Shown piece by piece: positions 1 to 64,000 of a stretch of DNA of 64,000 nucleotides. The stretch is taken from assembly GCA_947489315.1 (NCBI GenBank), contig CANLCX010000002.1, forward strand, positions 310,001 to 374,000. The letters are read 5' to 3'. The translations under genes and the position numbers were made by a program. The DNA comes from an uncultured Sphingomonadaceae bacterium (lineage in GTDB: Bacteria; Pseudomonadota; Alphaproteobacteria; Sphingomonadales; Sphingomonadaceae). The stretch's first letter is position 1, and each line of letters begins with the position of its first letter. The notes beneath the pieces were generated by a model. It searched no databases. It saw nothing but the letters and a program-made list of their open reading frames with translations, and had not been told where the DNA came from.

Positions 1-783
1 GACGTTTATCTCTTCGCCAGCCCGCGCAATCATTGGCACGACACCACTGGTCGACAAGGTGATCCGGCGGCGCGAAAGAGCCAGACCAGAGCCATCCATC
101 ACCACTTTCATCGCATCGCGGACATTGTCGAAATTATAGAGCGGTTCACCCATGCCCATCAGCACAATATTCGTCAGCAGACGTCCATCAGACTTATAAG
201 CCTGATTATATTCCTTGGTGCTTTCCGCCTCTTCTTCGTCGGCAAAATCCATCACGCCCTTGGGCCACTCGCCCAAAGCATCACGCGCCAGCATGACTTG
301 GCCGACAATCTCGCCGGGGCTGAGGTTCCGCACCAGCCGCATGGTTCCTGTGTGGCAGAAGCGACAATTCAGCGTGCAGCCCACTTGCGAAGAAATACAT
401 AATGTCCCGCGATCTTCGTCGGGGATGAAGACCATCTCATAATCCTGGCTATCAGCGGACCGCAGCAACCATTTGCGCGTTCCGTCTTCTGATAAATGCG
501 CCTCGACAATTTCCGGCCGTCCAATCACAAACCGCTCCGCCAGCCAAGGCCGCAAGGTTTTGCTCATATCGGTCATGATCGCGAAATCATCAATTCCGCG
601 ATGATACATCCAGTGAAACAGCTGTTTCGAACGCAACTTGCCCTGCTTCTCTTCCAGACCGGCTTCGATCAGCACATCCCGAATTTCGGCAACGCTCAGA
701 CCAATAAGGTCAACGCGTCCATCTTCACGAGGCGTGACTCTGGCGGGAAGCGGGACGGGATCAATATGGCCGGGAATCTGCAT
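1..783 (-). CDS. rlmN: 23S rRNA (adenine-C2)-methyltransferase RlmN, 3' end cut by window edge
   Basis: RlmN is a radical-SAM enzyme that methylates C2 of A2503 in 23S rRNA and of A37 in some tRNAs. The translation from 783 downward carries the radical-SAM cysteine signature CRFCHTG, preceded by a further Cys (CTLNC), so the CX3CX2C cluster ligand set is complete. It also has the family stretches [14 protein letters not shown] and [11 protein letters not shown]. About 261 codons are visible. The C-terminus, with the second catalytic Cys, lies outside the window. The start ATG at 783 is followed by codons for QIPGHIDP. A nearby upstream ATG is out of frame. The next gene is divergent. Confidence 0.95.
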
Positions 784-904
784 GGGAGCGCATATAGGGA
801 GACATCGGACGAAAAGCTAGCTGGGATAAAACGCCATGCATAAGGGTGATGAAAGCAAACGAACCGCTCTGGACAGAGTTGATGATCACGAATATCAAAA
901 ATCC

Positions 905-2047
905 ATGCGATATATTTTATCAGCCTTGACCACCCTGACCTTGGCAATATCATTGGCCCAATCGGCCACCGCGCAGACCACAGCTGCTCCCAATGTTTCT
1001 CCACCACCGGGATATGTGGAACCGAAACCAGTGGACCCCGACGCCCCACTTATTGAACAACAGCGACCTGAAATACTCGATTTCGATATTCCCGCTGCAA
1101 AACGCGCTGATCTTTCAACCTGCCGGGCTGATGCTACTTATCAGTTGGACGATGTTATCAAAACATGCTGGCCGCTGTTGCAGGCGGCCAAGCTATTTAC
1201 CCGCCTTGATTTTGCGGCTCATGAAGCGAAAGAAAGCCTCCGGCGAGACAAAAACGATATAGCCGAGAACAAAACCAAGGCGCTCGCACTTGCAACAGAG
1301 TTAGTCGCCCTTATCGGAGAACCAGAGTTCCCGCTGGAACATTATTATCTGATGAAAAGCTATGAAACCAAGGCCCACTTACACAAAGCCTTTGGCGAGT
1401 TTGAAAAAGCCCTTGAAGCGGTCGACAAACGAATTGCGCTACTTATCGATATACCGGTTTATGACATGGAATTTCATCTTGCTTTTGCCCATCATAATCG
1501 ATCCCAATATCTTTTAGAATTGGGCCGCCGCGCCGAAGCCCGGCAAAATTTTAAGACGGCCTTTCCATTATTATTCACTGCTTCCGGATATAAAAACGGC
1601 TGGCCGATATCGAACCATAGCGAAACAATCATCATCGATGCGTTACGCTCTGGTGATCACGACTTCGCTCTGGAGGCGGTTAACAGCTATCTGGCAGCGA
1701 CCGAGAATATGGAGAAAGGGATGCAATTCGGTCTTACCGGCCACATTGACCTCAAACTATATATTCTGGCTGGGCGCGGAGATGTGGAGGAAGTCGTTGC
1801 CCTCATCAACGAACGCAACGCACAAAATGCTGGTCGCTACTCGCTATGCCCCAACAGTGGCCGATATTTTCCTTACGTCCTCGCCCCCCTCCACAAGAAC
1901 CCGAAAATTGCAGAGAAGCTCTCCGCCATGAAATGCAGCGCAAAATCTCTTGCGAAAATGGATGATGTCGCTGGCAAGGGTATTTTTAGCTACGGCGGAA
2001 AAACGCAACTTCTACCGCCGCGTTCAGAGACGCGAACCCTTGAGTGA
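905..2047 (+). CDS. Exported protein with TPR-like helical repeats, function unknown
   Basis: I do not recognise a named family. From the ATG at 905 the protein has 380 residues. It starts with a clear Sec signal (MRYILSALTTLTLAISLAQSATAQ) and then a proline-rich linker. The rest looks helical, with TPR-like pairs such as AHLHKAFGEFEKALEAVDKR and HNRSQYLLELGRRAEARQNF. The reading frame is open back to an ATG at 836, but that start would bury the signal peptide behind 23 residues, so 905 is preferred. Neither start has a strong Shine-Dalgarno. The last 24 bases overlap the end of the convergent TPR gene. A periplasmic scaffold or accessory role is only a guess. Confidence 0.6.
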   Translation: MRYILSALTTLTLAISLAQSATAQTTAAPNVSPPPGYVEPKPVDPDAPLIEQQRPEILDFDIPAAKRADLSTCRADATYQLDDVIKTCWPLLQAAKLFTRLDFAAHEAKESLRRDKNDIAENKTKALALATELVALIGEPEFPLEHYYLMKSYETKAHLHKAFGEFEKALEAVDKRIALLIDIPVYDMEFHLAFAHHNRSQYLLELGRRAEARQNFKTAFPLLFTASGYKNGWPISNHSETIIIDALRSGDHDFALEAVNSYLAATENMEKGMQFGLTGHIDLKLYILAGRGDVEEVVALINERNAQNAGRYSLCPNSGRYFPYVLAPLHKNPKIAEKLSAMKCSAKSLAKMDDVAGKGIFSYGGKTQLLPPRSETRTLE

Positions 2048-3730
2048 AACATCCGCCTTCGCCCAGATAACGTCCAAAGCTGCCTGCGCCTTGGCTGATT
2101 CCTCCGCCTTACCCTGACCGTCCAATGCCGCGACTAACCCGGACATAGACCAGCCATTCCTTGGATAGTCCTCAAGATCGCGACGATAAACCGCCTCGGC
2201 CTTGGCAAATTCACCGGCGTCCAAAAAGGCCTGCCCTAGCGATTGGCGCGAGGGATAATACCAAAATGGCGGCTCCATATAGGGCAGCGCATCCTGCTTA
2301 TCGACAGCGCGTTGAAAATGCTCTGCCGCAAGATTGGGGTTGCCGGATTTCAACGCAATTTCGCCTTGAAGCAAATCATCTGCAATGTTGAGCAGCACGC
2401 TGGCGGGATAATCGGCATTGTCTAGAAAGCGTATCTGAACACTATCCTTCACCGCTGCAAGCTTGTCGCGCTCCGCCTTTGCGCCAGTGCTATCTCCCAT
2501 ATTCGCTAGAGCAATACCCCTCGCGTAACGCCAAATCGCATTGGAATAATCGAGATTTTCGGGCGGAGCGGGCTCTGCCATTATTTCAGACCACTTACCA
2601 AATTGGGTCAGCGTCAACATCGGTATTGTCTTGAAAAACTCTACGGTTGGAAATTGTTCAATCTGCTCCAGACGAACATTGGCCGCTAATTTGCGCGCCG
2701 ATCCAATCGCCATCTCGCTTTGTCCAGCCATGCTGGTTGCTGCCCAAAGGAAATGAATGTTGTGTGGATAGTAAAGCGCTGGATAAAATCCCTGTGCATT
2801 GCAAGCCGCGATATATTCCTCATCCACAGCCGCGGCTCGAATATTCGCCGTTGCCGCATCATCATAACGACCGACCCGCCAGTAAATATGGGCTGGCATA
2901 TGCACCAGATGCCCGGAACCCGGAACCAGACCAGAGAGCGCATCGGCTTCCTCTTCGGCCCTGCCTGGGTCTTTGGAAGCTTCCACGGCATGAATATAGA
3001 GATGCAATGCCAGCGGATGTTTCGGGCTACGCGCAATGATACGCTCCAGAGCGCCGATGACTTTTTCGGTCTCAGGCTTCGGGTTGCCATCTGCTGACCA
3101 ATAATCCCACGGCATGGTGTTCATTAGCGCCTCGGAATAAATCGCCGCCGCGTCGTCGTCCTCTGGATAAGTCTGCACCACTTGGCCCATGGCCTCAGCA
3201 TAGGCGAGATCCAAAGCCCGTCGGCTTGTCGATGGATCACCATTATACCGTCTGGCTTGTGCCTCGATAAGCGCTTGCTCCAATGGCGACGCGGTGGTCT
3301 TCAATTCCAGCGCGCGGCTGATGGCCTTAAACGCGGCACGGCGATCTTCGTCGCTCATGACCGCTTTGCCTTTCGCGGTCACATTAATATTCGGCCCAGT
3401 CGCCAAGGCCTCGCCCCAGAAGCACATAGCGCATGTGGGGTCGAGCTTCTGCGCGGCCCGGAATGAACGAATACTCTCAGCATGATTAAACCCGAAAGCG
3501 AGCACCATCCCTTGATTGAAATAGCGCTGAGCGCCTTGCGAAGATGTCGTGATGGTACGGTTGTAATCGCCCATACCTTCAAATAGCGGCGCTCCAGCCT
3601 GCTTCACGAGATCGGCGTCAACGCTGGCTTCGGCAGCAATCGCTTGACCGAAGCCACCGGACGCGATCCCGCCAAATGAAACGCCTAACGACAAGAAAGT
3701 TGCGCCTAATAATATCGTCGATTTCTTCAT
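2024..3730 (-). CDS. Exported tetratricopeptide-repeat protein
   Basis: This 568-residue protein begins with a Sec signal (MKKSTILLGATFLSLGVSFGG) and is then helical, with several TPR-like units. Examples are a unit around QRYFNQGMVLAFGFNHAESI near residue 65 and others near the C-terminus (AGEFAKAEAVYRRDLEDYP). The phrase CAMCFWGEALATGPNIN is typical of a TPR family common in sphingomonads and other Proteobacteria whose role is not established. The frame runs back to 3790, but ATG 3730 is chosen because it is preceded by GGGAGGGA at a good distance and opens the signal peptide. It converges with the other repeat protein, and the two reading frames overlap by 24 bases. Confidence 0.8.
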   Translation of the reverse strand: MKKSTILLGATFLSLGVSFGGIASGGFGQAIAAEASVDADLVKQAGAPLFEGMGDYNRTITTSSQGAQRYFNQGMVLAFGFNHAESIRSFRAAQKLDPTCAMCFWGEALATGPNINVTAKGKAVMSDEDRRAAFKAISRALELKTTASPLEQALIEAQARRYNGDPSTSRRALDLAYAEAMGQVVQTYPEDDDAAAIYSEALMNTMPWDYWSADGNPKPETEKVIGALERIIARSPKHPLALHLYIHAVEASKDPGRAEEEADALSGLVPGSGHLVHMPAHIYWRVGRYDDAATANIRAAAVDEEYIAACNAQGFYPALYYPHNIHFLWAATSMAGQSEMAIGSARKLAANVRLEQIEQFPTVEFFKTIPMLTLTQFGKWSEIMAEPAPPENLDYSNAIWRYARGIALANMGDSTGAKAERDKLAAVKDSVQIRFLDNADYPASVLLNIADDLLQGEIALKSGNPNLAAEHFQRAVDKQDALPYMEPPFWYYPSRQSLGQAFLDAGEFAKAEAVYRRDLEDYPRNGWSMSGLVAALDGQGKAEESAKAQAALDVIWAKADVSLKGSRL

Positions 3731-3894
3731 GAGTCCCTCCCAAGAGCCATTGCTATCCCAATGCGGATTACGCACCGATATAAGTGACAATGATAGGATA
3801 TTTCGCCCGATTTTCCGAATCTATCGCAATTTTCCAGCCGTTCAGCTTATGCTAGCAACGGAATATCTCTTAGTTGGATCATGACGATCAGCGG

Positions 3895-4389
3895 TTATTT
3901 CAAGCGCGAGCAACCCAATGACGCGGCATCAATCGCGGTTGCGGCTCCGCGGAGCAGATAGGCATCGACAATAGGTTTGCCGTTACGGCCTGTGCTTTCA
4001 ATCGTCATGCTGTTGGCAGAACGCAGCGCCGCGATAATCGCAGCGTCCATCCGCTTATCTTGTGACCAACCATCCGACCGGTTGGCGGTTAACTGGAACC
4101 GGCGACCACCAATTCCAACCATGACCCGGCTGTTGCTGGATCGATCCCGGCTCAGCCGCACGTGGAATTGGGCCCGAATATTGCGCTTGGGCCAAAAGCC
4201 GACAGAGGCATAGGATTTGCGTTCTGCTTTGCCGGTGATTTCCTCTGACTCGGCAAGGGCATAGCAGCGCGGGACGTTTAGATCGCGAAAAGCCCCCCAG
4301 CTGTTGAAAATTCCGAGCGAGTCTTTTGCTGCAATCGGCGCGGATAGCGTGGCAAAGCACAATGCAAGAAGGATCACCGAAGCCCTCAC
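3895..4389 (-). CDS. Small exported protein, family not recognised
   Basis: This 164-residue product has an N-terminal signal peptide (MRASVILLALCFATLSAPIAA). A mature part follows with only two cysteines, in the contexts PRCYAL and LGCSRL, which could form a disulfide. The arrangement near the start (GIFNSWGAFRD then PRCYALAE) recalls the short exported IalB-like family, but the match is too loose to assign. Its start codon overlaps the stop of the upstream phosphatase gene (ATGA), so the two are probably translated together. Function unknown. Confidence 0.7.
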   Translation of the reverse strand: MRASVILLALCFATLSAPIAAKDSLGIFNSWGAFRDLNVPRCYALAESEEITGKAERKSYASVGFWPKRNIRAQFHVRLSRDRSSNSRVMVGIGGRRFQLTANRSDGWSQDKRMDAAIIAALRSANSMTIESTGRNGKPIVDAYLLRGAATAIDAASLGCSRLK

Positions 4390-5039
4390 GCTTTCTCGCC
4401 CTCTCCTGCACCCAGATGTACGATTGTTTCCACGCCATCGACAATTTGCACCATCGATCCTTGCGGCAAGCTATCCGCCATTGGCGCGTCAATTAACGCA
4501 AGCGGCGGCTGTCCCGTCAACAACCCGCGCAAGACCCGGCTGGTCATACCATGGCTGATGAGCAGCATATCTCGCTCAAACGGCTGATCTACAATCCATG
4601 TTCTCAGCCGACTTACAATGTCGCTATAGCTTTCCCCGCCCGGTGCTTGCGTCAGGAACAAGCCTTGATCATGGTCAATCCGCAATTGGCCGTTGAGGTC
4701 ATTATAATAAATGCCTTCCCAATCACCCATGTTGATTTCTCTCAGGCGCGAGTCAGCTGTGACCTGATGCCAGTCCATTTCTATATGCTCGCACACAACA
4801 GATAGGGTTTGCAGCGCCCGGCCCGTGTCGGAGGCAACAAGATCAAGTCCGGAGAAACCACCCAGATAGCGCGCCAGTGCCCTGCCCATTTCATCCGCCT
4901 GTGCAAAGCCGCGTTGCGTCAGCGGTGTATGGGCATCATTGCCTTGGATACGACCCGCGAGATTGAAAATTGTCTCGCCATGGCGCGCGATGAACAGCCG
5001 TTTTCCTCTTGTGCTCAAATCGCTGCTTAAACTGTTCAT
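4386..5039 (-). CDS. Histidine phosphatase family protein (phosphoglycerate-mutase-like)
   Basis: This is a cytosolic phosphatase of the branch-2 histidine phosphatase superfamily, 217 residues. The catalytic RHGE motif sits at residues 19-22 (FIARHGETIFN). The acid region is represented by LREINMGDWEG, and the second catalytic His by LLISHGMTSRVLRG. These are the positions expected for a phospho-histidine mechanism. The substrate cannot be told from sequence, because the family includes phosphoglycerate mutases, alpha-ribazole phosphatases and sugar-phosphate phosphatases. The gene overlaps the downstream small exported protein by four bases, suggesting translational coupling. It is divergent from dnaN. 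Confidence 0.88.
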   Translation of the reverse strand: MNSLSSDLSTRGKRLFIARHGETIFNLAGRIQGNDAHTPLTQRGFAQADEMGRALARYLGGFSGLDLVASDTGRALQTLSVVCEHIEMDWHQVTADSRLREINMGDWEGIYYNDLNGQLRIDHDQGLFLTQAPGGESYSDIVSRLRTWIVDQPFERDMLLISHGMTSRVLRGLLTGQPPLALIDAPMADSLPQGSMVQIVDGVETIVHLGAGEGEKA

Positions 5040-5291
5040 ATCTATGATCTAATTTATCCCTTTACGGCGCATCTGGCCAATATCTTTAGGGGGTTTAACG
5101 GCATTATTGGTTTTTTCCACAGATTTTCACCGGAATAAGCTTCTTCTACTCTGTATCGGGCTTGCCCTATTGGTTGATATTGTTAATGAAGCGATGACTA
5201 ACTGTGAATTTGGTGGAGTCTCTGACTGCGCCCCTCACACAGCCATTGGGGTAGAAAACATCGCCTCAAGACAGGAAATGAAGGACGGTTT

Positions 5292-6407
5292 ATGAAAGCG
5301 ACAATTGAACGCGCAGCACTGCTAAAAAGTCTGGGTCACGTCCAGTCGGTGGTCGAGCGGCGCAACACTATTCCCATCCTGTCCAACGTATTGATCGAAG
5401 CTAGCGCCGGCGGCGGCATCAAATTGATGGCAACCGACCTTGATCTGCAAGTCGTTGAAACCGTTGAAGCGCAGGTAGAAACAGCCGGTTCCATAACCGT
5501 TTCAGCCCATACGCTGTTCGATATTGCTCGCAAATTGCCAGACGGATCACAGGTTCAGCTGGATGCGGCCGAAGGCAAGATGAAAGTCAACGCAGGCCGT
5601 GCGCGGTTCAATCTGCAAACCCTGCCCCGTGATGATTTCCCCATTATTGCCGAAGGCGATCTGCCGACCAGTTTTGAACTGCCTGCGGCATCGCTTGTGC
5701 AGATTATCGACAAAACAAAATTCGCAATCTCGACAGAAGAAACGCGCTATTATCTGAACGGCATTTTCTTGCACGTACAAGACGAAGAGACACCGGTATT
5801 GAAAGCTGCAGCGACCGATGGCCATCGCCTAGCCCGTGTCACTCTTCCTCGCCCTGCCGGAGCGGAGGGCATGCCAGACGTGATTGTTCCACGCAAATGC
5901 GTCAACGAACTGCGCAAACTGCTTGATGAGAATAGCGAAGCGTCGGTGCAGATTGACCTGTCCGCTAGCAAAATTCGTTTTACCTTGGGTACAGCGATCC
6001 TGACCAGCAAATTGATCGACGGAACCTTCCCGGATTATACCCGTGTCATTCCAACGGGAAATGACAAAATCCTGAAAATTGATCCGAAGAGCTTTGCGCA
6101 AGGCGTCGACCGCGTATCGACCATCGCCACTGAAAAGACCCGCGCGGTCAAGATGGCGCTGGGCGATGACAAGATCACCCTTTCTGTGACGTCACCTGAA
6201 AATGGTACGGCGGCAGAAGAAGTGCCGGGTGGCTATAAGGAAGACGAGTTCGAAATCGGTTTTAACTCGCGTTATCTGCTCGACATTTTGAGCGAGATTG
6301 AGGGCGACAGTGTCGAATTGCACTTGGCCGACGCGAGCGCACCAACACTTATCCGCGAGAATGATAAGAGCGCTGCGCTTTATGTATTGATGCCAATGCG
6401 GGTGTAA
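5292..6407 (+). CDS. dnaN: DNA polymerase III beta subunit (sliding clamp)
   Basis: DnaN forms the ring-shaped dimer that tethers polymerase III and other repair and ligation factors to DNA. The 371 residues match the family length and contain the three clamp domains. They begin MKATIERAALLKSLGHVQSV, carry ERRNTIPILSNVL near residue 25, and end with the characteristic LYVLMPMRV. A Shine-Dalgarno (AAGGACGG) precedes the ATG at 5292. The gene is not next to dnaA or recF here, as is usual in alphaproteobacteria. About 250 bp without another gene separate it from the divergent phosphatase gene. That stretch includes one near-consensus DnaA-box-like nonamer, which I do not rely on. Confidence 0.97.
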   Translation: MKATIERAALLKSLGHVQSVVERRNTIPILSNVLIEASAGGGIKLMATDLDLQVVETVEAQVETAGSITVSAHTLFDIARKLPDGSQVQLDAAEGKMKVNAGRARFNLQTLPRDDFPIIAEGDLPTSFELPAASLVQIIDKTKFAISTEETRYYLNGIFLHVQDEETPVLKAAATDGHRLARVTLPRPAGAEGMPDVIVPRKCVNELRKLLDENSEASVQIDLSASKIRFTLGTAILTSKLIDGTFPDYTRVIPTGNDKILKIDPKSFAQGVDRVSTIATEKTRAVKMALGDDKITLSVTSPENGTAAEEVPGGYKEDEFEIGFNSRYLLDILSEIEGDSVELHLADASAPTLIRENDKSAALYVLMPMRV

Positions 6408-6442
6408 CATTTTGACCAGTGTGAGAAAGCATTTGGTTTTTC

Positions 6443-7117
6443 GTGATAATTGAATACCTTAGTCTAAAAGAAAACGGCGCTGTCAGAGCATCTCAGGCCG
6501 CATTGGCTATCTTGACAGAGCTAATCGAACTAACCGAAAAACTTCCCTCAAATGAAGCAGGGATACGCCTATCCAAAATCGAAGCACTCGATAAACTTTG
6601 CTTGCCTAAATCCACTATTGGAGAGGTTGCGGCAAGGTATCTGGGGCCAAATAACCGTCCGGTTCGCGCCCTTTTGTTCAACAAATCTCAATCAATCAAC
6701 TGGTCGATAGGCTGGCATCAAGATCGAACTATTTGCGTCGAAACGAAGAGCAAAGTCGATGGTTTTGGACCTTGGTCGATCAAAAAAGATATGATCCATG
6801 TAGAACCGCCCTTCGAGATTCTCTCGCGAATGCTGACACTTCGGATTCATCTTGATGACGTTCCCAATACAAACGCGCCCTTAAAGGTAGCACTTGGTTC
6901 CCATCTATTGGGTAAGGTACCACAAGATAAAATTGAAATGTCTGTCGCAGATGCTCAGTGTTTGGAATGTACTGCGAGCGCGGGCGACATTTGGATTTAC
7001 GCTACTCCGATCATTCACGCATCCGAAATTGCAACTCAACCCAGCTCTCGAAGAGTAGTACAAATCGATTATTCTGCTGATGAGCTACCTGACGGCTTGA
7101 ATTGGGTTGGCATATAG
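6443..7117 (+). CDS. Phytanoyl-CoA dioxygenase-like Fe(II)/2-oxoglutarate oxygenase
   Basis: The 224-residue product resembles the PhyH branch of Fe(II)/2-oxoglutarate-dependent oxygenases. A WHQD segment supplies the HxD pair (H92, D94). A distal His is at 192 (PIIHAS) and an Arg at 203-204 (SSRRVVQIDYS) could bind 2-oxoglutarate. The phrase RIHLDDVPNTNAPLKVALGSH is characteristic of the family. The substrate is unknown. The frame starts with GTG at 6443 just after an in-frame TGA at 6413, and no convincing Shine-Dalgarno is visible. Hand counts of two 60-base lines gave 43% and 45% GC against 57% in dnaN, which hints at acquisition. It lies 35 bp after dnaN on the same strand. Confidence 0.75.
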   Translation: MIIEYLSLKENGAVRASQAALAILTELIELTEKLPSNEAGIRLSKIEALDKLCLPKSTIGEVAARYLGPNNRPVRALLFNKSQSINWSIGWHQDRTICVETKSKVDGFGPWSIKKDMIHVEPPFEILSRMLTLRIHLDDVPNTNAPLKVALGSHLLGKVPQDKIEMSVADAQCLECTASAGDIWIYATPIIHASEIATQPSSRRVVQIDYSADELPDGLNWVGI

Positions 7118-7230
7118 CAAAAAATCGAAGTTTCCTGTCCATCATCAAATCAAGACTAGCAAGAAGTCTTCAGCGGATTTATAGATCGCTCGGCAATCAC
7201 ATAGTTAAACAGCGATCACCATTTCAGTTT

Positions 7231-7635
7231 ATGCAGAACAAATTGACACCTCATTTGATCGCCTTCCTCGCGCTGCTGTTAACCGCACTGGCACCACAAG
7301 GCTTTATGCCCACGCAAACCGCGAATGGCTTTTCCATCGAGCTTTGTTCCGGTCACACAGATAAAACCCTAGCGATTACTCGAGATCATCCAGACTATGC
7401 GCTGCTAGAAATGGTCTATGGTGAGCCCGAGCAACAGGATGAACCAGAATCCAAAGCAGACAATTCTGTCTGTACCTATGCAGCAGGTTCCGGGCCAAGC
7501 CTTCTTGCATCCGCGCCAACGATCGCCCGCACCAACATTGTCGCTGCGCGGCACGAACCCACAGCGCCGCGCCATTTCACCGTCCGCAACCGGATCAATA
7601 TTCCGCCAGCCACCGGACCACCTGTCACTGTCTGA
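7231..7635 (+). CDS. DUF2946-type exported protein
   Basis: The product (134 residues from ATG 7231) has an N-terminal hydrophobic segment (HLIAFLALLLTALAPQGFMP). It is followed by the phrase GFSIELCSG and a later single Cys (NSVCTYA), the layout of DUF2946 proteins. These are small exported proteins often found beside TonB-dependent receptors and copper-related genes. The frame extends upstream to 7102, but those codons are basic and unlike the family. The gene ends 67 bp before the TonB receptor, and the two probably share a transcript. A metal-handling role is inferred from family and context only. Confidence 0.7.
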   Translation: MQNKLTPHLIAFLALLLTALAPQGFMPTQTANGFSIELCSGHTDKTLAITRDHPDYALLEMVYGEPEQQDEPESKADNSVCTYAAGSGPSLLASAPTIARTNIVAARHEPTAPRHFTVRNRINIPPATGPPVTV

Positions 7636-7702
7636 CTTCGCTTTTATCGGCTGTTTGGAACGTTTCTGACGGCCAGCAACCAGACAATCACAGGAAATAT
7701 CC

Positions 7703-9802
7703 ATGAAATACCCTAGTTTTGCAGGCGCGATGAGCGCTGCCTGCGCTCTTGCAGTCCCTGCATTTTTCTCACCGGCCCGAGCCGAAGAAGACCCCCTCAC
7801 CTATATCATCGTTACCGGTCAGCGCGACATCGACACAATAGATATCATCGACGGTGAAAAGGAAATTATGTCTACCCCGGACGCCGCATCACTGGTCGCC
7901 CGCGCGCCGGGCGCAGCCTTGATCGACAATGGCAGCCTTTCCGGTCAGGTCCAATATCGCGGCCTATTTGGCGATCGCATATTGGTTCGCGTTAACGGTC
8001 AACGCTTTTCCTCTGGCGGACCGAATCTTATGGACCCACCGCTTCATTATGCGCCCATGGCATTGATCGAACGGATTGAACTGGATCGCGGCATCAGCCC
8101 GGTTCGCAAAGGGCCCGGTCTGGGCGGCGGTGTTAATGCTGTGTTGAAACAAGTCAGCTTTGGCGATAGCCGCGACTTGAAACCAACAATTGATCTGACC
8201 GCTGGTTATCGTAGCGGCGATGACAGCTATTTGCTTGGCGGCATCGCCGGACTTTCCAACGATCGCCTGAAATTTGGCGTCATTGCATCCTTTGAGGAAG
8301 GCGATGACCAGCAATTTCCCGGCGGCACCATTGCCTCAACCAGCTTTGAGCGGTTAACCTATGGAGCAGTGGCGGGGTTGCAGGTTGGTAATGGCAATAT
8401 CACCCTTTCCTATCGCAGACAGGAAACCGACCCCACTGGCAATCCCCCCTTCCCGATGGACATCCAATATTTCAACACGGATTTTCTGAGCATCGCTTAT
8501 GAGGGACAATTAAGCGATGGATTATATCTTGAACTAGACGCTGGCCATGTTGCCGTGCGCCATTTGATGGATAATATATCGCTGCGGCCCGTCCCGGCAA
8601 GCCCGATGCGTTTCCGTGCCACTTTTGCTGATTCTGATAGCAGCACAGCCGCAGTGGCATTGCGTATTGGTGAACCGAACCGACATGTGCGTATCGGCGC
8701 GGATGTCGAGACGGTCGACAAGGATGTGCGCATTACGAATCCGGTCAACGCTGATTTTTTTCTCACATCGCTTAACAATATTACGGGCAGCCGAATTGGT
8801 GCCTTTGTCGAGGGCCGCACCGGCTTCGGACTGGTGGAGGCAGAAATCGGCATCCGTTTCGACCATCATCAGATGGATGCCGGAACCCCGCAACTGGGAA
8901 GCGCGGTACCCATGGGGGCCCGCATAGTTGCGGACGGTTTTACCGCTGCGGATCGTCACTGGTCTGATGACACGTTTGACGTGGTTGCAAGGCTCTGGGG
9001 TGACCTTGGCGTGTTCACACCGCGTTTGACACTGGCCCACAAAACCCGCGTCGCCAATGCGGTCGAACGCTTCTCATGGTTACCCACGGGCGCCAGTGGC
9101 GGCCTGGCGGACGGTAACATTTATGTTGGCAACCTCGGTCTGGACCATGAAAAAGCCTGGATTGCCGAAATTGGTTTCGACTATGAAAGCGCAGATTTTT
9201 ACGCAAGACCAACGCTTTTCTATCGGCGCGTCGATAACTTCATCCAAGGCGTTCCTTTTGATGACACGCCGGGAGTCATCGACAGCCCGGTTGAAATGAT
9301 CGCTAATATGAATGGCGATGCAACGCCGCTGCGCTTTGCCAATGTCGATGCGGAGCTTTACGGTCTGGATTTTGATTTTGGCTGGAACATTACGGGTCCA
9401 CTCCATCTGGATGGCACGGCGAGCTATGTCCGAGGCAAACGCCGCGATATTGATGACAACCTGTATCGCATCGCACCGCCTAATGCTCGCATGGCCCTAT
9501 TTTGGCAGGAAGAAAACTGGCGAGCAGGTTTTGAATTGCAAGCCTTTGCCGACCAAAATAAAGTCTCCGTCACCAACAGCGAACAGTCCACCAATGGCTA
9601 TCTGCTCGCAGGTCTTTTCGGACATGTTACGATCACTTCGAATCTGTCCCTAGATGCCAATATTGAGAATTTGTTCGACAACAACTACACCCAACATCTT
9701 GCAGGCTATAACCGGGTCAGCGGTTCTGATGTGGCTTTGGGTGACCGTATCTCAGGTGCGGGACGCTCGGCCTTTATCCGGTTGCACTGGACGGGGCTTT
9801 AA
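7703..9802 (+). CDS. TonB-dependent outer-membrane receptor
   Basis: This 699-residue protein carries a signal peptide (through PAFFSPARAEED) and a short TonB-box-like stretch (LTYIIVTGQRD). A plug domain follows at roughly residues 50-150 (NGSLSGQVQYRGLFGDRILVRVNGQ, broken by a typical GG-rich turn near GLGGGVNAV). A long beta-barrel ends in SAFIRLHWTGL. Such receptors import metal chelates or other large ligands with TonB energy. The DUF2946 gene directly upstream makes a copper or other metal ligand the best guess, but nothing in the barrel proves it. A Shine-Dalgarno (AGGAA) precedes ATG 7703. A long palindrome lies after the stop codon. Confidence 0.88.
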   Translation: MKYPSFAGAMSAACALAVPAFFSPARAEEDPLTYIIVTGQRDIDTIDIIDGEKEIMSTPDAASLVARAPGAALIDNGSLSGQVQYRGLFGDRILVRVNGQRFSSGGPNLMDPPLHYAPMALIERIELDRGISPVRKGPGLGGGVNAVLKQVSFGDSRDLKPTIDLTAGYRSGDDSYLLGGIAGLSNDRLKFGVIASFEEGDDQQFPGGTIASTSFERLTYGAVAGLQVGNGNITLSYRRQETDPTGNPPFPMDIQYFNTDFLSIAYEGQLSDGLYLELDAGHVAVRHLMDNISLRPVPASPMRFRATFADSDSSTAAVALRIGEPNRHVRIGADVETVDKDVRITNPVNADFFLTSLNNITGSRIGAFVEGRTGFGLVEAEIGIRFDHHQMDAGTPQLGSAVPMGARIVADGFTAADRHWSDDTFDVVARLWGDLGVFTPRLTLAHKTRVANAVERFSWLPTGASGGLADGNIYVGNLGLDHEKAWIAEIGFDYESADFYARPTLFYRRVDNFIQGVPFDDTPGVIDSPVEMIANMNGDATPLRFANVDAELYGLDFDFGWNITGPLHLDGTASYVRGKRRDIDDNLYRIAPPNARMALFWQEENWRAGFELQAFADQNKVSVTNSEQSTNGYLLAGLFGHVTITSNLSLDANIENLFDNNYTQHLAGYNRVSGSDVALGDRISGAGRSAFIRLHWTGL

Positions 9803-9827
9803 TTCTCCCAACCGCAAAATGACTCTA

Positions 9828-9856
9828 TTGTGCTCCGCACTTGATGCGGAGCACAA
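9828..9856. terminator. Perfect 12-bp palindrome between convergent genes, likely bidirectional terminator
   Basis: The arm at 9828-9839 (TTGTGCTCCGCA) is exactly complementary to 9845-9856, with a 5-base loop (CTTGA). It sits between the stop codons of the TonB receptor and the amidohydrolase, which face each other. Neither side has a strong T-run, so termination may depend on the hairpin alone or with Rho. Confidence 0.55.
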
Positions 9857-9864
9857 ACTATAGG

Positions 9865-11607
9865 CTATTCCGCCGCTTCGAGCATCTCGGCATTTTGCGG
9901 ACCACGGATCAAGCCGCCGGGACGTTTGTCGGTCACAACGCCGCCCTTGAACGTTACCTGCCCCGACTTGATCGTATAATCATAGCCATCGGCCTTTTGC
10001 AGCAAACGCTTGCCACCAGCTGGCAGATCAAAGGCCAACCAAGGCTTGCCCAGTTTTATCCGATCCATATCGATCACATTTACGTCAGCGAGATAGCCCG
10101 GCTTCAACACGCCCCGATCGTTCAAGCCGTATAGTCGCGCAGTGTCGAGACATTGGCGTTTGATGGCATGTTCCAACTTCAATGTACCCCGCGAACGGTT
10201 TTTAACCCAATGCTCCAACATGAATGTTGGTGACGCCGCATCGCAGATTGTCCCACAATGCGCGCCACCATCGGACAGGCTGTTCACCGTGTCATCAGAC
10301 TGTTGCAACTCTTCCAGAAAATCCAGATTGCCATCCATATAGTTGAGCAGGGGGAGATAAATGAAACCTTTGCCATCATCCGACATCATCAAATCATAGG
10401 CATATTCTGCGCCCGATTTTCCGGCTGCCGCAGCGCGTGTCGCGATGCTTTCATCCGCCTGTGGTTCGTAATTAAAATCATCATCCATTTCAAACTGCAT
10501 CGGCCAGCCATTGGTGATGACCATGAATACGGGCACCATATCGACTTCTTCGGGAGGCTGCCCCGCTTCGCTCAGCAATTGCGCCTTGAACGCGGGGTCT
10601 TTCAGCTTGGCATATTTCTCATCCCAGCTCAGGTCTTCCATCGCCATCCAGCTGGGGTGACGAACAAAGGGATGTACCGTGCCCTGCCATGCCATCACAA
10701 TACCGTTTCCGCGCAACGCTATTTGCGCAACGATATTCGCGCCATTGTCATTTTGCGCGCGCATATTCGCGATCTGCTCATCTAATGTCTGGTCTTTCGC
10801 AATGGACTGTAGCGCAGCGAAGGTCACCGGCATGCCGGTTTCACGGCTGAGGTCGCCCATCCATTCAAACTCATTCCATTCCTTGTTGAGGTCGGACGCC
10901 ATTTCAAATACGCCATAGCCCACGCGGCCCATTGCGCGGCCAATACCGATCAACTCTTCTTTGGTCGCCGTGGTTCCGGGAACCAGTTCGCCGTCGATGG
11001 ACCGATGCAAAATGGTGCGTGATGTTGAAAAACCAAGGGCGCCAGCTTTCAATCCATCTTCGACAATTTTCGACATCTGCTCGACTTCATCATCAGTCGG
11101 TACGGCGCCCGGCTTCTCCCGGTCACCCAAAACATAGGCGCGCACGGCTCCGTGCGGCACATGGGTTGCCACATCAACGGTACGCGGCATTTTTTCCAGT
11201 TCGTCGAGATATTCCGGGAAAGTTTCCCAATTCCAGCTCATACCCTCGGCTAGCGCAGTGCCGGGAATATCTTCTACACCCTCCATCAGGTTGATTAGCC
11301 ATTCATGCCGGTCTGGTCTGGCAGGGGCAAATCCGACTCCGCAGTTCCCCATCACAACAGTAGTAATGCCGTGCCAGCTGGATGGGGCCATTTCATCATC
11401 CCATGTCGCCTGCCCATCATAATGGGTGTGCACATCCACAAAGCCGGGAGAGACAATTTTGCCGGTCGCATCAATTTCTTCTCGGCCTTGTGCCGTCACT
11501 GTACCGACTAAGGAAACGCGATCGCCATCAATGGCCACATCTGCTGTAAAGGGCGCACCGCCTGTGCCATCAACCACCGTTCCGCCGCGAATTACCAGAT
11601 CATGCAT
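9865..11607 (-). CDS. Amidohydrolase of the N-acyl-D-amino-acid deacylase type
   Basis: This cytosolic metal-dependent hydrolase has 580 residues from ATG 11607. The N-terminus [17 protein letters not shown] and the zinc-binding [12 protein letters not shown] are the hallmarks of the D-aminoacylase/dihydroorotase-like branch. [20 protein letters not shown] is typical of the D-aminoacylase subgroup, as are the later SDGGAHC and the C-terminal [12 protein letters not shown]. Close relatives in sphingomonads are annotated only as amidohydrolase, so the true substrate is unknown. The start is chosen over 11637 because AGGAGA lies just upstream of ATG 11607. The divergent hydrolase gene begins about 75 bp away. 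Confidence 0.87.
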
Positions 11608-11681
11608 CGAGTCTCTCCTGATTATTTTTCTCATCAATAACAGATTTAACTGGATGATTAAAGCTGTCTCCTGCTATCTGT

Positions 11682-12578
11682 TTGACCATGGTAAGAACAG
11701 CATCTTGGAACCCCGATCCAATCACCGGCATCGCGATCAATTGGGTCGAGGCCAATGGCCAGACATTTGAAGTGGCACAGGCCGGTGAAGGCAAGAAACT
11801 GGCGCTGTGCCTGCATGGTTTTCCGGAGCTCCATTATTCATGGCGTTTTCAAATCCCACTATTGGCGGAACAAGGCTATCGTGTCTGGACACCCAATATG
11901 CGCGGCTATGGTGGGTCGAGCAAACCGGACAGCGTGCGTGATTATGCGCTGGATCATCTCTGTGCTGATGTGGCTGCCCTTATCGATGCCAGCGGTGCGG
12001 AAGAGGTCACGCTGATCGCGCATGATTGGGGAGCGATTGTCGCATGGGCTTTTGCAATCCAGCAAATCCGTCCCTTGAAACGCCTCGTGATCATGAATGT
12101 GCCGCATCCGATGGTTGGTCGGCGTGAGATACGACATTGGCGGCAACTGAAGCGCAGCTGGTATATCTTCTTTTTCCAAATTCCATGGTTACCGGAATTT
12201 CTGATCTCGCGCGGTGGTGGCAAAGCAATTAAGGGGGCATTCTCTAATATGGCGCGCGACCAAAGTAATTTTCCAGACGAGGCTTTGGAGTTTTACGCAA
12301 AGGCCGCCATGCGCCCCGGATCGCTGACTGCTATGCTCAACTATTATCGCGCCTTGCTCCGGCATGGAGATACAGTTGATGTTGAGGATAAAATGCTCGA
12401 CATCCCGACGCTGATGATCTGGGGTGAGGAAGACAGCGCGCTGAATATCAAATGCACTGAGGGCACGGAGCAGTGGGTTCCCAATTTAGAACTCCATCGC
12501 CTACCCGGCGTTTCCCATTGGGTGCAGCAGGAAGCCCCAGAGAAGGTCAATGCAATTTTGCGAAAGTGGTTGGCCTAG
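11682..12578 (+). CDS. Alpha/beta hydrolase, epoxide-hydrolase-like
   Basis: This 298-residue alpha/beta-hydrolase carries the oxyanion motif HGFPE at residue 45. The nucleophile is an aspartate rather than a serine (D115 in AHDWGA), which points to epoxide hydrolase or haloalkane dehalogenase chemistry. D251 (WGEEDSAL) and H279 (GVSHWV) could complete the triad, and lid tyrosines are available in NYYRALL. The RGYGGSSKP loop is also typical of epoxide hydrolases. ATG 11682 and ATG 11688 are both possible starts. The gene faces the amidohydrolase on one side, and its stop overlaps that of the ferredoxin reductase by four bases on the other. Confidence 0.88.
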   Translation: MTMVRTASWNPDPITGIAINWVEANGQTFEVAQAGEGKKLALCLHGFPELHYSWRFQIPLLAEQGYRVWTPNMRGYGGSSKPDSVRDYALDHLCADVAALIDASGAEEVTLIAHDWGAIVAWAFAIQQIRPLKRLVIMNVPHPMVGRREIRHWRQLKRSWYIFFFQIPWLPEFLISRGGGKAIKGAFSNMARDQSNFPDEALEFYAKAAMRPGSLTAMLNYYRALLRHGDTVDVEDKMLDIPTLMIWGEEDSALNIKCTEGTEQWVPNLELHRLPGVSHWVQQEAPEKVNAILRKWLA

Positions 12579-13882
12579 TTTTTCCGCGCCGCAATCATAT
12601 CCGCAATATCGGTAAACTTCTCTCGCGGCGCGCCTTCGCGGGCATTGGCGACTTCGGCTTCCTCAATCTTCTTCCAGTCACGAAATGTCACCGCCTCAAC
12701 ACCGCGGCTTTCGAACAGGCGGTCTAGCCCCTTGCGGCCCTCTTTATTATTTCCTGCGCCAATATCTTCTGCAACCGCTTCGATAATCGCAAAGCCATCC
12801 GGCTTGTTAGTCCCGATGGTCCCAGACGGTCCCCGCCGTGCCCAACCGACGCAATAGAGCCCCGGCAATATCCGGCCATCAACATTGGCAAAGCGGCCGC
12901 GGCTATGTTGGTAAGGCACGCCTTCAATCGGCGGTGTGCGATAGCCGATGCAGCTGATTACCATGGAGCAGTCCAGTTCGTAATGTTCGCCGGTTCCTTT
13001 AGAGCGCAGATCCGCATCCAATTCGGTTTTTTCGATGATCAGTTTTTCAACCTTGCCATCGCCCTCAATCGCGACCGGCATAGCGAAAAAGTCGAAGTCA
13101 ATTTCAACCGGTTTTTCAAGCAATTCCCCCGCACGGGTGAAAAAGCTGCGTAAATGGGTCACTGACTTGCGCATACCGGGTTCCAGCATCGCGTCTGCGC
13201 CCTCATCGGGGAAATCCAGCGTGTCGATCACTGGCCGCGCCCGTTCCAAATGACCCAGTTCACCGAGCTCTTTTGGGGTCATCGCAATTTGATGCGGGCC
13301 ACGGCGGCCAAGCAATGTGATTTTTTCGATGGTGCTATGCTTCAGTTGGTCGAGCGCATGCGCAACAATATCACTGCCGGCAAATTCATTCTCCGTCTTC
13401 GCCAGTATACGAGCAACATCCAAAGCAACGTTGCCGTTACCAATGACCGCCACGGATTTGCCATCTAGCGGTGGGTCCAGCTCTCGAAAATCGGGATGCC
13501 CATTATACCAGCCAACAAAGGCCGCACTGCCGATCACGCCCGGTAAATCGCTGCCTTCTATTTCCAAAGGCCGGTCATTGGGCGCACCTGTCGCCAATAT
13601 CACGGCATCGTAAAAACCTTGCAGTTCTTCGATGCTGACATCCTCCCCGACAGTAACGTTTCCGGCAAAATGAACATTGTCGCCCAGCGCCGTTTTTTCG
13701 TAGCGACGCGATACCGCTTTGATCGATTGATGGTCAGGAGCAACGCCAGTGCGGATCAAACCAAAGGGAACAGGCAACCGGTCAATAATGTCGACCGTAA
13801 CATCATCGCCATATTTTTTCTGCGCCGCTTCAGCCGAATAATAGCCCGCTGGCCCGGACCCGATGATCGCGATATGCCGCAT
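12575..13882 (-). CDS. Ferredoxin/adrenodoxin-type NADP(+) reductase (FprA-like)
   Basis: This flavoprotein of 435 residues is related to mitochondrial adrenodoxin reductase and mycobacterial FprA, which pass electrons between NADPH and ferredoxin. It opens with the FAD-binding MRHIAIIGSGPAGYYSAEAA. An NADP-binding VIGNGNVALDVARIL lies near residue 150. Family phrases VPFGLIRTGVAPDHQ and YCVGWARRGPSGTIGTNK are present. The frame continues to 13909, but ATG 13882 follows GGGAGGAG and starts at the FAD strand, so it is preferred. No ferredoxin or P450 gene is adjacent, so the partner is unknown. Confidence 0.93.
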   Translation of the reverse strand: MRHIAIIGSGPAGYYSAEAAQKKYGDDVTVDIIDRLPVPFGLIRTGVAPDHQSIKAVSRRYEKTALGDNVHFAGNVTVGEDVSIEELQGFYDAVILATGAPNDRPLEIEGSDLPGVIGSAAFVGWYNGHPDFRELDPPLDGKSVAVIGNGNVALDVARILAKTENEFAGSDIVAHALDQLKHSTIEKITLLGRRGPHQIAMTPKELGELGHLERARPVIDTLDFPDEGADAMLEPGMRKSVTHLRSFFTRAGELLEKPVEIDFDFFAMPVAIEGDGKVEKLIIEKTELDADLRSKGTGEHYELDCSMVISCIGYRTPPIEGVPYQHSRGRFANVDGRILPGLYCVGWARRGPSGTIGTNKPDGFAIIEAVAEDIGAGNNKEGRKGLDRLFESRGVEAVTFRDWKKIEEAEVANAREGAPREKFTDIADMIAARKN

Positions 13883-14199
13883 GCACGCTCCTCCCTGACT
13901 CAAGGTCATTTATCGTTCAATGCATGCTAACGGCATAATTCTAAAAGGAAAGACTTACGACCCAATCCTATTTTTTTTTGTTGGCAGACAGATCAAAAAT
14001 GACCATGTCTAAAACGTGCTATAGATCACAATCGAGGGAGCTTATTAACGCTACTACAGATATCAGAGCTCGTAAGCTGCATGACTAGCATTATATCTTC
14101 ATGCAATTTTTGGGGTCGCAAACTCGCCCGCCGCTTGGCACGAGCCAATAGGTTCAGTCCATTCACGTAAGCAGGGCATTTTAATTCGGAGGGAATAAC
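13883..14199. other. Intergenic region between divergent genes, nothing recognised
   Basis: This stretch of about 317 bp holds the divergent 5' ends of the ferredoxin reductase and the CsgG-like gene. It contains a run of nine T near 13972 and an excellent Shine-Dalgarno (GGAGGG) just before 14200. I could not identify a convincing promoter pair, RNA gene or repeat. Confidence 0.5.
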
Positions 14200-14967
14200 A
14201 TGATAAAGAAAATTATCACAGCCGTTGCTGTATCATCCATTGCACTGTCAGGCGGCACTGCCTTGGCAGCGGGTAAATCCAAGGGACAAAAAGCGCAAGA
14301 ACGCGGCGTCGCAGAAATTCCTGTTTGCTATAAGAAACTCGGTACCATCGCCATTGTTGAGCCAGAACAACGCTGGTGGGTCAGTTATAAATTGGGCTCC
14401 CCCGAAGCATTGATCAAAACCTTTGTGGCACGGTCTGGCTGCTTCGGCCTGGTGGATCGCGGTCGCGGATTGGCTAGCCGCGCGGTTGAGCGTGCGCTTG
14501 CCGACTCTGGCGAATTGCAGCGCGGATCCAATATCGGCAAACGTCAGGTGAAGGCAGCAGATTATGTCATCGTACCTGATATTATTTCAGCCAACGCCAA
14601 TTCTGGCGGCGGCGGTGTCGGCGGCGCTCTTTTGGGTGGCCTTGGACGTCGTGCCTTTGGCGGAATTCTAGGCGGTGTTAAGATCAACAAGAAAGAAGCC
14701 AATGTGACACTTTCTTTGGTCAACGTGCGTACCACTGAAATGGAACGCATTACCGAAGGGTATTCGCGCAAATCTGATCTGAAATTCCGTGGCGGTGGCG
14801 GCGGATTCTTTGGCGGCGCGCTCGCGGGAGCCGCTGGTGGCGGATATACGGATACACAAATCGGTCGGGTCATGGCACTCGCCTATCTTGACGCTTATAC
14901 AAAAATGGTGTCGCAGCTTGGCGGTCTTCCTGAAGATGCCAGCGCCGCTGCACCAGAAGCGGAATAG
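14200..14967 (+). CDS. CsgG/HfaB-like exported protein
   Basis: The 255-residue product begins with a signal peptide (ending GTALAAGKSKG). It resembles the CsgG/HfaB superfamily of outer-membrane-associated secretion proteins. Supporting segments are LGTIAIVEPEQ, SGCFGLVDRGRGL, ADYVIVPDI and NVTLSLVNVRTTEMERITEGYS. Two glycine-rich loops (near residues 130-155 and 190-210) fill the positions where CsgG has hairpins. There is no lipobox, and no curli or holdfast genes are nearby, so a pore role is not established. The start has a strong GGAGGG, and an intrinsic terminator follows, so it appears to be transcribed alone. Confidence 0.75.
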   Translation: MIKKIITAVAVSSIALSGGTALAAGKSKGQKAQERGVAEIPVCYKKLGTIAIVEPEQRWWVSYKLGSPEALIKTFVARSGCFGLVDRGRGLASRAVERALADSGELQRGSNIGKRQVKAADYVIVPDIISANANSGGGGVGGALLGGLGRRAFGGILGGVKINKKEANVTLSLVNVRTTEMERITEGYSRKSDLKFRGGGGGFFGGALAGAAGGGYTDTQIGRVMALAYLDAYTKMVSQLGGLPEDASAAAPEAE

Positions 14968-14997
14968 GACATATTTGACCATTTAAGATATAATCAT

Positions 14998-15032
14998 CCC
15001 CGGCACGGTTCATAACTTTGCCGGGGGTTTTT
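14998..15032 (+). terminator. Intrinsic terminator after the CsgG-like gene
   Basis: An 8-bp GC-rich stem (CCCCGGCA at 14998-15005 with TGCCGGGG at 15019-15026) closes a 13-base loop and is followed by a G and five T. It lies 31 bp after the stop codon and 16 bp before the next ATG. Confidence 0.8.
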
Positions 15033-15047
15033 AAGGAGACGGCACGA

Positions 15048-16076
15048 ATGAATAAATTTGCAATCGCTTTGATATCAGCAACTTTATTTGCTTCGTGCAC
15101 TGCCACAGCGGAGCAATCATCACCCGATAAGCAGCATCCAGCTGGAACTCTGCTCGTAGGCAATAAAGGGGAAGATACGCTCAGCTTCATCGACTTGGAA
15201 ACAGGCCGCGAAGTTGCTCGCCGCGATACCGGAAAAAACCCTCATGAAGTTGCCATTTCACCTGATGGCCGCCTGGCTGCCATTGTGTCCTATGGCGCAG
15301 AGCATATCGATATTTTCGACATAGCCGCGCGCGAAAAAATCGAAACTATTGCTCTCACGCCTAATAAAAGCCCGCATGGCATCGCTTGGCTCGACGACGG
15401 CCGGATCATCGCCTCGACCGAAGGCAGCGACAGCATCGCCATTGTCTCCCCACCAACTGGCGAGACCCAAACGCGCACAGTCAGCCAAATTTCGACCGGT
15501 CAAAAAGGCAGCCATATGGTGGTGGTCACACCTGACAAAAGCCGTGCCTTTGTCAGCAATATGCAGTCCGGTACGGTGAGCGTGCTTGATTTGATCAAAA
15601 GCAGCAAGATTACTGACCTTCCTGCTGGCACCGAGCCTGAAGGTATCGCGATTACGCCAGATGGCAAAACCGTTTGGGTCGCAGATCGCCGGGGAGATAG
15701 TCTGCGTGTATTTGATGCCAATACGCTTGAAGAACTCGCTGTGCTTAAAACCGGAAAATTCCCGATACGGGTCGCGATCAGCCCCGATGGAAAGACTGCT
15801 GTCACATCTAACTATGCGGACGGTGCGCTCGGGCTGTTCGATGTCGCAACCCGTGAGCCCAAAGGCGAGATAAAGATTAGTGGCACACCGCAAGCCGGAC
15901 AGGTTACCATCCTCTTTTCACCCGACGGGACGCGGCTTTACGCCGCCGAAACCGGACTGAACCGAATTGCAGAAATTGATATGGTCGAAGAAAAATTAAT
16001 TGGCCGACTGGCCGGAGGAACCAATGGCGATGGATTAGGTATTGCTGGAACTATTGCAACCTCCAAAACCGACTAG
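15048..16076 (+). CDS. YVTN-type beta-propeller, probable lipoprotein
   Basis: This exported protein of 342 residues is made of repeated beta-propeller blades, each carrying a phrase like VAISPDGRLAAIVS, IAITPDGKTVWVADRRGD or VAISPDGKTAVTSNYAD. That is the YVTN/lactonase-like family, usually a binding or scaffold protein. The N-terminus MNKFAIALISATLFASC looks like a lipoprotein signal, although the lipobox (FASC) is slightly off consensus. The frame reaches back to 15018, but AAGGAG is well placed only for ATG 15048. It lies 49 bp before the GMC oxidoreductase gene, which makes co-transcription possible. Confidence 0.85.
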   Translation: MNKFAIALISATLFASCTATAEQSSPDKQHPAGTLLVGNKGEDTLSFIDLETGREVARRDTGKNPHEVAISPDGRLAAIVSYGAEHIDIFDIAAREKIETIALTPNKSPHGIAWLDDGRIIASTEGSDSIAIVSPPTGETQTRTVSQISTGQKGSHMVVVTPDKSRAFVSNMQSGTVSVLDLIKSSKITDLPAGTEPEGIAITPDGKTVWVADRRGDSLRVFDANTLEELAVLKTGKFPIRVAISPDGKTAVTSNYADGALGLFDVATREPKGEIKISGTPQAGQVTILFSPDGTRLYAAETGLNRIAEIDMVEEKLIGRLAGGTNGDGLGIAGTIATSKTD

Positions 16077-16125
16077 GGTAATAGCCCGCTGATATTTTTC
16101 CGGGGTCGCACTTAGGAAGATAGAC

Positions 16126-18147
16126 ATGCAGAAACCATTTAATCCCCTGCAAGCGCGCATGCTGAAAGCGCTCACCCAGGCCATGTTCCACGATACACCG
16201 ATGGCAATTTCGCCTTCGCAGGTCGTCGACAATTTACAGGAGCATTTCTCCAACATTGATGGCGACAAACCAAAAGAAATCGGGCTAGCGCTTTATGGTC
16301 TATTTTTGATCCTGGGCGGCCCGTTTTTCTTTCTCGCGACCCCGAAATTGCGGCAAACTTTGATCCGTCGTCGCCTTCAAAATTCACGCGTAGACCTGTT
16401 TCAGGATATCGCCCGAACCAGAGGCGTCATCCTCGCCGGCTATTACGGCCATTGGGAACATGGCGACGAGGAAGAGAATTTCGATAATCCGATTTATCAG
16501 CGGTTGAAATACCAACTCCCCGCGCAACGGGATCGGTCTGCTCCGGATGAATTGCCGGTGAAGCGGGAAACCAAACGCGATCTCAAAGCAGAAGTCTTTG
16601 TTGGTCATGATGCCATTCCGGAAACGGTCGATGTCATCGTGATTGGTTCCGGGGCCGGTGGCGCGGTGGCCGCCGCATCTGTGGCCGATGAGGGGCATGA
16701 AGTGCTTGTCCTTGAAGCCGGCCATAACTACCCGTCCTCCCGTATAACCCACCAAGAAGCGCGGATGACCGCCCGGCTGTTCAAGGATGGCGCTCTGCAA
16801 ACCACCAAGGATCGCGACGTTATCGTCTTTCAGGGCCGCGTGGTGGGCGGTTCGACGGTCATTAACAATGGCATCTGCTTGCGCATGAAACATGCTGGCC
16901 TCGTGCACCCACAGGCAGAGGATGTTTATAAAACCTGGGCCGATCTGGGCGCACCCATATCCGAAGCAGAGCTGACGACCAGTTATGAGGCGGTGGAAAA
17001 CGCGCTTGAAGTCTCCGAAATATCGGCTATTTCCGGTCGCAACAACGGCCCCCATCTAATCAACGGATGGAATAAATATGCCGCCCAATCCAACGATCCG
17101 ATGGACAAGCAAGCTATCTCGGCCTGGTTCCAGAAAAACTATGGTCCCAAAACACCGGATAGCGAATGCGTCTATTGCGGCTATTGCAATACCGGCTGCC
17201 CCTATGGCCGCAAGAAAGCGATGCCTGAAAGCTTTCTGACCCATGCCACCAGCACAGATCGCCAAAAGCCTGCGCGGATTTTAGACGGTGCGGAAGCGAC
17301 CGAAATTATCTGGAAGGACAGCAGCGACGGCGCCCGCATAGCCGAGGCCGTCGAGATCACATTACGCGATGGTCGTAAACGCAGAATAGACACGCGCAAG
17401 GGCGTGGTCGTCGCAGCGGGCGCTTTGGCCTCCAGCAACTTGCTGATCAACAGTGGGATTGAGAATAGCGGCAGTGGTATATCGCTCAATATCGCCTGCC
17501 CGGTCGTCGCGCTCATGCCCGAAGGACAAGACATGAATGTCTGGAACGAGGATCAGATGTCCACCTATGTCGATCGCGGCGACTATCTGATCGAAAGCCA
17601 TTTTCAGCCACCGATGAGCATGGCGACGCTGGTCCCGGGCTGGTTTGACGAACATTTCCGGCGGATGCTCAATTTCAATCGTCTGGTTTCTGCCGGTGTG
17701 CTTTTCCCCGCAGACCGTCTCGGCAAGATGGAGGATGGCAAGCTGAAGCTAAAAATCGGAGAACCCGAACTGGCTCTACTCCGTCGGGCATTAGCGACGA
17801 TGACCAAAGTGCATTTCCTGAATGGAGCGATCGAGGTCTATCCTGCTCTGCTCAAAGGCCAAACCCTGCGCATGGGCATGAGCGATGCCGAAATTGACGC
17901 TTTCTATGAGGAAGCCATTGTCGAACCGGATGATGTTGTCCTGTCCAGCTCTCACCCCCATGGCGGCAATGCGATCAACGCCGATCCAGCCAAAGGCGTG
18001 GTCGACCTGGACCAGCGCGTCCACGGCACCACAAACGTTTATGTGACCGACGCCAGCGTGATGCCCAGCTGCATTCGCGTCAATGCACAGCTGACCACCA
18101 TGGCGATGTCACACCGGGCAATGGCTGGAAAGAAGCGCTTCGGATAA
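16126..18147 (+). CDS. GMC-family FAD oxidoreductase with ferredoxin-like cysteine motif
   Basis: This 673-residue flavoenzyme belongs to the GMC alcohol oxidase/dehydrogenase family. The FAD motif GSGAGG is near residue 174, VVGGSTVINNGIC follows, and the C-terminal active site has H610 (SSHPHGG) and N653 (RVNAQLTT). An N-terminal domain of about 165 residues precedes the FAD strand, as in long-chain alcohol oxidases. Residues 348-358 read CVYCGYCNTGC followed by P, which fits the ferredoxin pattern Cx2Cx2Cx3CP. A Cys-rich loop is known in this branch, but whether it binds iron-sulfur here is open. The gene heads a likely three-gene operon with a membrane protein and a fatty-acid desaturase, so a long-chain alcohol or lipid is the likely substrate. 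Confidence 0.92.
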   Translation: MQKPFNPLQARMLKALTQAMFHDTPMAISPSQVVDNLQEHFSNIDGDKPKEIGLALYGLFLILGGPFFFLATPKLRQTLIRRRLQNSRVDLFQDIARTRGVILAGYYGHWEHGDEEENFDNPIYQRLKYQLPAQRDRSAPDELPVKRETKRDLKAEVFVGHDAIPETVDVIVIGSGAGGAVAAASVADEGHEVLVLEAGHNYPSSRITHQEARMTARLFKDGALQTTKDRDVIVFQGRVVGGSTVINNGICLRMKHAGLVHPQAEDVYKTWADLGAPISEAELTTSYEAVENALEVSEISAISGRNNGPHLINGWNKYAAQSNDPMDKQAISAWFQKNYGPKTPDSECVYCGYCNTGCPYGRKKAMPESFLTHATSTDRQKPARILDGAEATEIIWKDSSDGARIAEAVEITLRDGRKRRIDTRKGVVVAAGALASSNLLINSGIENSGSGISLNIACPVVALMPEGQDMNVWNEDQMSTYVDRGDYLIESHFQPPMSMATLVPGWFDEHFRRMLNFNRLVSAGVLFPADRLGKMEDGKLKLKIGEPELALLRRALATMTKVHFLNGAIEVYPALLKGQTLRMGMSDAEIDAFYEEAIVEPDDVVLSSSHPHGGNAINADPAKGVVDLDQRVHGTTNVYVTDASVMPSCIRVNAQLTTMAMSHRAMAGKKRFG

Positions 18148-18204
18148 TCAAGCTGCAAGGTTATGATTTCCTTGCCATGATAATCGCCTTGCGGCAAACC
18201 GCTG

Positions 18205-19146
18205 ATGATGGGGATCTCATGGAAATATTTACTGCTGATCATCGGCATATCGACGCTGACGATACGGACTTTGCTGGATAGTGAATTTGGCACCGGCACG
18301 CTGCTGTACATTGCCATTCCGTTCGTCATTTCCTTGGCTTTGGCCTTTTTCACTAAGGTGAGCGAAGGGACGACGATTTGGAAACAATATCTCAATCACA
18401 TGCGCCTGATGACCATTATATTTCTAGCCACATCGGTCGTCCTGTTCGAAGGCTTCATCTGTATGCTCATGTTCATGCCGATCTATTATCTATTCGCTTC
18501 GCTCACCTTCCTGTTCCGCTGGCTTTCGCGCGATAAATCGGATGACTCTTTGGATAATATCTTCAAAGTCTCTGCCTTCCCGGTTCTGGTTCTTTTGCTC
18601 GTCAGCGAGGGCATGATCCCGGCGACCACCGTGGAGCGCACCAGCACCGCGACCTTTGTCGCCGAGAGCCCGCTTGATGTTGCGCAATTGCAGGCCAATA
18701 TGGCCGCGCCGATAACATTCTCAAAAGACCGGCACTGGTTTTTGCGGCTGTTCCCGTTGCCAGACAATGTTCAGGCGGGCAGCCTCAATGAAGGCGATGT
18801 CCACCACATGGCTTTCACTTACAAGCGTTGGATATGGACCAACACCCATACGGGCCAAATGGATGTGACCATCGCCAAGGTTACGCCGGAGCATATTCAG
18901 ACCAAAATCACCCGCAATGACAGCTATCTCAACAGCTATATGGAAATTGACGGCACCGATGTACGCTTCACGCCACTGGCCGATGGCGGCACGCGCGTGG
19001 CGCTTACTGTTCGTTATGAGCGGCTGCTCGACCCCGCCTGGTATTTTGGCCCGATGCAAAATCTCGCGGCCAAACAGAGTGCCAAGCAATTCCTGCGCGA
19101 TATAATCTTCCGCCATCCTGTCACAGAGGTGCAAAATGGGACGTGA
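18205..19146 (+). CDS. Membrane protein with C-terminal START/SRPBCC-like domain
   Basis: I do not recognise a named family. The 313 residues start with four to five hydrophobic segments (residues 5-150, for example KYLLLIIGISTLTI and YIAIPFVISLALAFF). A soluble region follows, from about residue 160. Its pattern (MAFTYKRWIWTNTHTG, VRFTPLADGGTRVALTVRYERLLDP, then a terminal helix) resembles the SRPBCC/polyketide-cyclase fold that binds hydrophobic ligands. ATG 18205 and ATG 18208 are both possible. Its end overlaps the desaturase start by 11 bases, which ties the two genes together. A lipid-binding partner role is inferred. Confidence 0.7.
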   Translation: MMGISWKYLLLIIGISTLTIRTLLDSEFGTGTLLYIAIPFVISLALAFFTKVSEGTTIWKQYLNHMRLMTIIFLATSVVLFEGFICMLMFMPIYYLFASLTFLFRWLSRDKSDDSLDNIFKVSAFPVLVLLLVSEGMIPATTVERTSTATFVAESPLDVAQLQANMAAPITFSKDRHWFLRLFPLPDNVQAGSLNEGDVHHMAFTYKRWIWTNTHTGQMDVTIAKVTPEHIQTKITRNDSYLNSYMEIDGTDVRFTPLADGGTRVALTVRYERLLDPAWYFGPMQNLAAKQSAKQFLRDIIFRHPVTEVQNGT

Positions 19147-20131
19147 TCTGCAGAGCGGCAGCGCCGCGTTCAAAGTGAATTCGTTGACCAATCTCGATCA
19201 AGCCAGCCCCGATGAAGGTGACGTTCTATGGGATGCTGGTCGCTCCATTTGGAACATGGGTTTTCTCTTGAGCGCGATCATCTTGGGACCGCTTTATTTC
19301 ACATGGGGTGCGCTGGCCGCCTTTCTCGCGCTATCCGCCATCACCTTGTGTGCAGGCCATTCGGTTGGCTTTCATCGCCGGCTCATCCACCGGAGCTTTG
19401 AATGTCCGAAATGGCTGGAACGAACGTTGGTCTATTTCGGAACGCTTGTCGGCATGGGCGGACCTATCTGGACGATCGGCCTGCACGACAGCCGTGACTG
19501 GGCACAGCGGGAAGAAAAATGCCATTGGTTCCTGCGTCATGGCAAGCCCCTGTGGACGGAGGGTTTCTACTATCTCAATTTCAAACTGAAGCTCAAAAAC
19601 CCACCCGGCTTTGATCCTGGCCCCGAAATTGCGGATGACCCCTTTTACCGGTTTCTGCAAAGCACCTGGATGCTGCATCAAATTCCAGTCGCGCTCATTC
19701 TCTTTGCAATGGGTGGGCTGCCTTGGGTGATATGGGGCGTTGTTGTGCGGGTGGCTGCCTGCACCACCATGCACTGGTTCATTTCCTATTTCGCGCATAG
19801 TCGCGGACCACAGGACTGGCATCTCGATGACGCGGCTCTACAGGCCCATAATGTGCCGGCGCTTGCCATACCGACCATGGGTGAAAGCTGGCATTGCAAT
19901 CACCACGCGTTTCCAAGTTCCGCTTGCCACGGTCTCTATCCCGGGCAGATTGATTTGGGCTATCAGTTTATTCTGCTGCTGGAGAAAATGGGCTTGGCTT
20001 GGGATATCAAACTGCCATCTAACCTACCACCACGGCCCGGTATTTCACCCGTTAGCGAAAGGGCACTGTCAATAGCAGCAAAGGGCCAGGACAAATTGTC
20101 CAAGCCCTTCGTTTCTAACGATGGCCGTTAA
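19136..20131 (+). CDS. Membrane fatty-acid desaturase
   Basis: This di-iron membrane desaturase has 331 residues. Histidine boxes are visible at H80-H85 (HRRLIH) and at 253-257 (HCNHH in GESWHCNHHAFPSSA). A middle segment has H117 (LHDSRDWAQR) in place of the more common HRxHH box. Hydrophobic segments flank these. The family introduces double bonds into acyl-CoA or lipid-bound chains. The ORF overlaps the preceding membrane gene, and GAGG lies before its ATG. Together with the GMC oxidoreductase upstream it suggests a small pathway acting on long-chain lipids or alcohols. The chain position attacked cannot be predicted. Confidence 0.88.
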   Translation: MGRDLQSGSAAFKVNSLTNLDQASPDEGDVLWDAGRSIWNMGFLLSAIILGPLYFTWGALAAFLALSAITLCAGHSVGFHRRLIHRSFECPKWLERTLVYFGTLVGMGGPIWTIGLHDSRDWAQREEKCHWFLRHGKPLWTEGFYYLNFKLKLKNPPGFDPGPEIADDPFYRFLQSTWMLHQIPVALILFAMGGLPWVIWGVVVRVAACTTMHWFISYFAHSRGPQDWHLDDAALQAHNVPALAIPTMGESWHCNHHAFPSSACHGLYPGQIDLGYQFILLLEKMGLAWDIKLPSNLPPRPGISPVSERALSIAAKGQDKLSKPFVSNDGR

Positions 20132-20231
20132 GCGAATTGCGCGCCGATGGAACAATTGCTCTGGCCAAAATCGCCATAGACCTGCGAGTAAGACGAGACG
20201 CCGACTTTCGTCAGCGCCTCGTCCCTATCGG

Positions 20232-20798
20232 TTAACCTCCAAAGGGAACCGAACTGTGATGTAGGTTGATTTTCAGCTCACCATCTGCACCGCGCACATA
20301 TCCAAAGCTATATTCCACTTTGGTATCGTTGCCCTCGGTATCGGTGAAGTAATAGTTGCCCATGGCCATTGCGCTGTCGCTATCAACCACGGTGCCTTCG
20401 TTTTCCCAACGCACAGCAGTCCATGGCGCGATAGCAAAGCCTTTGTCTTCAGAACCTTCCGTCCCGACAAAATAGCTCATCGCTTCATCAAACGTGCCGC
20501 GGAACTGGTCTGCGGCTGCCAGAGTTGGTTTGAAAAGAATTGTCGCGTCATCACCATAAGCATAGAATTTTTTGATATGCTCGTCAGCAGCGGCCCGGTA
20601 ATCACCTTCTTCGGTGAACGCCTTTCCAATAGCAACAATACCTTCGCCCCATGCCGTTTGCGCAGCAGTTACTTCTTCAGCGGTTATGGGTGCCGCTGCC
20701 TCTGAACTTTCCGCCGTGGCGTCCGCCGAGGTCGTCTCAGACGTGCAAGCCACGAGAGCCAGGGGCGCTGCTGCGAGCAGAATAGCAATTTTCTTCAT
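20232..20798 (-). CDS. NTF2/SnoaL-like lipoprotein
   Basis: The 188-residue product begins with a lipoprotein signal (MKKIAILLAAAPLALVACTSE, lipid on the Cys of LVAC). An Ala/Ser/Glu-rich linker follows. The body resembles DUF4440/SnoaL-like proteins: AAQTAWGEGIVAIGKAF, AAADEHIKKFYAYGDDATILFKPT, YYFTDTEGNDTKVEYSFGYVRGADGELKI and a closing HHSSVP. Such proteins are small cone-shaped folds with varied or unknown ligands. The frame extends to 20837, but AAGGAA precedes ATG 20798 and only this start gives a signal peptide. The mature protein would sit on a membrane face in the periplasm. Confidence 0.8.
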   Translation of the reverse strand: MKKIAILLAAAPLALVACTSETTSADATAESSEAAAPITAEEVTAAQTAWGEGIVAIGKAFTEEGDYRAAADEHIKKFYAYGDDATILFKPTLAAADQFRGTFDEAMSYFVGTEGSEDKGFAIAPWTAVRWENEGTVVDSDSAMAMGNYYFTDTEGNDTKVEYSFGYVRGADGELKINLHHSSVPFGG

Positions 20799-21182
20799 AT
20801 TAATTTCCTTGTTTAACTTAGCGCTAGATCCCACCATGTGCGAACTTATAAAAAAACCGCGAGTTGATCTAGCAAAAATACCTGCCCCTCCAACTCTTGC
20901 TGAAAAATACTAGCCAGGGGAATTCATGTTACACTCCAATTGTCACACAGAATATTTCTACTCGGTGTTATCCGGATATTGACGCGACCGGATTGAAGAG
21001 CAAATCAAAAATATCGGCTACTTTTGATAGAATTCATCAATGATGCAATTTGCTTGATTCCGCTCCAAGTCTCAATCAAAGTCGCAAGTTCTGGGATGGT
21101 TAGACTCCTGATGTGGATCGATACTTTACATCACCGCCATATCGTCTAATCGAAGCGCCAAGAGATATTTGGAGACTTTATA
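20799..21182. other. Intergenic region upstream of prfB, nothing recognised
   Basis: About 384 bp separate the lipoprotein gene from the divergent prfB. The stretch is AT-rich in places and carries a Shine-Dalgarno (GGAG) at its right end for prfB. I found no RNA gene, repeat or clear hairpin. Confidence 0.5.
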
Positions 21183-22310
21183 ATGCGTGCGGAAGCTCAG
21201 GCGCATGTGGACCGGATCAGCGCAGCGCTCGACCTGCTGAAAACCTCGCTCAACTGGGATGTTGCGTTGCGTCGGCTTGATGAGCTGAATGCACGGGTCG
21301 AAGATCCTACTCTGTGGGATGACCAAAGCGCTGCACAAGCCGTCATGACCGAGCGACGGCGGCTGGATGAATCCATTACGGCCGCGCGCGAAATTCAGCA
21401 GGAAATGGACGACGCGCTCGAATATATCGAAATGGCCGACGAAGAAGGCGACAACGCACTGGCTGATGAAGGCGTAGAAACGTTGCACCAGCTGGCCGAC
21501 CGCGCGGACCGCGACAAGGTTCAGGCACTGCTATCTGGCGAGGCCGACAATCTCGACGCTTATCTCGAAATACATGCTGGCGCTGGCGGAACAGAAAGTT
21601 CAGACTGGGCCGAAATGTTGCTGCGCATGTACCAGCGCTGGGCCGAGGCGCGCGGCTATAAGGTCTCGATGGTTGACTATCAGGCGGGCGATCAAGCCGG
21701 CATCAAATCCGCCACGCTCGAAATCAAAGGCGAGAACGCTTATGGTTTTGCCAAGACCGAAAGCGGTGTCCACCGCCTCGTGCGCATCTCACCTTTTGAC
21801 AGCGCTGCCAAACGCCATACCAGCTTTTCCAGCGTCTGGGTCTATCCGGTGATTGACGACAGTTTCGAAGTCGAAATTAACGATGGTGACCTGAAAATCG
21901 ACACCTATCGCGCATCCGGTTCCGGCGGCCAGCACGTCAACACCACTGACAGCGCTGTGCGCATCACCCACCAACCCACGGGCATTGTCGTCGCCTCGCA
22001 AAATGACCGCAGCCAACACAAGAACCGCGCCACTGCGATGGGCATGCTCAAAGCCCGCCTGTTTGAGGCCGAATTGCAGCGCCGCGAAGCCGAGGCCAGC
22101 GGCGAATATCAGGCCAAGACCGAAATCGGTTGGGGCCACCAGATCCGCTCTTATGTCCTGCAACCCTATCAGATGGTCAAAGACCTGCGCACCGGCGTTA
22201 CATCAAGCGCGCCTGCCGATGTGCTCGACGGTGCGCTTGATCCGTTCATCGCCGCGGCGCTGTCGCAACGCGTGACCGGTGAAAAAGTCGATGTCGAGGA
22301 TGTGGATTAG
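21183..22310 (+). CDS. prfB: Peptide chain release factor 2
   Basis: RF2 reads UAA and UGA and triggers peptide release. The 375-residue frame shows the stop-codon reading motif SPF (residues 203-205, RISPFDSAAKRH). The catalytic GGQ is at residues 248-250 (GSGGQHVNTTDSAVR), where the Gln is normally methylated by PrmC. The frame is continuous from ATG 21183, so the programmed +1 frameshift that autoregulates prfB in E. coli and many other bacteria is absent here. GGAG lies upstream of the ATG. An HTH protein gene follows 70 bp downstream on the same strand. Confidence 0.96.
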   Translation: MRAEAQAHVDRISAALDLLKTSLNWDVALRRLDELNARVEDPTLWDDQSAAQAVMTERRRLDESITAAREIQQEMDDALEYIEMADEEGDNALADEGVETLHQLADRADRDKVQALLSGEADNLDAYLEIHAGAGGTESSDWAEMLLRMYQRWAEARGYKVSMVDYQAGDQAGIKSATLEIKGENAYGFAKTESGVHRLVRISPFDSAAKRHTSFSSVWVYPVIDDSFEVEINDGDLKIDTYRASGSGGQHVNTTDSAVRITHQPTGIVVASQNDRSQHKNRATAMGMLKARLFEAELQRREAEASGEYQAKTEIGWGHQIRSYVLQPYQMVKDLRTGVTSSAPADVLDGALDPFIAAALSQRVTGEKVDVEDVD

Positions 22311-22380
22311 GCGCAAAAACCGCTTTCCTACAAAGTACCAAATAGGTTATTTGTGAGTCTTTCCATCCGAAAGGCGCAGC

Positions 22381-23184
22381 ATGACCGACGACACACACCC
22401 ATCCGACCCCCTCCCCGACTTCACCCCCGTCCCGAAAAAATATTATCGCCACGACGGCTGGACACCTGAACGCCAGCGCAAGTTTATCGACGCGCTGGCG
22501 GAATGCGGCAGCGTGCCAGAGGCTGCGCGCCATGTCGGGATGAGCTTTGGCACGGCCTATACCCTGCGCAACGAACCGGGCGCAGAAGAGTTTTCAGCCG
22601 CCTGGGATGCCGCACTTGTTAAAGCGACCAACCGCGTCCACGACGTGCTGGTCGATCATGCCGTCAACGGCGCGGCCGAACCGATCATGTATGGCGGCAA
22701 GCAAGTCGGTATATTTCGCCGCTATAATTACCGCATGATGATGTGGCTGCTCCGCCATCACCAGCCGGAGAAATTTGGCGGCAGTGCCAATGGCGCAAGT
22801 GACAGCGCCCTGTCCCGCCACCGCATGAAGCTGCTCAAGGAGCAGTGGCACGAAGAATGGCAGGCCGAGGGCGAAGCGCGTGGCAAGCGCCTGATCGCAG
22901 AGCACCGCAAAAACGCCGACCAGCGCCAAAAAGAACATGATGAGCGGTTCCACGCCAAGATAAACGACATGCGCCAGAGAATGATGGCCCATTATGTCAC
23001 CAAAGACCCGGCAACCGGCGAGCCCAACAACCGTTTCAATCCCAAGGGGGCCAGCCCGATGGAGCTGCTGATCTATGACGAGGTGAGCGGAGGCGGGGAC
23101 AGCAACGGCAAAGAACTACGCAAGGAAATGGGATTCCCGCCGCGAGAGGGGGAAACGGATAGCGGGGAGAATATCGAAGAATAG
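22381..23184 (+). CDS. Helix-turn-helix domain protein, role unknown
   Basis: The 267-residue protein has a predicted helix-turn-helix at about residues 43-65 (CGSVPEAARHVGMSFGTAYTLRN), similar to terminase-small-subunit or homeodomain-like HTHs. It is followed by FSAAWDAALVKA and a YNYRMMMWLLRHHQPEKFGG segment. A strongly charged helical region (residues 145-200, EEWQAEGEARGKRLIAEH and similar) may be a coiled coil, and the C-terminus is flexible. Proteins of this layout are common in sphingomonads. I know of no characterised member. It follows prfB on the same strand and may be co-transcribed. Confidence 0.75.
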   Translation: MTDDTHPSDPLPDFTPVPKKYYRHDGWTPERQRKFIDALAECGSVPEAARHVGMSFGTAYTLRNEPGAEEFSAAWDAALVKATNRVHDVLVDHAVNGAAEPIMYGGKQVGIFRRYNYRMMMWLLRHHQPEKFGGSANGASDSALSRHRMKLLKEQWHEEWQAEGEARGKRLIAEHRKNADQRQKEHDERFHAKINDMRQRMMAHYVTKDPATGEPNNRFNPKGASPMELLIYDEVSGGGDSNGKELRKEMGFPPREGETDSGENIEE

Positions 23185-23394
23185 CACCAACTGAAGATGC
23201 AGAGGAAAAATGATGAAAGCCCAGACGCCCGCAACATCTCGAAAGCAGACACGAGCATATCTGATATTCTCATCATCGCCTACTAATACTCGGCACACGG
23301 CCACTGCTCCGGCAATCTGGCTGCAAGGCACTCACTACTAATAATAGTCTAAAACCCCTTGCCAAAATGTGACCTACAGGGGAAAGAAAAAAGT

Positions 23395-25101
23395 ATGATT
23401 ATTGGTATAGATTTAGGCACAACAAATAGTGCCTGCTCAATTTGGCGCGATGGGAAAGCAGAACTCATTCCCAATGCGCTTGGGGATTTCCTTACGCCGT
23501 CCGTTGTGGGATTAAATGATGAAGGCGAGCTATTGGTCGGCAAAGCCGCGCGTGATCGTGAAGCCTATCATCCAGAATCCACCACATCGGCATTCAAGCG
23601 TTTAATGGGTACGGACAAAAAAATTTCCCTCGATATGAAAACATTTTCGCCTGAGGAACTTTCCGCATTGGTCCTTCGTCAGTTAAAAGAAGATGCCGAA
23701 AACCATTTGGCGGAAAGCGTTAGCGAGGCGGTTATCACCGTCCCTGCTTACTTTAATGATCGACAGAGAAAAGCGACGCGGTTTGCAGGCGAACTTGCCG
23801 GGTTGAATGTGCAGCGCCTTATCAACGAACCGACAGCCGCCGCCTTGGCACATGGTATCCACGAAGAGGACGATGAAGACCCCTTTCTTATTTTTGACCT
23901 TGGCGGCGGAACTTTTGATGTGTCGCTTGTCGAGATCTTTGACGGCATTATAGAGGTGCACGCCTCGGCCGGTGATAATTGGCTTGGTGGCGAAGACTTT
24001 AACGATGCGATGATCAAATTGGCCCGCAGCCGGATAGATACCTGGGGCTCTATAAAGATTGACGATGAAACTGCTTTCCGGGAAGTCATGCGCGCTGCCG
24101 CAGAACGCACGCGTCGGGCACTCACCGATGAAGAGACTGCTGAATTCTCTATTGTGTGGAAAGACCAGAAACATCGCTGCTCCATTTCACGAGCATTATT
24201 TGAACAGGAGGCTAATCCGCTGATTGAAAGATTGCGCGGACCGCTTACGCAATCCATTCGCGACAGCGGACTGCAAGCAGATCAATTGGGTAAAATCATA
24301 TTGGTCGGCGGTGCCACAAAGATGCCGTTAGTGCGTCGTACGGTTACCAAATTATTTGGACGCTTTCCTGACACGTCCCTTGATCCGGATCATGCGGTTG
24401 CTTTGGGCGCAGCGATTCAGGCCGGTCTAAAACAGAAAGATGCTGCTCTGGATGAAGTTCGACTGACCGACGTTTGTCCATTCACACTTGGCGTTGATAC
24501 GTCTCATCAAGATGCCAACGGCAAAATCCTCGAAGGCTTTTTTGCCCCGATCATCGAACGCAACACCGTGATACCCGCCAGCCGAGAAGAAACATTCTAT
24601 CCAATGAACGCTAACCAGCGAAAAGTTCTTTTCAACATCTATCAGGGGGAATCGCGCCGGGTCGACGGCAATGTTTTTCTAGGACGAATTGAAGTTTCGG
24701 TACCCCCAGGGCGGGAAGGGGAAGTCTCGCTGGACGTGCGCTTCACCTATGATGTCAGCGGATTGCTGGAAGTGGATATCCACGTCCCCAAAACTGGCCT
24801 GCGCCAACAATTGATCATCCAAGATGGGTCGGAAAATCTTTCACCGGAAGATTTGCAAGACCGGCGCCAATCCCTCGAAAAGTTGAAGGTCCACCCCCGC
24901 GACGAAAGTGAGAATGCCGCGATCATGGCGCGTGCGGACCGCTGTTTCCAAAGCGCTCTCGGAGAAGAACGGGTTTATATCGGTGAACTTATTTCTCAAT
25001 TTACGGGAGTCCTGGAAAAGCAGGATCCCAAGCAGATCAAGCAATCCCGAGATGAAATTTCGGAGAGGCTGACTGAAATAGAAGGTGCGCCGATATTGTG
25101 A
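23395..25101 (+). CDS. hscC: HscC-type Hsp70 chaperone
   Basis: This Hsp70-family ATPase of 568 residues is closer to E. coli HscC than to DnaK. It starts MIIGIDLGTTNSACSIW and has AELIPNALGDFLTPSVV near residue 22. The phosphate loops are VPAYFNDRQRKATR (117-129) and FDLGGGTFDVSLVE (167-180). The nucleotide-binding VGGATKMPLVRR lies further on. The substrate-binding part is shorter than in DnaK and lacks the usual lid length. The frame runs to 23359, but 23395 starts at the first beta strand and is preceded by AGGGGAAAG. It overlaps the J-like gene by four bases (GTGA), as expected for a dedicated chaperone pair. One 60-base line counted 48% GC against 65% in prfB. Confidence 0.88.
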   Translation: MIIGIDLGTTNSACSIWRDGKAELIPNALGDFLTPSVVGLNDEGELLVGKAARDREAYHPESTTSAFKRLMGTDKKISLDMKTFSPEELSALVLRQLKEDAENHLAESVSEAVITVPAYFNDRQRKATRFAGELAGLNVQRLINEPTAAALAHGIHEEDDEDPFLIFDLGGGTFDVSLVEIFDGIIEVHASAGDNWLGGEDFNDAMIKLARSRIDTWGSIKIDDETAFREVMRAAAERTRRALTDEETAEFSIVWKDQKHRCSISRALFEQEANPLIERLRGPLTQSIRDSGLQADQLGKIILVGGATKMPLVRRTVTKLFGRFPDTSLDPDHAVALGAAIQAGLKQKDAALDEVRLTDVCPFTLGVDTSHQDANGKILEGFFAPIIERNTVIPASREETFYPMNANQRKVLFNIYQGESRRVDGNVFLGRIEVSVPPGREGEVSLDVRFTYDVSGLLEVDIHVPKTGLRQQLIIQDGSENLSPEDLQDRRQSLEKLKVHPRDESENAAIMARADRCFQSALGEERVYIGELISQFTGVLEKQDPKQIKQSRDEISERLTEIEGAPIL

Positions 25102-26864
25102 GCCGCAGCGACTATCCCTGGAAAGACCTGCAAATTGACAAAACCGATGACAAACGGACGATCAAGCGCGCCTATTCAAAAATACTAAAAACGATAGACG
25201 TAGAGGGTAATCCCGAAGCCTTTATCGCATTGCGCGAGGCTTATGACTATGCGCTGGGACCGGCCCAATGGGAAGATGATTATAATGATGAAGACGACGG
25301 CTATAAAGACGAATATCCCTCCAATGTCGAAAATGAGGGCGACGACTATCAACCTGAGATAGGACAGGATTTTCTTTCTCAGATCGGTGCTGAACTAGAT
25401 ATTAAAGGCAACGAAGAACAGGACTTTCAGATTGAAATTGATTCGTCTGCTGCAATAAACGAGAATTTAAGCGCGCTTAACAAATTGCTCAATTCCACAA
25501 CAGATGAACCGCTAGATACTTCAGCGATGAAGTCCCACTACCGCGCCATCCAAAGTGATCCGGCATTGGAACAATTATATATTGCAGAGTCCGTCGAAAA
25601 CGCATTGGCCGATATGGTCATTTATGCCGATCAGAAAGCCGCCACATTGTTACGAATGGCCGACATAGATTATGGTTGGGCCAAGCGGGCAAATATGATC
25701 GGCCTGCAATGGCCTATGTCCCAAGCAGCTGAAATGGCTGCTGCCCAAATCTGGCTCGACGAACAAGATAAGGGAGGCCGGTATAAAAACGCACTGAAAA
25801 TATTGCGAAGTGGAGACAATGAGCCCTCCCGATGGGACCGCTTCGTCGAAGGCGATGAAATCCAGGACTTTCTGGATGAAATGGATATAAATTATCCAGG
25901 AGCCGCATCATTATTGAATGAGGATGCTATTGATGTTTGGCGTCGCCCCCCAGAAGAACCTTCCGCGATTTGGGTTTCGGCGTTTCACTACTTCATTTGC
26001 TTACCAATCTTTGCCTATATGCTGAACCTGCAATATGGCGACCAAATTCGTATTATTGCCTTTGAAGATATCAGCTTCCGTTCGTTGTTTTCGTTCACCA
26101 AATTGGCAATTCCGTTCATGCTTTTTGCGTGGTTGCGAAAACACCTGATTAACAACCAGGTACTGGTGGCAGGTGAACGGCAAGGCAGCACACAATCACT
26201 GGTTATAGAAATAGTCAGCTATCTCTGCCTGATCCTGTTGCCTCTTGTCGCGGTCTTGATGCCCGCCTCGCTCATGGCAACTGTATCTCTGGCACTTTTG
26301 TCCGGTGTAGCTGTTATCGGAAGTGGCGTACGTTATGTTCCTGATCCTGAAAGCTTCCTGATCCGCTGGTATCTAAGGATTGGGCCTTTGCTCTGTATCT
26401 TGTTGCTTGCCGGTTATCAGACGAATCAGATTTATGAGATAAATGCGCAGGTTCTAATTCCGGCCTATGCGTTAATCTGGGTAATGATATATAGCCGAAA
26501 TCGCTTTGACGAGTTGCGGTTCTTAGTGAATGAAAAGATACAAAAATCTATCAGTTGGGTGGTTATCCTTGCTGCAATTTCGCTCTTTATCGCAAATATC
26601 TTTAATCCCGAGTTCTCGATATCCGGGATAGGCACAGAAATTTTTGGATATCCTATTCCCTATTATAGTGGGACAATGACTATGTTGGTAATGGGACTGT
26701 GCGCGGTCACCGAATTTTTTCATGAACGGGAAGACGGAGAAATCCAGGTTCATTTCTATCTTGGCTATGTGTTCGTACTCGGCATCATTTTTGTTTTTGC
26801 TGTGCCAATCGCTTGCTTAGTCTGTGTGGCCAGAATGAAACAGACATTGGATCGGTTGGCCTAG
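25098..26864 (+). CDS. Multi-pass membrane J-like protein, partner of HscC
   Basis: The first 52 residues resemble the J-like domain of the DjlB/DjlC group, which works with HscC: YPWKDLQIDKTDDKRTIKRA, then YSKILKTIDVEGNPEAF and IALREAYDYAL. The HPD tripeptide that normally stimulates Hsp70 is not present. At that place the protein reads TIDVEGNPE. An acidic linker follows, then a helical middle. From about residue 295 there are roughly nine hydrophobic segments. The 588-residue product should therefore display its J-like end in the cytosol. It starts with GTG overlapping the hscC stop. Two 60-base lines gave 37% and 47% GC, so the pair may be acquired. Confidence 0.75.
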   Translation: MSRSDYPWKDLQIDKTDDKRTIKRAYSKILKTIDVEGNPEAFIALREAYDYALGPAQWEDDYNDEDDGYKDEYPSNVENEGDDYQPEIGQDFLSQIGAELDIKGNEEQDFQIEIDSSAAINENLSALNKLLNSTTDEPLDTSAMKSHYRAIQSDPALEQLYIAESVENALADMVIYADQKAATLLRMADIDYGWAKRANMIGLQWPMSQAAEMAAAQIWLDEQDKGGRYKNALKILRSGDNEPSRWDRFVEGDEIQDFLDEMDINYPGAASLLNEDAIDVWRRPPEEPSAIWVSAFHYFICLPIFAYMLNLQYGDQIRIIAFEDISFRSLFSFTKLAIPFMLFAWLRKHLINNQVLVAGERQGSTQSLVIEIVSYLCLILLPLVAVLMPASLMATVSLALLSGVAVIGSGVRYVPDPESFLIRWYLRIGPLLCILLLAGYQTNQIYEINAQVLIPAYALIWVMIYSRNRFDELRFLVNEKIQKSISWVVILAAISLFIANIFNPEFSISGIGTEIFGYPIPYYSGTMTMLVMGLCAVTEFFHEREDGEIQVHFYLGYVFVLGIIFVFAVPIACLVCVARMKQTLDRLA

Positions 26865-27132
26865 CTGAATTTGTTTTCCAATGGTTCATCAGGAATTTTG
26901 AGGATGCTGATTTCGCCCGTCTGGCCGTCGAGAGCTTCGGTTAGAAAACTGCAAATTCAGTCTGCAATCAGAGTGGGAACCCGGAGATAGGTGCAGTTTC
27001 TACAACGTCCGCTTTTGCGCCCAAAGCCTACAGAACGCATTGTCTCGTGAATGCAACACAAAACCACGGCTTCCTGATAGACCAACATTAACACCATTGC
27101 CCCCATTGCCGCCATCGCCTAATTATCTTCCG

Positions 27133-27909
27133 ATGAGTATGTTCACCCTGCACCGCGTCGCCCTTCCCTTCATGGCGCTGGCCATATTGACGGTCACCGC
27201 GCCGCTGGCCGGGTGCAAACGCATACCCGATGATGATGCGAATCGGCCAGAGACCGCGCGGGCTTATCCACCCGCCTCTCGGCCTGTGGCTGATCTCGCT
27301 GGCAATCAATGGTCGACCGAAACCGCGCGCGACAAGCGTGGGGAAGCGGAAGAGATTATGAAGGCCGCCGGACTTGCGCCCGGCATGACGGTTGCCGATA
27401 TCGGCGCGGGTGAAGGTTATTACACCGTGCGGCTTGCCGAAAAGGTCGGAGATGAAGGCCGGGTGCTAGCGCAGGATATCGATGAGGATGTGATTAAACG
27501 TCTTGCCGACCGTGTCGCACGCGATGAACTGGACAATGTCTCGATCAAGCTCGGCGCGCCCGATGATCCGCGTCTGCCCGAGGACAGTTTTGACCGCATT
27601 TTCCTGGTCCATATGTATCATGAAGTGCGCGAACCTTATGCGTTTCTCTCGCGGTTGCGTCCGTCTATACGACGGGATCAGGACGGTGCAAGCTATGATG
27701 GCGGCGAGGTTATCGTGGTCGATGTCGACCGGCCATTTGCACAGCATGGCATCCCCCCAAAGCAGCTTTTTTGCGAGTTTGAGGCGGTCGGCTATCAACT
27801 CATCGGCTATATGGAGCGCCCCGAACTGGGCGGATATTTCGCCCGCTTTCGCCCCATCGGAAAATCGCCGCTGCCGGGCAAGATCAAGCCTTGCGAGCTG
27901 AAGCAATAG
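27133..27909 (+). CDS. Class I SAM-dependent methyltransferase with lipoprotein signal
   Basis: The core is a class I methyltransferase: motif I VADIGAGEGYYTVRLAEKVG, then GRVLAQDIDEDVIKRL and DRIFLVHMYHEVREPYAFLSRL. The N-terminus from ATG 27133 (or 27139) is a lipoprotein-type signal with LAGC as lipobox (C28, in VTAPLAGCKRIP), followed by a proline-rich linker. That would place a SAM-dependent enzyme outside the cytosol, where SAM is not expected. Proteins of this layout (predicted methyltransferase, COG4798-like) occur in other proteobacteria and are uncharacterised. The frame extends to 27040, but those codons are proline-rich and unlike a protein start. No strong Shine-Dalgarno was seen. 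Confidence 0.75.
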   Translation: MSMFTLHRVALPFMALAILTVTAPLAGCKRIPDDDANRPETARAYPPASRPVADLAGNQWSTETARDKRGEAEEIMKAAGLAPGMTVADIGAGEGYYTVRLAEKVGDEGRVLAQDIDEDVIKRLADRVARDELDNVSIKLGAPDDPRLPEDSFDRIFLVHMYHEVREPYAFLSRLRPSIRRDQDGASYDGGEVIVVDVDRPFAQHGIPPKQLFCEFEAVGYQLIGYMERPELGGYFARFRPIGKSPLPGKIKPCELKQ

Positions 27910-27965
27910 TCCGAGCCAACACTGCTTACGAATGAAGTATTTAGGGTTTAATATTAGTGACTTAA

Positions 27966-29771
27966 CTAATTTTCATCGCCCATTTTCAATGCGGCAATAA
28001 ACGCTTCTTGCGGGATACTGACATTGCCATATTCACGCATCTTGGCCTTGCCCTTCTTCTGCTTGTCGAGCAGCTTCTTCTTACGGCTGATATCACCCCC
28101 ATAGCATTTTGCCGTCACATCCTTACGCATCGCGGCAATGGTTTCGCGCGCAATGACCTTGCCGCCAATGGCTGCCTGTACAGGGATCTTAAAAAGATGT
28201 CGCGGGATCAAGTCTTTCAGACGCTCGCACATATGCCGGCCGCGTGCTTCGGCGGCGTCGCGGTGGACAATCATACTGAGCGCATCAACCGGATCGCCAT
28301 TGACCAGGATGTTCATTTTGACCAGATTGCCAGAGCGCAGGCCAACCTGATGATAGTCGAAACTCGCATAACCGCGCGAGATGCTCTTCAGCCGATCATA
28401 GAAATCGAACACCACTTCGTTGAGCGGTAATTCATAAACCACCTGCGCGCGGTCCCCAACATAGGTCAGGTTCTTCTGTACCCCACGCCGGTCCTGACAC
28501 AACTTAAGGATGCCGCCGAGATATTCATCCGGGCAATAGATAGTCGCCTCGATCCAGGGCTCCTCGATATCAGAAATTTTGACGACATCAGGCATATCAG
28601 CCGGATTGTGGAGAAACTGCTCCGACCCATCATTCATCACCATCCGGTATACCACCGACGGTGCCGTAGTGATCAGATCAAGATCATATTCACGGGTCAG
28701 GCGCTCCTGGATAATCTCAAGATGCAAGAGTCCAAGGAAACCGCAGCGAAAACCTTGCCCCAAAGCAGCGCTGGATTCCATTTCAAAGGTAAAGCTGGCA
28801 TCATTGAGACGCAGCTTGCTGATACTTTCACGCAGTTTGTCAAAATCCGCCGCGTCGACCGGGAAGAGGCCGCAAAAAACCACGGATTGTACTTCCTTGA
28901 AACCATCCAACGCTTCTGTTGCACCGCCCTTAACGGTGGTAATCGTATCACCGACCGCGGTCTGAGACACTTCCTTGATCTGCGCGGTAATGAAACCAAT
29001 TTCACCCGCCGCCAATTCAGGCAGTTGCTCAATCTTCGGCGTCATACAACCAACGCGGTCGACCAGATGCTCGGTGCCTTGCGCCATGAATTTGATCCGC
29101 TGGCCCTTGGTCAGCACACCGTCGATGACGCGCACGAGAATGACGACACCCAGATAGGGGTCATACCAGCTATCCACCAGCATGGCTTTCAGTGGCGCAT
29201 CGCGGTCACCGCCGGGGGGCGGTATCTTCGCGACAATCTGCTCCAGAATATCTTCGATGCCGATGCCGGATTTCGCAGAAGCGAGCACAGCTTCGGAGGC
29301 GTCGAGACCAATGATTTCTTCAATCTCGTGGCGGACGCGCTCTGGTTCCGCTGCCGGCAAATCAACCTTGTTCAGAACCGGAATAATCTCATGGTCATGT
29401 TCAATCGATTGATAGACGTTCGCTAGCGTTTGCGCTTCTACGCCCTGCGCCGCATCGACCACCAGTAAGGCGCCTTCACAGGCGGCCAAACTGCGTGAAA
29501 CTTCATAGGCAAAATCAACATGGCCCGGCGTGTCCATCAAGCTGAGCTCATAAGCTTCGCCATTCTTCGCTGTGTAGTGAAGACGAACCGTCTGCGCTTT
29601 AATCGTAATACCGCGCTCGCGCTCGATATCCATATTATCGAGCACTTGCTCGCTCATCTCACGCGCGGTCAAACCTCCGGTATGCTGGATCAGGCGATCC
29701 GCCAGCGTTGATTTGCCATGGTCGATATGCGCGATGATCGAGAAATTACGGATATGGGAACGTTCAGTCAT
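27966..29771 (-). CDS. lepA: Elongation factor 4 (LepA), ribosome back-translocase GTPase
   Basis: LepA is a ribosome-bound GTPase of the EF-G family. The 601-residue frame has G1 AHIDHGKST at residue 13, switch-2 DTPGHVDF, and G4 NKVDLP. The C-terminal domain unique to LepA ends with [19 protein letters not shown]. Length and motifs are standard. Start ATG 29771 ([19 protein letters not shown]) agrees with the family. It lies 206 bp from a hairpin that probably terminates the upstream beta-barrel gene on the same strand. lepA is often coupled to lepB, which is not seen here. Confidence 0.97.
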
Positions 29772-29819
29772 GACCGCGCCGATAGCAGGGGTTTTCGCCG
29801 CTGTCAGCAGGGAAACGCG

Positions 29820-29868
29820 GAAAATGCGCGCCGCCTGACGATAGTTGTCGAGACGGCGCGCATATTTT
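29820..29868 (-). terminator. Terminator after the beta-barrel protein gene
   Basis: A perfect 10-bp stem pairs 29824-29833 (ATGCGCGCCG) with 29854-29863, closing a 20-base loop. Read on the minus strand it is followed by a short T-run (TTTT). It lies 30 bp after the stop of the beta-barrel gene and before lepA, so it should separate the two transcripts. Confidence 0.65.
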
Positions 29869-29897
29869 CAGATTGCAGGGATCATATCACCCTAAAA

Positions 29898-30680
29898 TTA
29901 GCCGCCGCCAAACGGAATGCGGAAACCAACATTGAACAAAGATTGTTCGCTCTTCACGCCCAATGTGGCCGGAAGCAGGTTAACGTCATAATCTCCGCGA
30001 TCCATATTGCGATAGGTATATTGGCCGAAAACTTCGAATGACGGGCTCAGCTTGTAAGTCACACCAGCCATCGCCTGATAAGCAAATCGGGTTTTCTTAT
30101 CATCGACAACATCGATCGCTGAAGGCTGATATTCGACATCCTGCCGGACAAAGCCGACGCCCGCCCCAACATAGGGGACAAACGTCTCACTGATCTGGAA
30201 ATCATAAAGAGCGTTGGCAAACAGACCATAGTTTTTGATCTGGCCATCATCGGTACTTAAAACAGCGCCAACGGTTGGGTTCGCTGGATCCGCGACCCCG
30301 CGCGTCAAGACAGCTGAATCCAAGGCATCAATCACAGTCCCGCCGACCGCTAGATCACGGTGCAAATCAACATTGGCCTTGTTGTAAAAGCCCTGCAATT
30401 CGATCCGAAAGCCATTATCAAAACGGTAGCCAGCATGTAAATTGAGGTCGAGGCCATTGTTCAGCTCGGTTGTCCAATCGAGATCGGTTCCGGCTGCAAT
30501 GGCGTCAAAGTCGGCTGTAGCAGCGACATCCTCATCAAATTCTCCGCGATTTTTTGAATCGCTTGGCAGATTAAGACCAGCCGACGCACCCACATAAGGT
30601 TCTCCGGCATGGGCCGCGCCTGCAAAAGCAAAGGATGTTCCAACGGCTACGGTAGCTAATATTTTTAAAGAACTACGCAT
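29898..30680 (-). CDS. Outer-membrane beta-barrel protein (OmpA/porin-like)
   Basis: The 260-residue product has a signal peptide (MRSSLKILATVAVGTSFAFAGAAHAG). Alternating strands follow, typical of an 8-stranded barrel: EPYVGASAGLNLP, DLNLHAGYRFDNGFRIELQG, FVPYVGAGVGFVRQDVEY, YQAMAGVTYKLSPSFEVFGQ and the final LFNVGFRIPFGGG. The shortened, Phe-rich C-terminus fits BAM recognition. It resembles the small outer-membrane proteins of the P44/Msp or OmpW-like class, and a specific function cannot be assigned. The longer frame to 30809 is rejected because GGAG precedes ATG 30680 and only this start gives a signal peptide. Confidence 0.85.
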   Translation of the reverse strand: MRSSLKILATVAVGTSFAFAGAAHAGEPYVGASAGLNLPSDSKNRGEFDEDVAATADFDAIAAGTDLDWTTELNNGLDLNLHAGYRFDNGFRIELQGFYNKANVDLHRDLAVGGTVIDALDSAVLTRGVADPANPTVGAVLSTDDGQIKNYGLFANALYDFQISETFVPYVGAGVGFVRQDVEYQPSAIDVVDDKKTRFAYQAMAGVTYKLSPSFEVFGQYTYRNMDRGDYDVNLLPATLGVKSEQSLFNVGFRIPFGGG

Positions 30681-30881
30681 ATTCAACTCCAAACCCCTGT
30701 TCGGTGTTGCCCCGCTGTAATCAGAGTTAAGGAAGTATCTGTCGTTTTCAATAAGGTGACGTTCGGCTCGTCGCGGAAAAAGGTCGTTTTTCTGGAGTTT
30801 TCTATTCACGCAAGGAATATGTTGCAGACTTGCATCAGTAAGGCGCGCTATGAAAAATCAATCGGCGCAAGCCCGCTATTC

Positions 30882-33422
30882 TTAATAGATGCCGCCTTCA
30901 TCCTGCAGAAAGTCATTGTCGTTTTGGGCTGGTCGATTGCCACGCCCATTGTCCCCGGACCGGTTACGCGCTGCGAGCTTTGCCGCTCGAATCTGGGCTT
31001 TCTTTGCTTCTAATCGCGCGAGTAATTCCTCTTTGCGGATCGAGCGTCTTGGCTCGGTTTCCGGTTTGAATACATCCCATATCACCGCTGATCGGGGGTC
31101 ATCGGACGGCCAACCACCGAAAACGCGCTTGCCGCTTTTCCGGTCTACCCGAACCATCCGGATACCGCGCGGCGCTACAAAAGGTGTTTTCGGCATGCCA
31201 GCCATGGCTTTCTGGGCAAAGTCCTTGAAAATTGGCGCGGCCAAAGTGCCACCTTGGGCATAGCCGCCCATATTGGCGGGTTGATCAAAGCCCATATAGA
31301 CACCGGCCACCATATCCGGTGAACCGCCTACAAACCATACGTTGGTTGGCCCACTCGCCGTTCCGGTCTTGCCGAATAGCGGACGATCGAGGCTTTTCAG
31401 ATTTTGCGCTGTTCCGCGAGTAATAACACCCTCCAAGATGTTGACCATCTGATAGGCCGTCATCGGATCCATCAATTGCTTACCTGCAGGTCTTGGACGT
31501 GGCATCAGCTCGCCGTTCCAATCGGCCTGGTTACAATCTTCGCAAATCCGTTTATCGGCACGGTAAATGACTTTACCCTGACGATCTTGCACAAAGTCAA
31601 TCACGGTTGGCTCTAACTCGCGGCCATGATTGACCAGCATCGAATATGCGTTTGTCAGCTTTGCCACAGTGGTATCCCCTGCACCCAATGCAAAGGCGAG
31701 ATAAGGTTTATAGTCACCAATCCCCATCGTCTTGATGGTCTTGACGACATTTTCCATGCCTGCATCATTGGCGGCCCGTACAGTCATAAGGTTACGGGAC
31801 TGCTCAACCCCCCAGCGCAAAGTTTGCGCCCCTGCCCCGCGTGAACCGCCGAAGTTTTGGAAGCATTTGCGTCCCAATGCTGCCGATTGATAAACACAGA
31901 AGGGGCTGTCGACGATGATTGTCGCTGGCGTCATTCCTTGGTCAAGTGCGGTCGCATAGACGAAAGGTTTGATTGTCGAACCCGGCTGCCGTTCGGCTTG
32001 CGTTGCGCGGTTGAAGGAGCTCATTCGATCGTCAAACCCGCCCTGCATTGCCCAAACACGTCCATTACGAGGATTTTGCACGACCATACCGCCAGAGACT
32101 TTTGGCACGTTGCGTAGCATATAGCTGCTGCCACCAGCCGGACTGACAGCGATGATATCACCCGCAGCCAGTTTACTCGGCGCATTGCCCAAACGGCCAG
32201 TGGTGCCGTCTGTAAAACCAATTTCAGCGCTATTGCCCTGACGGGTCAACGCAACAGCAATACGCCAATCGGCATGATCGGTATTAATAAACGTCGACGC
32301 CAAACGCTGCGCCCACTTATCATCCATTTCGATCTTGTTGATCGGCCCGCTCCAAGCCTTGCCACGGCTATAGCGCAGCAAGCCGGTACGCAGCGCATCT
32401 TTGGTATATTCTTGCAATTGGGGATTAAGCGATGTCCGGACCCAGAGTCCGCCTGAGTAGACGCTATACGGGCCAGCTTCTTCATTCTCACCAAATTGCT
32501 CGATCAACTGACGTCTTACTTCTTCAATAAAATACCCGCCAACTCTCTGGAAGCGCGCTCCACGAGAGCGAATGGCACCGAGCGGTTGAGCGACCGCCTG
32601 ATCATGCTGTATCTGCGAAATCCAGTCATTATCGAGCATCCGGCCCAAGACCCAGTCCCGCCGATTAATGGCTCGCTGCTCGTTATTTTCCGGCCGATAG
32701 TTAGAGGGCCCTTTTGGCAGAATCGCGAGATAGGCCATCTGATGCAGAGCCAGCTCATCGACATCCTTGCCAAAATACGCCTGTGCTGCAGCTTGTACAC
32801 CATAGGCATTTCGGCCCAAGAAAATCTGGTTGAGATAAAGTTCAAGAATTTCCTGCTTGGTCAGCACTTCTTCAATGCGATAGGCCAGCAATGCCTCGCG
32901 CACTTTCCGACGATAGGAAACCTCGTTGGTCAGCAGAAGGTTCTTGGCGACTTGCTGCGTAATTGTGGACGCACCAATCGGTCTGCCACTGCTGGAAATA
33001 TTGCTGACGATCGCGGTAGCGATACCGGGATAGTCAAGGCCACCATGCTCAAAAAATGTCCGGTCTTCTGCGGCCAGATAAGCGCGGACCAGCAATGCCG
33101 GATATTCGGCATATTCCAACTGCACCCGACGTTCACGCGCATAGCTGTGTACCGGTTCACCATCATAAGCACGTACCATAGTCGGAAGCGGCGGCTCATA
33201 TTGTTGTAGCGTTTTCGCGTCCGGCAAGTCGCGTGCGAAAATAACCCAGATCAACAACCAACCCAACAAACATAGCGCAATGAAGGCAAGAAACAGGCGG
33301 AACAGGCGCTTTTGCCACAGCTTTTCCATCCAGCTCAAAAAACCGCCAGTGTTGCGCTCTAGCTTATACGCGAGACTTTCCGCTGTTCCGGCGCCATCAT
33401 TATCGGGTGTGTTTTCGACCAT
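30882..33422 (-). CDS. mrcA: Penicillin-binding protein 1A (bifunctional peptidoglycan synthase)
   Basis: This class A PBP has 846 residues. It has one membrane anchor (residues 39-62), a GT51 glycosyltransferase domain with catalytic E119 (LAAEDRTFFEHGG), and a transpeptidase with SxxK at S482 (GSTIK), SxN at S542 and KTG at 684 (FGKTGTASG). It polymerises and crosslinks murein in the periplasm. The order and motifs are complete. The gene lies upstream of the beta-barrel gene and downstream of an AmiC-type amidase on the same strand, so murein synthesis and hydrolysis genes sit together. The amidase stop is about 142 bp away. Confidence 0.96.
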   Translation of the reverse strand: MVENTPDNDGAGTAESLAYKLERNTGGFLSWMEKLWQKRLFRLFLAFIALCLLGWLLIWVIFARDLPDAKTLQQYEPPLPTMVRAYDGEPVHSYARERRVQLEYAEYPALLVRAYLAAEDRTFFEHGGLDYPGIATAIVSNISSSGRPIGASTITQQVAKNLLLTNEVSYRRKVREALLAYRIEEVLTKQEILELYLNQIFLGRNAYGVQAAAQAYFGKDVDELALHQMAYLAILPKGPSNYRPENNEQRAINRRDWVLGRMLDNDWISQIQHDQAVAQPLGAIRSRGARFQRVGGYFIEEVRRQLIEQFGENEEAGPYSVYSGGLWVRTSLNPQLQEYTKDALRTGLLRYSRGKAWSGPINKIEMDDKWAQRLASTFINTDHADWRIAVALTRQGNSAEIGFTDGTTGRLGNAPSKLAAGDIIAVSPAGGSSYMLRNVPKVSGGMVVQNPRNGRVWAMQGGFDDRMSSFNRATQAERQPGSTIKPFVYATALDQGMTPATIIVDSPFCVYQSAALGRKCFQNFGGSRGAGAQTLRWGVEQSRNLMTVRAANDAGMENVVKTIKTMGIGDYKPYLAFALGAGDTTVAKLTNAYSMLVNHGRELEPTVIDFVQDRQGKVIYRADKRICEDCNQADWNGELMPRPRPAGKQLMDPMTAYQMVNILEGVITRGTAQNLKSLDRPLFGKTGTASGPTNVWFVGGSPDMVAGVYMGFDQPANMGGYAQGGTLAAPIFKDFAQKAMAGMPKTPFVAPRGIRMVRVDRKSGKRVFGGWPSDDPRSAVIWDVFKPETEPRRSIRKEELLARLEAKKAQIRAAKLAARNRSGDNGRGNRPAQNDNDFLQDEGGIY

Positions 33423-33564
33423 ATCTCGCGCTATCTAGCACTATCGGAAGCATTTTCCAGAAAATATCGATGAAAATTTTTATCGACCCAGCCAGAGACA
33501 ATTGCGATACCGCTATGCAGGCAGGGCATAGTGCAGAAATTGCAGTCGCCTTTCGGGCGCTAAA

Positions 33565-34809
33565 TCAACGCTGTGCCAGTTTTCGCGCGAAATGGGCCTC
33601 AATCGCGTTGGCGATACCAATTGCGACTTTCGACTGACCAGAGCGTGAACCGAGCAGTTCCACATCTTCCTTGTTGGTAAGATAGCCTGTTTCGAACAAA
33701 ACCGACGGTGTATCCGGTGCTTTCAGAACGACCAGTGATGCAAAGCGATGCGGATTAGCGCGAAATTTAATCATGCGCTGCCCTTCCCGGATCAACAATT
33801 TGGCAAAATCTGCAGATACATTCATTGTTTCGCGCTGAGTCAGATCGATGAGGATCGAAGAGACATCCTGATTGGCTCCGCCTAAATTCACACCATTGAT
33901 GATATTGGCCCGATTCTCACGGGCCGCCAATTTGGCAGCTTCGCGGTCAGAGGCTACTTCAGAAAGCGTATAGACCGTCGCACCTGAAGCGGACTGGTTG
34001 CCGGCGGCATCAGCATGAATGGATATAAACAAATCCGCGTCGAGACGCCGAGCGATGCCGTACCTCTCTTCGAGAACTAAATACTTATCTGTATCCCGGG
34101 TCATCGCCACCCGGACTCGTCCACTAGCAACCAATTGATCACGAAGCGCCTTCGCGATGGCAAGCACTACATTTTTCTCATATTTGCTACCATGAGGTGA
34201 AACAGCGCCAGGGTCATGACCACCATGCCCGGCATCGATAACAACCAAAGGCCGGCTCTTGTCTTTTGGTCCAGAAATTTTGGGAAGTTCTACTTCGTCT
34301 TGCGGCTTACCCAGTGGTACCTTTACACTATACGATTTCTTTGGCGGTTCTGCGCGAAACTGAACCGGCGGAAGGAAGGACTTACGGCCTTTTTTAATAG
34401 CTTGGCCGCCAACAGACTGCAGGCTTAGCTTCAAACTTTTTCCGTCGGCAGAAAAACCACCATCAGTAATAACCGCCGGGCGATCGAGATCAAAAACAAT
34501 CCGCGCCGTATTGGGACCATATTGCCCCTGACGCACCGATTTGATTATGCCTGCCGCTCGACCACCGCGTCCTGCTTTGCCGCCTTTAATATCTAAGGCA
34601 ATCCGATCCGGGCCAAGCAGCGAAAATGTCGATGCGCTCTCAACCAGGCCATCAAAAGAGACAATGATTTGGCCATCATTGGCATCGATACGACTAACAG
34701 AGCCCGCATTTGCAGGGTTCAAGGTCAATAGCGAGGAAGCTAAAATTGCTGCGAATGGCATGGCCGCCTTATGCATTGCGCCTGCCATATCGGTCCAGTT
34801 AAAATTCAT
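33565..34809 (-). CDS. amiC: N-acetylmuramoyl-L-alanine amidase (AmiC-type)
   Basis: This periplasmic zinc amidase of about 414 residues cuts the amide between muramic acid and peptide during cell separation. An N-terminal AMIN domain (about residues 45-130) targets septal murein. The C-terminal Amidase_3 domain has the zinc ligand His in VIDAGHGGHDPGA, a Glu in KYEKNVVLAIA, a second His in FISIHADA and the catalytic Glu in VLFETGYLTN. The open frame begins with TTG at 34842. I chose ATG 34809, while ATG 34788 or 34776 would also keep the signal peptide (AAILASSLLTLNPANA). The start is therefore uncertain. Confidence 0.9.
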   Translation of the reverse strand: MNFNWTDMAGAMHKAAMPFAAILASSLLTLNPANAGSVSRIDANDGQIIVSFDGLVESASTFSLLGPDRIALDIKGGKAGRGGRAAGIIKSVRQGQYGPNTARIVFDLDRPAVITDGGFSADGKSLKLSLQSVGGQAIKKGRKSFLPPVQFRAEPPKKSYSVKVPLGKPQDEVELPKISGPKDKSRPLVVIDAGHGGHDPGAVSPHGSKYEKNVVLAIAKALRDQLVASGRVRVAMTRDTDKYLVLEERYGIARRLDADLFISIHADAAGNQSASGATVYTLSEVASDREAAKLAARENRANIINGVNLGGANQDVSSILIDLTQRETMNVSADFAKLLIREGQRMIKFRANPHRFASLVVLKAPDTPSVLFETGYLTNKEDVELLGSRSGQSKVAIGIANAIEAHFARKLAQR

Positions 34810-35342
34810 GTTCGCAGCATCATCCTTAGTTTCTCGCCGCAAAACGCGGTAAAAACTCCATTAACGATAGACCAATAAGCACCCGTAAAATGACATGGTT
34901 AACAGGAAATTTACTATGTTTACGATAGGCTTAAACCTCTGTGCAACCTCGTGATATTGGTGGTCCGATCCGGTGATAGTTTGTGTTGCCGATTTGCTAT
35001 TGCGGTGCTAGCACCCCATCTGTGTTGTTTGAAATATTTTCAAAACGACGCGAGTTAAGCTGGGCATTTATCCAGTACATACAGGTTGAAGCGACATGAG
35101 GCATGACATCTCCGGCTCCGAAACTCTTCCACAGGGAAGTGTTTCTATGGACGGAAAGACCCTGGCTAACGGCCCGGGCCATGCATTTGTAGCAGACACA
35201 TTTTTTTCAGAAACATTTGAATTTAACCGGATGACGCCGCCCGCTCCCCCTATTTCGGCAGCGCGCAAGAAGACGTCATCCCTTTTATATTGCATGGTCC
35301 CGCCGGGAGCATTTCCGCCGCACCATGCCAGGAGTATATTTA
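34810..35342. other. Long intergenic region holding the rne leader
   Basis: About 530 bp lie between the amidase and the divergent rne. rne genes are usually preceded by long, structured 5' untranslated regions through which RNase E autoregulates. A stem of seven pairs (35292-35298 with 35322-35328, GCATGGT/ACCATGC) sits just before the AGGAG ribosome-binding site at 35330-35334. No RNA gene or convincing ORF was found in the rest. Confidence 0.5.
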
Positions 35343-38039
35343 ATGACAACGCGCATGTTAATCGACGCGCGCCACCAGGAAGAAACCCGAGTGGCGGTCG
35401 TAAAAGGGAACAAAATTGAAGAATTTGATTTTGAATCTTCAGAGCACAAACAACTAAAAGGCAATATTTATCTAGCAAAAGTTACGCGAGTAGAACCCTC
35501 GCTACAGGCCGCTTTTGTTGACTATGGTGGAAACCGTCACGGCTTCCTGGCCTTTAGCGAAATCCATCCCGACTATTACCAGATTCCAAAAGAAGACCGC
35601 GAACGCTTGCTCGCTGAAGAAGCCGAGCATGCTGCTGAAGAAGCACAGCTGCGTGAACGGGAAGAGGAAGAAGGCGAAGGTCCTGCAGATGTTATCGCAT
35701 CAGAAGCGACCGAAGAGCTGGATGACAGCGTTGAAGATGTTGAGAAAGACGAAAGCGTTGACACCATTGATGTGAGCGAAGGCGAAGTCCCTAGCGAAGA
35801 AGCGAATGAAGACGACGCCAATGACGATGACGATAGCGATGATGATACATCCGATGAAGACGCGTCCGACGAAAATGCCAAGCCCAAGGGCCGTGGCGGA
35901 CGCGGCAAAGGTCGTAATCGTGGACGCAGCGGCGGTCGTGGTGGCAAAGGCAACGTAGCCAAAGCCAGCGATCAAGCGCGCCAGAAACGTATGGCTCTGC
36001 GCAAGCGTTACAAAATTCAGGACGTTATCCAGCGCCGTCAGGTTGTCCTGGTGCAGGTCGTCAAAGAAGAGCGCGGCAATAAAGGCGCTGCCCTCACCAC
36101 CTATCTAAGTCTGGCCGGTCGTTATTGCGTTTTGATGCCAAACACCTCTCATGGCGGCGGTATCAGTCGGAAAATCAACAATGCCGGTGACCGTAAACGG
36201 TTAAAAACAATCATTGCCGATCTCAACCTGCCTAACACCATGGGTTGCATCGTACGGACAGCAGGCCTGTCGCGCACCAAACCAGAGATTAAGCGCGATT
36301 TTGATTATCTCGCACGCCTTTGGGATGAAGTTCGGGACAATACGCTCGGTGCGGTAGCTCCAAAATTGATCCACAGTGACAGCGATCTCGTAAAACGCGC
36401 GATCCGCGACATTTATAATCGCGAGATCGAAGAAGTCCTGGTCGAAGGCGCTGATGGTTATGCGGCGGCCAAGAATTTCATGAAACTGCTGATGCCTAGC
36501 CATAGCCGGCGGGTGAAAAGCTATGCCGATCCGGTATCCCTGTTCCAGCGTTATGGCGTAGAGGATCAACTGTCCGCCATGTATCAGCCGGAAGTGCAAC
36601 TGAAATCCGGTGGCTATCTGGTGATCAATCCAACCGAAGCTCTGGTATCCATCGATATTAACTCAGGCCGCTCAACCCGTGAGCATGGCATTGAAGCGAC
36701 AGCGGTCAAAACGAATATGGAAGCGGCAGCAGAAATTGCCCGTCAATTGCGTCTGCGCGACATGGCGGGACTGGTGGTCATCGATTTCATCGACATGGAC
36801 CGTCACGGCAATATCCGCAAAGTCGAACGGGCGATGCGCGATGCGTTGAAAAACGATCGTGCCCGCATACAGGTTGGCCGTATTTCCAGTTTCGGCCTGC
36901 TCGAAATGAGTCGCCAGCGTTTGCGTACCGGCGTCCTCGAAGCATCGACTAAAGTTTGCCCGCATTGCGAAGGTACTGGCTTGGTTCGTACAGCCTCCTC
37001 GTCTGCGCTCTCGGCGCTGCGACTGCTCGAAGAAGAAGCCGCCAAAGGCAAAGCCAGCCAGATTACGCTTACTGCCAGCCAGGAAGCGACCATCTACGTG
37101 CTGAACAGCAAGCGGCATGAAATTGATGACATCGAAAAACGCTATGGCGTTTCGATTGAAATCACGCCTGACGGTGAAATTGAAGGCGCTCGCATGGAAG
37201 TCAAGGGCTCCGGCGGGCCGCCCAAAAATGCTCCGAAATTCGAGCCCATTATCGACGAAGACGATGATGAGGAAGAAATTGTCGAGGCCGTCGAACAGGA
37301 TGAAGAAACCGAAGAGCGTCCTCGCAAACGTCGTCGTCGTCGCGGACGGCGCGGACGTGGTGCCGATCGCAATGCCGAAGGCAATAACGAAGCGGGTGAA
37401 GGCGATAACCGCAATGCTGACAACCAGCCAACCGGCGAAGCGAAAGCGGAAACTGCAGAGCAAGGCAACGATGATGGCGACAAGCCAAAACCGCGCCGAT
37501 CTCGTGGCGGACGTAACCGCAAGCCAGCCGGCGACGCGGTAGCGGCTACAGAAGGTGCAGAAGCACCGACATCGGCACCGGCAGCGGAAGCCAGTTCTGA
37601 TCAGGCTGCTGAACCCGCTGAAAAGCCGAAAAGAGCAAGCCGTTCGCGCAAGAAAGTCGATGCGCCAGCTGCTGCATCGGACGACGCACCAACAGCGGAC
37701 GACACCATAGCGAAAGATTCCGAAGAAAAACCAAAACGCCGTCGCGCCCCGCGCAAGGCCAAAGTGGTTTCGGACGCTTCGGCAGAAACGACGGATGATG
37801 CAAAAGCTGAAAAACCGGCAGCCAAAAAGGCTCCGCGGTCGAGAGCGAAGAAAGCTGATGCAGATGGCGCTGAAACGGCCGAGAAGCCAGCAGCCAAATC
37901 TGCTGCGAAACCAGCCGCCAAAAAGCCAGCTGCTAAAAAAACAGCTGCAAAAAAAGCGGATGATGACTCAGCAAAGACTAGCACGACCGAAAAAACTGAC
38001 CCGCCCCGTGGCGGCTGGTGGCAGCGTACATTTGGTTGA
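35343..38039 (+). CDS. rne: Ribonuclease E (Rne/Rng family) with acidic insert
   Basis: RNase E starts the decay of most mRNAs and organises the degradosome. The 898-residue frame begins MTTRMLIDARHQEETRVAV. The S1 domain is split by a low-complexity acidic insert of about 75 residues followed by an RG-rich run, an alphaproteobacterial trait. Active-site aspartates are in VSIDINSGRS and VVIDFIDMD, and the zinc-link cysteines in CPHCEGTG. The C-terminal third is charged and Lys/Ala-rich, as expected for the scaffold region. ATG 35343 is preferred over 35325 because AGGAG lies 8 bases upstream. A hairpin terminator follows the stop. Confidence 0.96.
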   Translation: MTTRMLIDARHQEETRVAVVKGNKIEEFDFESSEHKQLKGNIYLAKVTRVEPSLQAAFVDYGGNRHGFLAFSEIHPDYYQIPKEDRERLLAEEAEHAAEEAQLREREEEEGEGPADVIASEATEELDDSVEDVEKDESVDTIDVSEGEVPSEEANEDDANDDDDSDDDTSDEDASDENAKPKGRGGRGKGRNRGRSGGRGGKGNVAKASDQARQKRMALRKRYKIQDVIQRRQVVLVQVVKEERGNKGAALTTYLSLAGRYCVLMPNTSHGGGISRKINNAGDRKRLKTIIADLNLPNTMGCIVRTAGLSRTKPEIKRDFDYLARLWDEVRDNTLGAVAPKLIHSDSDLVKRAIRDIYNREIEEVLVEGADGYAAAKNFMKLLMPSHSRRVKSYADPVSLFQRYGVEDQLSAMYQPEVQLKSGGYLVINPTEALVSIDINSGRSTREHGIEATAVKTNMEAAAEIARQLRLRDMAGLVVIDFIDMDRHGNIRKVERAMRDALKNDRARIQVGRISSFGLLEMSRQRLRTGVLEASTKVCPHCEGTGLVRTASSSALSALRLLEEEAAKGKASQITLTASQEATIYVLNSKRHEIDDIEKRYGVSIEITPDGEIEGARMEVKGSGGPPKNAPKFEPIIDEDDDEEEIVEAVEQDEETEERPRKRRRRRGRRGRGADRNAEGNNEAGEGDNRNADNQPTGEAKAETAEQGNDDGDKPKPRRSRGGRNRKPAGDAVAATEGAEAPTSAPAAEASSDQAAEPAEKPKRASRSRKKVDAPAAASDDAPTADDTIAKDSEEKPKRRRAPRKAKVVSDASAETTDDAKAEKPAAKKAPRSRAKKADADGAETAEKPAAKSAAKPAAKKPAAKKTAAKKADDDSAKTSTTEKTDPPRGGWWQRTFG

Positions 38040-38068
38040 TAGAAAACTATCTGGCAGACAATAATATC

Positions 38069-38098
38069 TGGGCCCTTGCGCAAGCAGGGGCCCATTTT
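38069..38098 (+). terminator. Intrinsic terminator of rne
   Basis: A 7-bp stem TGGGCCC (38069-38075) pairs with GGGCCCA (38088-38094) around an inner self-complementary loop (CTTGCGCAAG). It is followed by TTTT. It begins about 30 bp after the rne stop. Confidence 0.75.
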
Positions 38099-38230
38099 AC
38101 GCTGGCAACACGATTATTGCGCAGCAGATAGATTGCAGCTCATACAGGAATAGATAGATTTCATCGCAGGTTAAGCCTTTTGATGCTATGCGAAGTTACT
38201 ATTCGCTATATCTTCATCCAGAGGAAATTC

Positions 38231-39634
38231 ATGTCATTGCCGAATGATAATAAGCGCCAGCCTTTTGCTCGCCTTTCACTGGCCCGCATCGGACAGCTGA
38301 TCACAGCCCTATTGGCGATGATCGCTATTACCGTTCAGCCGGTTGCAGCCCAATCTATCCTCCGCGATGCAGAAACAGAAGCCCTGTTCAGCGATATGGT
38401 AGCTCCGTTGGTTGCGGTTTCGGAACTGGATGCCAAGGATGTCGAGGTTATCCTGATCAACAGCAGTCAGATCAATGCCTTTGTCGCCGGCGGCCAGCGC
38501 ATGTTTTTCTATTCGGGTACTATTGCTGCAGCCGATACAGCAGTCGAAATTCAAGGCATCATGGCCCATGAGCTTGGCCATATTACCGGCGGTCATATCA
38601 TCCGCTTTGATGAAGGTATTAAAACGGCCACCGGGATTACCATTCTCAGCTTGATATTGGGCGCTGCAGCAATTGCCGCCGGTGCAGGCGATGCAGGCGC
38701 AGGCATATTGGCAGCAGGCCAGCAAGCAGCGACGGGTAAGTTTCTTGCCTTTAGCCGGGTACAGGAACGCAGCGCCGATTCCGCTGGCGCACGCTATCTT
38801 TCTGAAGCGGGTATTACCGGCCGAGGTTCGATCGACTTTTTCAAAAAACTGCAGAACTACGAATTCCGCCTCGGCATTCCGCAAGAAGATAGCTATGGCC
38901 GCACCCACCCTCTATCCGGGGAACGTGTGACATTGCTTCGCGATGTATACCAAGCGGATCCTGCTTGGGACAACCCTCCGGATCCCGATATTGAAGCGCG
39001 GTTTCAGCGCGTGAAGGCGAAGCTTCTCGGCTTTACCAACGAAGCAGCGACGACGTTGCGCGAATTCCCGGAGAGCGATCAGAGCGTGCCAGCACGCTAC
39101 GCCCGCGCCTATGCCTGGCACAAGACCGCTTATCCTGATCGCGCTCTGAAGGAGGTAAACAACCTGCTGAAGGACGCGCCAAATGATCCCTATTTTCTGG
39201 AATTGCACGGACAGATATTACTGGAATCCGGTAGGCCGACCGAAGCCCTTGCCTCTTTGCGTAAAGCCGTACAACTGACCAATAACCAACCCCTGATCGC
39301 TAGTCTCTTTGGTCATGCGCTGATCGCTACTGAAGATGAAACGCATTTTGCCGAGGCACAGCGGGTCTTGAAGGCTGCGGTGGTCAAAGATAACCGCAAT
39401 CCCTTTGCCTGGTATCAGCTAGGCGTCGTCTATTCACAGCAGGGCGATACCGCGCGTGCCCAGTTGGCAACGGCGGAAAGCGCGTTGCTGCAACAAAATT
39501 ATGGCAGTGCGATCCGCAGCTCACAAATCGCCATGTCGGGCATCAAGGAAAACACACCGGAATGGATCCGCGCGCAGGATATTTCTTTAATCGCGAAAAA
39601 CGAATATGAGCGGTCTGACAAGCGCCGACGCTAG
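38231..39634 (+). CDS. M48-family exported metalloprotease with C-terminal TPR (BepA/YfgC-like)
   Basis: This 467-residue periplasmic zinc peptidase has a signal peptide to about residue 41 (ending VQPVAAQ). It has the HExxH site (H113-E114-H117 in MAHELGHITGG) and the third ligand E179 in ERSADSAG, where the D is also conserved. The second half has TPR-like repeats (AYPDRALKEVNNLLKDAP, GRPTEALASLRKAVQL, GDTARAQLATAESAL). This is the layout of BepA, which controls outer-membrane protein and LptD assembly in E. coli. ATG 38231 follows AGAGGAAA. The frame upstream to 38180 gives no signal peptide. A DsbA-type gene follows. Confidence 0.9.
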   Translation: MSLPNDNKRQPFARLSLARIGQLITALLAMIAITVQPVAAQSILRDAETEALFSDMVAPLVAVSELDAKDVEVILINSSQINAFVAGGQRMFFYSGTIAAADTAVEIQGIMAHELGHITGGHIIRFDEGIKTATGITILSLILGAAAIAAGAGDAGAGILAAGQQAATGKFLAFSRVQERSADSAGARYLSEAGITGRGSIDFFKKLQNYEFRLGIPQEDSYGRTHPLSGERVTLLRDVYQADPAWDNPPDPDIEARFQRVKAKLLGFTNEAATTLREFPESDQSVPARYARAYAWHKTAYPDRALKEVNNLLKDAPNDPYFLELHGQILLESGRPTEALASLRKAVQLTNNQPLIASLFGHALIATEDETHFAEAQRVLKAAVVKDNRNPFAWYQLGVVYSQQGDTARAQLATAESALLQQNYGSAIRSSQIAMSGIKENTPEWIRAQDISLIAKNEYERSDKRRR

Positions 39635-39730
39635 GCCCAGCCTAATCAATTTCGCACCCCATCTGTAACAATTGTGGACAAGCGGACGAAGCTTCGACAA
39701 GGAAGTTTTGTCCTTAGGGAATGGTAGAAC

Positions 39731-40513
39731 GTGGAAAATAATAATAGAAAGTGGATGATTATGGCAGGGGGCATTTTAGCCATAGCAGCGGCAGCGACCG
39801 TCTGGTTCATGCAGACAAGTGGCGCGTCGTCAAGCGATGAAGCCGCAAAGGCCGCACTAGCGGCAGGCATTGACAGCAAAGAACAGGCCGCAATCGAAGC
39901 TATTGTCCGCGACTATATTCTCAAAAACCCGGAAATCATTCCCGAAGCGGTTGAGATATTGCAAACGAGGCAAAAAACCGCAGCAATTGATGAAATTCGC
40001 AAGGATATAGAGGCTCCCTTCGCCGGCGCGGCCTTTGCCGGCAACCCCAATGGTGATGTCATTGTCGTCGAATATTCCGACTTTGCTTGCCCCTATTGCA
40101 AACAAACCACAGCCGATATCACTCGGGTGATAAAAGAAGACAAGAATATCAAAGTCGTCTTCCGCGAACTTCCCATTCTGAGCGAAGCGAGCAATGACGC
40201 AGCCTTAATGGCTTTGGCTGCGGCCAAGCAGGGCAAATATTTCGCCTTTCACAAAACCATGTTCGCAACCGGACGCCCTACCCCGTCCACCATTGAAAAT
40301 GCGGCCAAAGAAGTCGGTATCGACATGGCTGCAGCGCGTAAATTTATTGCCACGCCCGAAGCGCAACAGGAAGTGCAACGCAATATTGAAGTTGCCCGCA
40401 AGCTGCAATTTACCGGTACGCCCGCCTTTGTTGTGGGCAACGAAACAGCGGTTGGCGCGGTTGGCTATGATGGTCTGAAAGAATTGATCGCCAAGGCGCG
40501 CGGTTCGAAATAG
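39731..40513 (+). CDS. DsbA-family thiol:disulfide interchange protein
   Basis: This 260-residue exported thioredoxin-fold protein starts with GTG and a short positively charged region and membrane segment (WMIMAGGILAIAAAATVWFM). The helical DsbA_N-like stretch (DYILKNPEIIPEAVEIL) is typical of the DsbA/BdbD type. The active site is CPYC at residues 120-123 (DFACPYCKQTT), and the cis-proline loop reads TGTPAFVVGN. It should oxidise or isomerise cysteines of exported proteins. The neighbouring M48 gene on the same strand suggests a joint role in envelope protein assembly. An ATG start at 39755 is possible but would shorten the signal. Confidence 0.9.
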   Translation: MENNNRKWMIMAGGILAIAAAATVWFMQTSGASSSDEAAKAALAAGIDSKEQAAIEAIVRDYILKNPEIIPEAVEILQTRQKTAAIDEIRKDIEAPFAGAAFAGNPNGDVIVVEYSDFACPYCKQTTADITRVIKEDKNIKVVFRELPILSEASNDAALMALAAAKQGKYFAFHKTMFATGRPTPSTIENAAKEVGIDMAAARKFIATPEAQQEVQRNIEVARKLQFTGTPAFVVGNETAVGAVGYDGLKELIAKARGSK

Positions 40514-40632
40514 ATTTATCCTCACTCGCAAATCTTGCGTGCGGCACAGTGAGACTTGTATGAACTTTGAAAGATAATTGCCCAAGAGAAATGCCCAAAA
40601 GGACCTTGTCCACATTGTCAACTTCACCCTAA

Positions 40633-41307
40633 TCAGGCGCTTTCTGATCGCCCCTTAAACCCCTGCGCCACAACATACCATTCGGATGATCCCTTGCGGC
40701 TTGCAGGCGGCTTGGCATGTTTGACGGTCTTGAAATGCTTTTTGAGCAGGGTCAGCAAATCTTTATCGGTACCGCCGGCCAGAACCTTCGCGACAAACGC
40801 GCCGCCTTCTTGCAGATTTTCGACCGCAAAATGGGCTCCCGCTTCCACCAGTCCCATAGTCCGCAGATGGTCGGTCTGCTGGTGACCGACAGTATTGGCC
40901 GCCATGTCGGACAAGACCAAATCCGGAGCGCTGCCCAAAGCATCAATAAGCTTATCCGGCGCGCTATCGTCCATGAAATCCATTTCGAAAATCGTGACGC
41001 CCTCAATGGCATCTACCGGTAACAAATCGATACCGACAATCTTTGCCTTTGGAACAAATTTGCGGATAACTTGCGCCCAGCCGCCTGGTGCAATCCCCAG
41101 ATCGACAACGGCGCTGGCTTTACGGACAAATTTAAACCGCTCGTCCAATTCCAAAATCTTATAGGCGGCGCGCGAACGATAGCCGTCCGCTTTCGCCTGT
41201 TTGACATAAGGATCATTGAGTTGCCGCTCCAACCAGCGCGTAGAACCGATTTTACGGCCCTTGGCAGTCTTCACCCTTTCCCTTTGTCCTGATCTGCCTC
41301 TACTCAC
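40633..41307 (-). CDS. rlmE: 23S rRNA 2'-O-methyltransferase RlmE (FtsJ)
   Basis: RlmE methylates U2552 of 23S rRNA late in large-subunit assembly. The 224-residue protein has the SAM motif VVDLGIAPGGWAQ near residue 67. The KDKE residues are in YRSRAAYKILE (K), VLSDMAANTVGHQQ (D), FVAKVLAGG (K) and GSSEWYVVAQGFKG (E). The start is GTG at 41307, before the basic N-terminus (SRGRSGQRERVK). It lies 13 bp after the ppx/gppA gene on the same strand, so the two are probably one operon. Confidence 0.95.
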   Translation of the reverse strand: MSRGRSGQRERVKTAKGRKIGSTRWLERQLNDPYVKQAKADGYRSRAAYKILELDERFKFVRKASAVVDLGIAPGGWAQVIRKFVPKAKIVGIDLLPVDAIEGVTIFEMDFMDDSAPDKLIDALGSAPDLVLSDMAANTVGHQQTDHLRTMGLVEAGAHFAVENLQEGGAFVAKVLAGGTDKDLLTLLKKHFKTVKHAKPPASRKGSSEWYVVAQGFKGRSESA

Positions 41308-41320
41308 GTCAGCTTCCTAT

Positions 41321-42433
41321 TCATGACTGTGGCCTTCGTTCGTTAGAGGACATGAGCGACCGCAAAATACCTTCTCTGATCCCGCGATCAGCCACGCCAA
41401 CCCGGCTGGCGGGCCAAATGTCGAGAATTGAATCCAGTATAGCACAACCACCCACGACCAGATCGGCACGCTCTTTACCAATACAAGGTATCGCCGCGCG
41501 CTCATCCGGCGAACAGGCCGCCAACATCGCGCTGATATCACGCATCGACTCCGCCGGGACGATCAAGCCATCGATCAACTTCCGGTCGTAATGCGGCAAT
41601 TTGAGATGCAGGCTCGCCAGCGTTGTCACTGTACCGCTGGTTCCCAGCAACCGGAAATCGCTATTGTCAGATAGTGGCAAGCGACTGGCAAATTCCGCAA
41701 AGCTGTCCGTAACCCGCGCGCGCATATTCAAAAAGGCTTGCTCGCGCGATTTCGCGTCATTGCCATTAAATTTCTCACTCTCGGTCAGCGAAACCACGCC
41801 CCAAGGCGCGCTCAACCAATCGATAATCTCTGGCGCTGCACCGGATGTGTCTACCAACACCAACTCTGTCGATCCGCCGCCAATATCGAAAATCAGTGCA
41901 GGCCCCTCGCCCGGCTCCAGTAAAATTTGACAACCCAATACCGCCAGCCGCGCTTCTTCTTCGGCCGTGATGATATCCAGAGCAATGCCAGTTTCCTGAC
42001 GCACGCGGTCAATAAACTTTTCACCGTTGCTGGCACGGCGGCAGGCTTCCGTCGCCACAGAACGCGCCAATGTCACATTGCGACGTTTCAATTTGTCGGA
42101 ACAAATAGACAATGCTGCAACGGCACGATCCATCGCCCGATTACTGATCCGCCCGCTTTCGACGAGACCTTCGCCCAGTCGTACAACACGCGAAAAAGCG
42201 TCGGTAACAATGAAACCGTCAGATGAGGGTTTTGCAACCAATAATCGGCAGTTATTCGTGCCTAAATCAATCGCTGCATAGGACCGCAGCTTTGGCCAGC
42301 GGGCCCCATTTTTATGGGAAGGAGACGCATTTCGACTCCCGTTCTTATGTGTCGCCGCATTTTTTGGACGGGCCACCTCATTGGGTTTTCCGCCGTCCTG
42401 TTGTTGCGGCGATGGGGATGCTTCATCCGCCAT
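41321..42433 (-). CDS. Ppx/GppA-family phosphatase (exopolyphosphatase-like)
   Basis: This 370-residue protein of the sugar kinase/Hsp70/actin fold hydrolyses polyphosphate or pppGpp. The ATPase-like loops are AAIDLGTNNCRLLVA near residue 55 and LIFDIGGGSTELVLVD near residue 180. A basic, low-complexity N-terminal extension of about 50 residues precedes the fold. It is shorter than E. coli Ppx and lacks the C-terminal HD-like half, so it is a GppA-type minimal form. The gene precedes rlmE on the same strand. Whether it acts on polyP or pppGpp cannot be told from sequence. Confidence 0.9.
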   Translation of the reverse strand: MADEASPSPQQQDGGKPNEVARPKNAATHKNGSRNASPSHKNGARWPKLRSYAAIDLGTNNCRLLVAKPSSDGFIVTDAFSRVVRLGEGLVESGRISNRAMDRAVAALSICSDKLKRRNVTLARSVATEACRRASNGEKFIDRVRQETGIALDIITAEEEARLAVLGCQILLEPGEGPALIFDIGGGSTELVLVDTSGAAPEIIDWLSAPWGVVSLTESEKFNGNDAKSREQAFLNMRARVTDSFAEFASRLPLSDNSDFRLLGTSGTVTTLASLHLKLPHYDRKLIDGLIVPAESMRDISAMLAACSPDERAAIPCIGKERADLVVGGCAILDSILDIWPASRVGVADRGIREGILRSLMSSNERRPQS

Positions 42434-42561
42434 GACCGTTACTCTTATATTCTCCGGATCGGATAATACCGCCGGTACTTGCGAACAGAGATAACCGCAG
42501 CCCGGCCGATGTGCAAGAGTTTAGCGACAACCGGCCACTTGCAGCAGGCTTTTGAAAAGTC

Positions 42562-42590
42562 TTGACCAGCCAAGGGGGGCAGCTTATTGC
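42562..42590 (+). promoter_or_regulatory. Promoter of tRNA-Gln
   Basis: A -35 box TTGACC (42562-42567) and a -10-like TATTGC (42585-42590) are 17 bases apart. The 11 bases between the -10 and the tRNA 5' end are GC-rich (GCCCCCGGCAC), the kind of discriminator found in stringently controlled stable-RNA promoters. Confidence 0.6.
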
Positions 42591-42601
42591 GCCCCCGGCA
42601 C

Positions 42602-42675
42602 TCCCCTGTCGTATAATGGTAATACCACGGACTCTGACTCCGTTAATTGAGGTTCGAATCCTCACGGGGGATCCA
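42602..42675 (+). tRNA. tRNA-Gln (anticodon CTG)
   Basis: The sequence folds as a cloverleaf. The acceptor stem TCCCCTG pairs with CGGGGGA (one T-G wobble). The D stem GTAT/ATAC has a loop AATGGTA. The anticodon stem ACGGA/TCCGT has loop CTCTGAC, giving anticodon CTG. The T arm is TGAGG-TTCGAAT-CCTCA. The 3' CCA (42673-42675) is encoded. It should decode CAG. Confidence 0.93.
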
Positions 42676-42720
42676 AATGCGGGGGTTCATGGTGGGCAAA
42701 AACACACTGGTTCTGGCTAA

Positions 42721-43818
42721 GTGACGCAGTCGCACGAGCCAACTGCTATGAATTCTCCGAACGGAACAGCGGACGAAGAAGCCGAAAAGACGACCATCAG
42801 CTTTTCTCTCGGTCTCGCCGATTTTCTGGCCACGAACGACATTTCCATCGGCTTTACATCTTACCAAACCGGGCGGCTTTACCTCGTGGGTCGCGGACCC
42901 GACGGAAAGCTAGCCGTCCACGAAGCCATTTATCCTCAAGCCATGGGTGTCACAGCCAGTGTCGACCGCATTTACTTGGGAAGTTTGACGCAAATTGTTC
43001 GTATGGAAAATGTCTTGGCGCCGGGACAGCTGGTGAATGATCTGCATGATAAAGTCTATGTTCCGCGCAACATTCAAACGACGGGCAATGTGGACATTCA
43101 CGAACTGGGCGTTCGCGAAGATGGTCAGATTGTTTTTGTGAACACATTGCATAATTGCTTGAGCATACCGAGTATCACGCACAGCTTCAAACCAATCTGG
43201 AAGCCCGACTTTATCTCCGATCTGGTGTCCGAAGACCGCTGCCATCTCAACGGTCTGGCAATGGTTGATGGCCAACCGAAATATGTTAGCGCCGTTTCCA
43301 AATCCGATACAAAAGACGGCTGGCGGGACGGACGCCGGGATGGCGGGGTGATTATCGATGTTGAAACCAATACGATATTGGCAGACGGTTTATCGATGCC
43401 GCATAGTCCGCGGTTTCATGTTGGACGCGTGTGGCTTTTAAATTCCGGCACAGGCGAATTAGGATGGCTGCATCCTTCCGACCATGCATTCACGCCCGTG
43501 GCCTTTTGCCCTGGTTTTCTGAGGGGTTTGGAATTTCATAACGATCATGCCTTCGTCACTTTGTCAAAACCGCGCCATGGTCATTTTGAGGGACTGGCGC
43601 TGGATCAAAAGCTGAAAGAGAAAAATACCGAAGCTTGGTGCGGTATCCAGATATTGTCACTCTCCTCAGGCGATGTCGCCCAATGGATGCGCTTTGATGG
43701 TCCGATCACGGAATTGTTCGATATCTGCGTCCTGCCGAGCGTAAAAAATCCGATCACTTTAGGGCCACAATCTACAGAGATCAGGGATTTCATTACGATT
43801 GAACAGCCGGATTGGTAG
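42721..43818 (+). CDS. TIGR03032 family protein (YVTN-like beta structure), role unknown
   Basis: The 365-residue product matches the TIGR03032 family: FTSYQTGRLYLVGRGPDGKL, then VPRNIQTTGNVDIHELGV, EDRCHLNGLAMVDGQPKYV, SKSDTKDGWRDGRRDGGVV and MPHSPRFHVGRVWLLNSGTGE. These are the conserved blocks of this uncharacterised, probably beta-propeller family, found in methanotrophs and other proteobacteria. It contains no signal peptide, so it appears cytosolic. The frame opens with GTG at 42721. An ATG at 42748 (MNSPNG) is the alternative. It follows tRNA-Gln by 45 bp and might be read from the same promoter. Confidence 0.85.
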   Translation: MTQSHEPTAMNSPNGTADEEAEKTTISFSLGLADFLATNDISIGFTSYQTGRLYLVGRGPDGKLAVHEAIYPQAMGVTASVDRIYLGSLTQIVRMENVLAPGQLVNDLHDKVYVPRNIQTTGNVDIHELGVREDGQIVFVNTLHNCLSIPSITHSFKPIWKPDFISDLVSEDRCHLNGLAMVDGQPKYVSAVSKSDTKDGWRDGRRDGGVIIDVETNTILADGLSMPHSPRFHVGRVWLLNSGTGELGWLHPSDHAFTPVAFCPGFLRGLEFHNDHAFVTLSKPRHGHFEGLALDQKLKEKNTEAWCGIQILSLSSGDVAQWMRFDGPITELFDICVLPSVKNPITLGPQSTEIRDFITIEQPDW

Positions 43819-43934
43819 ACTCAGTTGGCTTTTTTCGGACAACAGACACATCCGAGCCATTTTTTGCGTCTTACCCTTCAAAATCTCGCCAGTTGACCGT
43901 TCTAAAGCATAGGACCAACAATTTGGACGGGATA

Positions 43935-44270
43935 ATGGATCAATTGCAAAGCGCCGATGATTTTCAAAACTTTCCACTCGGCAATAGAAGAAACACTCGC
44001 GAAATCGTTGAAGCGGAGATATTTGTCCGGCAATCGGATTCTCAGCTCTTTCGCGCAACACTCTCGGATTTGTCGGTTTCAGGCTTTAAGATGACGAGCT
44101 ATACCTATCTTGACGACAAGAAGCCTGTTTACATCCGATTACCCGGAATTCAGACCCTCACCGCCACAATCAAATGGCATGACCATCAGGATTACGGATG
44201 TGCCTTCGACAATGATTTACATCCCGCCGTGCTGGAACATCTCGTCTCGAAGTTACGGGCATTTGAATAA
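43935..44270 (+). CDS. PilZ-domain protein (putative c-di-GMP effector)
   Basis: The 111-residue protein is essentially one PilZ domain. The two c-di-GMP binding elements are visible: an RRxxR at residues 18-22 (NRRNTREIV) and DLSVSG at 45-50, matching D/NxSxxG. Then come strands (VYIRLPGIQTLTATIKW, GCAFDN). It may bind c-di-GMP to tune motility, adhesion or polysaccharide output, but no partner is nearby. The frame extends to 43812. ATG 43935 after GGACGGGATA is the natural start because the preceding codons are not PilZ-like. Confidence 0.85.
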   Translation: MDQLQSADDFQNFPLGNRRNTREIVEAEIFVRQSDSQLFRATLSDLSVSGFKMTSYTYLDDKKPVYIRLPGIQTLTATIKWHDHQDYGCAFDNDLHPAVLEHLVSKLRAFE

Positions 44271-44294
44271 GCCAGATTGTTTAATAGATCAGTT

Positions 44295-45008
44295 TTATTC
44301 CGGTTCACCAGTCTTGTCATATTTCAGTTCAAGATAACGGCCACGGATCGATAAATTGTCGATATCGCCTTTGGCTATTTGCTGGGTAACTCCGGAAATT
44401 TCTTTTTCGATCAATGACAGCCCGCTGATCAACTGTTCGTCCGGCGATTTGCCGCTATCATTGTTTTTTGCGCGCATCGACGTCGGTATGGCGCGATAGC
44501 CGGAAATCAATTCCGGCAGATGCTCACCCATCAGCTTGCGCACCTCATAGGCCGCCGGTTCCGCTTCATCGAGCTTTTGCAATTGCGGTGACAGCATATC
44601 AAGCTGCGTTCCGATATCATTGATAATTTTAACCGCGGGTCTCGGCAATGCCGGGCGTTGGGTTTCCAGCCAGATCTCTGTCTTACCGGCCAGTGTTTTA
44701 AGATCCGATTGTACCAATGTGGCCGGTGTCGGGATTTTCATTTTCGGGAATTTCATCGCCGCCCAGATGCCGCCAGCGATCAAGCCAGCCGAAATCATCA
44801 CACCCCAAAAACCAATGCCATTTAAAATGCCGCCGATAACGCTGGCACCGACGAGCACACCGACCGTGATCAACGCGGCTCGCCCTAGTTTTTTGCGAAA
44901 GTAACCGCGTTTCAAGCCTTTGGATCGCTCACCTATGGATTCTGCAAATTTATAGCTGCGATAATAGTTCGCGGCATTGTCATAAACTTGCTGGTTGCTT
45001 TCGCTCAT
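44295..45008 (-). CDS. XpaC-like membrane protein, partner of TelA
   Basis: The 237-residue product has a short soluble N-terminus, two closely spaced hydrophobic segments (about residues 45-85: AALITVGVLVGASVIGG and FWGVMISAGLIAGGIW) and a helical C-terminal half. This is the layout of the XpaC (5-bromo-4-chloroindolyl phosphate hydrolysis) group that occurs next to telA. The name refers to an old phenotype, and the biochemical role is unknown. It follows telA by five bases and is certainly in the same operon. Confidence 0.72.
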   Translation of the reverse strand: MSESNQQVYDNAANYYRSYKFAESIGERSKGLKRGYFRKKLGRAALITVGVLVGASVIGGILNGIGFWGVMISAGLIAGGIWAAMKFPKMKIPTPATLVQSDLKTLAGKTEIWLETQRPALPRPAVKIINDIGTQLDMLSPQLQKLDEAEPAAYEVRKLMGEHLPELISGYRAIPTSMRAKNNDSGKSPDEQLISGLSLIEKEISGVTQQIAKGDIDNLSIRGRYLELKYDKTGEPE

Positions 45009-45013
45009 GCGTC

Positions 45014-46219
45014 CTATTCCTCAAGCGCGCTCAACGGGTTTTCTGATGGCGCTTCCAGCGCGGCCTTATCTTGCCCTTCGGCCCGAGCGATATAGCCTTT
45101 GGATTTCTCAATTTCGCCGGACAAGCTAGTGACGGTGGTTTTCATATTCTCCAGCGCTTTGAGTTTGAACGTGTCGATATTGTCCATCGTGTCATAAACA
45201 TTCTGGAACGCGCGTTGCAGCGTTTCTATCGGAATGGTCGCCGATGCCGCCTGCTCGTGTATCTGTGCCGTCTGGTTTTTCAGCATATCACCCGTGCTAT
45301 CGATAATACCTGCTGTGGTGGTATTGAGCGAGGTTATCTGGTCGAGAACCAGTTTTTGATTGGTGAGCGCCTGAGCCACTGTCACGCCGGTGCGCAACGC
45401 GCTGACCGTAGTGGTGCTGGCCCGGTCCACGCCTTTGACCAGTTCGACATTGTTTTTCTTCACCAGATCAAGCGCCAGATAGCCCTGCACCGTCACCGCC
45501 ATTTGGGTAAGTAAATCTTGGGTCCGCTGGCGCACATAGAATAGCGCGCTTTCACGGATCGCTTTCGCTTTACCGGGATCCGTCGCATCCAGTTCGGCGG
45601 CCTTATCTTCAAGCCGCTGGTCCATAACTTTGGACACATGGATCATCTGCTCCAACCGGCCCATCGCCGCCCAGAGGTTTTTGCGCTCCACATCAATGGC
45701 CGCATTGTCCATCAACAATTCATCTTTCCCGCCCTGCAAACGTGACAGGATCGATGAAATATGGCCTTGCGCGCTTTTATAGCCGTCAAAATAATTGCGC
45801 AGCTTGGAACCGAAAGGGATGATTCCAAACAGCTTGCGGGGTGCCAGCAAATTCCCGCGCTTACCGGGATCGAGATCTTCAACCGTCCGGCGCAGCTCCG
45901 AAAGATCTGCACCGATGCCAGATTCTTCATCCATGGAACGGATCGGACGATCCAGAAAACGATTGGATTGGCCGGCCGCATCAACAATTTCCTTGCGGCC
46001 CATATTGGTAATTTGGTCCACTTTTTTGCCAAATTCCGGGCTATTCTCGTCCTGTGCGATAAGGTCATCGATAAAGCTATCGACTTTTTCTTCCAGCTTG
46101 GATTTTACCTCGTCACCAACCGGCACAAGTCCCGCCGCTTTAGTAGGCGCCACGGCCACAACCGGATCAGGTGGTGTCAGGGTCAATTCTTCGGTTGCGG
46201 TAATCGTCTCGGTCGCCAT
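45014..46219 (-). CDS. telA: TelA/KlaA family toxic-anion resistance protein
   Basis: This 401-residue soluble protein resembles TelA, linked to tellurite and other stress resistance. Family segments are IDDLIAQDENSPEFGKKVDQ, RSMDEESGIGADLSELRRTV, GIIPFGSKLRNYF, DNAAIDVERKNLWAAMG and VQGYLALDLVKKNNVELVKG. The rest is long alpha-helical. Its role is thought to be membrane or envelope stress, not direct detoxification. ATG 46219 is chosen because GGAG is well placed for it, while ATG 46234, five codons upstream, lacks one. The XpaC-like gene follows immediately. Confidence 0.9.
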   Translation of the reverse strand: MATETITATEELTLTPPDPVVAVAPTKAAGLVPVGDEVKSKLEEKVDSFIDDLIAQDENSPEFGKKVDQITNMGRKEIVDAAGQSNRFLDRPIRSMDEESGIGADLSELRRTVEDLDPGKRGNLLAPRKLFGIIPFGSKLRNYFDGYKSAQGHISSILSRLQGGKDELLMDNAAIDVERKNLWAAMGRLEQMIHVSKVMDQRLEDKAAELDATDPGKAKAIRESALFYVRQRTQDLLTQMAVTVQGYLALDLVKKNNVELVKGVDRASTTTVSALRTGVTVAQALTNQKLVLDQITSLNTTTAGIIDSTGDMLKNQTAQIHEQAASATIPIETLQRAFQNVYDTMDNIDTFKLKALENMKTTVTSLSGEIEKSKGYIARAEGQDKAALEAPSENPLSALEE

Positions 46220-46400
46220 TGGCTTAATCTCCATGTCGCTGTCTCTAGTGCAGCACTCCCCTCATAAATGGATGCAAATGCAGCACTTTTCAAGCGTTTC
46301 CCTACTGTGTTATAAAAATAATACAGTTAATGCAAGGTTGGGCGTAAAGCTTCCAGTGTTTCCAGCAGTTTGGCCAATGGTTTAGCAGCTGTTGTGGCAA

Positions 46401-47105
46401 CTAACCTTGCAGCGCCAGTTCGACGCTGGGTGTAATTCTTTCAACAATCACATCTATACCGTCAGCATTGGGATGAATACCGTCCGGTAAAATCAGGTCA
46501 GAGCGCCCCACCACGCCGTCCATGAAGAAAGGATAGAGGTCTGCTTCATATTTCTTGGCGAGCGCCGGGTAGATCACGTTAAACTGATCGCTAAATTCCT
46601 TACCCAAATTGGGTGGAGCCAGCATTCCGGTCAGCATCACCGGGATATCCTGGTCGGACAGTTTTTTGACCATCGCTTCCATATTCGCTCTGGTTTCCGA
46701 TGGCTTCAGGCCGCGCAACAGATCATTGCCCCCCAGTCCCAGCAATACCAAATCCGGCTTTTTAGTGAGACTATCGAGTACAAAATCCATGCGGCGCAGA
46801 CCAGCGGCAGTCGTATCGCCTGACACTCCAGCATTGTGTACCCTGACATCCTGACCGGCATCGTTGAGTGCTTTTTGCAGTTCGGGAGCAAAGCCCTCAT
46901 TCGGGGCCAATCCATAGCCAGCATAAAGACTGTCACCAAAGGCCAATATTAGTGTTTTCGCCTCTGCAACGGGCTCATCAGACGTGTCGTTTGCCACTTG
47001 CTGCTGCTCAACAACAGCAGAATCTTCGCCAACGGCAGGACCACAAGCAATCAGAAGTTGAAGAATTGCAAAGCAAAACCCATATGTCATAAACCTGTTC
47101 AACAT
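46401..47105 (-). CDS. GDSL/SGNH-family arylesterase (TesA-like) lipoprotein
   Basis: This 234-residue esterase of the TesA group is anchored as a lipoprotein. LLIAC near residue 21 is the lipobox after a hydrophobic signal. The catalytic serine is S59 in AFGDSLYAGYG. The oxyanion blocks are NAGVSGDTT and LGLGGNDLLRG, with N127, and the Asp-His pair lies in ILPDGIHPNADG. TesA hydrolyses lysophospholipids and thioesters. A GTG at 47114 is in frame, but GGAAGG suits ATG 47105. It is divergent from the ABC transporter genes, only 18 bp apart, as in the E. coli tesA-ybbA arrangement. Confidence 0.88.
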   Translation of the reverse strand: MLNRFMTYGFCFAILQLLIACGPAVGEDSAVVEQQQVANDTSDEPVAEAKTLILAFGDSLYAGYGLAPNEGFAPELQKALNDAGQDVRVHNAGVSGDTTAAGLRRMDFVLDSLTKKPDLVLLGLGGNDLLRGLKPSETRANMEAMVKKLSDQDIPVMLTGMLAPPNLGKEFSDQFNVIYPALAKKYEADLYPFFMDGVVGRSDLILPDGIHPNADGIDVIVERITPSVELALQG

Positions 47106-47123
47106 CGGATACACCTTCCCACC

Positions 47124-47864
47124 ATGTTACAAAAAACCGCCGCAACCAGCGACGCCGCAAATTCCAAACCCCATATTGCCATTGAAGCGCATAATGTCAC
47201 CCTCTCTTTGGGCGAAGGCGATGCGCGGGTTGATATTTTGGGCGGGATCGACCTGTCAATTGACTCCGGAACGACGGTTGCCTTGCTTGGCCCCTCGGGA
47301 TCAGGAAAATCCTCACTCATGGCGATCTTGTCTGGCTTGGAACGGGCAACCGGCGGAACGGTTAATATAGCTGGTGCCGACTTTGGCGCGATGAATGAAG
47401 ATCAGCTTGCCATTGCCCGGCGCGGTCGGGTGGGCATTGTTCTGCAAGCCTTTCACCTATTGCCCACTATGAGCGCGCTGGAAAATGTCGCAGTCCCATT
47501 AGAACTTGATGGTCAGGCTGATCCATTTGGAATTGCAGAAAAAGAATTAGAGGCTGTTGGCCTTGGCGACCGGCTTGGTCACTACCCAACCCAATTATCC
47601 GGCGGTGAACAACAACGTGTTGCTATCGCTCGGGCGATGGCTTCGCGGCCCTCGATTATCTTTGCTGATGAACCCACCGGCAATCTGGACGGCGCGACCG
47701 GTGAAATAATTATAGAATTACTCTTTGAGCGTCAGCAAGCCAGCAAAGCCACATTGCTGATCATTACCCATGACCCGGAACTGGCCAAACGCTGTGACCG
47801 GATCATCGAACTAAGAGATGGAATGATCGAGAAAGACAGCGCCCAAAAGCTTACAAAATCATGA
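47124..47864 (+). CDS. ABC transporter ATP-binding protein (YbbA/LolD-like)
   Basis: This 246-residue ATPase has Walker [10 protein letters not shown] near residue 57, the signature [15 protein letters not shown] and Walker [15 protein letters not shown]. It is most like the MacB/LolD/YbbA group that couples to FtsX-like permeases and does not transport through a tunnel. The frame extends to 46998, but the extra codons overlap the divergent esterase gene, so ATG 47124 is used. It overlaps the permease gene by four bases (ATGA). YbbA-YbbP is linked to TesA by gene order in several bacteria, and the function of the pair is not settled. Confidence 0.92.
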
Positions 47865-50368
47865 GCGCTGATCTTGCCAAAGCCTGGACGATCGCCCGAC
47901 GCGATCTGCGCGGCCGCTTTGTCGGTTTGCGGTTGCTTATCGTCTGTCTGTTTCTGGGCGTAGCGACGCTCGCAGCCATAGGCAGCCTCACCAGCGCGAT
48001 CACCGACGAACTCGCTAATCGCGGCCAATCGATATTGGGCGGCGATCTCGAAATTTCCGTGGCCCAACGCGAAGCCACTCCGGCGGAACGAGAAGCTCTC
48101 AATGCAACAGGTGAATTGTCCGAAACGCTTCGCATGCAGGCGATGGCGCGCTTACCGGATGGCAGCGATACCCAATTGGTCGAACTGAAAGGTGTCGACG
48201 CCCCCTACCCACTTTATGGCGATTTTACGCTGGAAGACGGGACGATCGCACCGCCGCTGGGACCAAACGACATTTACGTTACACCTGCGCTTATCCAGCG
48301 CCTAGCGTTGAAAGTTGGCGACAAAATCGAATTTGGTGAAGCGGATTTTACGGTCGCTGGCGTCATTGGTGACGAACCGGACCGGCTGAGTGAAGGTCTG
48401 TCCTTGGGCCCCGTAGCGATTACCTCTGTCGAAGGATTACGCGCCACAAATCTGATCCAGCCGGGTAGCCTGTTTCAAAGCAAATATCGCCTAAAATTGC
48501 CCGCTACGGTCGATCCCGCTGCCCTAGGGGATCAACTGGAAGCACAAAATAAGAATGCCGCTTGGGAAGTCAAAACCCGCGACAATGGCGCGCCTAGTAC
48601 GCGGCGTTTCATCGAACGCATGGGACAGTTTTTGACGCTGGTCGGCCTCGCATCCCTTGTCATCGCAGGCATCGGCGTCGGCAACGGGGTTGCCTCTTAC
48701 CTGCGCGGAAAGCAGGGCGCGATTGCAACGCTGAAAATATTAGGCGCGGACAGCGCGATGGTCTTTCGCATCTATATGTTCCAGATTTTGGCGGTTGCGT
48801 TGGTGGCCATATCGGCCGGTTTGGTCGTTGGCGCTCTCGCACCTCTGGCCATCATTCAGGTGGCTGGAGACGTACTACCGATCAAGCCGGAATTCGCTCT
48901 CTATCCCCTGCCACTCATCGTTAGCGCGGCCTATGGCTTGCTGATAGCGATCATCTTTGCCCTGCCACCGCTGTCACGCGCAAAATTAATTCCTGCCGCC
49001 GGATTATTTCGCGGCGAGAGTCGGTCTTGGAGACTGATCGATAAACCAACATGGATTGCTGTCACGCTCGCCATTGCTGCGATCGTGACACTTGCCGTCG
49101 GCAGCGGACGAGAACCAATGTTCTCGCTGGCCTTTATCGGCGCTGCATTGGGCATATTGCTGCTACTCAGCCTGCTCGGTATGCTGATCCGCTGGCTCGC
49201 CAGCAAAGCGCCGCGTCCCAAACAGCCCTTGCTGCGATTGGCCTTAACCAATCTCCATCGGCCCGGCGCACAAACCGGCCAATTGGTTGTCGCATTGGGT
49301 CTCGGCCTGACCTTATTTGCCACACTGGCCGCCATCCAGACCAGTCTCACAAATGAAATCCGGCTGAGTGTCCCGAAACAGGCTCCCAATTTCTTTGTCC
49401 TCGATATTCCGGTCGAGCGTGCTGATGAGTTCAAGGCGCAAGTCGCGGCAAGCGCCCCTGAGGCGGAAGTGAACATCGTGCCCACGCTTCGCGGTATTAT
49501 CACCGAATATAGCGGTCAAATCGTTTCGGAACTGGACGAAATACCGGAAGGCGCCTGGGTATTGCGCGGCGACCGCGGCCTGACCTACAGCGCGGATTTG
49601 CCAGAAGGCAGCGAGATAGCCGAAGGTGAATGGTGGCCCTCGGATTATGATGGTCCGCCGCTGGTTTCGGTCGATGACGAACAAGCAGCAGCGCTCGGCC
49701 TAAAGGTCGGAGATAGTCTGACCGTCAGCTTGCTCGGTGTAGAGATCAAAACCACGGTCGCGTCCCTGCGCAAGATAAACTGGCGCAATTTCGGCTTTAA
49801 CTATGTGCTGGTGTTCCCGCCCAATGTGCTGGTCAACACGCCGCATAATGTTGCCGCTACCATCCAGCTAGATCAAGCCAGGGAAGACGGGCTGCTGGGA
49901 TCATTGCCGCGCGAATTTCCATCCATTTCGATGGTGAAGGTCAAGGAGATCGCCTCTCAGATCGGCACGATATTGGATCAGATGGCTACCGCCATTGCCG
50001 CTGCAGCTTCCATAGCGATTTTCTCAGGCATCGCAGTGTTGATCGGGGCAATAGCCGCTTCCCGCCAATCGCGGGTTTATGACAGCGTCATCCTGAAGCT
50101 GCTAGGTGCCACCCGCTCACAGATATTATCAGCCCAAGCGATTGAATATGCCGTGCTAGCCTTGCTGTTATCCGCCGTTGCCTTGGGCCTAGGCCTGCTC
50201 GCTGGTTGGTTTGTCATTACCCAGATTTTTGAGTTTACCTGGCAGCCTGATTGGTCCGTTGTGATAGTGACACTCGGTATTGGCGCTATTGTCACCTTGG
50301 GCATCGGGCTGCTGGGATCGATACCGATACTATCCGCGAAACCAGCGCGGGCACTGCGCGAGCTTTAA
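47861..50368 (+). CDS. FtsX-like ABC permease (YbbP family)
   Basis: The 835-residue inner-membrane protein begins with a helix and a transmembrane segment (residues 20-45). A large periplasmic domain of about 200 residues follows, then a first membrane block (approximately 245-420), another extracytoplasmic part, and closing FtsX repeats with GIAVLIGAIAASRQSRVYDSVILKLLGATRSQIL, broken here by family-typical turns. It is the usual YbbP length. It should form a mechanotransmission complex with the upstream ATPase. Its stop overlaps that of the convergent BASS transporter gene by four bases. Confidence 0.9.
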   Translation: MSADLAKAWTIARRDLRGRFVGLRLLIVCLFLGVATLAAIGSLTSAITDELANRGQSILGGDLEISVAQREATPAEREALNATGELSETLRMQAMARLPDGSDTQLVELKGVDAPYPLYGDFTLEDGTIAPPLGPNDIYVTPALIQRLALKVGDKIEFGEADFTVAGVIGDEPDRLSEGLSLGPVAITSVEGLRATNLIQPGSLFQSKYRLKLPATVDPAALGDQLEAQNKNAAWEVKTRDNGAPSTRRFIERMGQFLTLVGLASLVIAGIGVGNGVASYLRGKQGAIATLKILGADSAMVFRIYMFQILAVALVAISAGLVVGALAPLAIIQVAGDVLPIKPEFALYPLPLIVSAAYGLLIAIIFALPPLSRAKLIPAAGLFRGESRSWRLIDKPTWIAVTLAIAAIVTLAVGSGREPMFSLAFIGAALGILLLLSLLGMLIRWLASKAPRPKQPLLRLALTNLHRPGAQTGQLVVALGLGLTLFATLAAIQTSLTNEIRLSVPKQAPNFFVLDIPVERADEFKAQVAASAPEAEVNIVPTLRGIITEYSGQIVSELDEIPEGAWVLRGDRGLTYSADLPEGSEIAEGEWWPSDYDGPPLVSVDDEQAAALGLKVGDSLTVSLLGVEIKTTVASLRKINWRNFGFNYVLVFPPNVLVNTPHNVAATIQLDQAREDGLLGSLPREFPSISMVKVKEIASQIGTILDQMATAIAAAASIAIFSGIAVLIGAIAASRQSRVYDSVILKLLGATRSQILSAQAIEYAVLALLLSAVALGLGLLAGWFVITQIFEFTWQPDWSVVIVTLGIGAIVTLGIGLLGSIPILSAKPARALREL

Positions 50369-51324
50369 GATTTCGACAAATGGACCGCCAATGGTGCCGA
50401 GAGCACCAGGCTGGACAGATGATATAATAAGAGCGGAATCAGAACAAAACCGGCGGCTTCTGGAGGAAATAATATCGCCGCCAGCGGCGCGCCAACCGCG
50501 ATGCTTTTTTGCGCTCCGCCAAATAGCAAGGCCTTGCGGTCATTTATCACAAAGCCTGCAAAACCGCCCAACAGCCAGGCGCCGCCAAAGGCAAAGATCA
50601 ACAGTCCGGCAATCGCCGCAGCAATGATCAGGAATTGGTCACCCGGCACTTGTTGCCATATGCCCGCCACCACCGCGCCGGAAAAAGCAACATAAACGGC
50701 CAAGCTAATCGCGATTTTGTCGGACCATCCCACTATGCCCTTATGCCGCGCCGCCCAAGGACGCGCCCAACTCTGGATCAGTTGACCGATCACAAACGGT
50801 AACAATAGCATCGTCATGATTTTCACAAAAGAAGCGCCGGTAATCACGATACCAACGGAGCTCGCCAGCAACGCGAAAAAGACCGGTGTAATAATTATGG
50901 ATGATAAATTGACGGTCGCCGCCGCGACAACGGACGCGCCTACATTGCCTTTGGCAATGGCGGTATAGCTCGCCGCCGATTGGATCGTGGACGGCAGGCA
51001 TCCGAGATATAAGAAGCCGACCGCAATCAAAGGCGCAATATACCCGTCCAGAACATGCGACAGAAGGAGCCCGGCCAAAACCATAGCACCGAAAACAAAT
51101 CCAAACACAGCCGATTGCAGGCGCCAATTGCGGAAGCCCGCAACCACCTCTTGCCGATCCAGCCGAATTCCGTGGAGTAGGAATATCCAGAAAATACCCG
51201 CTGTCACGCCGAATGCCGCAATAGGTTGAGCCGGCCCTTCTACTGGGAGTATAGTCGCCAGAAGGACACAACCCCCTAACAGCCAGATAAACTTATCGGC
51301 TAAAATCATTCTTATAGTTTGCAT
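50365..51324 (-). CDS. Bile acid:sodium symporter family transporter (SLC10A7-like)
   Basis: This membrane protein of 319 residues with about ten hydrophobic segments resembles the SBF-like/BASS branch typified by SLC10A7. Segments include AFGVTAGIFWIFLLHGIRL, FLYLGCLPSTIQSAASYTA and KGNVGASVVAAATVNLSSI, the second being the strongly conserved crossover helix. It may carry organic anions with sodium or protons, and the substrate is unknown. The open frame starts with a TTG at 51369. ATG 51324 follows GAAGG and begins before the first segment, so it is preferred, though the start is not certain. Confidence 0.85.
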   Translation of the reverse strand: MQTIRMILADKFIWLLGGCVLLATILPVEGPAQPIAAFGVTAGIFWIFLLHGIRLDRQEVVAGFRNWRLQSAVFGFVFGAMVLAGLLLSHVLDGYIAPLIAVGFLYLGCLPSTIQSAASYTAIAKGNVGASVVAAATVNLSSIIITPVFFALLASSVGIVITGASFVKIMTMLLLPFVIGQLIQSWARPWAARHKGIVGWSDKIAISLAVYVAFSGAVVAGIWQQVPGDQFLIIAAAIAGLLIFAFGGAWLLGGFAGFVINDRKALLFGGAQKSIAVGAPLAAILFPPEAAGFVLIPLLLYHLSSLVLSAPLAVHLSKS

Positions 51325-51470
51325 TGCGCCTTCGCCAATGCTCCACTGCAGCAGCCGACGCAAGTCCAAGAAACGGATATTTAGAGAGTGATCACAAGAA
51401 CATGCATCTCTCTGCTGATCTCAGTAGTTACCAACTGCAACCTTGAACCAGAGCGGACTGTAAACAATGT

Positions 51471-52361
51471 CTAAGACCTGATCCGATGCACAATCGCACG
51501 CATCAGATCTTTCAACAGCTGGGGCGATGCTTTGAATACGGTCCACGGGTCGCTTGCCAAAGCCTTGAGCAGCAGCCTGACATCAAAATAATACCAATCA
51601 GACAATATCCGATGGACAAGCGCTTTGGCGCGCAAGGTTTTATCATCGACATGATCCAATTCTCGCAGCAGCACTTTCGATACCAGTTGCCGGATATCTT
51701 TGCTCCGCTGATCGGTCAGGCTGCGGTCGTGCCGGCGATAAAGATAAAGGTCGCTATCCACGGGCACCATTTGAAATTGATGCGCGGCGCGCAGCCAATA
51801 GTCATAATCCTCCGCGCCAAAAAGCTGTTCATCATATCCGCCCAGCGCTTCGGTAACATGGCGGCGATAGAGAAAGGCGGCCCCGACCGGATTGCAGAAC
51901 CAGCGCTCCTCCATCGGCGGCGGCGCGACGTAACGCAGGATATTCTCAGCATCATCAATCACGCTATAACCCGCGTAGACGAGATCTGCCTCAGGCTTGG
52001 CCTCTAGTTCCGCCACCAGCTTTGTGATCATATTGGGCCGCAAGATATTGTCATCGCTAGTCCAACTGTGCAGCGCACCCCGCGCTTCCAAAAAGCCGCG
52101 ATTAAGCGTAGCGGGCAGTCCCATATTGCGTTCATTGGTCAGATGCCGGACCCTCGAGTCTTCCATCGCATGACGTCCAATGATCTCGCTGCTTTCGTCC
52201 GTGGACGCATCATCAATACAGATAAGTTCCCAATCGGAATATTGCTGCCGCAAAACCGAATGGATCGCGCTATCCAGATAGCGAGCGCCATTATAAACAG
52301 GCATCACGATAGTAACAACGGGACTAACCTGATTAACCGATGATGGATTCTCGATTTTCAT
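51471..52361 (-). CDS. Family 2 glycosyltransferase
   Basis: This 296-residue GT-A-type glycosyltransferase begins VVTIVMPVYNGARYLDSAIHS and has the nucleotide-binding CIDDASTDES with ELICID. A DD motif appears in SWTSDDNILRPNMI. Acceptor-side features include GYDEQLFGAEDYDYWLRA, typical of rhamnosyl or other polysaccharide transferases. It has no membrane segments. No other polysaccharide genes are nearby, so its product (cell-surface glycan) cannot be named. It lies between the BASS transporter and typA on the minus strand. Confidence 0.88.
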   Translation of the reverse strand: MKIENPSSVNQVSPVVTIVMPVYNGARYLDSAIHSVLRQQYSDWELICIDDASTDESSEIIGRHAMEDSRVRHLTNERNMGLPATLNRGFLEARGALHSWTSDDNILRPNMITKLVAELEAKPEADLVYAGYSVIDDAENILRYVAPPPMEERWFCNPVGAAFLYRRHVTEALGGYDEQLFGAEDYDYWLRAAHQFQMVPVDSDLYLYRRHDRSLTDQRSKDIRQLVSKVLLRELDHVDDKTLRAKALVHRILSDWYYFDVRLLLKALASDPWTVFKASPQLLKDLMRAIVHRIRS

Positions 52362-52568
52362 ATTCGATCTATATTATGGTCGACATAGGAGAGCATGAAT
52401 TTTAGACTATCTATTCCAAAAAACCCTATATTATTTTCATGTTACAGCGATAGACAATATCAAAGCGGGTTTCTGATGTTGCGGCGCAGCACAAAACAGG
52501 TTAAGGGCGCACCCAATATAAGGCGCGGCAGTGAAGCCCCCTTTCCTCTCTTTACGGCAGAATTTAAT

Positions 52569-54386
52569 ATGTCTCTTCGCAATATAGCTATCATCGCGCA
52601 CGTTGATCACGGCAAAACTACCCTTGTGGACCAGCTTTTCCGCCAGTCCGGAACTTTCCGCGACAATGAGCGTGTCGAAGAACGCGCGATGGACAGCAAT
52701 GATCTGGAGAAAGAACGCGGCATCACGATTCTCGCAAAATGTACGAGTGTTGAGTGGAAAGGCACGCGGATCAATATTGTTGATACCCCGGGCCATGCCG
52801 ACTTTGGTGGTGAAGTAGAACGCATCCTGTCGATGGTCGATGGCGTTATTTTGCTCGTCGACAGCGCAGAAGGCGCGATGCCACAGACAAAATTCGTGAC
52901 CGGCAAAGCCCTGGCGCTGGGCTTGAAGCCAATCGTAGTCGTCAACAAAATTGACCGTCCCGATGGCCGTGCAGAAGAAGTGCTCGACGAAGTGTTCGAC
53001 CTGTTCGTCAATCTCGACGCCAATGACGAACAGCTCGATTTCCCGTCGATGTTCGCCAGCGGCCGTAATGGCTATGCCGGCCCTACCCCGGACGTACGCG
53101 AAGGCGACCTGTCTCCCTTGTTCGACAAAATCATCGAACATGTACCTGAGCCAGATGTTGATCCGGATGCAGAATTCAAATTCCTCGTCACCCTGCTCGA
53201 CCGCGACAATTTCGTGGGCCGCATTTTGACTGGCAAAGTCGAGAGCGGCAAAATCGACATTAACATGCCGATCCATGCGATCGATATGGACGGCAAGGTC
53301 ATTGAAACCGGCCGTGCTACCAAGATTATGGCCTTTAATGGCTTGGAACGTGTCCCCGTCGAGAGCGCCAAGGCGGGCGATATTATCTCTCTTGCCGGCC
53401 TGACCGATGCAACGGTGTCCAACACCATTTGCGACATTTCCGTCACCGAACCAATTGCAGCACAGCCGATTGATCCACCGACATTGTCGATGCGCTTTGC
53501 CGTGAATGACAGTCCAGTTGCAGGCCGCGAAGGCGACAAAGTTACGAGCCGCGTCATTCGTGACCGTCTGGCGCGCGAAGCAGAATCGAATGTTGCCATC
53601 AAAGTGACCGAAAGCGAAGACCGCGACAGCTTTGAAGTTGCTGGTCGTGGTGAATTGCAGCTTGGCGTGCTCATCGAAACGATGCGCCGCGAAGGTTTTG
53701 AGCTTGGCATTTCCCGTCCACGTGTTCTCTATCGGGAAGAAGATGGCAAACGTCAGGAACCTTATGAAACGGTCGTTATCGATGTGGATGATGAATATGC
53801 CAGCACCGTCGTTTCCAAAATGCAGCGCCGTAAAGCCGAATTGACCGAACAACGCCCCTCTGGCGCCGGCAAGACCCGTCTGACCTTCTCCGCGCCTTCT
53901 CGCGGCCTGATCGGCTATCATGGCGAGTTTCTGTCGGACACACGCGGTACCGGCCTGATGAACCGCCTGTTCGAAAAATATGGCGAGTATAAAGGCGTTA
54001 TCGAAGGCCGCCCGGTTGGCGTGCTGGTATCAAACGGCACCGGCTCCACAGCGGCTTATGCGCTGAACATGCTCGAAGAACGTGGCATCATGTTCATTGG
54101 TGCGCAAACACCAGTTTACGAAGGCATGATCATTGGCGAAAATGCCAAGCCCGGCGACCTCGATGTCAATCCGATGAAGTCAAAAGCGCTTACCAACTTC
54201 CGTGTCTCGGGCAAGGAAGACGCGATCCGTTTGACCACACCAAAGGTCATGACTTTGGAACAGGCGATTGCCTATATCGACAATGATGAACTGGTCGAAG
54301 TGACGCCGAAAAACATCCGCCTGCGCAAGCGCTATCTCGATCCCAACGATCGCAAGAAAGCTTCACGGAAAGCGGAGGCAGCTTAA
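52569..54386 (+). CDS. typA: GTPase BipA/TypA (ribosome-associated)
   Basis: BipA is a translational GTPase of the EF-G family that aids ribosome assembly under stress. The 605-residue frame has G1 AHVDHGKTT near residue 10, DTPGHADF, G4 NKIDRP, and the family phrase [21 protein letters not shown]. Length is standard. ATG 52569 is chosen from the family start [15 protein letters not shown]. The frame runs to 52395, but the upstream part is unlike BipA. Its last 12 codons ([12 protein letters not shown]) reappear 1.7 kb downstream, and its stop overlaps the PQQ-type dehydrogenase gene by four bases. Confidence 0.96.
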
Positions 54387-55888
54387 AACCCGAAGGGTTC
54401 GACAGCAAATATTTCTCCGTCGGAATCGGCGATGACCAGCTCATTACTCTGATCAGTGCCAAATGCCACAATACCGTCGATACTGCCTACGTCGGGCTCG
54501 AAATCAGCGTTTAACAATTCGTAACTTGTTGAGGGGATTATTTCTCCGGACAACAGGTCAGCAAGCCGAACAGCCCATATATTGCCGTTTGAGAAATCCG
54601 CGAAGATATATTTCGATTGCAGGCTTTGAACTGAACCTTGATAAATCACGCCTCCGACAATTGAGCTTCCCTCCCGATCGCCATTGCCCCTTGCATATTC
54701 AGTTACTGGCATAATCAACGGACCTGCACTGCTACCCATAAATGGCGAAATGCCCTCAAAAAATGGCCAGCCAAAATTTTCACCACTACCGGTATGCAGC
54801 AGAAAGTTGATTTCTTCGGCAACCGAGCCTCCTCTGTCACCAAAATATACTCCGTCACCAAACAAAAAACCATTCTTGGGGTCCTGCATACCAAGTGCAT
54901 AAACAAACGGATCTCCGCCGCCAGCAGCGAATGGATTTCCCGCTGGGACAAGGAATAGAGCAGGCGCTGCACCAGCAAATGGATCTGGATTTGGCTGCAG
55001 TCGCAAAATTTTACCCAATTTTGAATTGGGATCTTGGGCTATATTGGGATTACCAGAATCGCCAACCATAACGTAGAGATTATTGTCGGGATCGAACCCA
55101 AGCCAACCTCCATAATTCGTGTCAGAATCATGTGGTATCTGGAGCTGTATCCCCGTACCTAATAAGCCTTCGGGGATCGCGCGGTTAATTTTCCGGATCG
55201 TGATGTCACTTCCTGCGGTGGCGAATATCCCCGTCCTTGCCGCAGTGACAAATGCCCAGTAACTATTATTGGAAGAGAAAGACGGATCAACCGCTAATCC
55301 CAGAAGCCCGCCTTCACCAGCTGTGTTCACGTTCAGAATAGTGCGATCAAGAATACGCGTCCCATCAATTGTATCAAGTTCATAAATGTTCCCGTTGCGC
55401 TGTGCCACAAACACCTTTGCCTGACTCGGTATAGTAGCAATGGCCGTAACATCGTTCATTCCTGTCGTCAGCCGTCGGACACCGATACCTTCCCGATCAT
55501 TGTCGACTGTAATGGTTAAATCGATTGTATCACTGGCACTTCCGTCGCTAACGCGGACCGCCAGATGATATACATTATCTTGATCAGCATCTGTTGGAAG
55601 TTCAAAATTTGGCTGTGACGCGAAACTAAGGGCTCCGGCTGCAGAAATCGAGAAATCGTCCGCATCATCACCGCCTGAGATCGAAAAGCTTAACCCATCA
55701 CCATCAGCATCCGTCGCTTGTACGGTCAAAACTGTCGTCTCGTTTTCCGTTACATTGCCCGTTGGACCTGTTGTGATTTGCGGGGCTGAATTGACACTGG
55801 GAGGCAGCACCACAGGCGAAGAAGAATCGCCACCACCACCACAAGCTGCCATTGAAAATAGTATCCCAACGGAAATCAATCGACGCAT
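54383..55888 (-). CDS. PQQ-type sugar (glucose/sorbosone) dehydrogenase lipoprotein with cadherin-like domain
   Basis: The 501-residue protein starts with a lipoprotein signal (MRRLISVGILFSMAAC, lipid on the Cys of MAAC) and a Gly/Ser/Pro linker. A cadherin-like domain (about residues 35-130, with VTENETTVLTVQATDADGDGL) follows. The GSDH beta-propeller domain has GEGGLLGLAVDPSFSSNNS, SKLGKILRLQPNP and GENFGWPFFEG, and would bind PQQ. It should oxidise sugars or related alcohols in the periplasm, if PQQ is supplied. Hand counts of two lines gave 42% and 48% GC, against 57% in typA. The gene faces typA, overlapping it by four bases. Confidence 0.88.
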   Translation of the reverse strand: MRRLISVGILFSMAACGGGGDSSSPVVLPPSVNSAPQITTGPTGNVTENETTVLTVQATDADGDGLSFSISGGDDADDFSISAAGALSFASQPNFELPTDADQDNVYHLAVRVSDGSASDTIDLTITVDNDREGIGVRRLTTGMNDVTAIATIPSQAKVFVAQRNGNIYELDTIDGTRILDRTILNVNTAGEGGLLGLAVDPSFSSNNSYWAFVTAARTGIFATAGSDITIRKINRAIPEGLLGTGIQLQIPHDSDTNYGGWLGFDPDNNLYVMVGDSGNPNIAQDPNSKLGKILRLQPNPDPFAGAAPALFLVPAGNPFAAGGGDPFVYALGMQDPKNGFLFGDGVYFGDRGGSVAEEINFLLHTGSGENFGWPFFEGISPFMGSSAGPLIMPVTEYARGNGDREGSSIVGGVIYQGSVQSLQSKYIFADFSNGNIWAVRLADLLSGEIIPSTSYELLNADFEPDVGSIDGIVAFGTDQSNELVIADSDGEIFAVEPFGF

Positions 55889-56070
55889 ATATAGCCCCCC
55901 CCAATTCGAAACAATATACAGCTATCTGTAAAATATAGGAGTTACAAGACCGAGCCTGTATTCAATATAGTTATTTATTGAAATAGCTCTATTATGTTAA
56001 AAATATCGATGGTACCGCCCTTGATATAAAGGAACTAATGAACCTGTGCGAAGCACAAAAACCGGAAATC

Positions 56071-56112
56071 GACGATCGCAAGAAAGCGTCACGCAAGGCT
56101 GAAGCCGCCTAA
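56071..56112 (+). pseudogene. Remnant of the typA 3' end (last 13 codons), detached copy
   Basis: Codons 56071-56109 read [13 protein letters not shown] and are followed by TAA. The typA terminus ends [13 protein letters not shown] then TAA. I counted 34 of 42 bases identical. All differences from the second codon on are at third positions, and only the first codon changes the residue. An ATG at 56038 with AAGGA upstream opens a 24-codon ORF in the same frame, but I believe this to be a displaced gene end rather than a real gene. The surrounding 55.9-56.03 kb stretch is AT-rich (one 60-base line 32% GC). Confidence 0.75.
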
Positions 56113-56141
56113 ATTCGACTATAGTTGCATCATGGGCTGAG

Positions 56142-57131
56142 ATGGATCATCATCAGCGCATGACAGCAATTTCAAAAAATCTGCTGCGCTGGAGCGTGGC
56201 TGCGGCCGCCTCGGCGCTGCTAATCTCGTGCGCTGAGCCCATCACCAACGATGACATGGTTGCAGATGACCCTGCGGCATGCCGCGACAATGCCCTGGCT
56301 GTACAAGTTTTGGGCTCCGGCGGCCCCATTGCCGACGATCATCGCGGCGGCGCTGGCAATATTATCTGGGTCGATGGAAAGGCCCGCTTAATGGTGGATG
56401 CAGGTCCGGGCAGCTTCATTCGCTATGGTGAAGCCGGCGTGGATTTCAAAGATCATGACGCAATCCTTCTGACCCATTTCCACGGAGATCATGTCGGCGG
56501 TCTTCCAAGCATATTGAATAGTGGTAGCTTTGCGAAGCGCACTGAACCTTTGTTAATCGCAGGACCGGAGGGGTCGGCCAGCTTTCCATCAACCAGTGAA
56601 TTTTTGGGCGCATTAGTCGGCAAAGACGGTGCGCTTCGCTATCTGAGTTCCTATCTTGATGACAATCCTGCTCTGCCCAAGTTCACTATTCGTGATATCG
56701 TTACCAGCGGCGATGACATGCAGCCGGTGCTTCGGAAGGATGGCTTGAATGTGGACGCCGTTGCGGTCAAGCATCTCGAAGTTCCCGCTCTTTCTTATGT
56801 TGTCCGAATTAAAGGAAAGCGGCTTTTATTTTCCGGTGACCAGAGTTTTCTGAGCGAAACATTTGAAAAAGTAACCGGCAATGGCCAACCCGATATCATG
56901 ATCATGCATAACGCCATATCCATGGCCGACGGGCAACCACGTGGCCTTCACCGGGATGGGGAGTCCATTGGCGAGGCTGCTCAACAAGCAGGTGCCAAAA
57001 AACTCGTCTTGTCCCACCATATGCAACGCGCCCTCAACGATCGCCAAGCGATCATGGACGCGATCCGACAGAGCTATAAAGGGCCAGTGGAATTTGCTGA
57101 TGATCTATCCTGCTTCGCTGTCATCGAATAG
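56142..57131 (+). CDS. Metallo-beta-lactamase-fold hydrolase, probable lipoprotein
   Basis: This 329-residue exported metallohydrolase has a lipoprotein-type signal (ASALLISC, lipid on C30). The metal motif HxHxDH is at residues 112-117 (LLTHFHGDHVGG). A further His lies near the C-terminus (LVLSHHMQRA), and FSGDQSF may supply the bridging Asp. It is closest to the arylsulfatase/ribonuclease Z-like branch (VLGSGGP, DAGPGSFIRYG). The substrate is not predictable. ATG 56142 and ATG 56160 are both possible, and the signal peptide is kept in either case. The gene follows the detached typA remnant. Confidence 0.85.
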   Translation: MDHHQRMTAISKNLLRWSVAAAASALLISCAEPITNDDMVADDPAACRDNALAVQVLGSGGPIADDHRGGAGNIIWVDGKARLMVDAGPGSFIRYGEAGVDFKDHDAILLTHFHGDHVGGLPSILNSGSFAKRTEPLLIAGPEGSASFPSTSEFLGALVGKDGALRYLSSYLDDNPALPKFTIRDIVTSGDDMQPVLRKDGLNVDAVAVKHLEVPALSYVVRIKGKRLLFSGDQSFLSETFEKVTGNGQPDIMIMHNAISMADGQPRGLHRDGESIGEAAQQAGAKKLVLSHHMQRALNDRQAIMDAIRQSYKGPVEFADDLSCFAVIE

Positions 57132-57139
57132 ATCGCAGG

Positions 57140-57165
57140 CCTGCAGGAAAACCCTTTCCTACAGG
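57140..57165 (+). terminator. Possible hairpin after the metallo-hydrolase gene
   Basis: An 11-base arm CCTGCAGGAAA (57140-57150) pairs with 57155-57165 with one C/A mismatch and a four-base loop. It starts nine bases after the stop. No T-run follows, so it may be only a stabilising hairpin or a Rho-assisted end. Confidence 0.4.
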
Positions 57166-57425
57166 TATAGAAATGGGTTATTGGAGTAGCGATATTATAA
57201 AATGTTCTAAAACAACTAAATGCGGCCACCTCTTAACCTCGGAACTGCGATAATATTTTAGACGATTCTGTGTAGAAGCTGTATAATCTTGCACAGTGGT
57301 GGTAAGTGCTGGATTGAGAACGGAAACGAACTTTACCCTAATGAAATAGACGCTTGATTTTCATTTTCGGCTGGCTAGGCTCAGCGCACAAGAAATAATA
57401 AAAGATAATGATGAGGGGAAGACCG

Positions 57426-57851
57426 ATGGAATGGATGTTGATGCCGCTGAAACGCTATGCGGATTTTAATGGAAGATCGCGGCGCAAAGAATATTGGATG
57501 TTTTTCCTTTTCCAAATGATTGTTGTTTTTGGGATTGTGATCATTGGCGGCATTTTAGGTGCTTTTTCACCCGACGCGTCGGGTGAAATGTCTTTCGGCG
57601 GAAGCCTGATGGCTGGACTGTTTGGGATATACGCACTGGCAATGTTCATCCCGACGATAGCTGTCCAAGTCCGGCGTCTTCACGATACAGAAAGAAGCGG
57701 CTGGTGGGTGTTACTAGGTATCGTTCCCATCGTAAACTATATTGGTTTCATCGTTTTGCTTGTCTTCTATTGCCTAGATGGAACCAAGGGCAAGAACCGC
57801 TTCGGTGACGATCCGAAAATGAGCGACAATGTCGGTGATGTATTCAGTTAA
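57426..57851 (+). CDS. DUF805 membrane protein
   Basis: The 141-residue protein opens with PLKRYADFNGRSRRKEYWMFFLF, which is the signature of DUF805. Three to four hydrophobic segments follow, and RRLHDTERSGWWVLL sits between the last ones. The end is LDGTKGKNRFGDDPK. DUF805 proteins are widespread inner-membrane proteins of unknown role. A start at 57408 is in frame, but AGGGGAAG is spaced for ATG 57426. A strong terminator lies 49 bp after the stop. Confidence 0.9.
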   Translation: MEWMLMPLKRYADFNGRSRRKEYWMFFLFQMIVVFGIVIIGGILGAFSPDASGEMSFGGSLMAGLFGIYALAMFIPTIAVQVRRLHDTERSGWWVLLGIVPIVNYIGFIVLLVFYCLDGTKGKNRFGDDPKMSDNVGDVFS

Positions 57852-57899
57852 GCCAAAAACCAGGACTATCATGACATGTGGTAGACCTTGATTTTCCTT

Positions 57900-57931
57900 A
57901 GGGTTGTGGCAAAGCGCCGCAACCCTTTTTT
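57900..57931 (+). terminator. Strong intrinsic terminator after the DUF805 gene
   Basis: An 11-bp stem (57900-57910 with 57916-57926, one G-T wobble) closes a five-base loop AAAGC and is followed by a T-run (57926-57931). It lies upstream of the DUF3297 gene and isolates the two transcripts. Confidence 0.85.
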
Positions 57932-57946
57932 GGAGACCATGATATT

Positions 57947-58261
57947 ATGACCGACACCCCCGATGAACCGGCAAAAGAAACCAAATCCGGCGCCGACACC
58001 CCGCCCGACCATCTCGCGATTAATCCGCGGAGCAAATATTACGGTGGCGAATTACTGGAGCGCGGTATTGGCATTAATTTCCGCGGAGCACGCAAGCATA
58101 ATATCGAAGAATATTGTGTGTCTGAAGGCTGGGTCAAAGTGCAGGTTGGCAAGACGATGGACCGCAAAGGCAACCCCTTGCTGATCAAGCTCAACGGTGA
58201 CGTCGAGGCCTGGTTTGAAGATCTGGGTGACGACGCCCCAACGATCAAGAAAGACGCTTAG
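57947..58261 (+). CDS. DUF3297 family protein
   Basis: This 104-residue cytosolic protein has the DUF3297 core: LAINPRSKYYGGELLERGIG, INFRGARKHNIEEYCVSEGW and TMDRKGNPLLIKLNGDVEAWF. The family is common in proteobacteria. No function is established. GGAG precedes ATG 57947 by 11 bases. A small membrane protein gene follows 17 bp later on the same strand, then an SDR and an enoyl-CoA-hydratase-like gene, so all four may form one transcript. Confidence 0.85.
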   Translation: MTDTPDEPAKETKSGADTPPDHLAINPRSKYYGGELLERGIGINFRGARKHNIEEYCVSEGWVKVQVGKTMDRKGNPLLIKLNGDVEAWFEDLGDDAPTIKKDA

Positions 58262-58278
58262 GAGCAAGCAGGCAGCAT

Positions 58279-58677
58279 ATGACACCCCAGCGCATTCAAT
58301 ATTTCATCGCGCTGGTGTTCTTCATATTAGGCGGATGGGCAGCCCTGTTTCCGCAACATGTCATTGATACTGTCTTTCTGCCCGAATATCGTATCGGTGG
58401 ACGCATATTGCCGTTCATGATGGCCTGTTTCGGGGCACAGGCCCTGCTTGCAGGTTTATTCGCGGCTTTCGCCCGGTTCACGGCCACGACATTCCTCGTC
58501 TATGGCGTGGCTTTATTGCCGTTTTTTGGCTTCAACTATTATTTCACATTTCACGACCCGGTGTTCACTCAAATGGGCCTGATTGACGCTTTAGGTAATA
58601 TCATCATGCTGGTGCTCTGCTATGTCGGTTGGCGGAAAATCAAGGCATCCGAACGGACCGACAACCAAGGGAATTGA
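58279..58677 (+). CDS. Small four-helix membrane protein, unknown
   Basis: The 132-residue product has four evident hydrophobic stretches (IQYFIALVFFILGGWAALF, FMMACFGAQALLAGLFAAF, TTFLVYGVALLPFFGFNYYF and MGLIDALGNIIMLVLCYVGW). No characterised domain is recognised. It resembles short DoxX-like or DUF-type membrane proteins, but not strongly. It lies three bases before the SDR gene and is probably in one operon with it. Confidence 0.7.
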   Translation: MTPQRIQYFIALVFFILGGWAALFPQHVIDTVFLPEYRIGGRILPFMMACFGAQALLAGLFAAFARFTATTFLVYGVALLPFFGFNYYFTFHDPVFTQMGLIDALGNIIMLVLCYVGWRKIKASERTDNQGN

Positions 58678-58680
58678 GCG

Positions 58681-59505
58681 ATGGACTTTACCGATAAAAT
58701 AGTCTGGATCACCGGCGCCTCATCAGGAATAGGCGAAGCGCTCGCCAAGGCCTTTGCCGCGAAGGGCGCACATATCATTTTATCCGGTCGCCGGGTTGAA
58801 GCTTTGCAAGCGGTCGCGGCGGACATAGCGACAGATACATTGCTGCTGCCTTTTGAAACAACCGACTATGACGTGCTGCCAACCAAAATCGCCGAAGCGC
58901 AGCAATGGAAGGGCCGCGTTGATATATTGATCAACAATGCCGGTATCAGTCAGCGAAGCCTAGCGCTCGATACCGATCCCAACGTCCATCATCAGATTGT
59001 CAATGTCGACCTGCTCGCGCCGATTTGGCTGACCCAGCTGTTACTACCTCATATGATCACCGCGGGCGGCGGCCATATTGTCGGGATTAGTTCGGTAGCA
59101 GGACGAATTGGCGTACCGTTGCGCACCGCCTATTGCGCCGCCAAGCACGGCTTGATCGGATATATGGATGCGTTGCGCGCCGAAACCGAGACGCGGCACA
59201 ATATCCATGTCACTAATATCTTGCCGGGCTCTATCCGCACTAATGTCTCCCGCAATGCTCTGACCAAAGATGGATCAAAGCGCGACAAGTCTGATGATGT
59301 TATCGACAATGGTATGGAGCCCGCCGAATGTGCCCGTCAAATAATCGAGGCTGTCGCCAATAATGTGCCGGAGCTCATCATCGCCGAAGGTCCCGAATTG
59401 ATGCTCGCGCAATTGCGGCAGAGCGATCCGGAAAAGCTCTTCGAAATGACCGCTGGCCTCGGCGCGCAAATTTCCGCGAAATATGAAGCTGGAGATGACA
59501 ATTAA
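58681..59505 (+). CDS. Short-chain dehydrogenase/reductase
   Basis: This classical SDR has 274 residues. The cofactor loop TGASSGIG is at 11-18, NNAG is at 85-88, and the catalytic residues are S138, Y151 and K155 (SSVAG, YCAAK). It begins MDFTDKIVWITGASSG. The R37-type basic residue (SGRRVEAL) suggests NADP. The family oxidises or reduces hydroxyls on lipids, sugars or steroids, and the neighbouring enoyl-CoA-hydratase-like gene favours a lipid role. The TAA stop shares its last A with the next ATG, so the two genes are coupled. Confidence 0.92.
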   Translation: MDFTDKIVWITGASSGIGEALAKAFAAKGAHIILSGRRVEALQAVAADIATDTLLLPFETTDYDVLPTKIAEAQQWKGRVDILINNAGISQRSLALDTDPNVHHQIVNVDLLAPIWLTQLLLPHMITAGGGHIVGISSVAGRIGVPLRTAYCAAKHGLIGYMDALRAETETRHNIHVTNILPGSIRTNVSRNALTKDGSKRDKSDDVIDNGMEPAECARQIIEAVANNVPELIIAEGPELMLAQLRQSDPEKLFEMTAGLGAQISAKYEAGDDN

Positions 59506-60281
59506 TGGCGTTGGTGCTTCTCGATAAGACTGATGGCATAGCAACGATCACGCTTAACCGGCCTGAGGCGATGAATGCCCTGTCCCATGACTTGCGCAGC
59601 CAGTTTTTCGATGTCTGCCAAGATATTGGGGCCGATGGTGAAATCAGAGCCGTTGTCATCACGGGTGCTGGGGACCAGGCTTTCACCGCTGGCCTAGATC
59701 TGAAAGAATTGGGCGAAAAGGGTCTTGGTGCAGCGACCGACCAACAGCCGGCAAGCAACCCCTGCAGGGCGTTGGAGAAGCTACAAGTACCAGTCATCGG
59801 GGCGATAAATGGTGTTGCGATTACTGGCGGCTTTGAATTGGCTCTGGCATGCGACGTCCTTATCGCCTCCAGCAATGCGCGCTTTGCTGATACCCATGCC
59901 CGCGTCGGCGTCATTCCCGGCTGGGGCCTATCGCAGAAGCTTTCGCGTTACATTGGTGTATCCCGGGCTTGCGAACTGAGCTTTACCGGCCAGTTTCTGG
60001 ATGCCGACACCGCTTGCAACTGGGGTTTGGTGAACCATGTTTATGCGCCAGAGGAATTGATGCCAGCAGCTCGGGCTATGGCAGCCGATATGGCAACAAT
60101 TGATCCAGAATTTCTCAAGACCTACAAGAAGCTAATCCTCAACGGCTATGATCGCAATTTCAAAGAGGCGATGGCTTTAGAGACACAAGTCACCGATGCT
60201 TATAATGATAGCGTTAGCGCCGAAGAAGTCGAGCGACGGCGGCTCGGTGTTATCGAACGCGGCCGGGCCTTGAAGGGCTAG
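59505..60281 (+). CDS. Enoyl-CoA hydratase/isomerase family protein lacking one catalytic Glu
   Basis: This 258-residue crotonase-fold protein has the acyl-CoA oxyanion stretch AFTAGLDLKELGEKG and NGVAITGGFELALACDVLIA. E111 takes the place of the first catalytic Glu. At the second position the usual P-E-I-x2-G-x-I-P is replaced by T-H-A-R-V-G-V-I-P, so H131 stands where Glu is expected. Enzymes with such changes are often isomerases, dehalogenases or other crotonase chemistries rather than hydratases. The start ATG overlaps the SDR stop. It converges on the tandem hydrolase genes. Confidence 0.88.
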   Translation: MALVLLDKTDGIATITLNRPEAMNALSHDLRSQFFDVCQDIGADGEIRAVVITGAGDQAFTAGLDLKELGEKGLGAATDQQPASNPCRALEKLQVPVIGAINGVAITGGFELALACDVLIASSNARFADTHARVGVIPGWGLSQKLSRYIGVSRACELSFTGQFLDADTACNWGLVNHVYAPEELMPAARAMAADMATIDPEFLKTYKKLILNGYDRNFKEAMALETQVTDAYNDSVSAEEVERRRLGVIERGRALKG

Positions 60282-60298
60282 GCTTTAGGTACCGGGCC

Positions 60299-61195
60299 TC
60301 AGCGGGTGATGAAATCGATTATCTGGGCCTGCGCCAGCTTTGCTTCTCTGATCGGTAAGAGCATCCAAACATGCTGCATCTCTTCCCCGACATGGAGCGC
60401 AATATCAATATCCTGAGCATCGGCCTTCTCTTTCAGCCGCAGAGCATCGGCGTAAAGCACATCATGACTGCCCGCAAATAGGGCGATAGGTGGTAGCTTA
60501 TCGATAGCCGCAAACAGCGGGCTAACCGGAAACGTCGCCGGATCATTGCCCTCACCCGCCCAAAGCTGACCAGCGGTCCGAGCGCCTTGGACCGAAAGTA
60601 AGACATCATGCTTCTCAAGCTTTTGCTGCAACGGATCGCTGGCAGTGGCATCTAACCAGGGAGAAAGAAGAATGATCTTGCCCGGCATTGGTTTGCCTTG
60701 ATTGCGCAGCATCTGAGCTAGTCCCAAACTATAGCCGCCACCTGCACTATCGCCCATGATCGTGATGTTCTCGGCACCATATTTGTCGGCTGCTCGTTCG
60801 TAAGCCTGCAAAACGATGGGATAGCTTTGCGACCAATCATGCTCTGGTGCCAGCGGATAGAGCGGAACGGTGGCGCTAGCGCCCGTGGCCTTGATCAGCT
60901 TCTTGATCATCGCCCAATGGACGAAGACGATGTTAAACGCATAGCCGCCGCCGTGCAGATAGAAAATATGACGCTGGCTTGCACCCTGTTTCGGTTCAAT
61001 CTCATAGACCTTATGACCATCGATCCGCTGCTCATTGATCACGCTATGCTTAGCAAACCATCGACCAGGCCGCGCAGGACCGTTTTTCCGATCACGCCCG
61101 AGAAACTTCATGCCTGTGTCGTAATCTGCCAAACGCTCTTGTATCTTCAGCAAGCGTAACACAAAATTGATAAAACGCGCCCGTTTACTTATCAC
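60299..61195 (-). CDS. HSL-type alpha/beta hydrolase (first of a tandem pair)
   Basis: This 298-residue esterase/lipase of the hormone-sensitive-lipase type has the HGGG oxyanion motif at residue 81 (YLHGGGYAFN). The nucleophile is S150 in MGDSAGGGY. The acid/base pair is likely the Asp of AGSHDVLYAD and the His of MQHVW. It shares long stretches with the next gene (YPLAPEHDWSQSY and GKIILLSPWLDAT in this copy). The substrate is not predictable, perhaps steryl or acyl esters. Its start overlaps the paralog's stop by four bases, so they are co-translated. Confidence 0.88.
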   Translation of the reverse strand: MISKRARFINFVLRLLKIQERLADYDTGMKFLGRDRKNGPARPGRWFAKHSVINEQRIDGHKVYEIEPKQGASQRHIFYLHGGGYAFNIVFVHWAMIKKLIKATGASATVPLYPLAPEHDWSQSYPIVLQAYERAADKYGAENITIMGDSAGGGYSLGLAQMLRNQGKPMPGKIILLSPWLDATASDPLQQKLEKHDVLLSVQGARTAGQLWAGEGNDPATFPVSPLFAAIDKLPPIALFAGSHDVLYADALRLKEKADAQDIDIALHVGEEMQHVWMLLPIREAKLAQAQIIDFITR

Positions 61196-62106
61196 CTTGC
61201 GGCTGCCTCTAAATCGGCATTAATAAAAGCAGCAATCTGCTGGCGCGCCTTCTTGGCTTCGGGGATCGGAAACAACATCCAGACATGCTGCATGGCGGGA
61301 AACTCATAATAATCCATCGACAGGCCAGCCGCATCCGTTTTTTCCTTCAACCTTCTCGAATCCGGCCAGAGCAGATCGAATGTTCCGGTAAAGACGGCAA
61401 TCGGCGGAAGGTTATCAAGACTACCAAATAACGGACTCACCGGCGGCGCATCGACTGCACCATTTTCGCCTGCCCACCATTCGCCTGCCGCACGAAGGCC
61501 ATCAATGCCCAATATTCCATCTCTCTTTGTCAAAGCCGGCTGCATCGGATCGGTCATAGTGACATCAAGCCATGGCGACAGCAGAACCATTTTATGCGGT
61601 ATGGGTTTTCCCTGATCGCGTAACATCTGGGTCAGACCCAGCGCGAAACCTGCCCCCGCACTGTCACCCATTATCGTGATGTTATCCGCACCGACTTCAG
61701 CTACAAGTTCATCATAGACTTGCGTCATCCAATCGTAGCTTTGCCGCCAGTCATGTTCTGGCGTCAACGGATAGCAAGGCACGACAACCGCGGCATCGGT
61801 GCGGTCCACCATCTCACCTAACAAGCCCCAATATCCGGCCTGAATATCCAGCACATAGGCGCCACCATGGATAAATAAAATTCGCCGATGGCTTCCGGAT
61901 TTGGGGGACAATGTGAACGTCAGATGCCCGTCTTTGCTAGTTTTGGTCACTTCAAATTTGCGTTGCAGGGCTTTGCCAGGCGCAGCGACTTTCTTTGCGC
62001 GGGATTTGGGTATGCTGGCTCTCAGCTTCCCTGCGTCAGAAAATACAGCTTTTAATCCGGTGAGCGGAAGGGCTTTCGCGAGCAGCCGGGCTCTTATACT
62101 GGCCAT
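61192..62106 (-). CDS. HSL-type alpha/beta hydrolase (second of a tandem pair)
   Basis: This 304-residue paralog of the preceding hydrolase has HGGA instead of HGGG at residue 80 (FIHGGAYVLD). S149 is in MGDSAGAGF. It also has the Asp of TGTFDLLWPD and a terminal MQHVWMLFP. The last Gly of the oxyanion motif is Ala, which may alter the oxyanion hole. The basic N-terminus is longer than in the paralog. The pair probably arose by tandem duplication. It follows the GFA gene by ten bases. Confidence 0.88.
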   Translation of the reverse strand: MASIRARLLAKALPLTGLKAVFSDAGKLRASIPKSRAKKVAAPGKALQRKFEVTKTSKDGHLTFTLSPKSGSHRRILFIHGGAYVLDIQAGYWGLLGEMVDRTDAAVVVPCYPLTPEHDWRQSYDWMTQVYDELVAEVGADNITIMGDSAGAGFALGLTQMLRDQGKPIPHKMVLLSPWLDVTMTDPMQPALTKRDGILGIDGLRAAGEWWAGENGAVDAPPVSPLFGSLDNLPPIAVFTGTFDLLWPDSRRLKEKTDAAGLSMDYYEFPAMQHVWMLFPIPEAKKARQQIAAFINADLEAAAR

Positions 62107-62116
62107 AGTACCCGGT

Positions 62117-62521
62117 CTAACCCGGGTTACCTTCTATTTGCGGCACGTTAGGGTCAATTGTAACCCAGTTTTGCGCGCTCTTAGTCCAGAAATGCACCTG
62201 GGGATTGAGCGCATCGGTATCATCTAGCGTGCCTGCTTTCACAAAGGTCATACCCGGTTGCGTAGGTAGTGTAGAAAGTAGAGGCGAACCGCATTTAGGA
62301 CAAAAATGGCGCTCAACAATATTGCCCGTTTCACTTGTATCTTCATAGGTCGTCAAATCTCCCGTGATGCTCAGTTGATCATTGGCGATACCGAACAAAA
62401 CCGAATAAGCGCTACCTGATTGGCGCTGGCAATTTTTGCAATGACAGACACCAGACATTTGTGGCTCTCCGCTGACGCTATAGCTCACTGATCCACAAAG
62501 GCATTTTCCTGTCATTGTCAT
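62117..62521 (-). CDS. GFA-family zinc protein (glutathione-dependent formaldehyde-activating-like)
   Basis: The 134-residue protein has the zinc cysteines of the GFA/CENP-V family: C7 and C9 (KCLCGSVSY), C26, C28 and C31 (CHCKNCQRQSG) and FCPKCGSPL near residue 94. Members bind zinc and act on S-hydroxymethyl-glutathione-like adducts or have unknown roles. The start may be ATG 62521 or 62515. It lies 14 bp after the KAS III-like gene and ten before the hydrolases, so a four-gene transcript is likely. Confidence 0.88.
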   Translation of the reverse strand: MTMTGKCLCGSVSYSVSGEPQMSGVCHCKNCQRQSGSAYSVLFGIANDQLSITGDLTTYEDTSETGNIVERHFCPKCGSPLLSTLPTQPGMTFVKAGTLDDTDALNPQVHFWTKSAQNWVTIDPNVPQIEGNPG

Positions 62522-62535
62522 TTCACTCTCCCCTT

Positions 62536-63684
62536 TTAAGCAACTTTTCTTACGAAAACCGTTCCTGCCGAATATCCTGCGCCAAATGAGCAGATAAGTC
62601 CAATATCACCGCTCAACAAATCAGTGCTATGCTTATGAAAAGCAATGATTGATCCCGCTGATGATGTATTGGCGTATGTGTCCAGCACCGTTGGGCTTTC
62701 ATCATCATTCGCCTCATGGCCGAGAACCCGTTGAGCAATCAAACGGTTCATGCCAGCATTGGCCTGATGGAGCCATAGTCGCCGCAGGTCAGTATTTTCA
62801 ATTCCGAGCCGCTCTGCCTGTTCAACAATCATCTGCGCAACCATTGGTACAACTTCCTTGAATACCTTCCGTCCCTCCTGAACAAACAGCTTGTCCTCAT
62901 TGTCTCGTGTTTCCGGACTGGTGCGATTGAGAAAGCCAAAATTGTTACGGATATTATTGGAGAATTGGGTCTTGAGCTTCGTCCCGATAATCTCCCAATG
63001 CTCGGCTGGCGCAATATCTTTGGCTTCAACCAGAATCGCCGTAGCGACATCGCCAAAAATGAAATGACTGTCACGGTCGCGCCAATTCAAATGGCCCGAG
63101 CAAATTTCCGGATTGATCACCAAGACTGACTTGGCACTTCCCGAGCGAATATAGTCCGCCGCTGTCTGGATACCGAAGGTCGCAGAAGAACAGGCGACAT
63201 TCATATCAAAGCCAAAACCGTCACCCATGCCAAGCGCATCTTGTATTTCGACTGCAATCGCAGGATAGGCGCGCTGCAGATTGGAGCAGGCACACAGCAC
63301 TGCATCGACATCCTCTGCTTTCCGACCTGCCCGCTCTAGCGCTTGCTCAGCCGCCTTTACACCGATCTCAGCAAGGATTGAAATTTCCTCATTGGGGCGT
63401 TCCGGTAGTTGCGGACACATTGTTTCAGGGTCAAGGATCGGATCCTTCGACAGCACATAACGCGATTTTATACCCGATGCCTTTTCGATAAATTCAACCG
63501 AACTATGCTGCAACTCAGCAACTTCTCCAGCAGCGATAGCATTGGCATTTTGGCTATTGTGCAAATCGACATAAGCATTGAAGCTAGAGACCAGCTCTTC
63601 ATTGCTGATGCTGTCGCTTGGTGTGAACAGGCCGGTGGCAGAGATTACGGGGATGTTAGCGTCAGTCATAATCTTCATTCTCAT
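62536..63684 (-). CDS. Beta-ketoacyl-ACP synthase III-like thiolase-fold enzyme
   Basis: This FabH-like enzyme of 382 residues has the Cys-His-Asn triad: C165 (NVACSSATFG), H306 (LWLHQANAGMN) and N339 (DTYANTSSAG). It is longer than FabH and carries FSNNIRNNFGFLNRTS in the middle, an insertion seen in the FabH-like group that makes unusual acyl products. Many such genes lie outside the main fatty-acid cluster, and this one lies beside hydrolases and a GFA protein. ATG 63684 opens the frame, while ATG 63669 (MTDANIPVIS) would fit the family start better and is an alternative. Confidence 0.88.
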   Translation of the reverse strand: MRMKIMTDANIPVISATGLFTPSDSISNEELVSSFNAYVDLHNSQNANAIAAGEVAELQHSSVEFIEKASGIKSRYVLSKDPILDPETMCPQLPERPNEEISILAEIGVKAAEQALERAGRKAEDVDAVLCACSNLQRAYPAIAVEIQDALGMGDGFGFDMNVACSSATFGIQTAADYIRSGSAKSVLVINPEICSGHLNWRDRDSHFIFGDVATAILVEAKDIAPAEHWEIIGTKLKTQFSNNIRNNFGFLNRTSPETRDNEDKLFVQEGRKVFKEVVPMVAQMIVEQAERLGIENTDLRRLWLHQANAGMNRLIAQRVLGHEANDDESPTVLDTYANTSSAGSIIAFHKHSTDLLSGDIGLICSFGAGYSAGTVFVRKVA

Positions 63685-63798
63685 AAGCTATGGGTAAATG
63701 GGTAGTTTGTTGACCAATATCGTAAAGTCCCATTTAGTAACTAGCAAGCCGTGTCGCTGCTTCATTGCCAATCGCTGGCATCTTGCTATTTATCGGAA

Positions 63799-64000
63799 AT
63801 GACTGAAACCGATCACATAAAACTGCACGAAAGCTGGAAAGCACCGCTTGCGAGCGAATTTTCTAGTGATTACATGACCAAACTTCGCGCTTTTTTGATT
63901 CAGCAAAAAGAAGCGGGCAAAGTGATTTTCCCGAAAGGCAGCGAATATTTTCGAGCGTTGGACCTGACACCCCTCGATAAAGTTCGCGTCGTGATATTGG
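63799..64000 (+). CDS. ung: Uracil-DNA glycosylase, 5' part only
   Basis: The frame opens at ATG 63799 and runs to the window edge. The visible 67 residues include KLHESWKAPLASEF, VIFPKGSEYFRALDLTP and DKVRVVIL. These match the N-terminal part of family-1 Ung just before the water-activating loop (GQDPYH), which lies beyond the window. The enzyme removes uracil from DNA. The 114 bp between it and the KAS III-like gene are a divergent promoter region with no recognised feature. Confidence 0.9.
   Translation, partial: MTETDHIKLHESWKAPLASEFSSDYMTKLRAFLIQQKEAGKVIFPKGSEYFRALDLTPLDKVRVVIL

What the first reader, a model, noticed from the sequence alone, without database searches (positions are those of the whole stretch)
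54345..56112. The typA C-terminus is repeated 1.7 kb downstream with synonymous changes, bracketing a PQQ-type dehydrogenase gene
typA ends with codons for [17 protein letters not shown] (54345-54386). At 56071-56112 the same terminus recurs as [17 protein letters not shown]. I count 34 of 42 bases identical. Every change after the first codon is at a third position, so the second copy was under protein-level selection rather than being a recent duplicate. The DNA between the copies carries the AT-rich dehydrogenase gene (54383-55888) on the opposite strand, overlapping the typA stop by 4 bp, and very AT-rich spacer DNA (one line 32% GC). A natural reading is that a foreign segment (a typA 3' end plus dehydrogenase) entered by homologous exchange in typA and the native typA tail was left stranded. 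An alternative is an element that uses the typA 3' end as an attachment site and restores it.
Basis: seen in the sequence. Interest (0 to 1): 0.85.

Follow-up and report, generated by a model that had tools for sequence, protein, structure and literature searches.

The report
Stranded gene tail marking imported DNA
A short leftover copy of the end of the typA gene marks where this bacterium took in a relative's typA together with a new dehydrogenase gene; similar leftovers lie after typA in four other genomes examined from its family, so it is a clear scar of a known way in which bacteria gain genes without a mobile element.

Summary
The repeat is real: 34 of 42 bases match, and seven of the eight changes are synonymous third-position changes. 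Of 69 window ORFs of at least 150 aa, only typA has such a copy downstream. In 8 of 31 genus typA loci examined the typA stop is followed after 28-29 nt by the metallo-hydrolase gene. In the window the second copy holds that place, so it is the native typA end. Site by site the window resembles relative G011 left of about 50.85 kb, G018 from there to the typA stop, and G011 again in the hydrolase gene. The attachment-site alternative is disfavoured: no tyrosine integrase near typA, differing repeat lengths, and far more than the tail exchanged. This dehydrogenase is in 8 of 32 genus genomes, always beside typA. Stranded typA tails occur in 5 of 136 family loci examined (four of the five known before the wider survey) against 0 of 520 control ORFs. 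It works like homology-facilitated illegitimate recombination. Donor, direction and right-hand joint mechanism are inferred.

The parts
50850..51050 (.). left switch point of the imported tract (approximate): similarity changes from G011-like to G018-like
   Evidence: informative-site scan
51050..54386 (.). G018-like tract: part of the 50365-51369 gene, the glycosyltransferase-like gene 51471-52361 (name by eye, not searched) and all of typA
   Evidence: 50950-54386: 417 G018-type, 83 G011-type, 34 neither
52569..54386 (+). typA/bipA, intact, with the incoming 3' end
   Evidence: typA tree
54345..54386 (+). first copy of the typA tail (taken as the incoming allele)
54383..55888 (-). cargo: lipoprotein-like protein with cadherin-like and GSDH (glucose/sorbosone dehydrogenase) domains; its stop overlaps the typA stop by 4 bp
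55889..56071 (.). AT-rich spacer taken to have come with the dehydrogenase; its right end is the non-homologous joint
56072..56112 (+). stranded last 41 nt of the native typA, stop codon included
56038..56112 (+). 24-codon open frame (ATG with AAGGA upstream) that runs in frame into the stranded tail; probably accidental
   Evidence: read
56113..56141 (.). native 29-nt leader between the old typA stop and the next gene, as in G011
56142..57131 (+). metallo-beta-lactamase-fold hydrolase gene that follows typA directly in eight relatives; 91% identical to G011

Best explanation
A G011-like ancestor, with typA directly followed by the hydrolase gene, took up a chromosome fragment (in one exchange, or two) of a relative whose typA was followed by the dehydrogenase gene. 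One end recombined by homology about 3.5 kb before the typA stop. The cell kept a complete typA (the incoming one), gained the dehydrogenase, and was left with an orphan 41-nt piece of its old typA in front of the hydrolase gene. Shown: the repeat, the empty site, the mosaic, the tree conflict, the typA linkage of the dehydrogenase, parallel cases. Inferred: the donor, the direction of transfer, the number of events and the enzymology of the right joint.
For: Empty site: in 8 of 31 genus typA loci examined (G011, G014, G018, G019, G020, G023, G026, G031) 28-29 nt separate the typA stop from the hydrolase gene; the window's second tail, leader and hydrolase start align to the G011 empty site. 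Mosaic: sites where G018 and G011 differ go 44:224 (G018-type:G011-type) over 49.0-50.8 kb, 423:87 over 50.8-54.4 kb, 43:203 over 56.05-56.95 kb, 6:72 over 58.0-58.5 kb. Trees: two genes about 4 kb downstream put G000 with G011 (100/97) and reject G000+G018 (p 2.8e-6); typA puts G000 with G018 (100/99) and rejects G000+G011 (p 0.005). Cargo linkage: 8 of 32 genus genomes hold this dehydrogenase (51-100% identity), all 8 directly 3' of typA and convergent. typA groups carriers G010, G016, G025, G015 with G005, which lacks it (88/94); the downstream genes reject that group (p about 1e-67) and so does rpoB (p 8e-5). Parallels: G010 and G025 carry decayed tails followed by the terminator that follows typA directly in relatives. 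In G288 the first tail is nearest G196, which has the transporter after typA (52 of 60), and the stranded tail nearest G323, which has the dehydrogenase after typA (55 of 60).
Against: G018 itself lacks the dehydrogenase, so the donor is unsampled. Two 150-bp bins inside typA (52750, 53800) lean to G011, and 57.25-58.0 kb is mixed (53:56). The 41-nt stranded tail does not itself decide: 3 G018-type, 3 G011-type, 1 neither. rpoB joins G000 with G027, another carrier (83/89), and does not reject G000+G018 (p 0.07); it also groups G025 with G015 and G005, as typA does. Carriers are not significantly clustered on the typA tree (6 changes; 88 of 500 shuffles as low). The clades were named after seeing the trees. 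In G288 the typA sites are a patchwork without a clean breakpoint. The usual loss of recipient DNA is not seen, and no donor right flank is known, so microhomology cannot be tested.
Confidence: 0.82

Rival explanations
1. A small mobile element uses the typA 3' end as attachment site: integration restores typA with the element's own tail and pushes the native tail to the far end, as islands do at tRNA genes.
For: Topology fits; typA has such scars in three genera with different cargo; no repeat is longer than about 83 nt.
Against: The G018-like tract reaches about 3.5 kb upstream of the repeat, whereas integration would alter only the tail. Repeat left edges differ: -41, -66, -78, -60 to -63, -83. 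In the 8 genomes scanned for tyrosine recombinases (PF00589; serine recombinases were not searched) none lies near typA, the nearest on a typA contig being about 88 kb away, in G000. No typA tail was found in 50,697 phage records at E up to 1; the 8 plasmid records found are 1.5-4.6 Mb replicons, one annotated as carrying typA.
Confidence: 0.08
2. Variant of the best explanation: two separate exchanges, an older typA/glycosyltransferase exchange with a G018-like lineage and an independent dehydrogenase gain from another lineage that stranded the tail.
For: G018 lacks the dehydrogenase; identity to G018 varies from 89 to 100% along the tract; rpoB joins G000 with the carrier G027, while the dehydrogenase tree joins G027 with G030.
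Against: Needs one more event; the right edge of the G018-like tract coincides with the insert.
Confidence: 0.3
3. Tandem duplication of the typA end followed by insertion of the dehydrogenase between the copies.
For: Would also give two tails.
Against: Seven changes, all synonymous, are not expected in a 13-codon orphan without function; the tails of G010 and G025 have decayed; the mosaic is unexplained.
Confidence: 0.02
4. The typA-dehydrogenase linkage is ancestral in the genus and relatives lost the gene.
For: The same convergent linkage exists in Parasphingopyxis; losses may explain some absences.
Against: Does not explain a typA tail beyond the dehydrogenase in G000, or tail plus terminator in G010 and G025.
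Confidence: 0.05

Closest known systems
Homology-facilitated illegitimate recombination (HFIR; PMC3240628, passages read)
   Different: There a deletion of recipient DNA is generally observed; here 41 nt are duplicated instead, and the event is an evolutionary record, not an experiment.
Displacement of T6SS effectors with retained orphan immunity genes in Vibrio cholerae (PMC5361080, passages read)
   Same: An upstream conserved stretch anchors the exchange and old gene parts are pushed downstream; the authors propose a mechanism akin to HFIR.
   Different: There whole immunity genes are kept, perhaps by selection; here the anchor is a translation GTPase gene and only its end remains.
Gene-turnover hotspots without mobile elements, exchanged through flanking core genes (PMC5635113, passages read)
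   Same: Variable genes beside a core gene, no recognisable mobile element, recombination in the core gene.
   Different: That model is double homologous recombination at both flanking genes; the stranded tail indicates that here the right side was not homologous.
Minimal mobile elements of Neisseria (term in 10 papers listed; concept recalled, no paper read)
   Same: Different genes between fixed flanking genes, exchanged by transformation (recalled).
   Different: A leftover of the flanking gene is not part of that definition as recalled.
Genomic islands integrating at the 3' end of trmE (PMC8409611, start of abstract in the listing)
   Same: Insert at the 3' end of a protein gene.
   Different: No tyrosine integrase near typA, differing repeat edges, and the exchange extends kilobases upstream.

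Membership tests
HFIR product | homologous recombination on one side of the insert | tested here: met
   G018-like tract from about 50.9 kb through typA; typA/downstream tree conflict
HFIR product | non-homologous joint on the other side | tested here: inconclusive
   typA homology does not extend left of -41 (shuffle p 1.0) and the spacer has no strong match in the other 31 genus genomes (best E 0.015), but the donor's right flank is unknown
HFIR product | 3-10 bp microhomology at the joint (found in most cases) | not testable with these tools
   donor right flank unknown
HFIR product | deletion of recipient DNA of similar size (generally observed) | tested here: not met
   native tail, leader and hydrolase all present; so the claim is 'works like HFIR', not membership
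integrase-driven island at a gene 3' end | integrase in or near the insert | tested here: not met
   tyrosine recombinases only; serine recombinases not searched
integrase-driven island at a gene 3' end | fixed core so that repeats share one edge | tested here: not met
   edges -41 to -83; decay may blur some
integrase-driven island at a gene 3' end | only the tail of the target gene is exchanged | tested here: not met
   window only; in G288 inconclusive
core-gene-flanked hotspot without mobile elements | variable gene content beside a core gene in relatives | tested here: met
   spacing and genes between typA and the next shared gene vary across 31 loci
core-gene-flanked hotspot without mobile elements | recombination in the flanking core gene | tested here: met

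The most novel reading that the evidence does not exclude
The typA 3' end is a preferred landing site for one-gene or two-gene cargo in Sphingomonadaceae: an unknown process, perhaps with helper proteins acting in trans, places non-homologous ends just inside the last 40-85 nt of typA while upstream typA is exchanged by homology, so that typA is kept working each time.
Probability: 0.1. Interest if true: 0.7.

Novelty: new member of a known kind. Interest (0 to 1): 0.45.

Why it matters
In the papers seen here, one-sided recombination is known from transformation and conjugation experiments and is inferred at a competition-toxin locus. This case leaves a readable scar beside a translation GTPase gene: an orphan gene end that tells which side is native, where the joint is and how far the exchange ran. 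Scanning genomes for stranded gene tails could measure how often bacteria gain genes this way without mobile elements.

Tried and rejected
Considered that the stranded tail extends to -67 in G000 (a gapped alignment suggested so): rejected, extension no better than shuffles. Considered that the first 11 codons of the 24-codon frame are the start of a donor gene: a DNA search of the spacer in 32 genus genomes gave no support. Looked for longer typA remnants in 136 loci, about 100 of them with only about 1 kb of typA in hand: none over about 83 nt; some 28 other matches of 15-49 nt at E 1e-4 to 0.005 on both strands were taken as chance. The lack of long repeats may reflect their loss by recombination, so clustering near the end of typA proves little. 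G260 (margin 5) and lower were not counted as stranded tails. Six loci have under 5.9 kb downstream (G001, G008, G017, G379, G419, G276), and G008 was too short to score. In G361 the native side could not be told. The dehydrogenase tree has a long branch (G016) and a weak root. Papers: searches were the searches that ran; no listed title or abstract start names typA as an insertion site; PMC5361080, PMC3240628 and PMC5635113 were read in passages only. The controls contain ORFs that may not be genes, and control ORFs had at least 2 kb downstream, fewer than 6 kb in many.

Full report
What is there. The last 42 bases of typA (54345-54386) recur at 56071-56112 with 34 identical bases; the eight differences are one in the first codon and seven synonymous third positions. 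The gap-free core is 41 nt (56072-56112), score 27 against at most 12 for 30 shuffles. Among 69 window ORFs of at least 150 aa, typA alone has such a copy within 5 kb (margin 14 over shuffles; next best 2). Between the copies lie the minus-strand gene 54383-55888, a lipoprotein-like GSDH dehydrogenase with a cadherin-like domain, and an AT-rich spacer.

Which copy is native. The window lies in G000, one of 32 held genomes of its genus. I examined 31 typA loci of the genus, G000 included; the typA of the 32nd, G002, is cut off at a contig edge. In eight (G011, G014, G018, G019, G020, G023, G026, G031) 28-29 nt separate the typA stop from the metallo-hydrolase gene; in the window 29 nt separate that gene from the second tail. 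The window's second tail with its flank aligns to the G011 empty site. So the second tail is the native end of typA.

What came in. Bases where G018 and G011 differ follow G011 from 49.0 to 50.8 kb (44 G018-type, 224 G011-type), G018 from 50.8 to 54.4 kb (423 and 87), and G011 again from 56.05 to 56.95 kb (43 and 203) and from 58.0 to 58.5 kb (6 and 72) (percent identities). The exchange thus covers the neighbouring glycosyltransferase-like gene and all of typA and ends at the insert. Not everything is clean: bins at 52750 and 53800 inside typA lean to G011, 57.25-58.0 kb is mixed (53 and 56), and the 41-nt tail itself is undecided (3 and 3). Trees agree in part: two proteins encoded about 4 kb downstream (SDR and enoyl-CoA hydratase-like, named by eye) join G000 with G011 and reject G000+G018 (p 2.8e-6); typA DNA joins G000 with G018 and rejects G000+G011 (p 0.005). 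rpoB joins G000 with G027 (83/89) inside a group with G011 and G018, and does not reject G000+G018 (p 0.07). These groups were named after the trees were seen. Direction of transfer is inferred from both outer flanks being G011-like.

The cargo is linked to typA. A relative of the dehydrogenase with 51-100% identity is held by 8 of 32 genus genomes, and in all 8 it lies directly after typA in convergent orientation. The label 'carrier' needs 8 changes on the tree of the downstream genes (500 of 500 shuffles as low), 7 on rpoB (277 of 500) and 6 on typA (88 of 500), so clustering on typA is suggestive only. typA groups G010, G016, G025, G015 and G005 (four carriers; 88/94), a group that the downstream genes and rpoB reject (p about 1e-67 and 8e-5), although rpoB does keep G025, G015 and G005 together. 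The same convergent pair is found in L134 (Parasphingopyxis marina, the same sequence as G248) and G323. Of the 57 loci (L130-L134) show typA within the stretch held (up to 5 kb of flank), and of the 29 loci from L187 to L215, 5 do (1.5 kb of flank), one of them, G182, with the dehydrogenase on the typA strand.

Parallel scars. In 136 typA loci (31 of the genus and 5 others, 100 more) I compared each typA end with up to 6 kb downstream. Five have a second tail with a margin of at least 11 over 20 codon shuffles: G361 (34), G025 (17), G288 (15), G010 (14), G000 (11); the next is 5. The sample is not random: G000 is the case itself, G010 and G025 were seen, G288 before its genus was fetched; only G361 was new in the survey of 100. 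In G010 and G025 the tail has decayed and is followed by the hairpin terminator that follows typA directly in relatives. G288 has typA, a PHO4 phosphate transporter gene, a tail, then the dehydrogenase; its first tail is nearest G196 (52 of 60; transporter after typA) and its stranded tail nearest G323 (55 of 60; dehydrogenase after typA), though its upstream typA is a patchwork. G361 carries a ParD-ParE pair between the tails. If G010 and G025 share one event, these are four events in three genera. Of 520 control ORFs in the same loci none reached margin 11 (best 6).

How it works. A homologous crossover upstream plus a non-homologous joint downstream explains the window without a mobile element. 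The joint differs from case to case: repeat edges at -41 (G000), -66 (G010), -78 (G025), -60 to -63 (G288), -83 (G361). In the eight genomes scanned no tyrosine recombinase gene lies beside typA; serine recombinases were not searched. No typA tail was found in phages, and the plasmid hits are 1.5-4.6 Mb replicons, one annotated as carrying typA. Site-specific integration would not replace kilobases upstream. No repeat longer than about 83 nt was seen, but long repeats are expected to be lost again by recombination, so this clustering does not show a preferred site.

Comparison with what is known. [quoted passage not shown] An HFIR-like process is proposed for orphan immunity genes in Vibrio (PMC5361080). 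Hotspots without mobile elements next to recombining core genes are described in PMC5635113. The window case works like these; it lacks the deletion, and the microhomology cannot be tested.

Verdict. It is a clean new example of a known kind, made more interesting by its recurrence at typA.

Noticed in passing
window 54383-54386; L228 983-986: The stop codons of the dehydrogenase (G000, G027, G030) and of the PHO4 transporter (G288) overlap the typA stop by 4 bp, so a convergent neighbour borrows its stop from the typA end.
   Followed up: partly
window 56038-56112: A 24-codon open frame with an AAGGA-like ribosome site runs in frame into the stranded typA tail just before the hydrolase gene.
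   Followed up: partly
L079 / L106 (G025): The dehydrogenase gene of this metagenome-derived genome holds an internal TGA: pseudogene or assembly error.
   Followed up: no
L064 (G018) and L082 (G006), downstream of typA: The DUF805-like gene of window 57408-57851 (named by eye) has two matches in tandem in G018 and three in G006.
   Followed up: no
G286 C3:3552087 and C3:3649886: Two typA matches of equal score in one genome, about 98 kb apart on opposite strands; the genome is listed with 5% contamination.
   Followed up: no
window 51501-52000: This stretch is about 100% identical to G018, while the flanks outside the tract are mostly 65-86% identical to it: a sign of a very recent exchange.
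   Followed up: partly
L241 (G361), about 135-664 nt after the typA stop: A ParD-ParE toxin-antitoxin pair sits between typA and a stranded typA tail, with the tail match starting only a few bases after the parE stop.
   Followed up: partly
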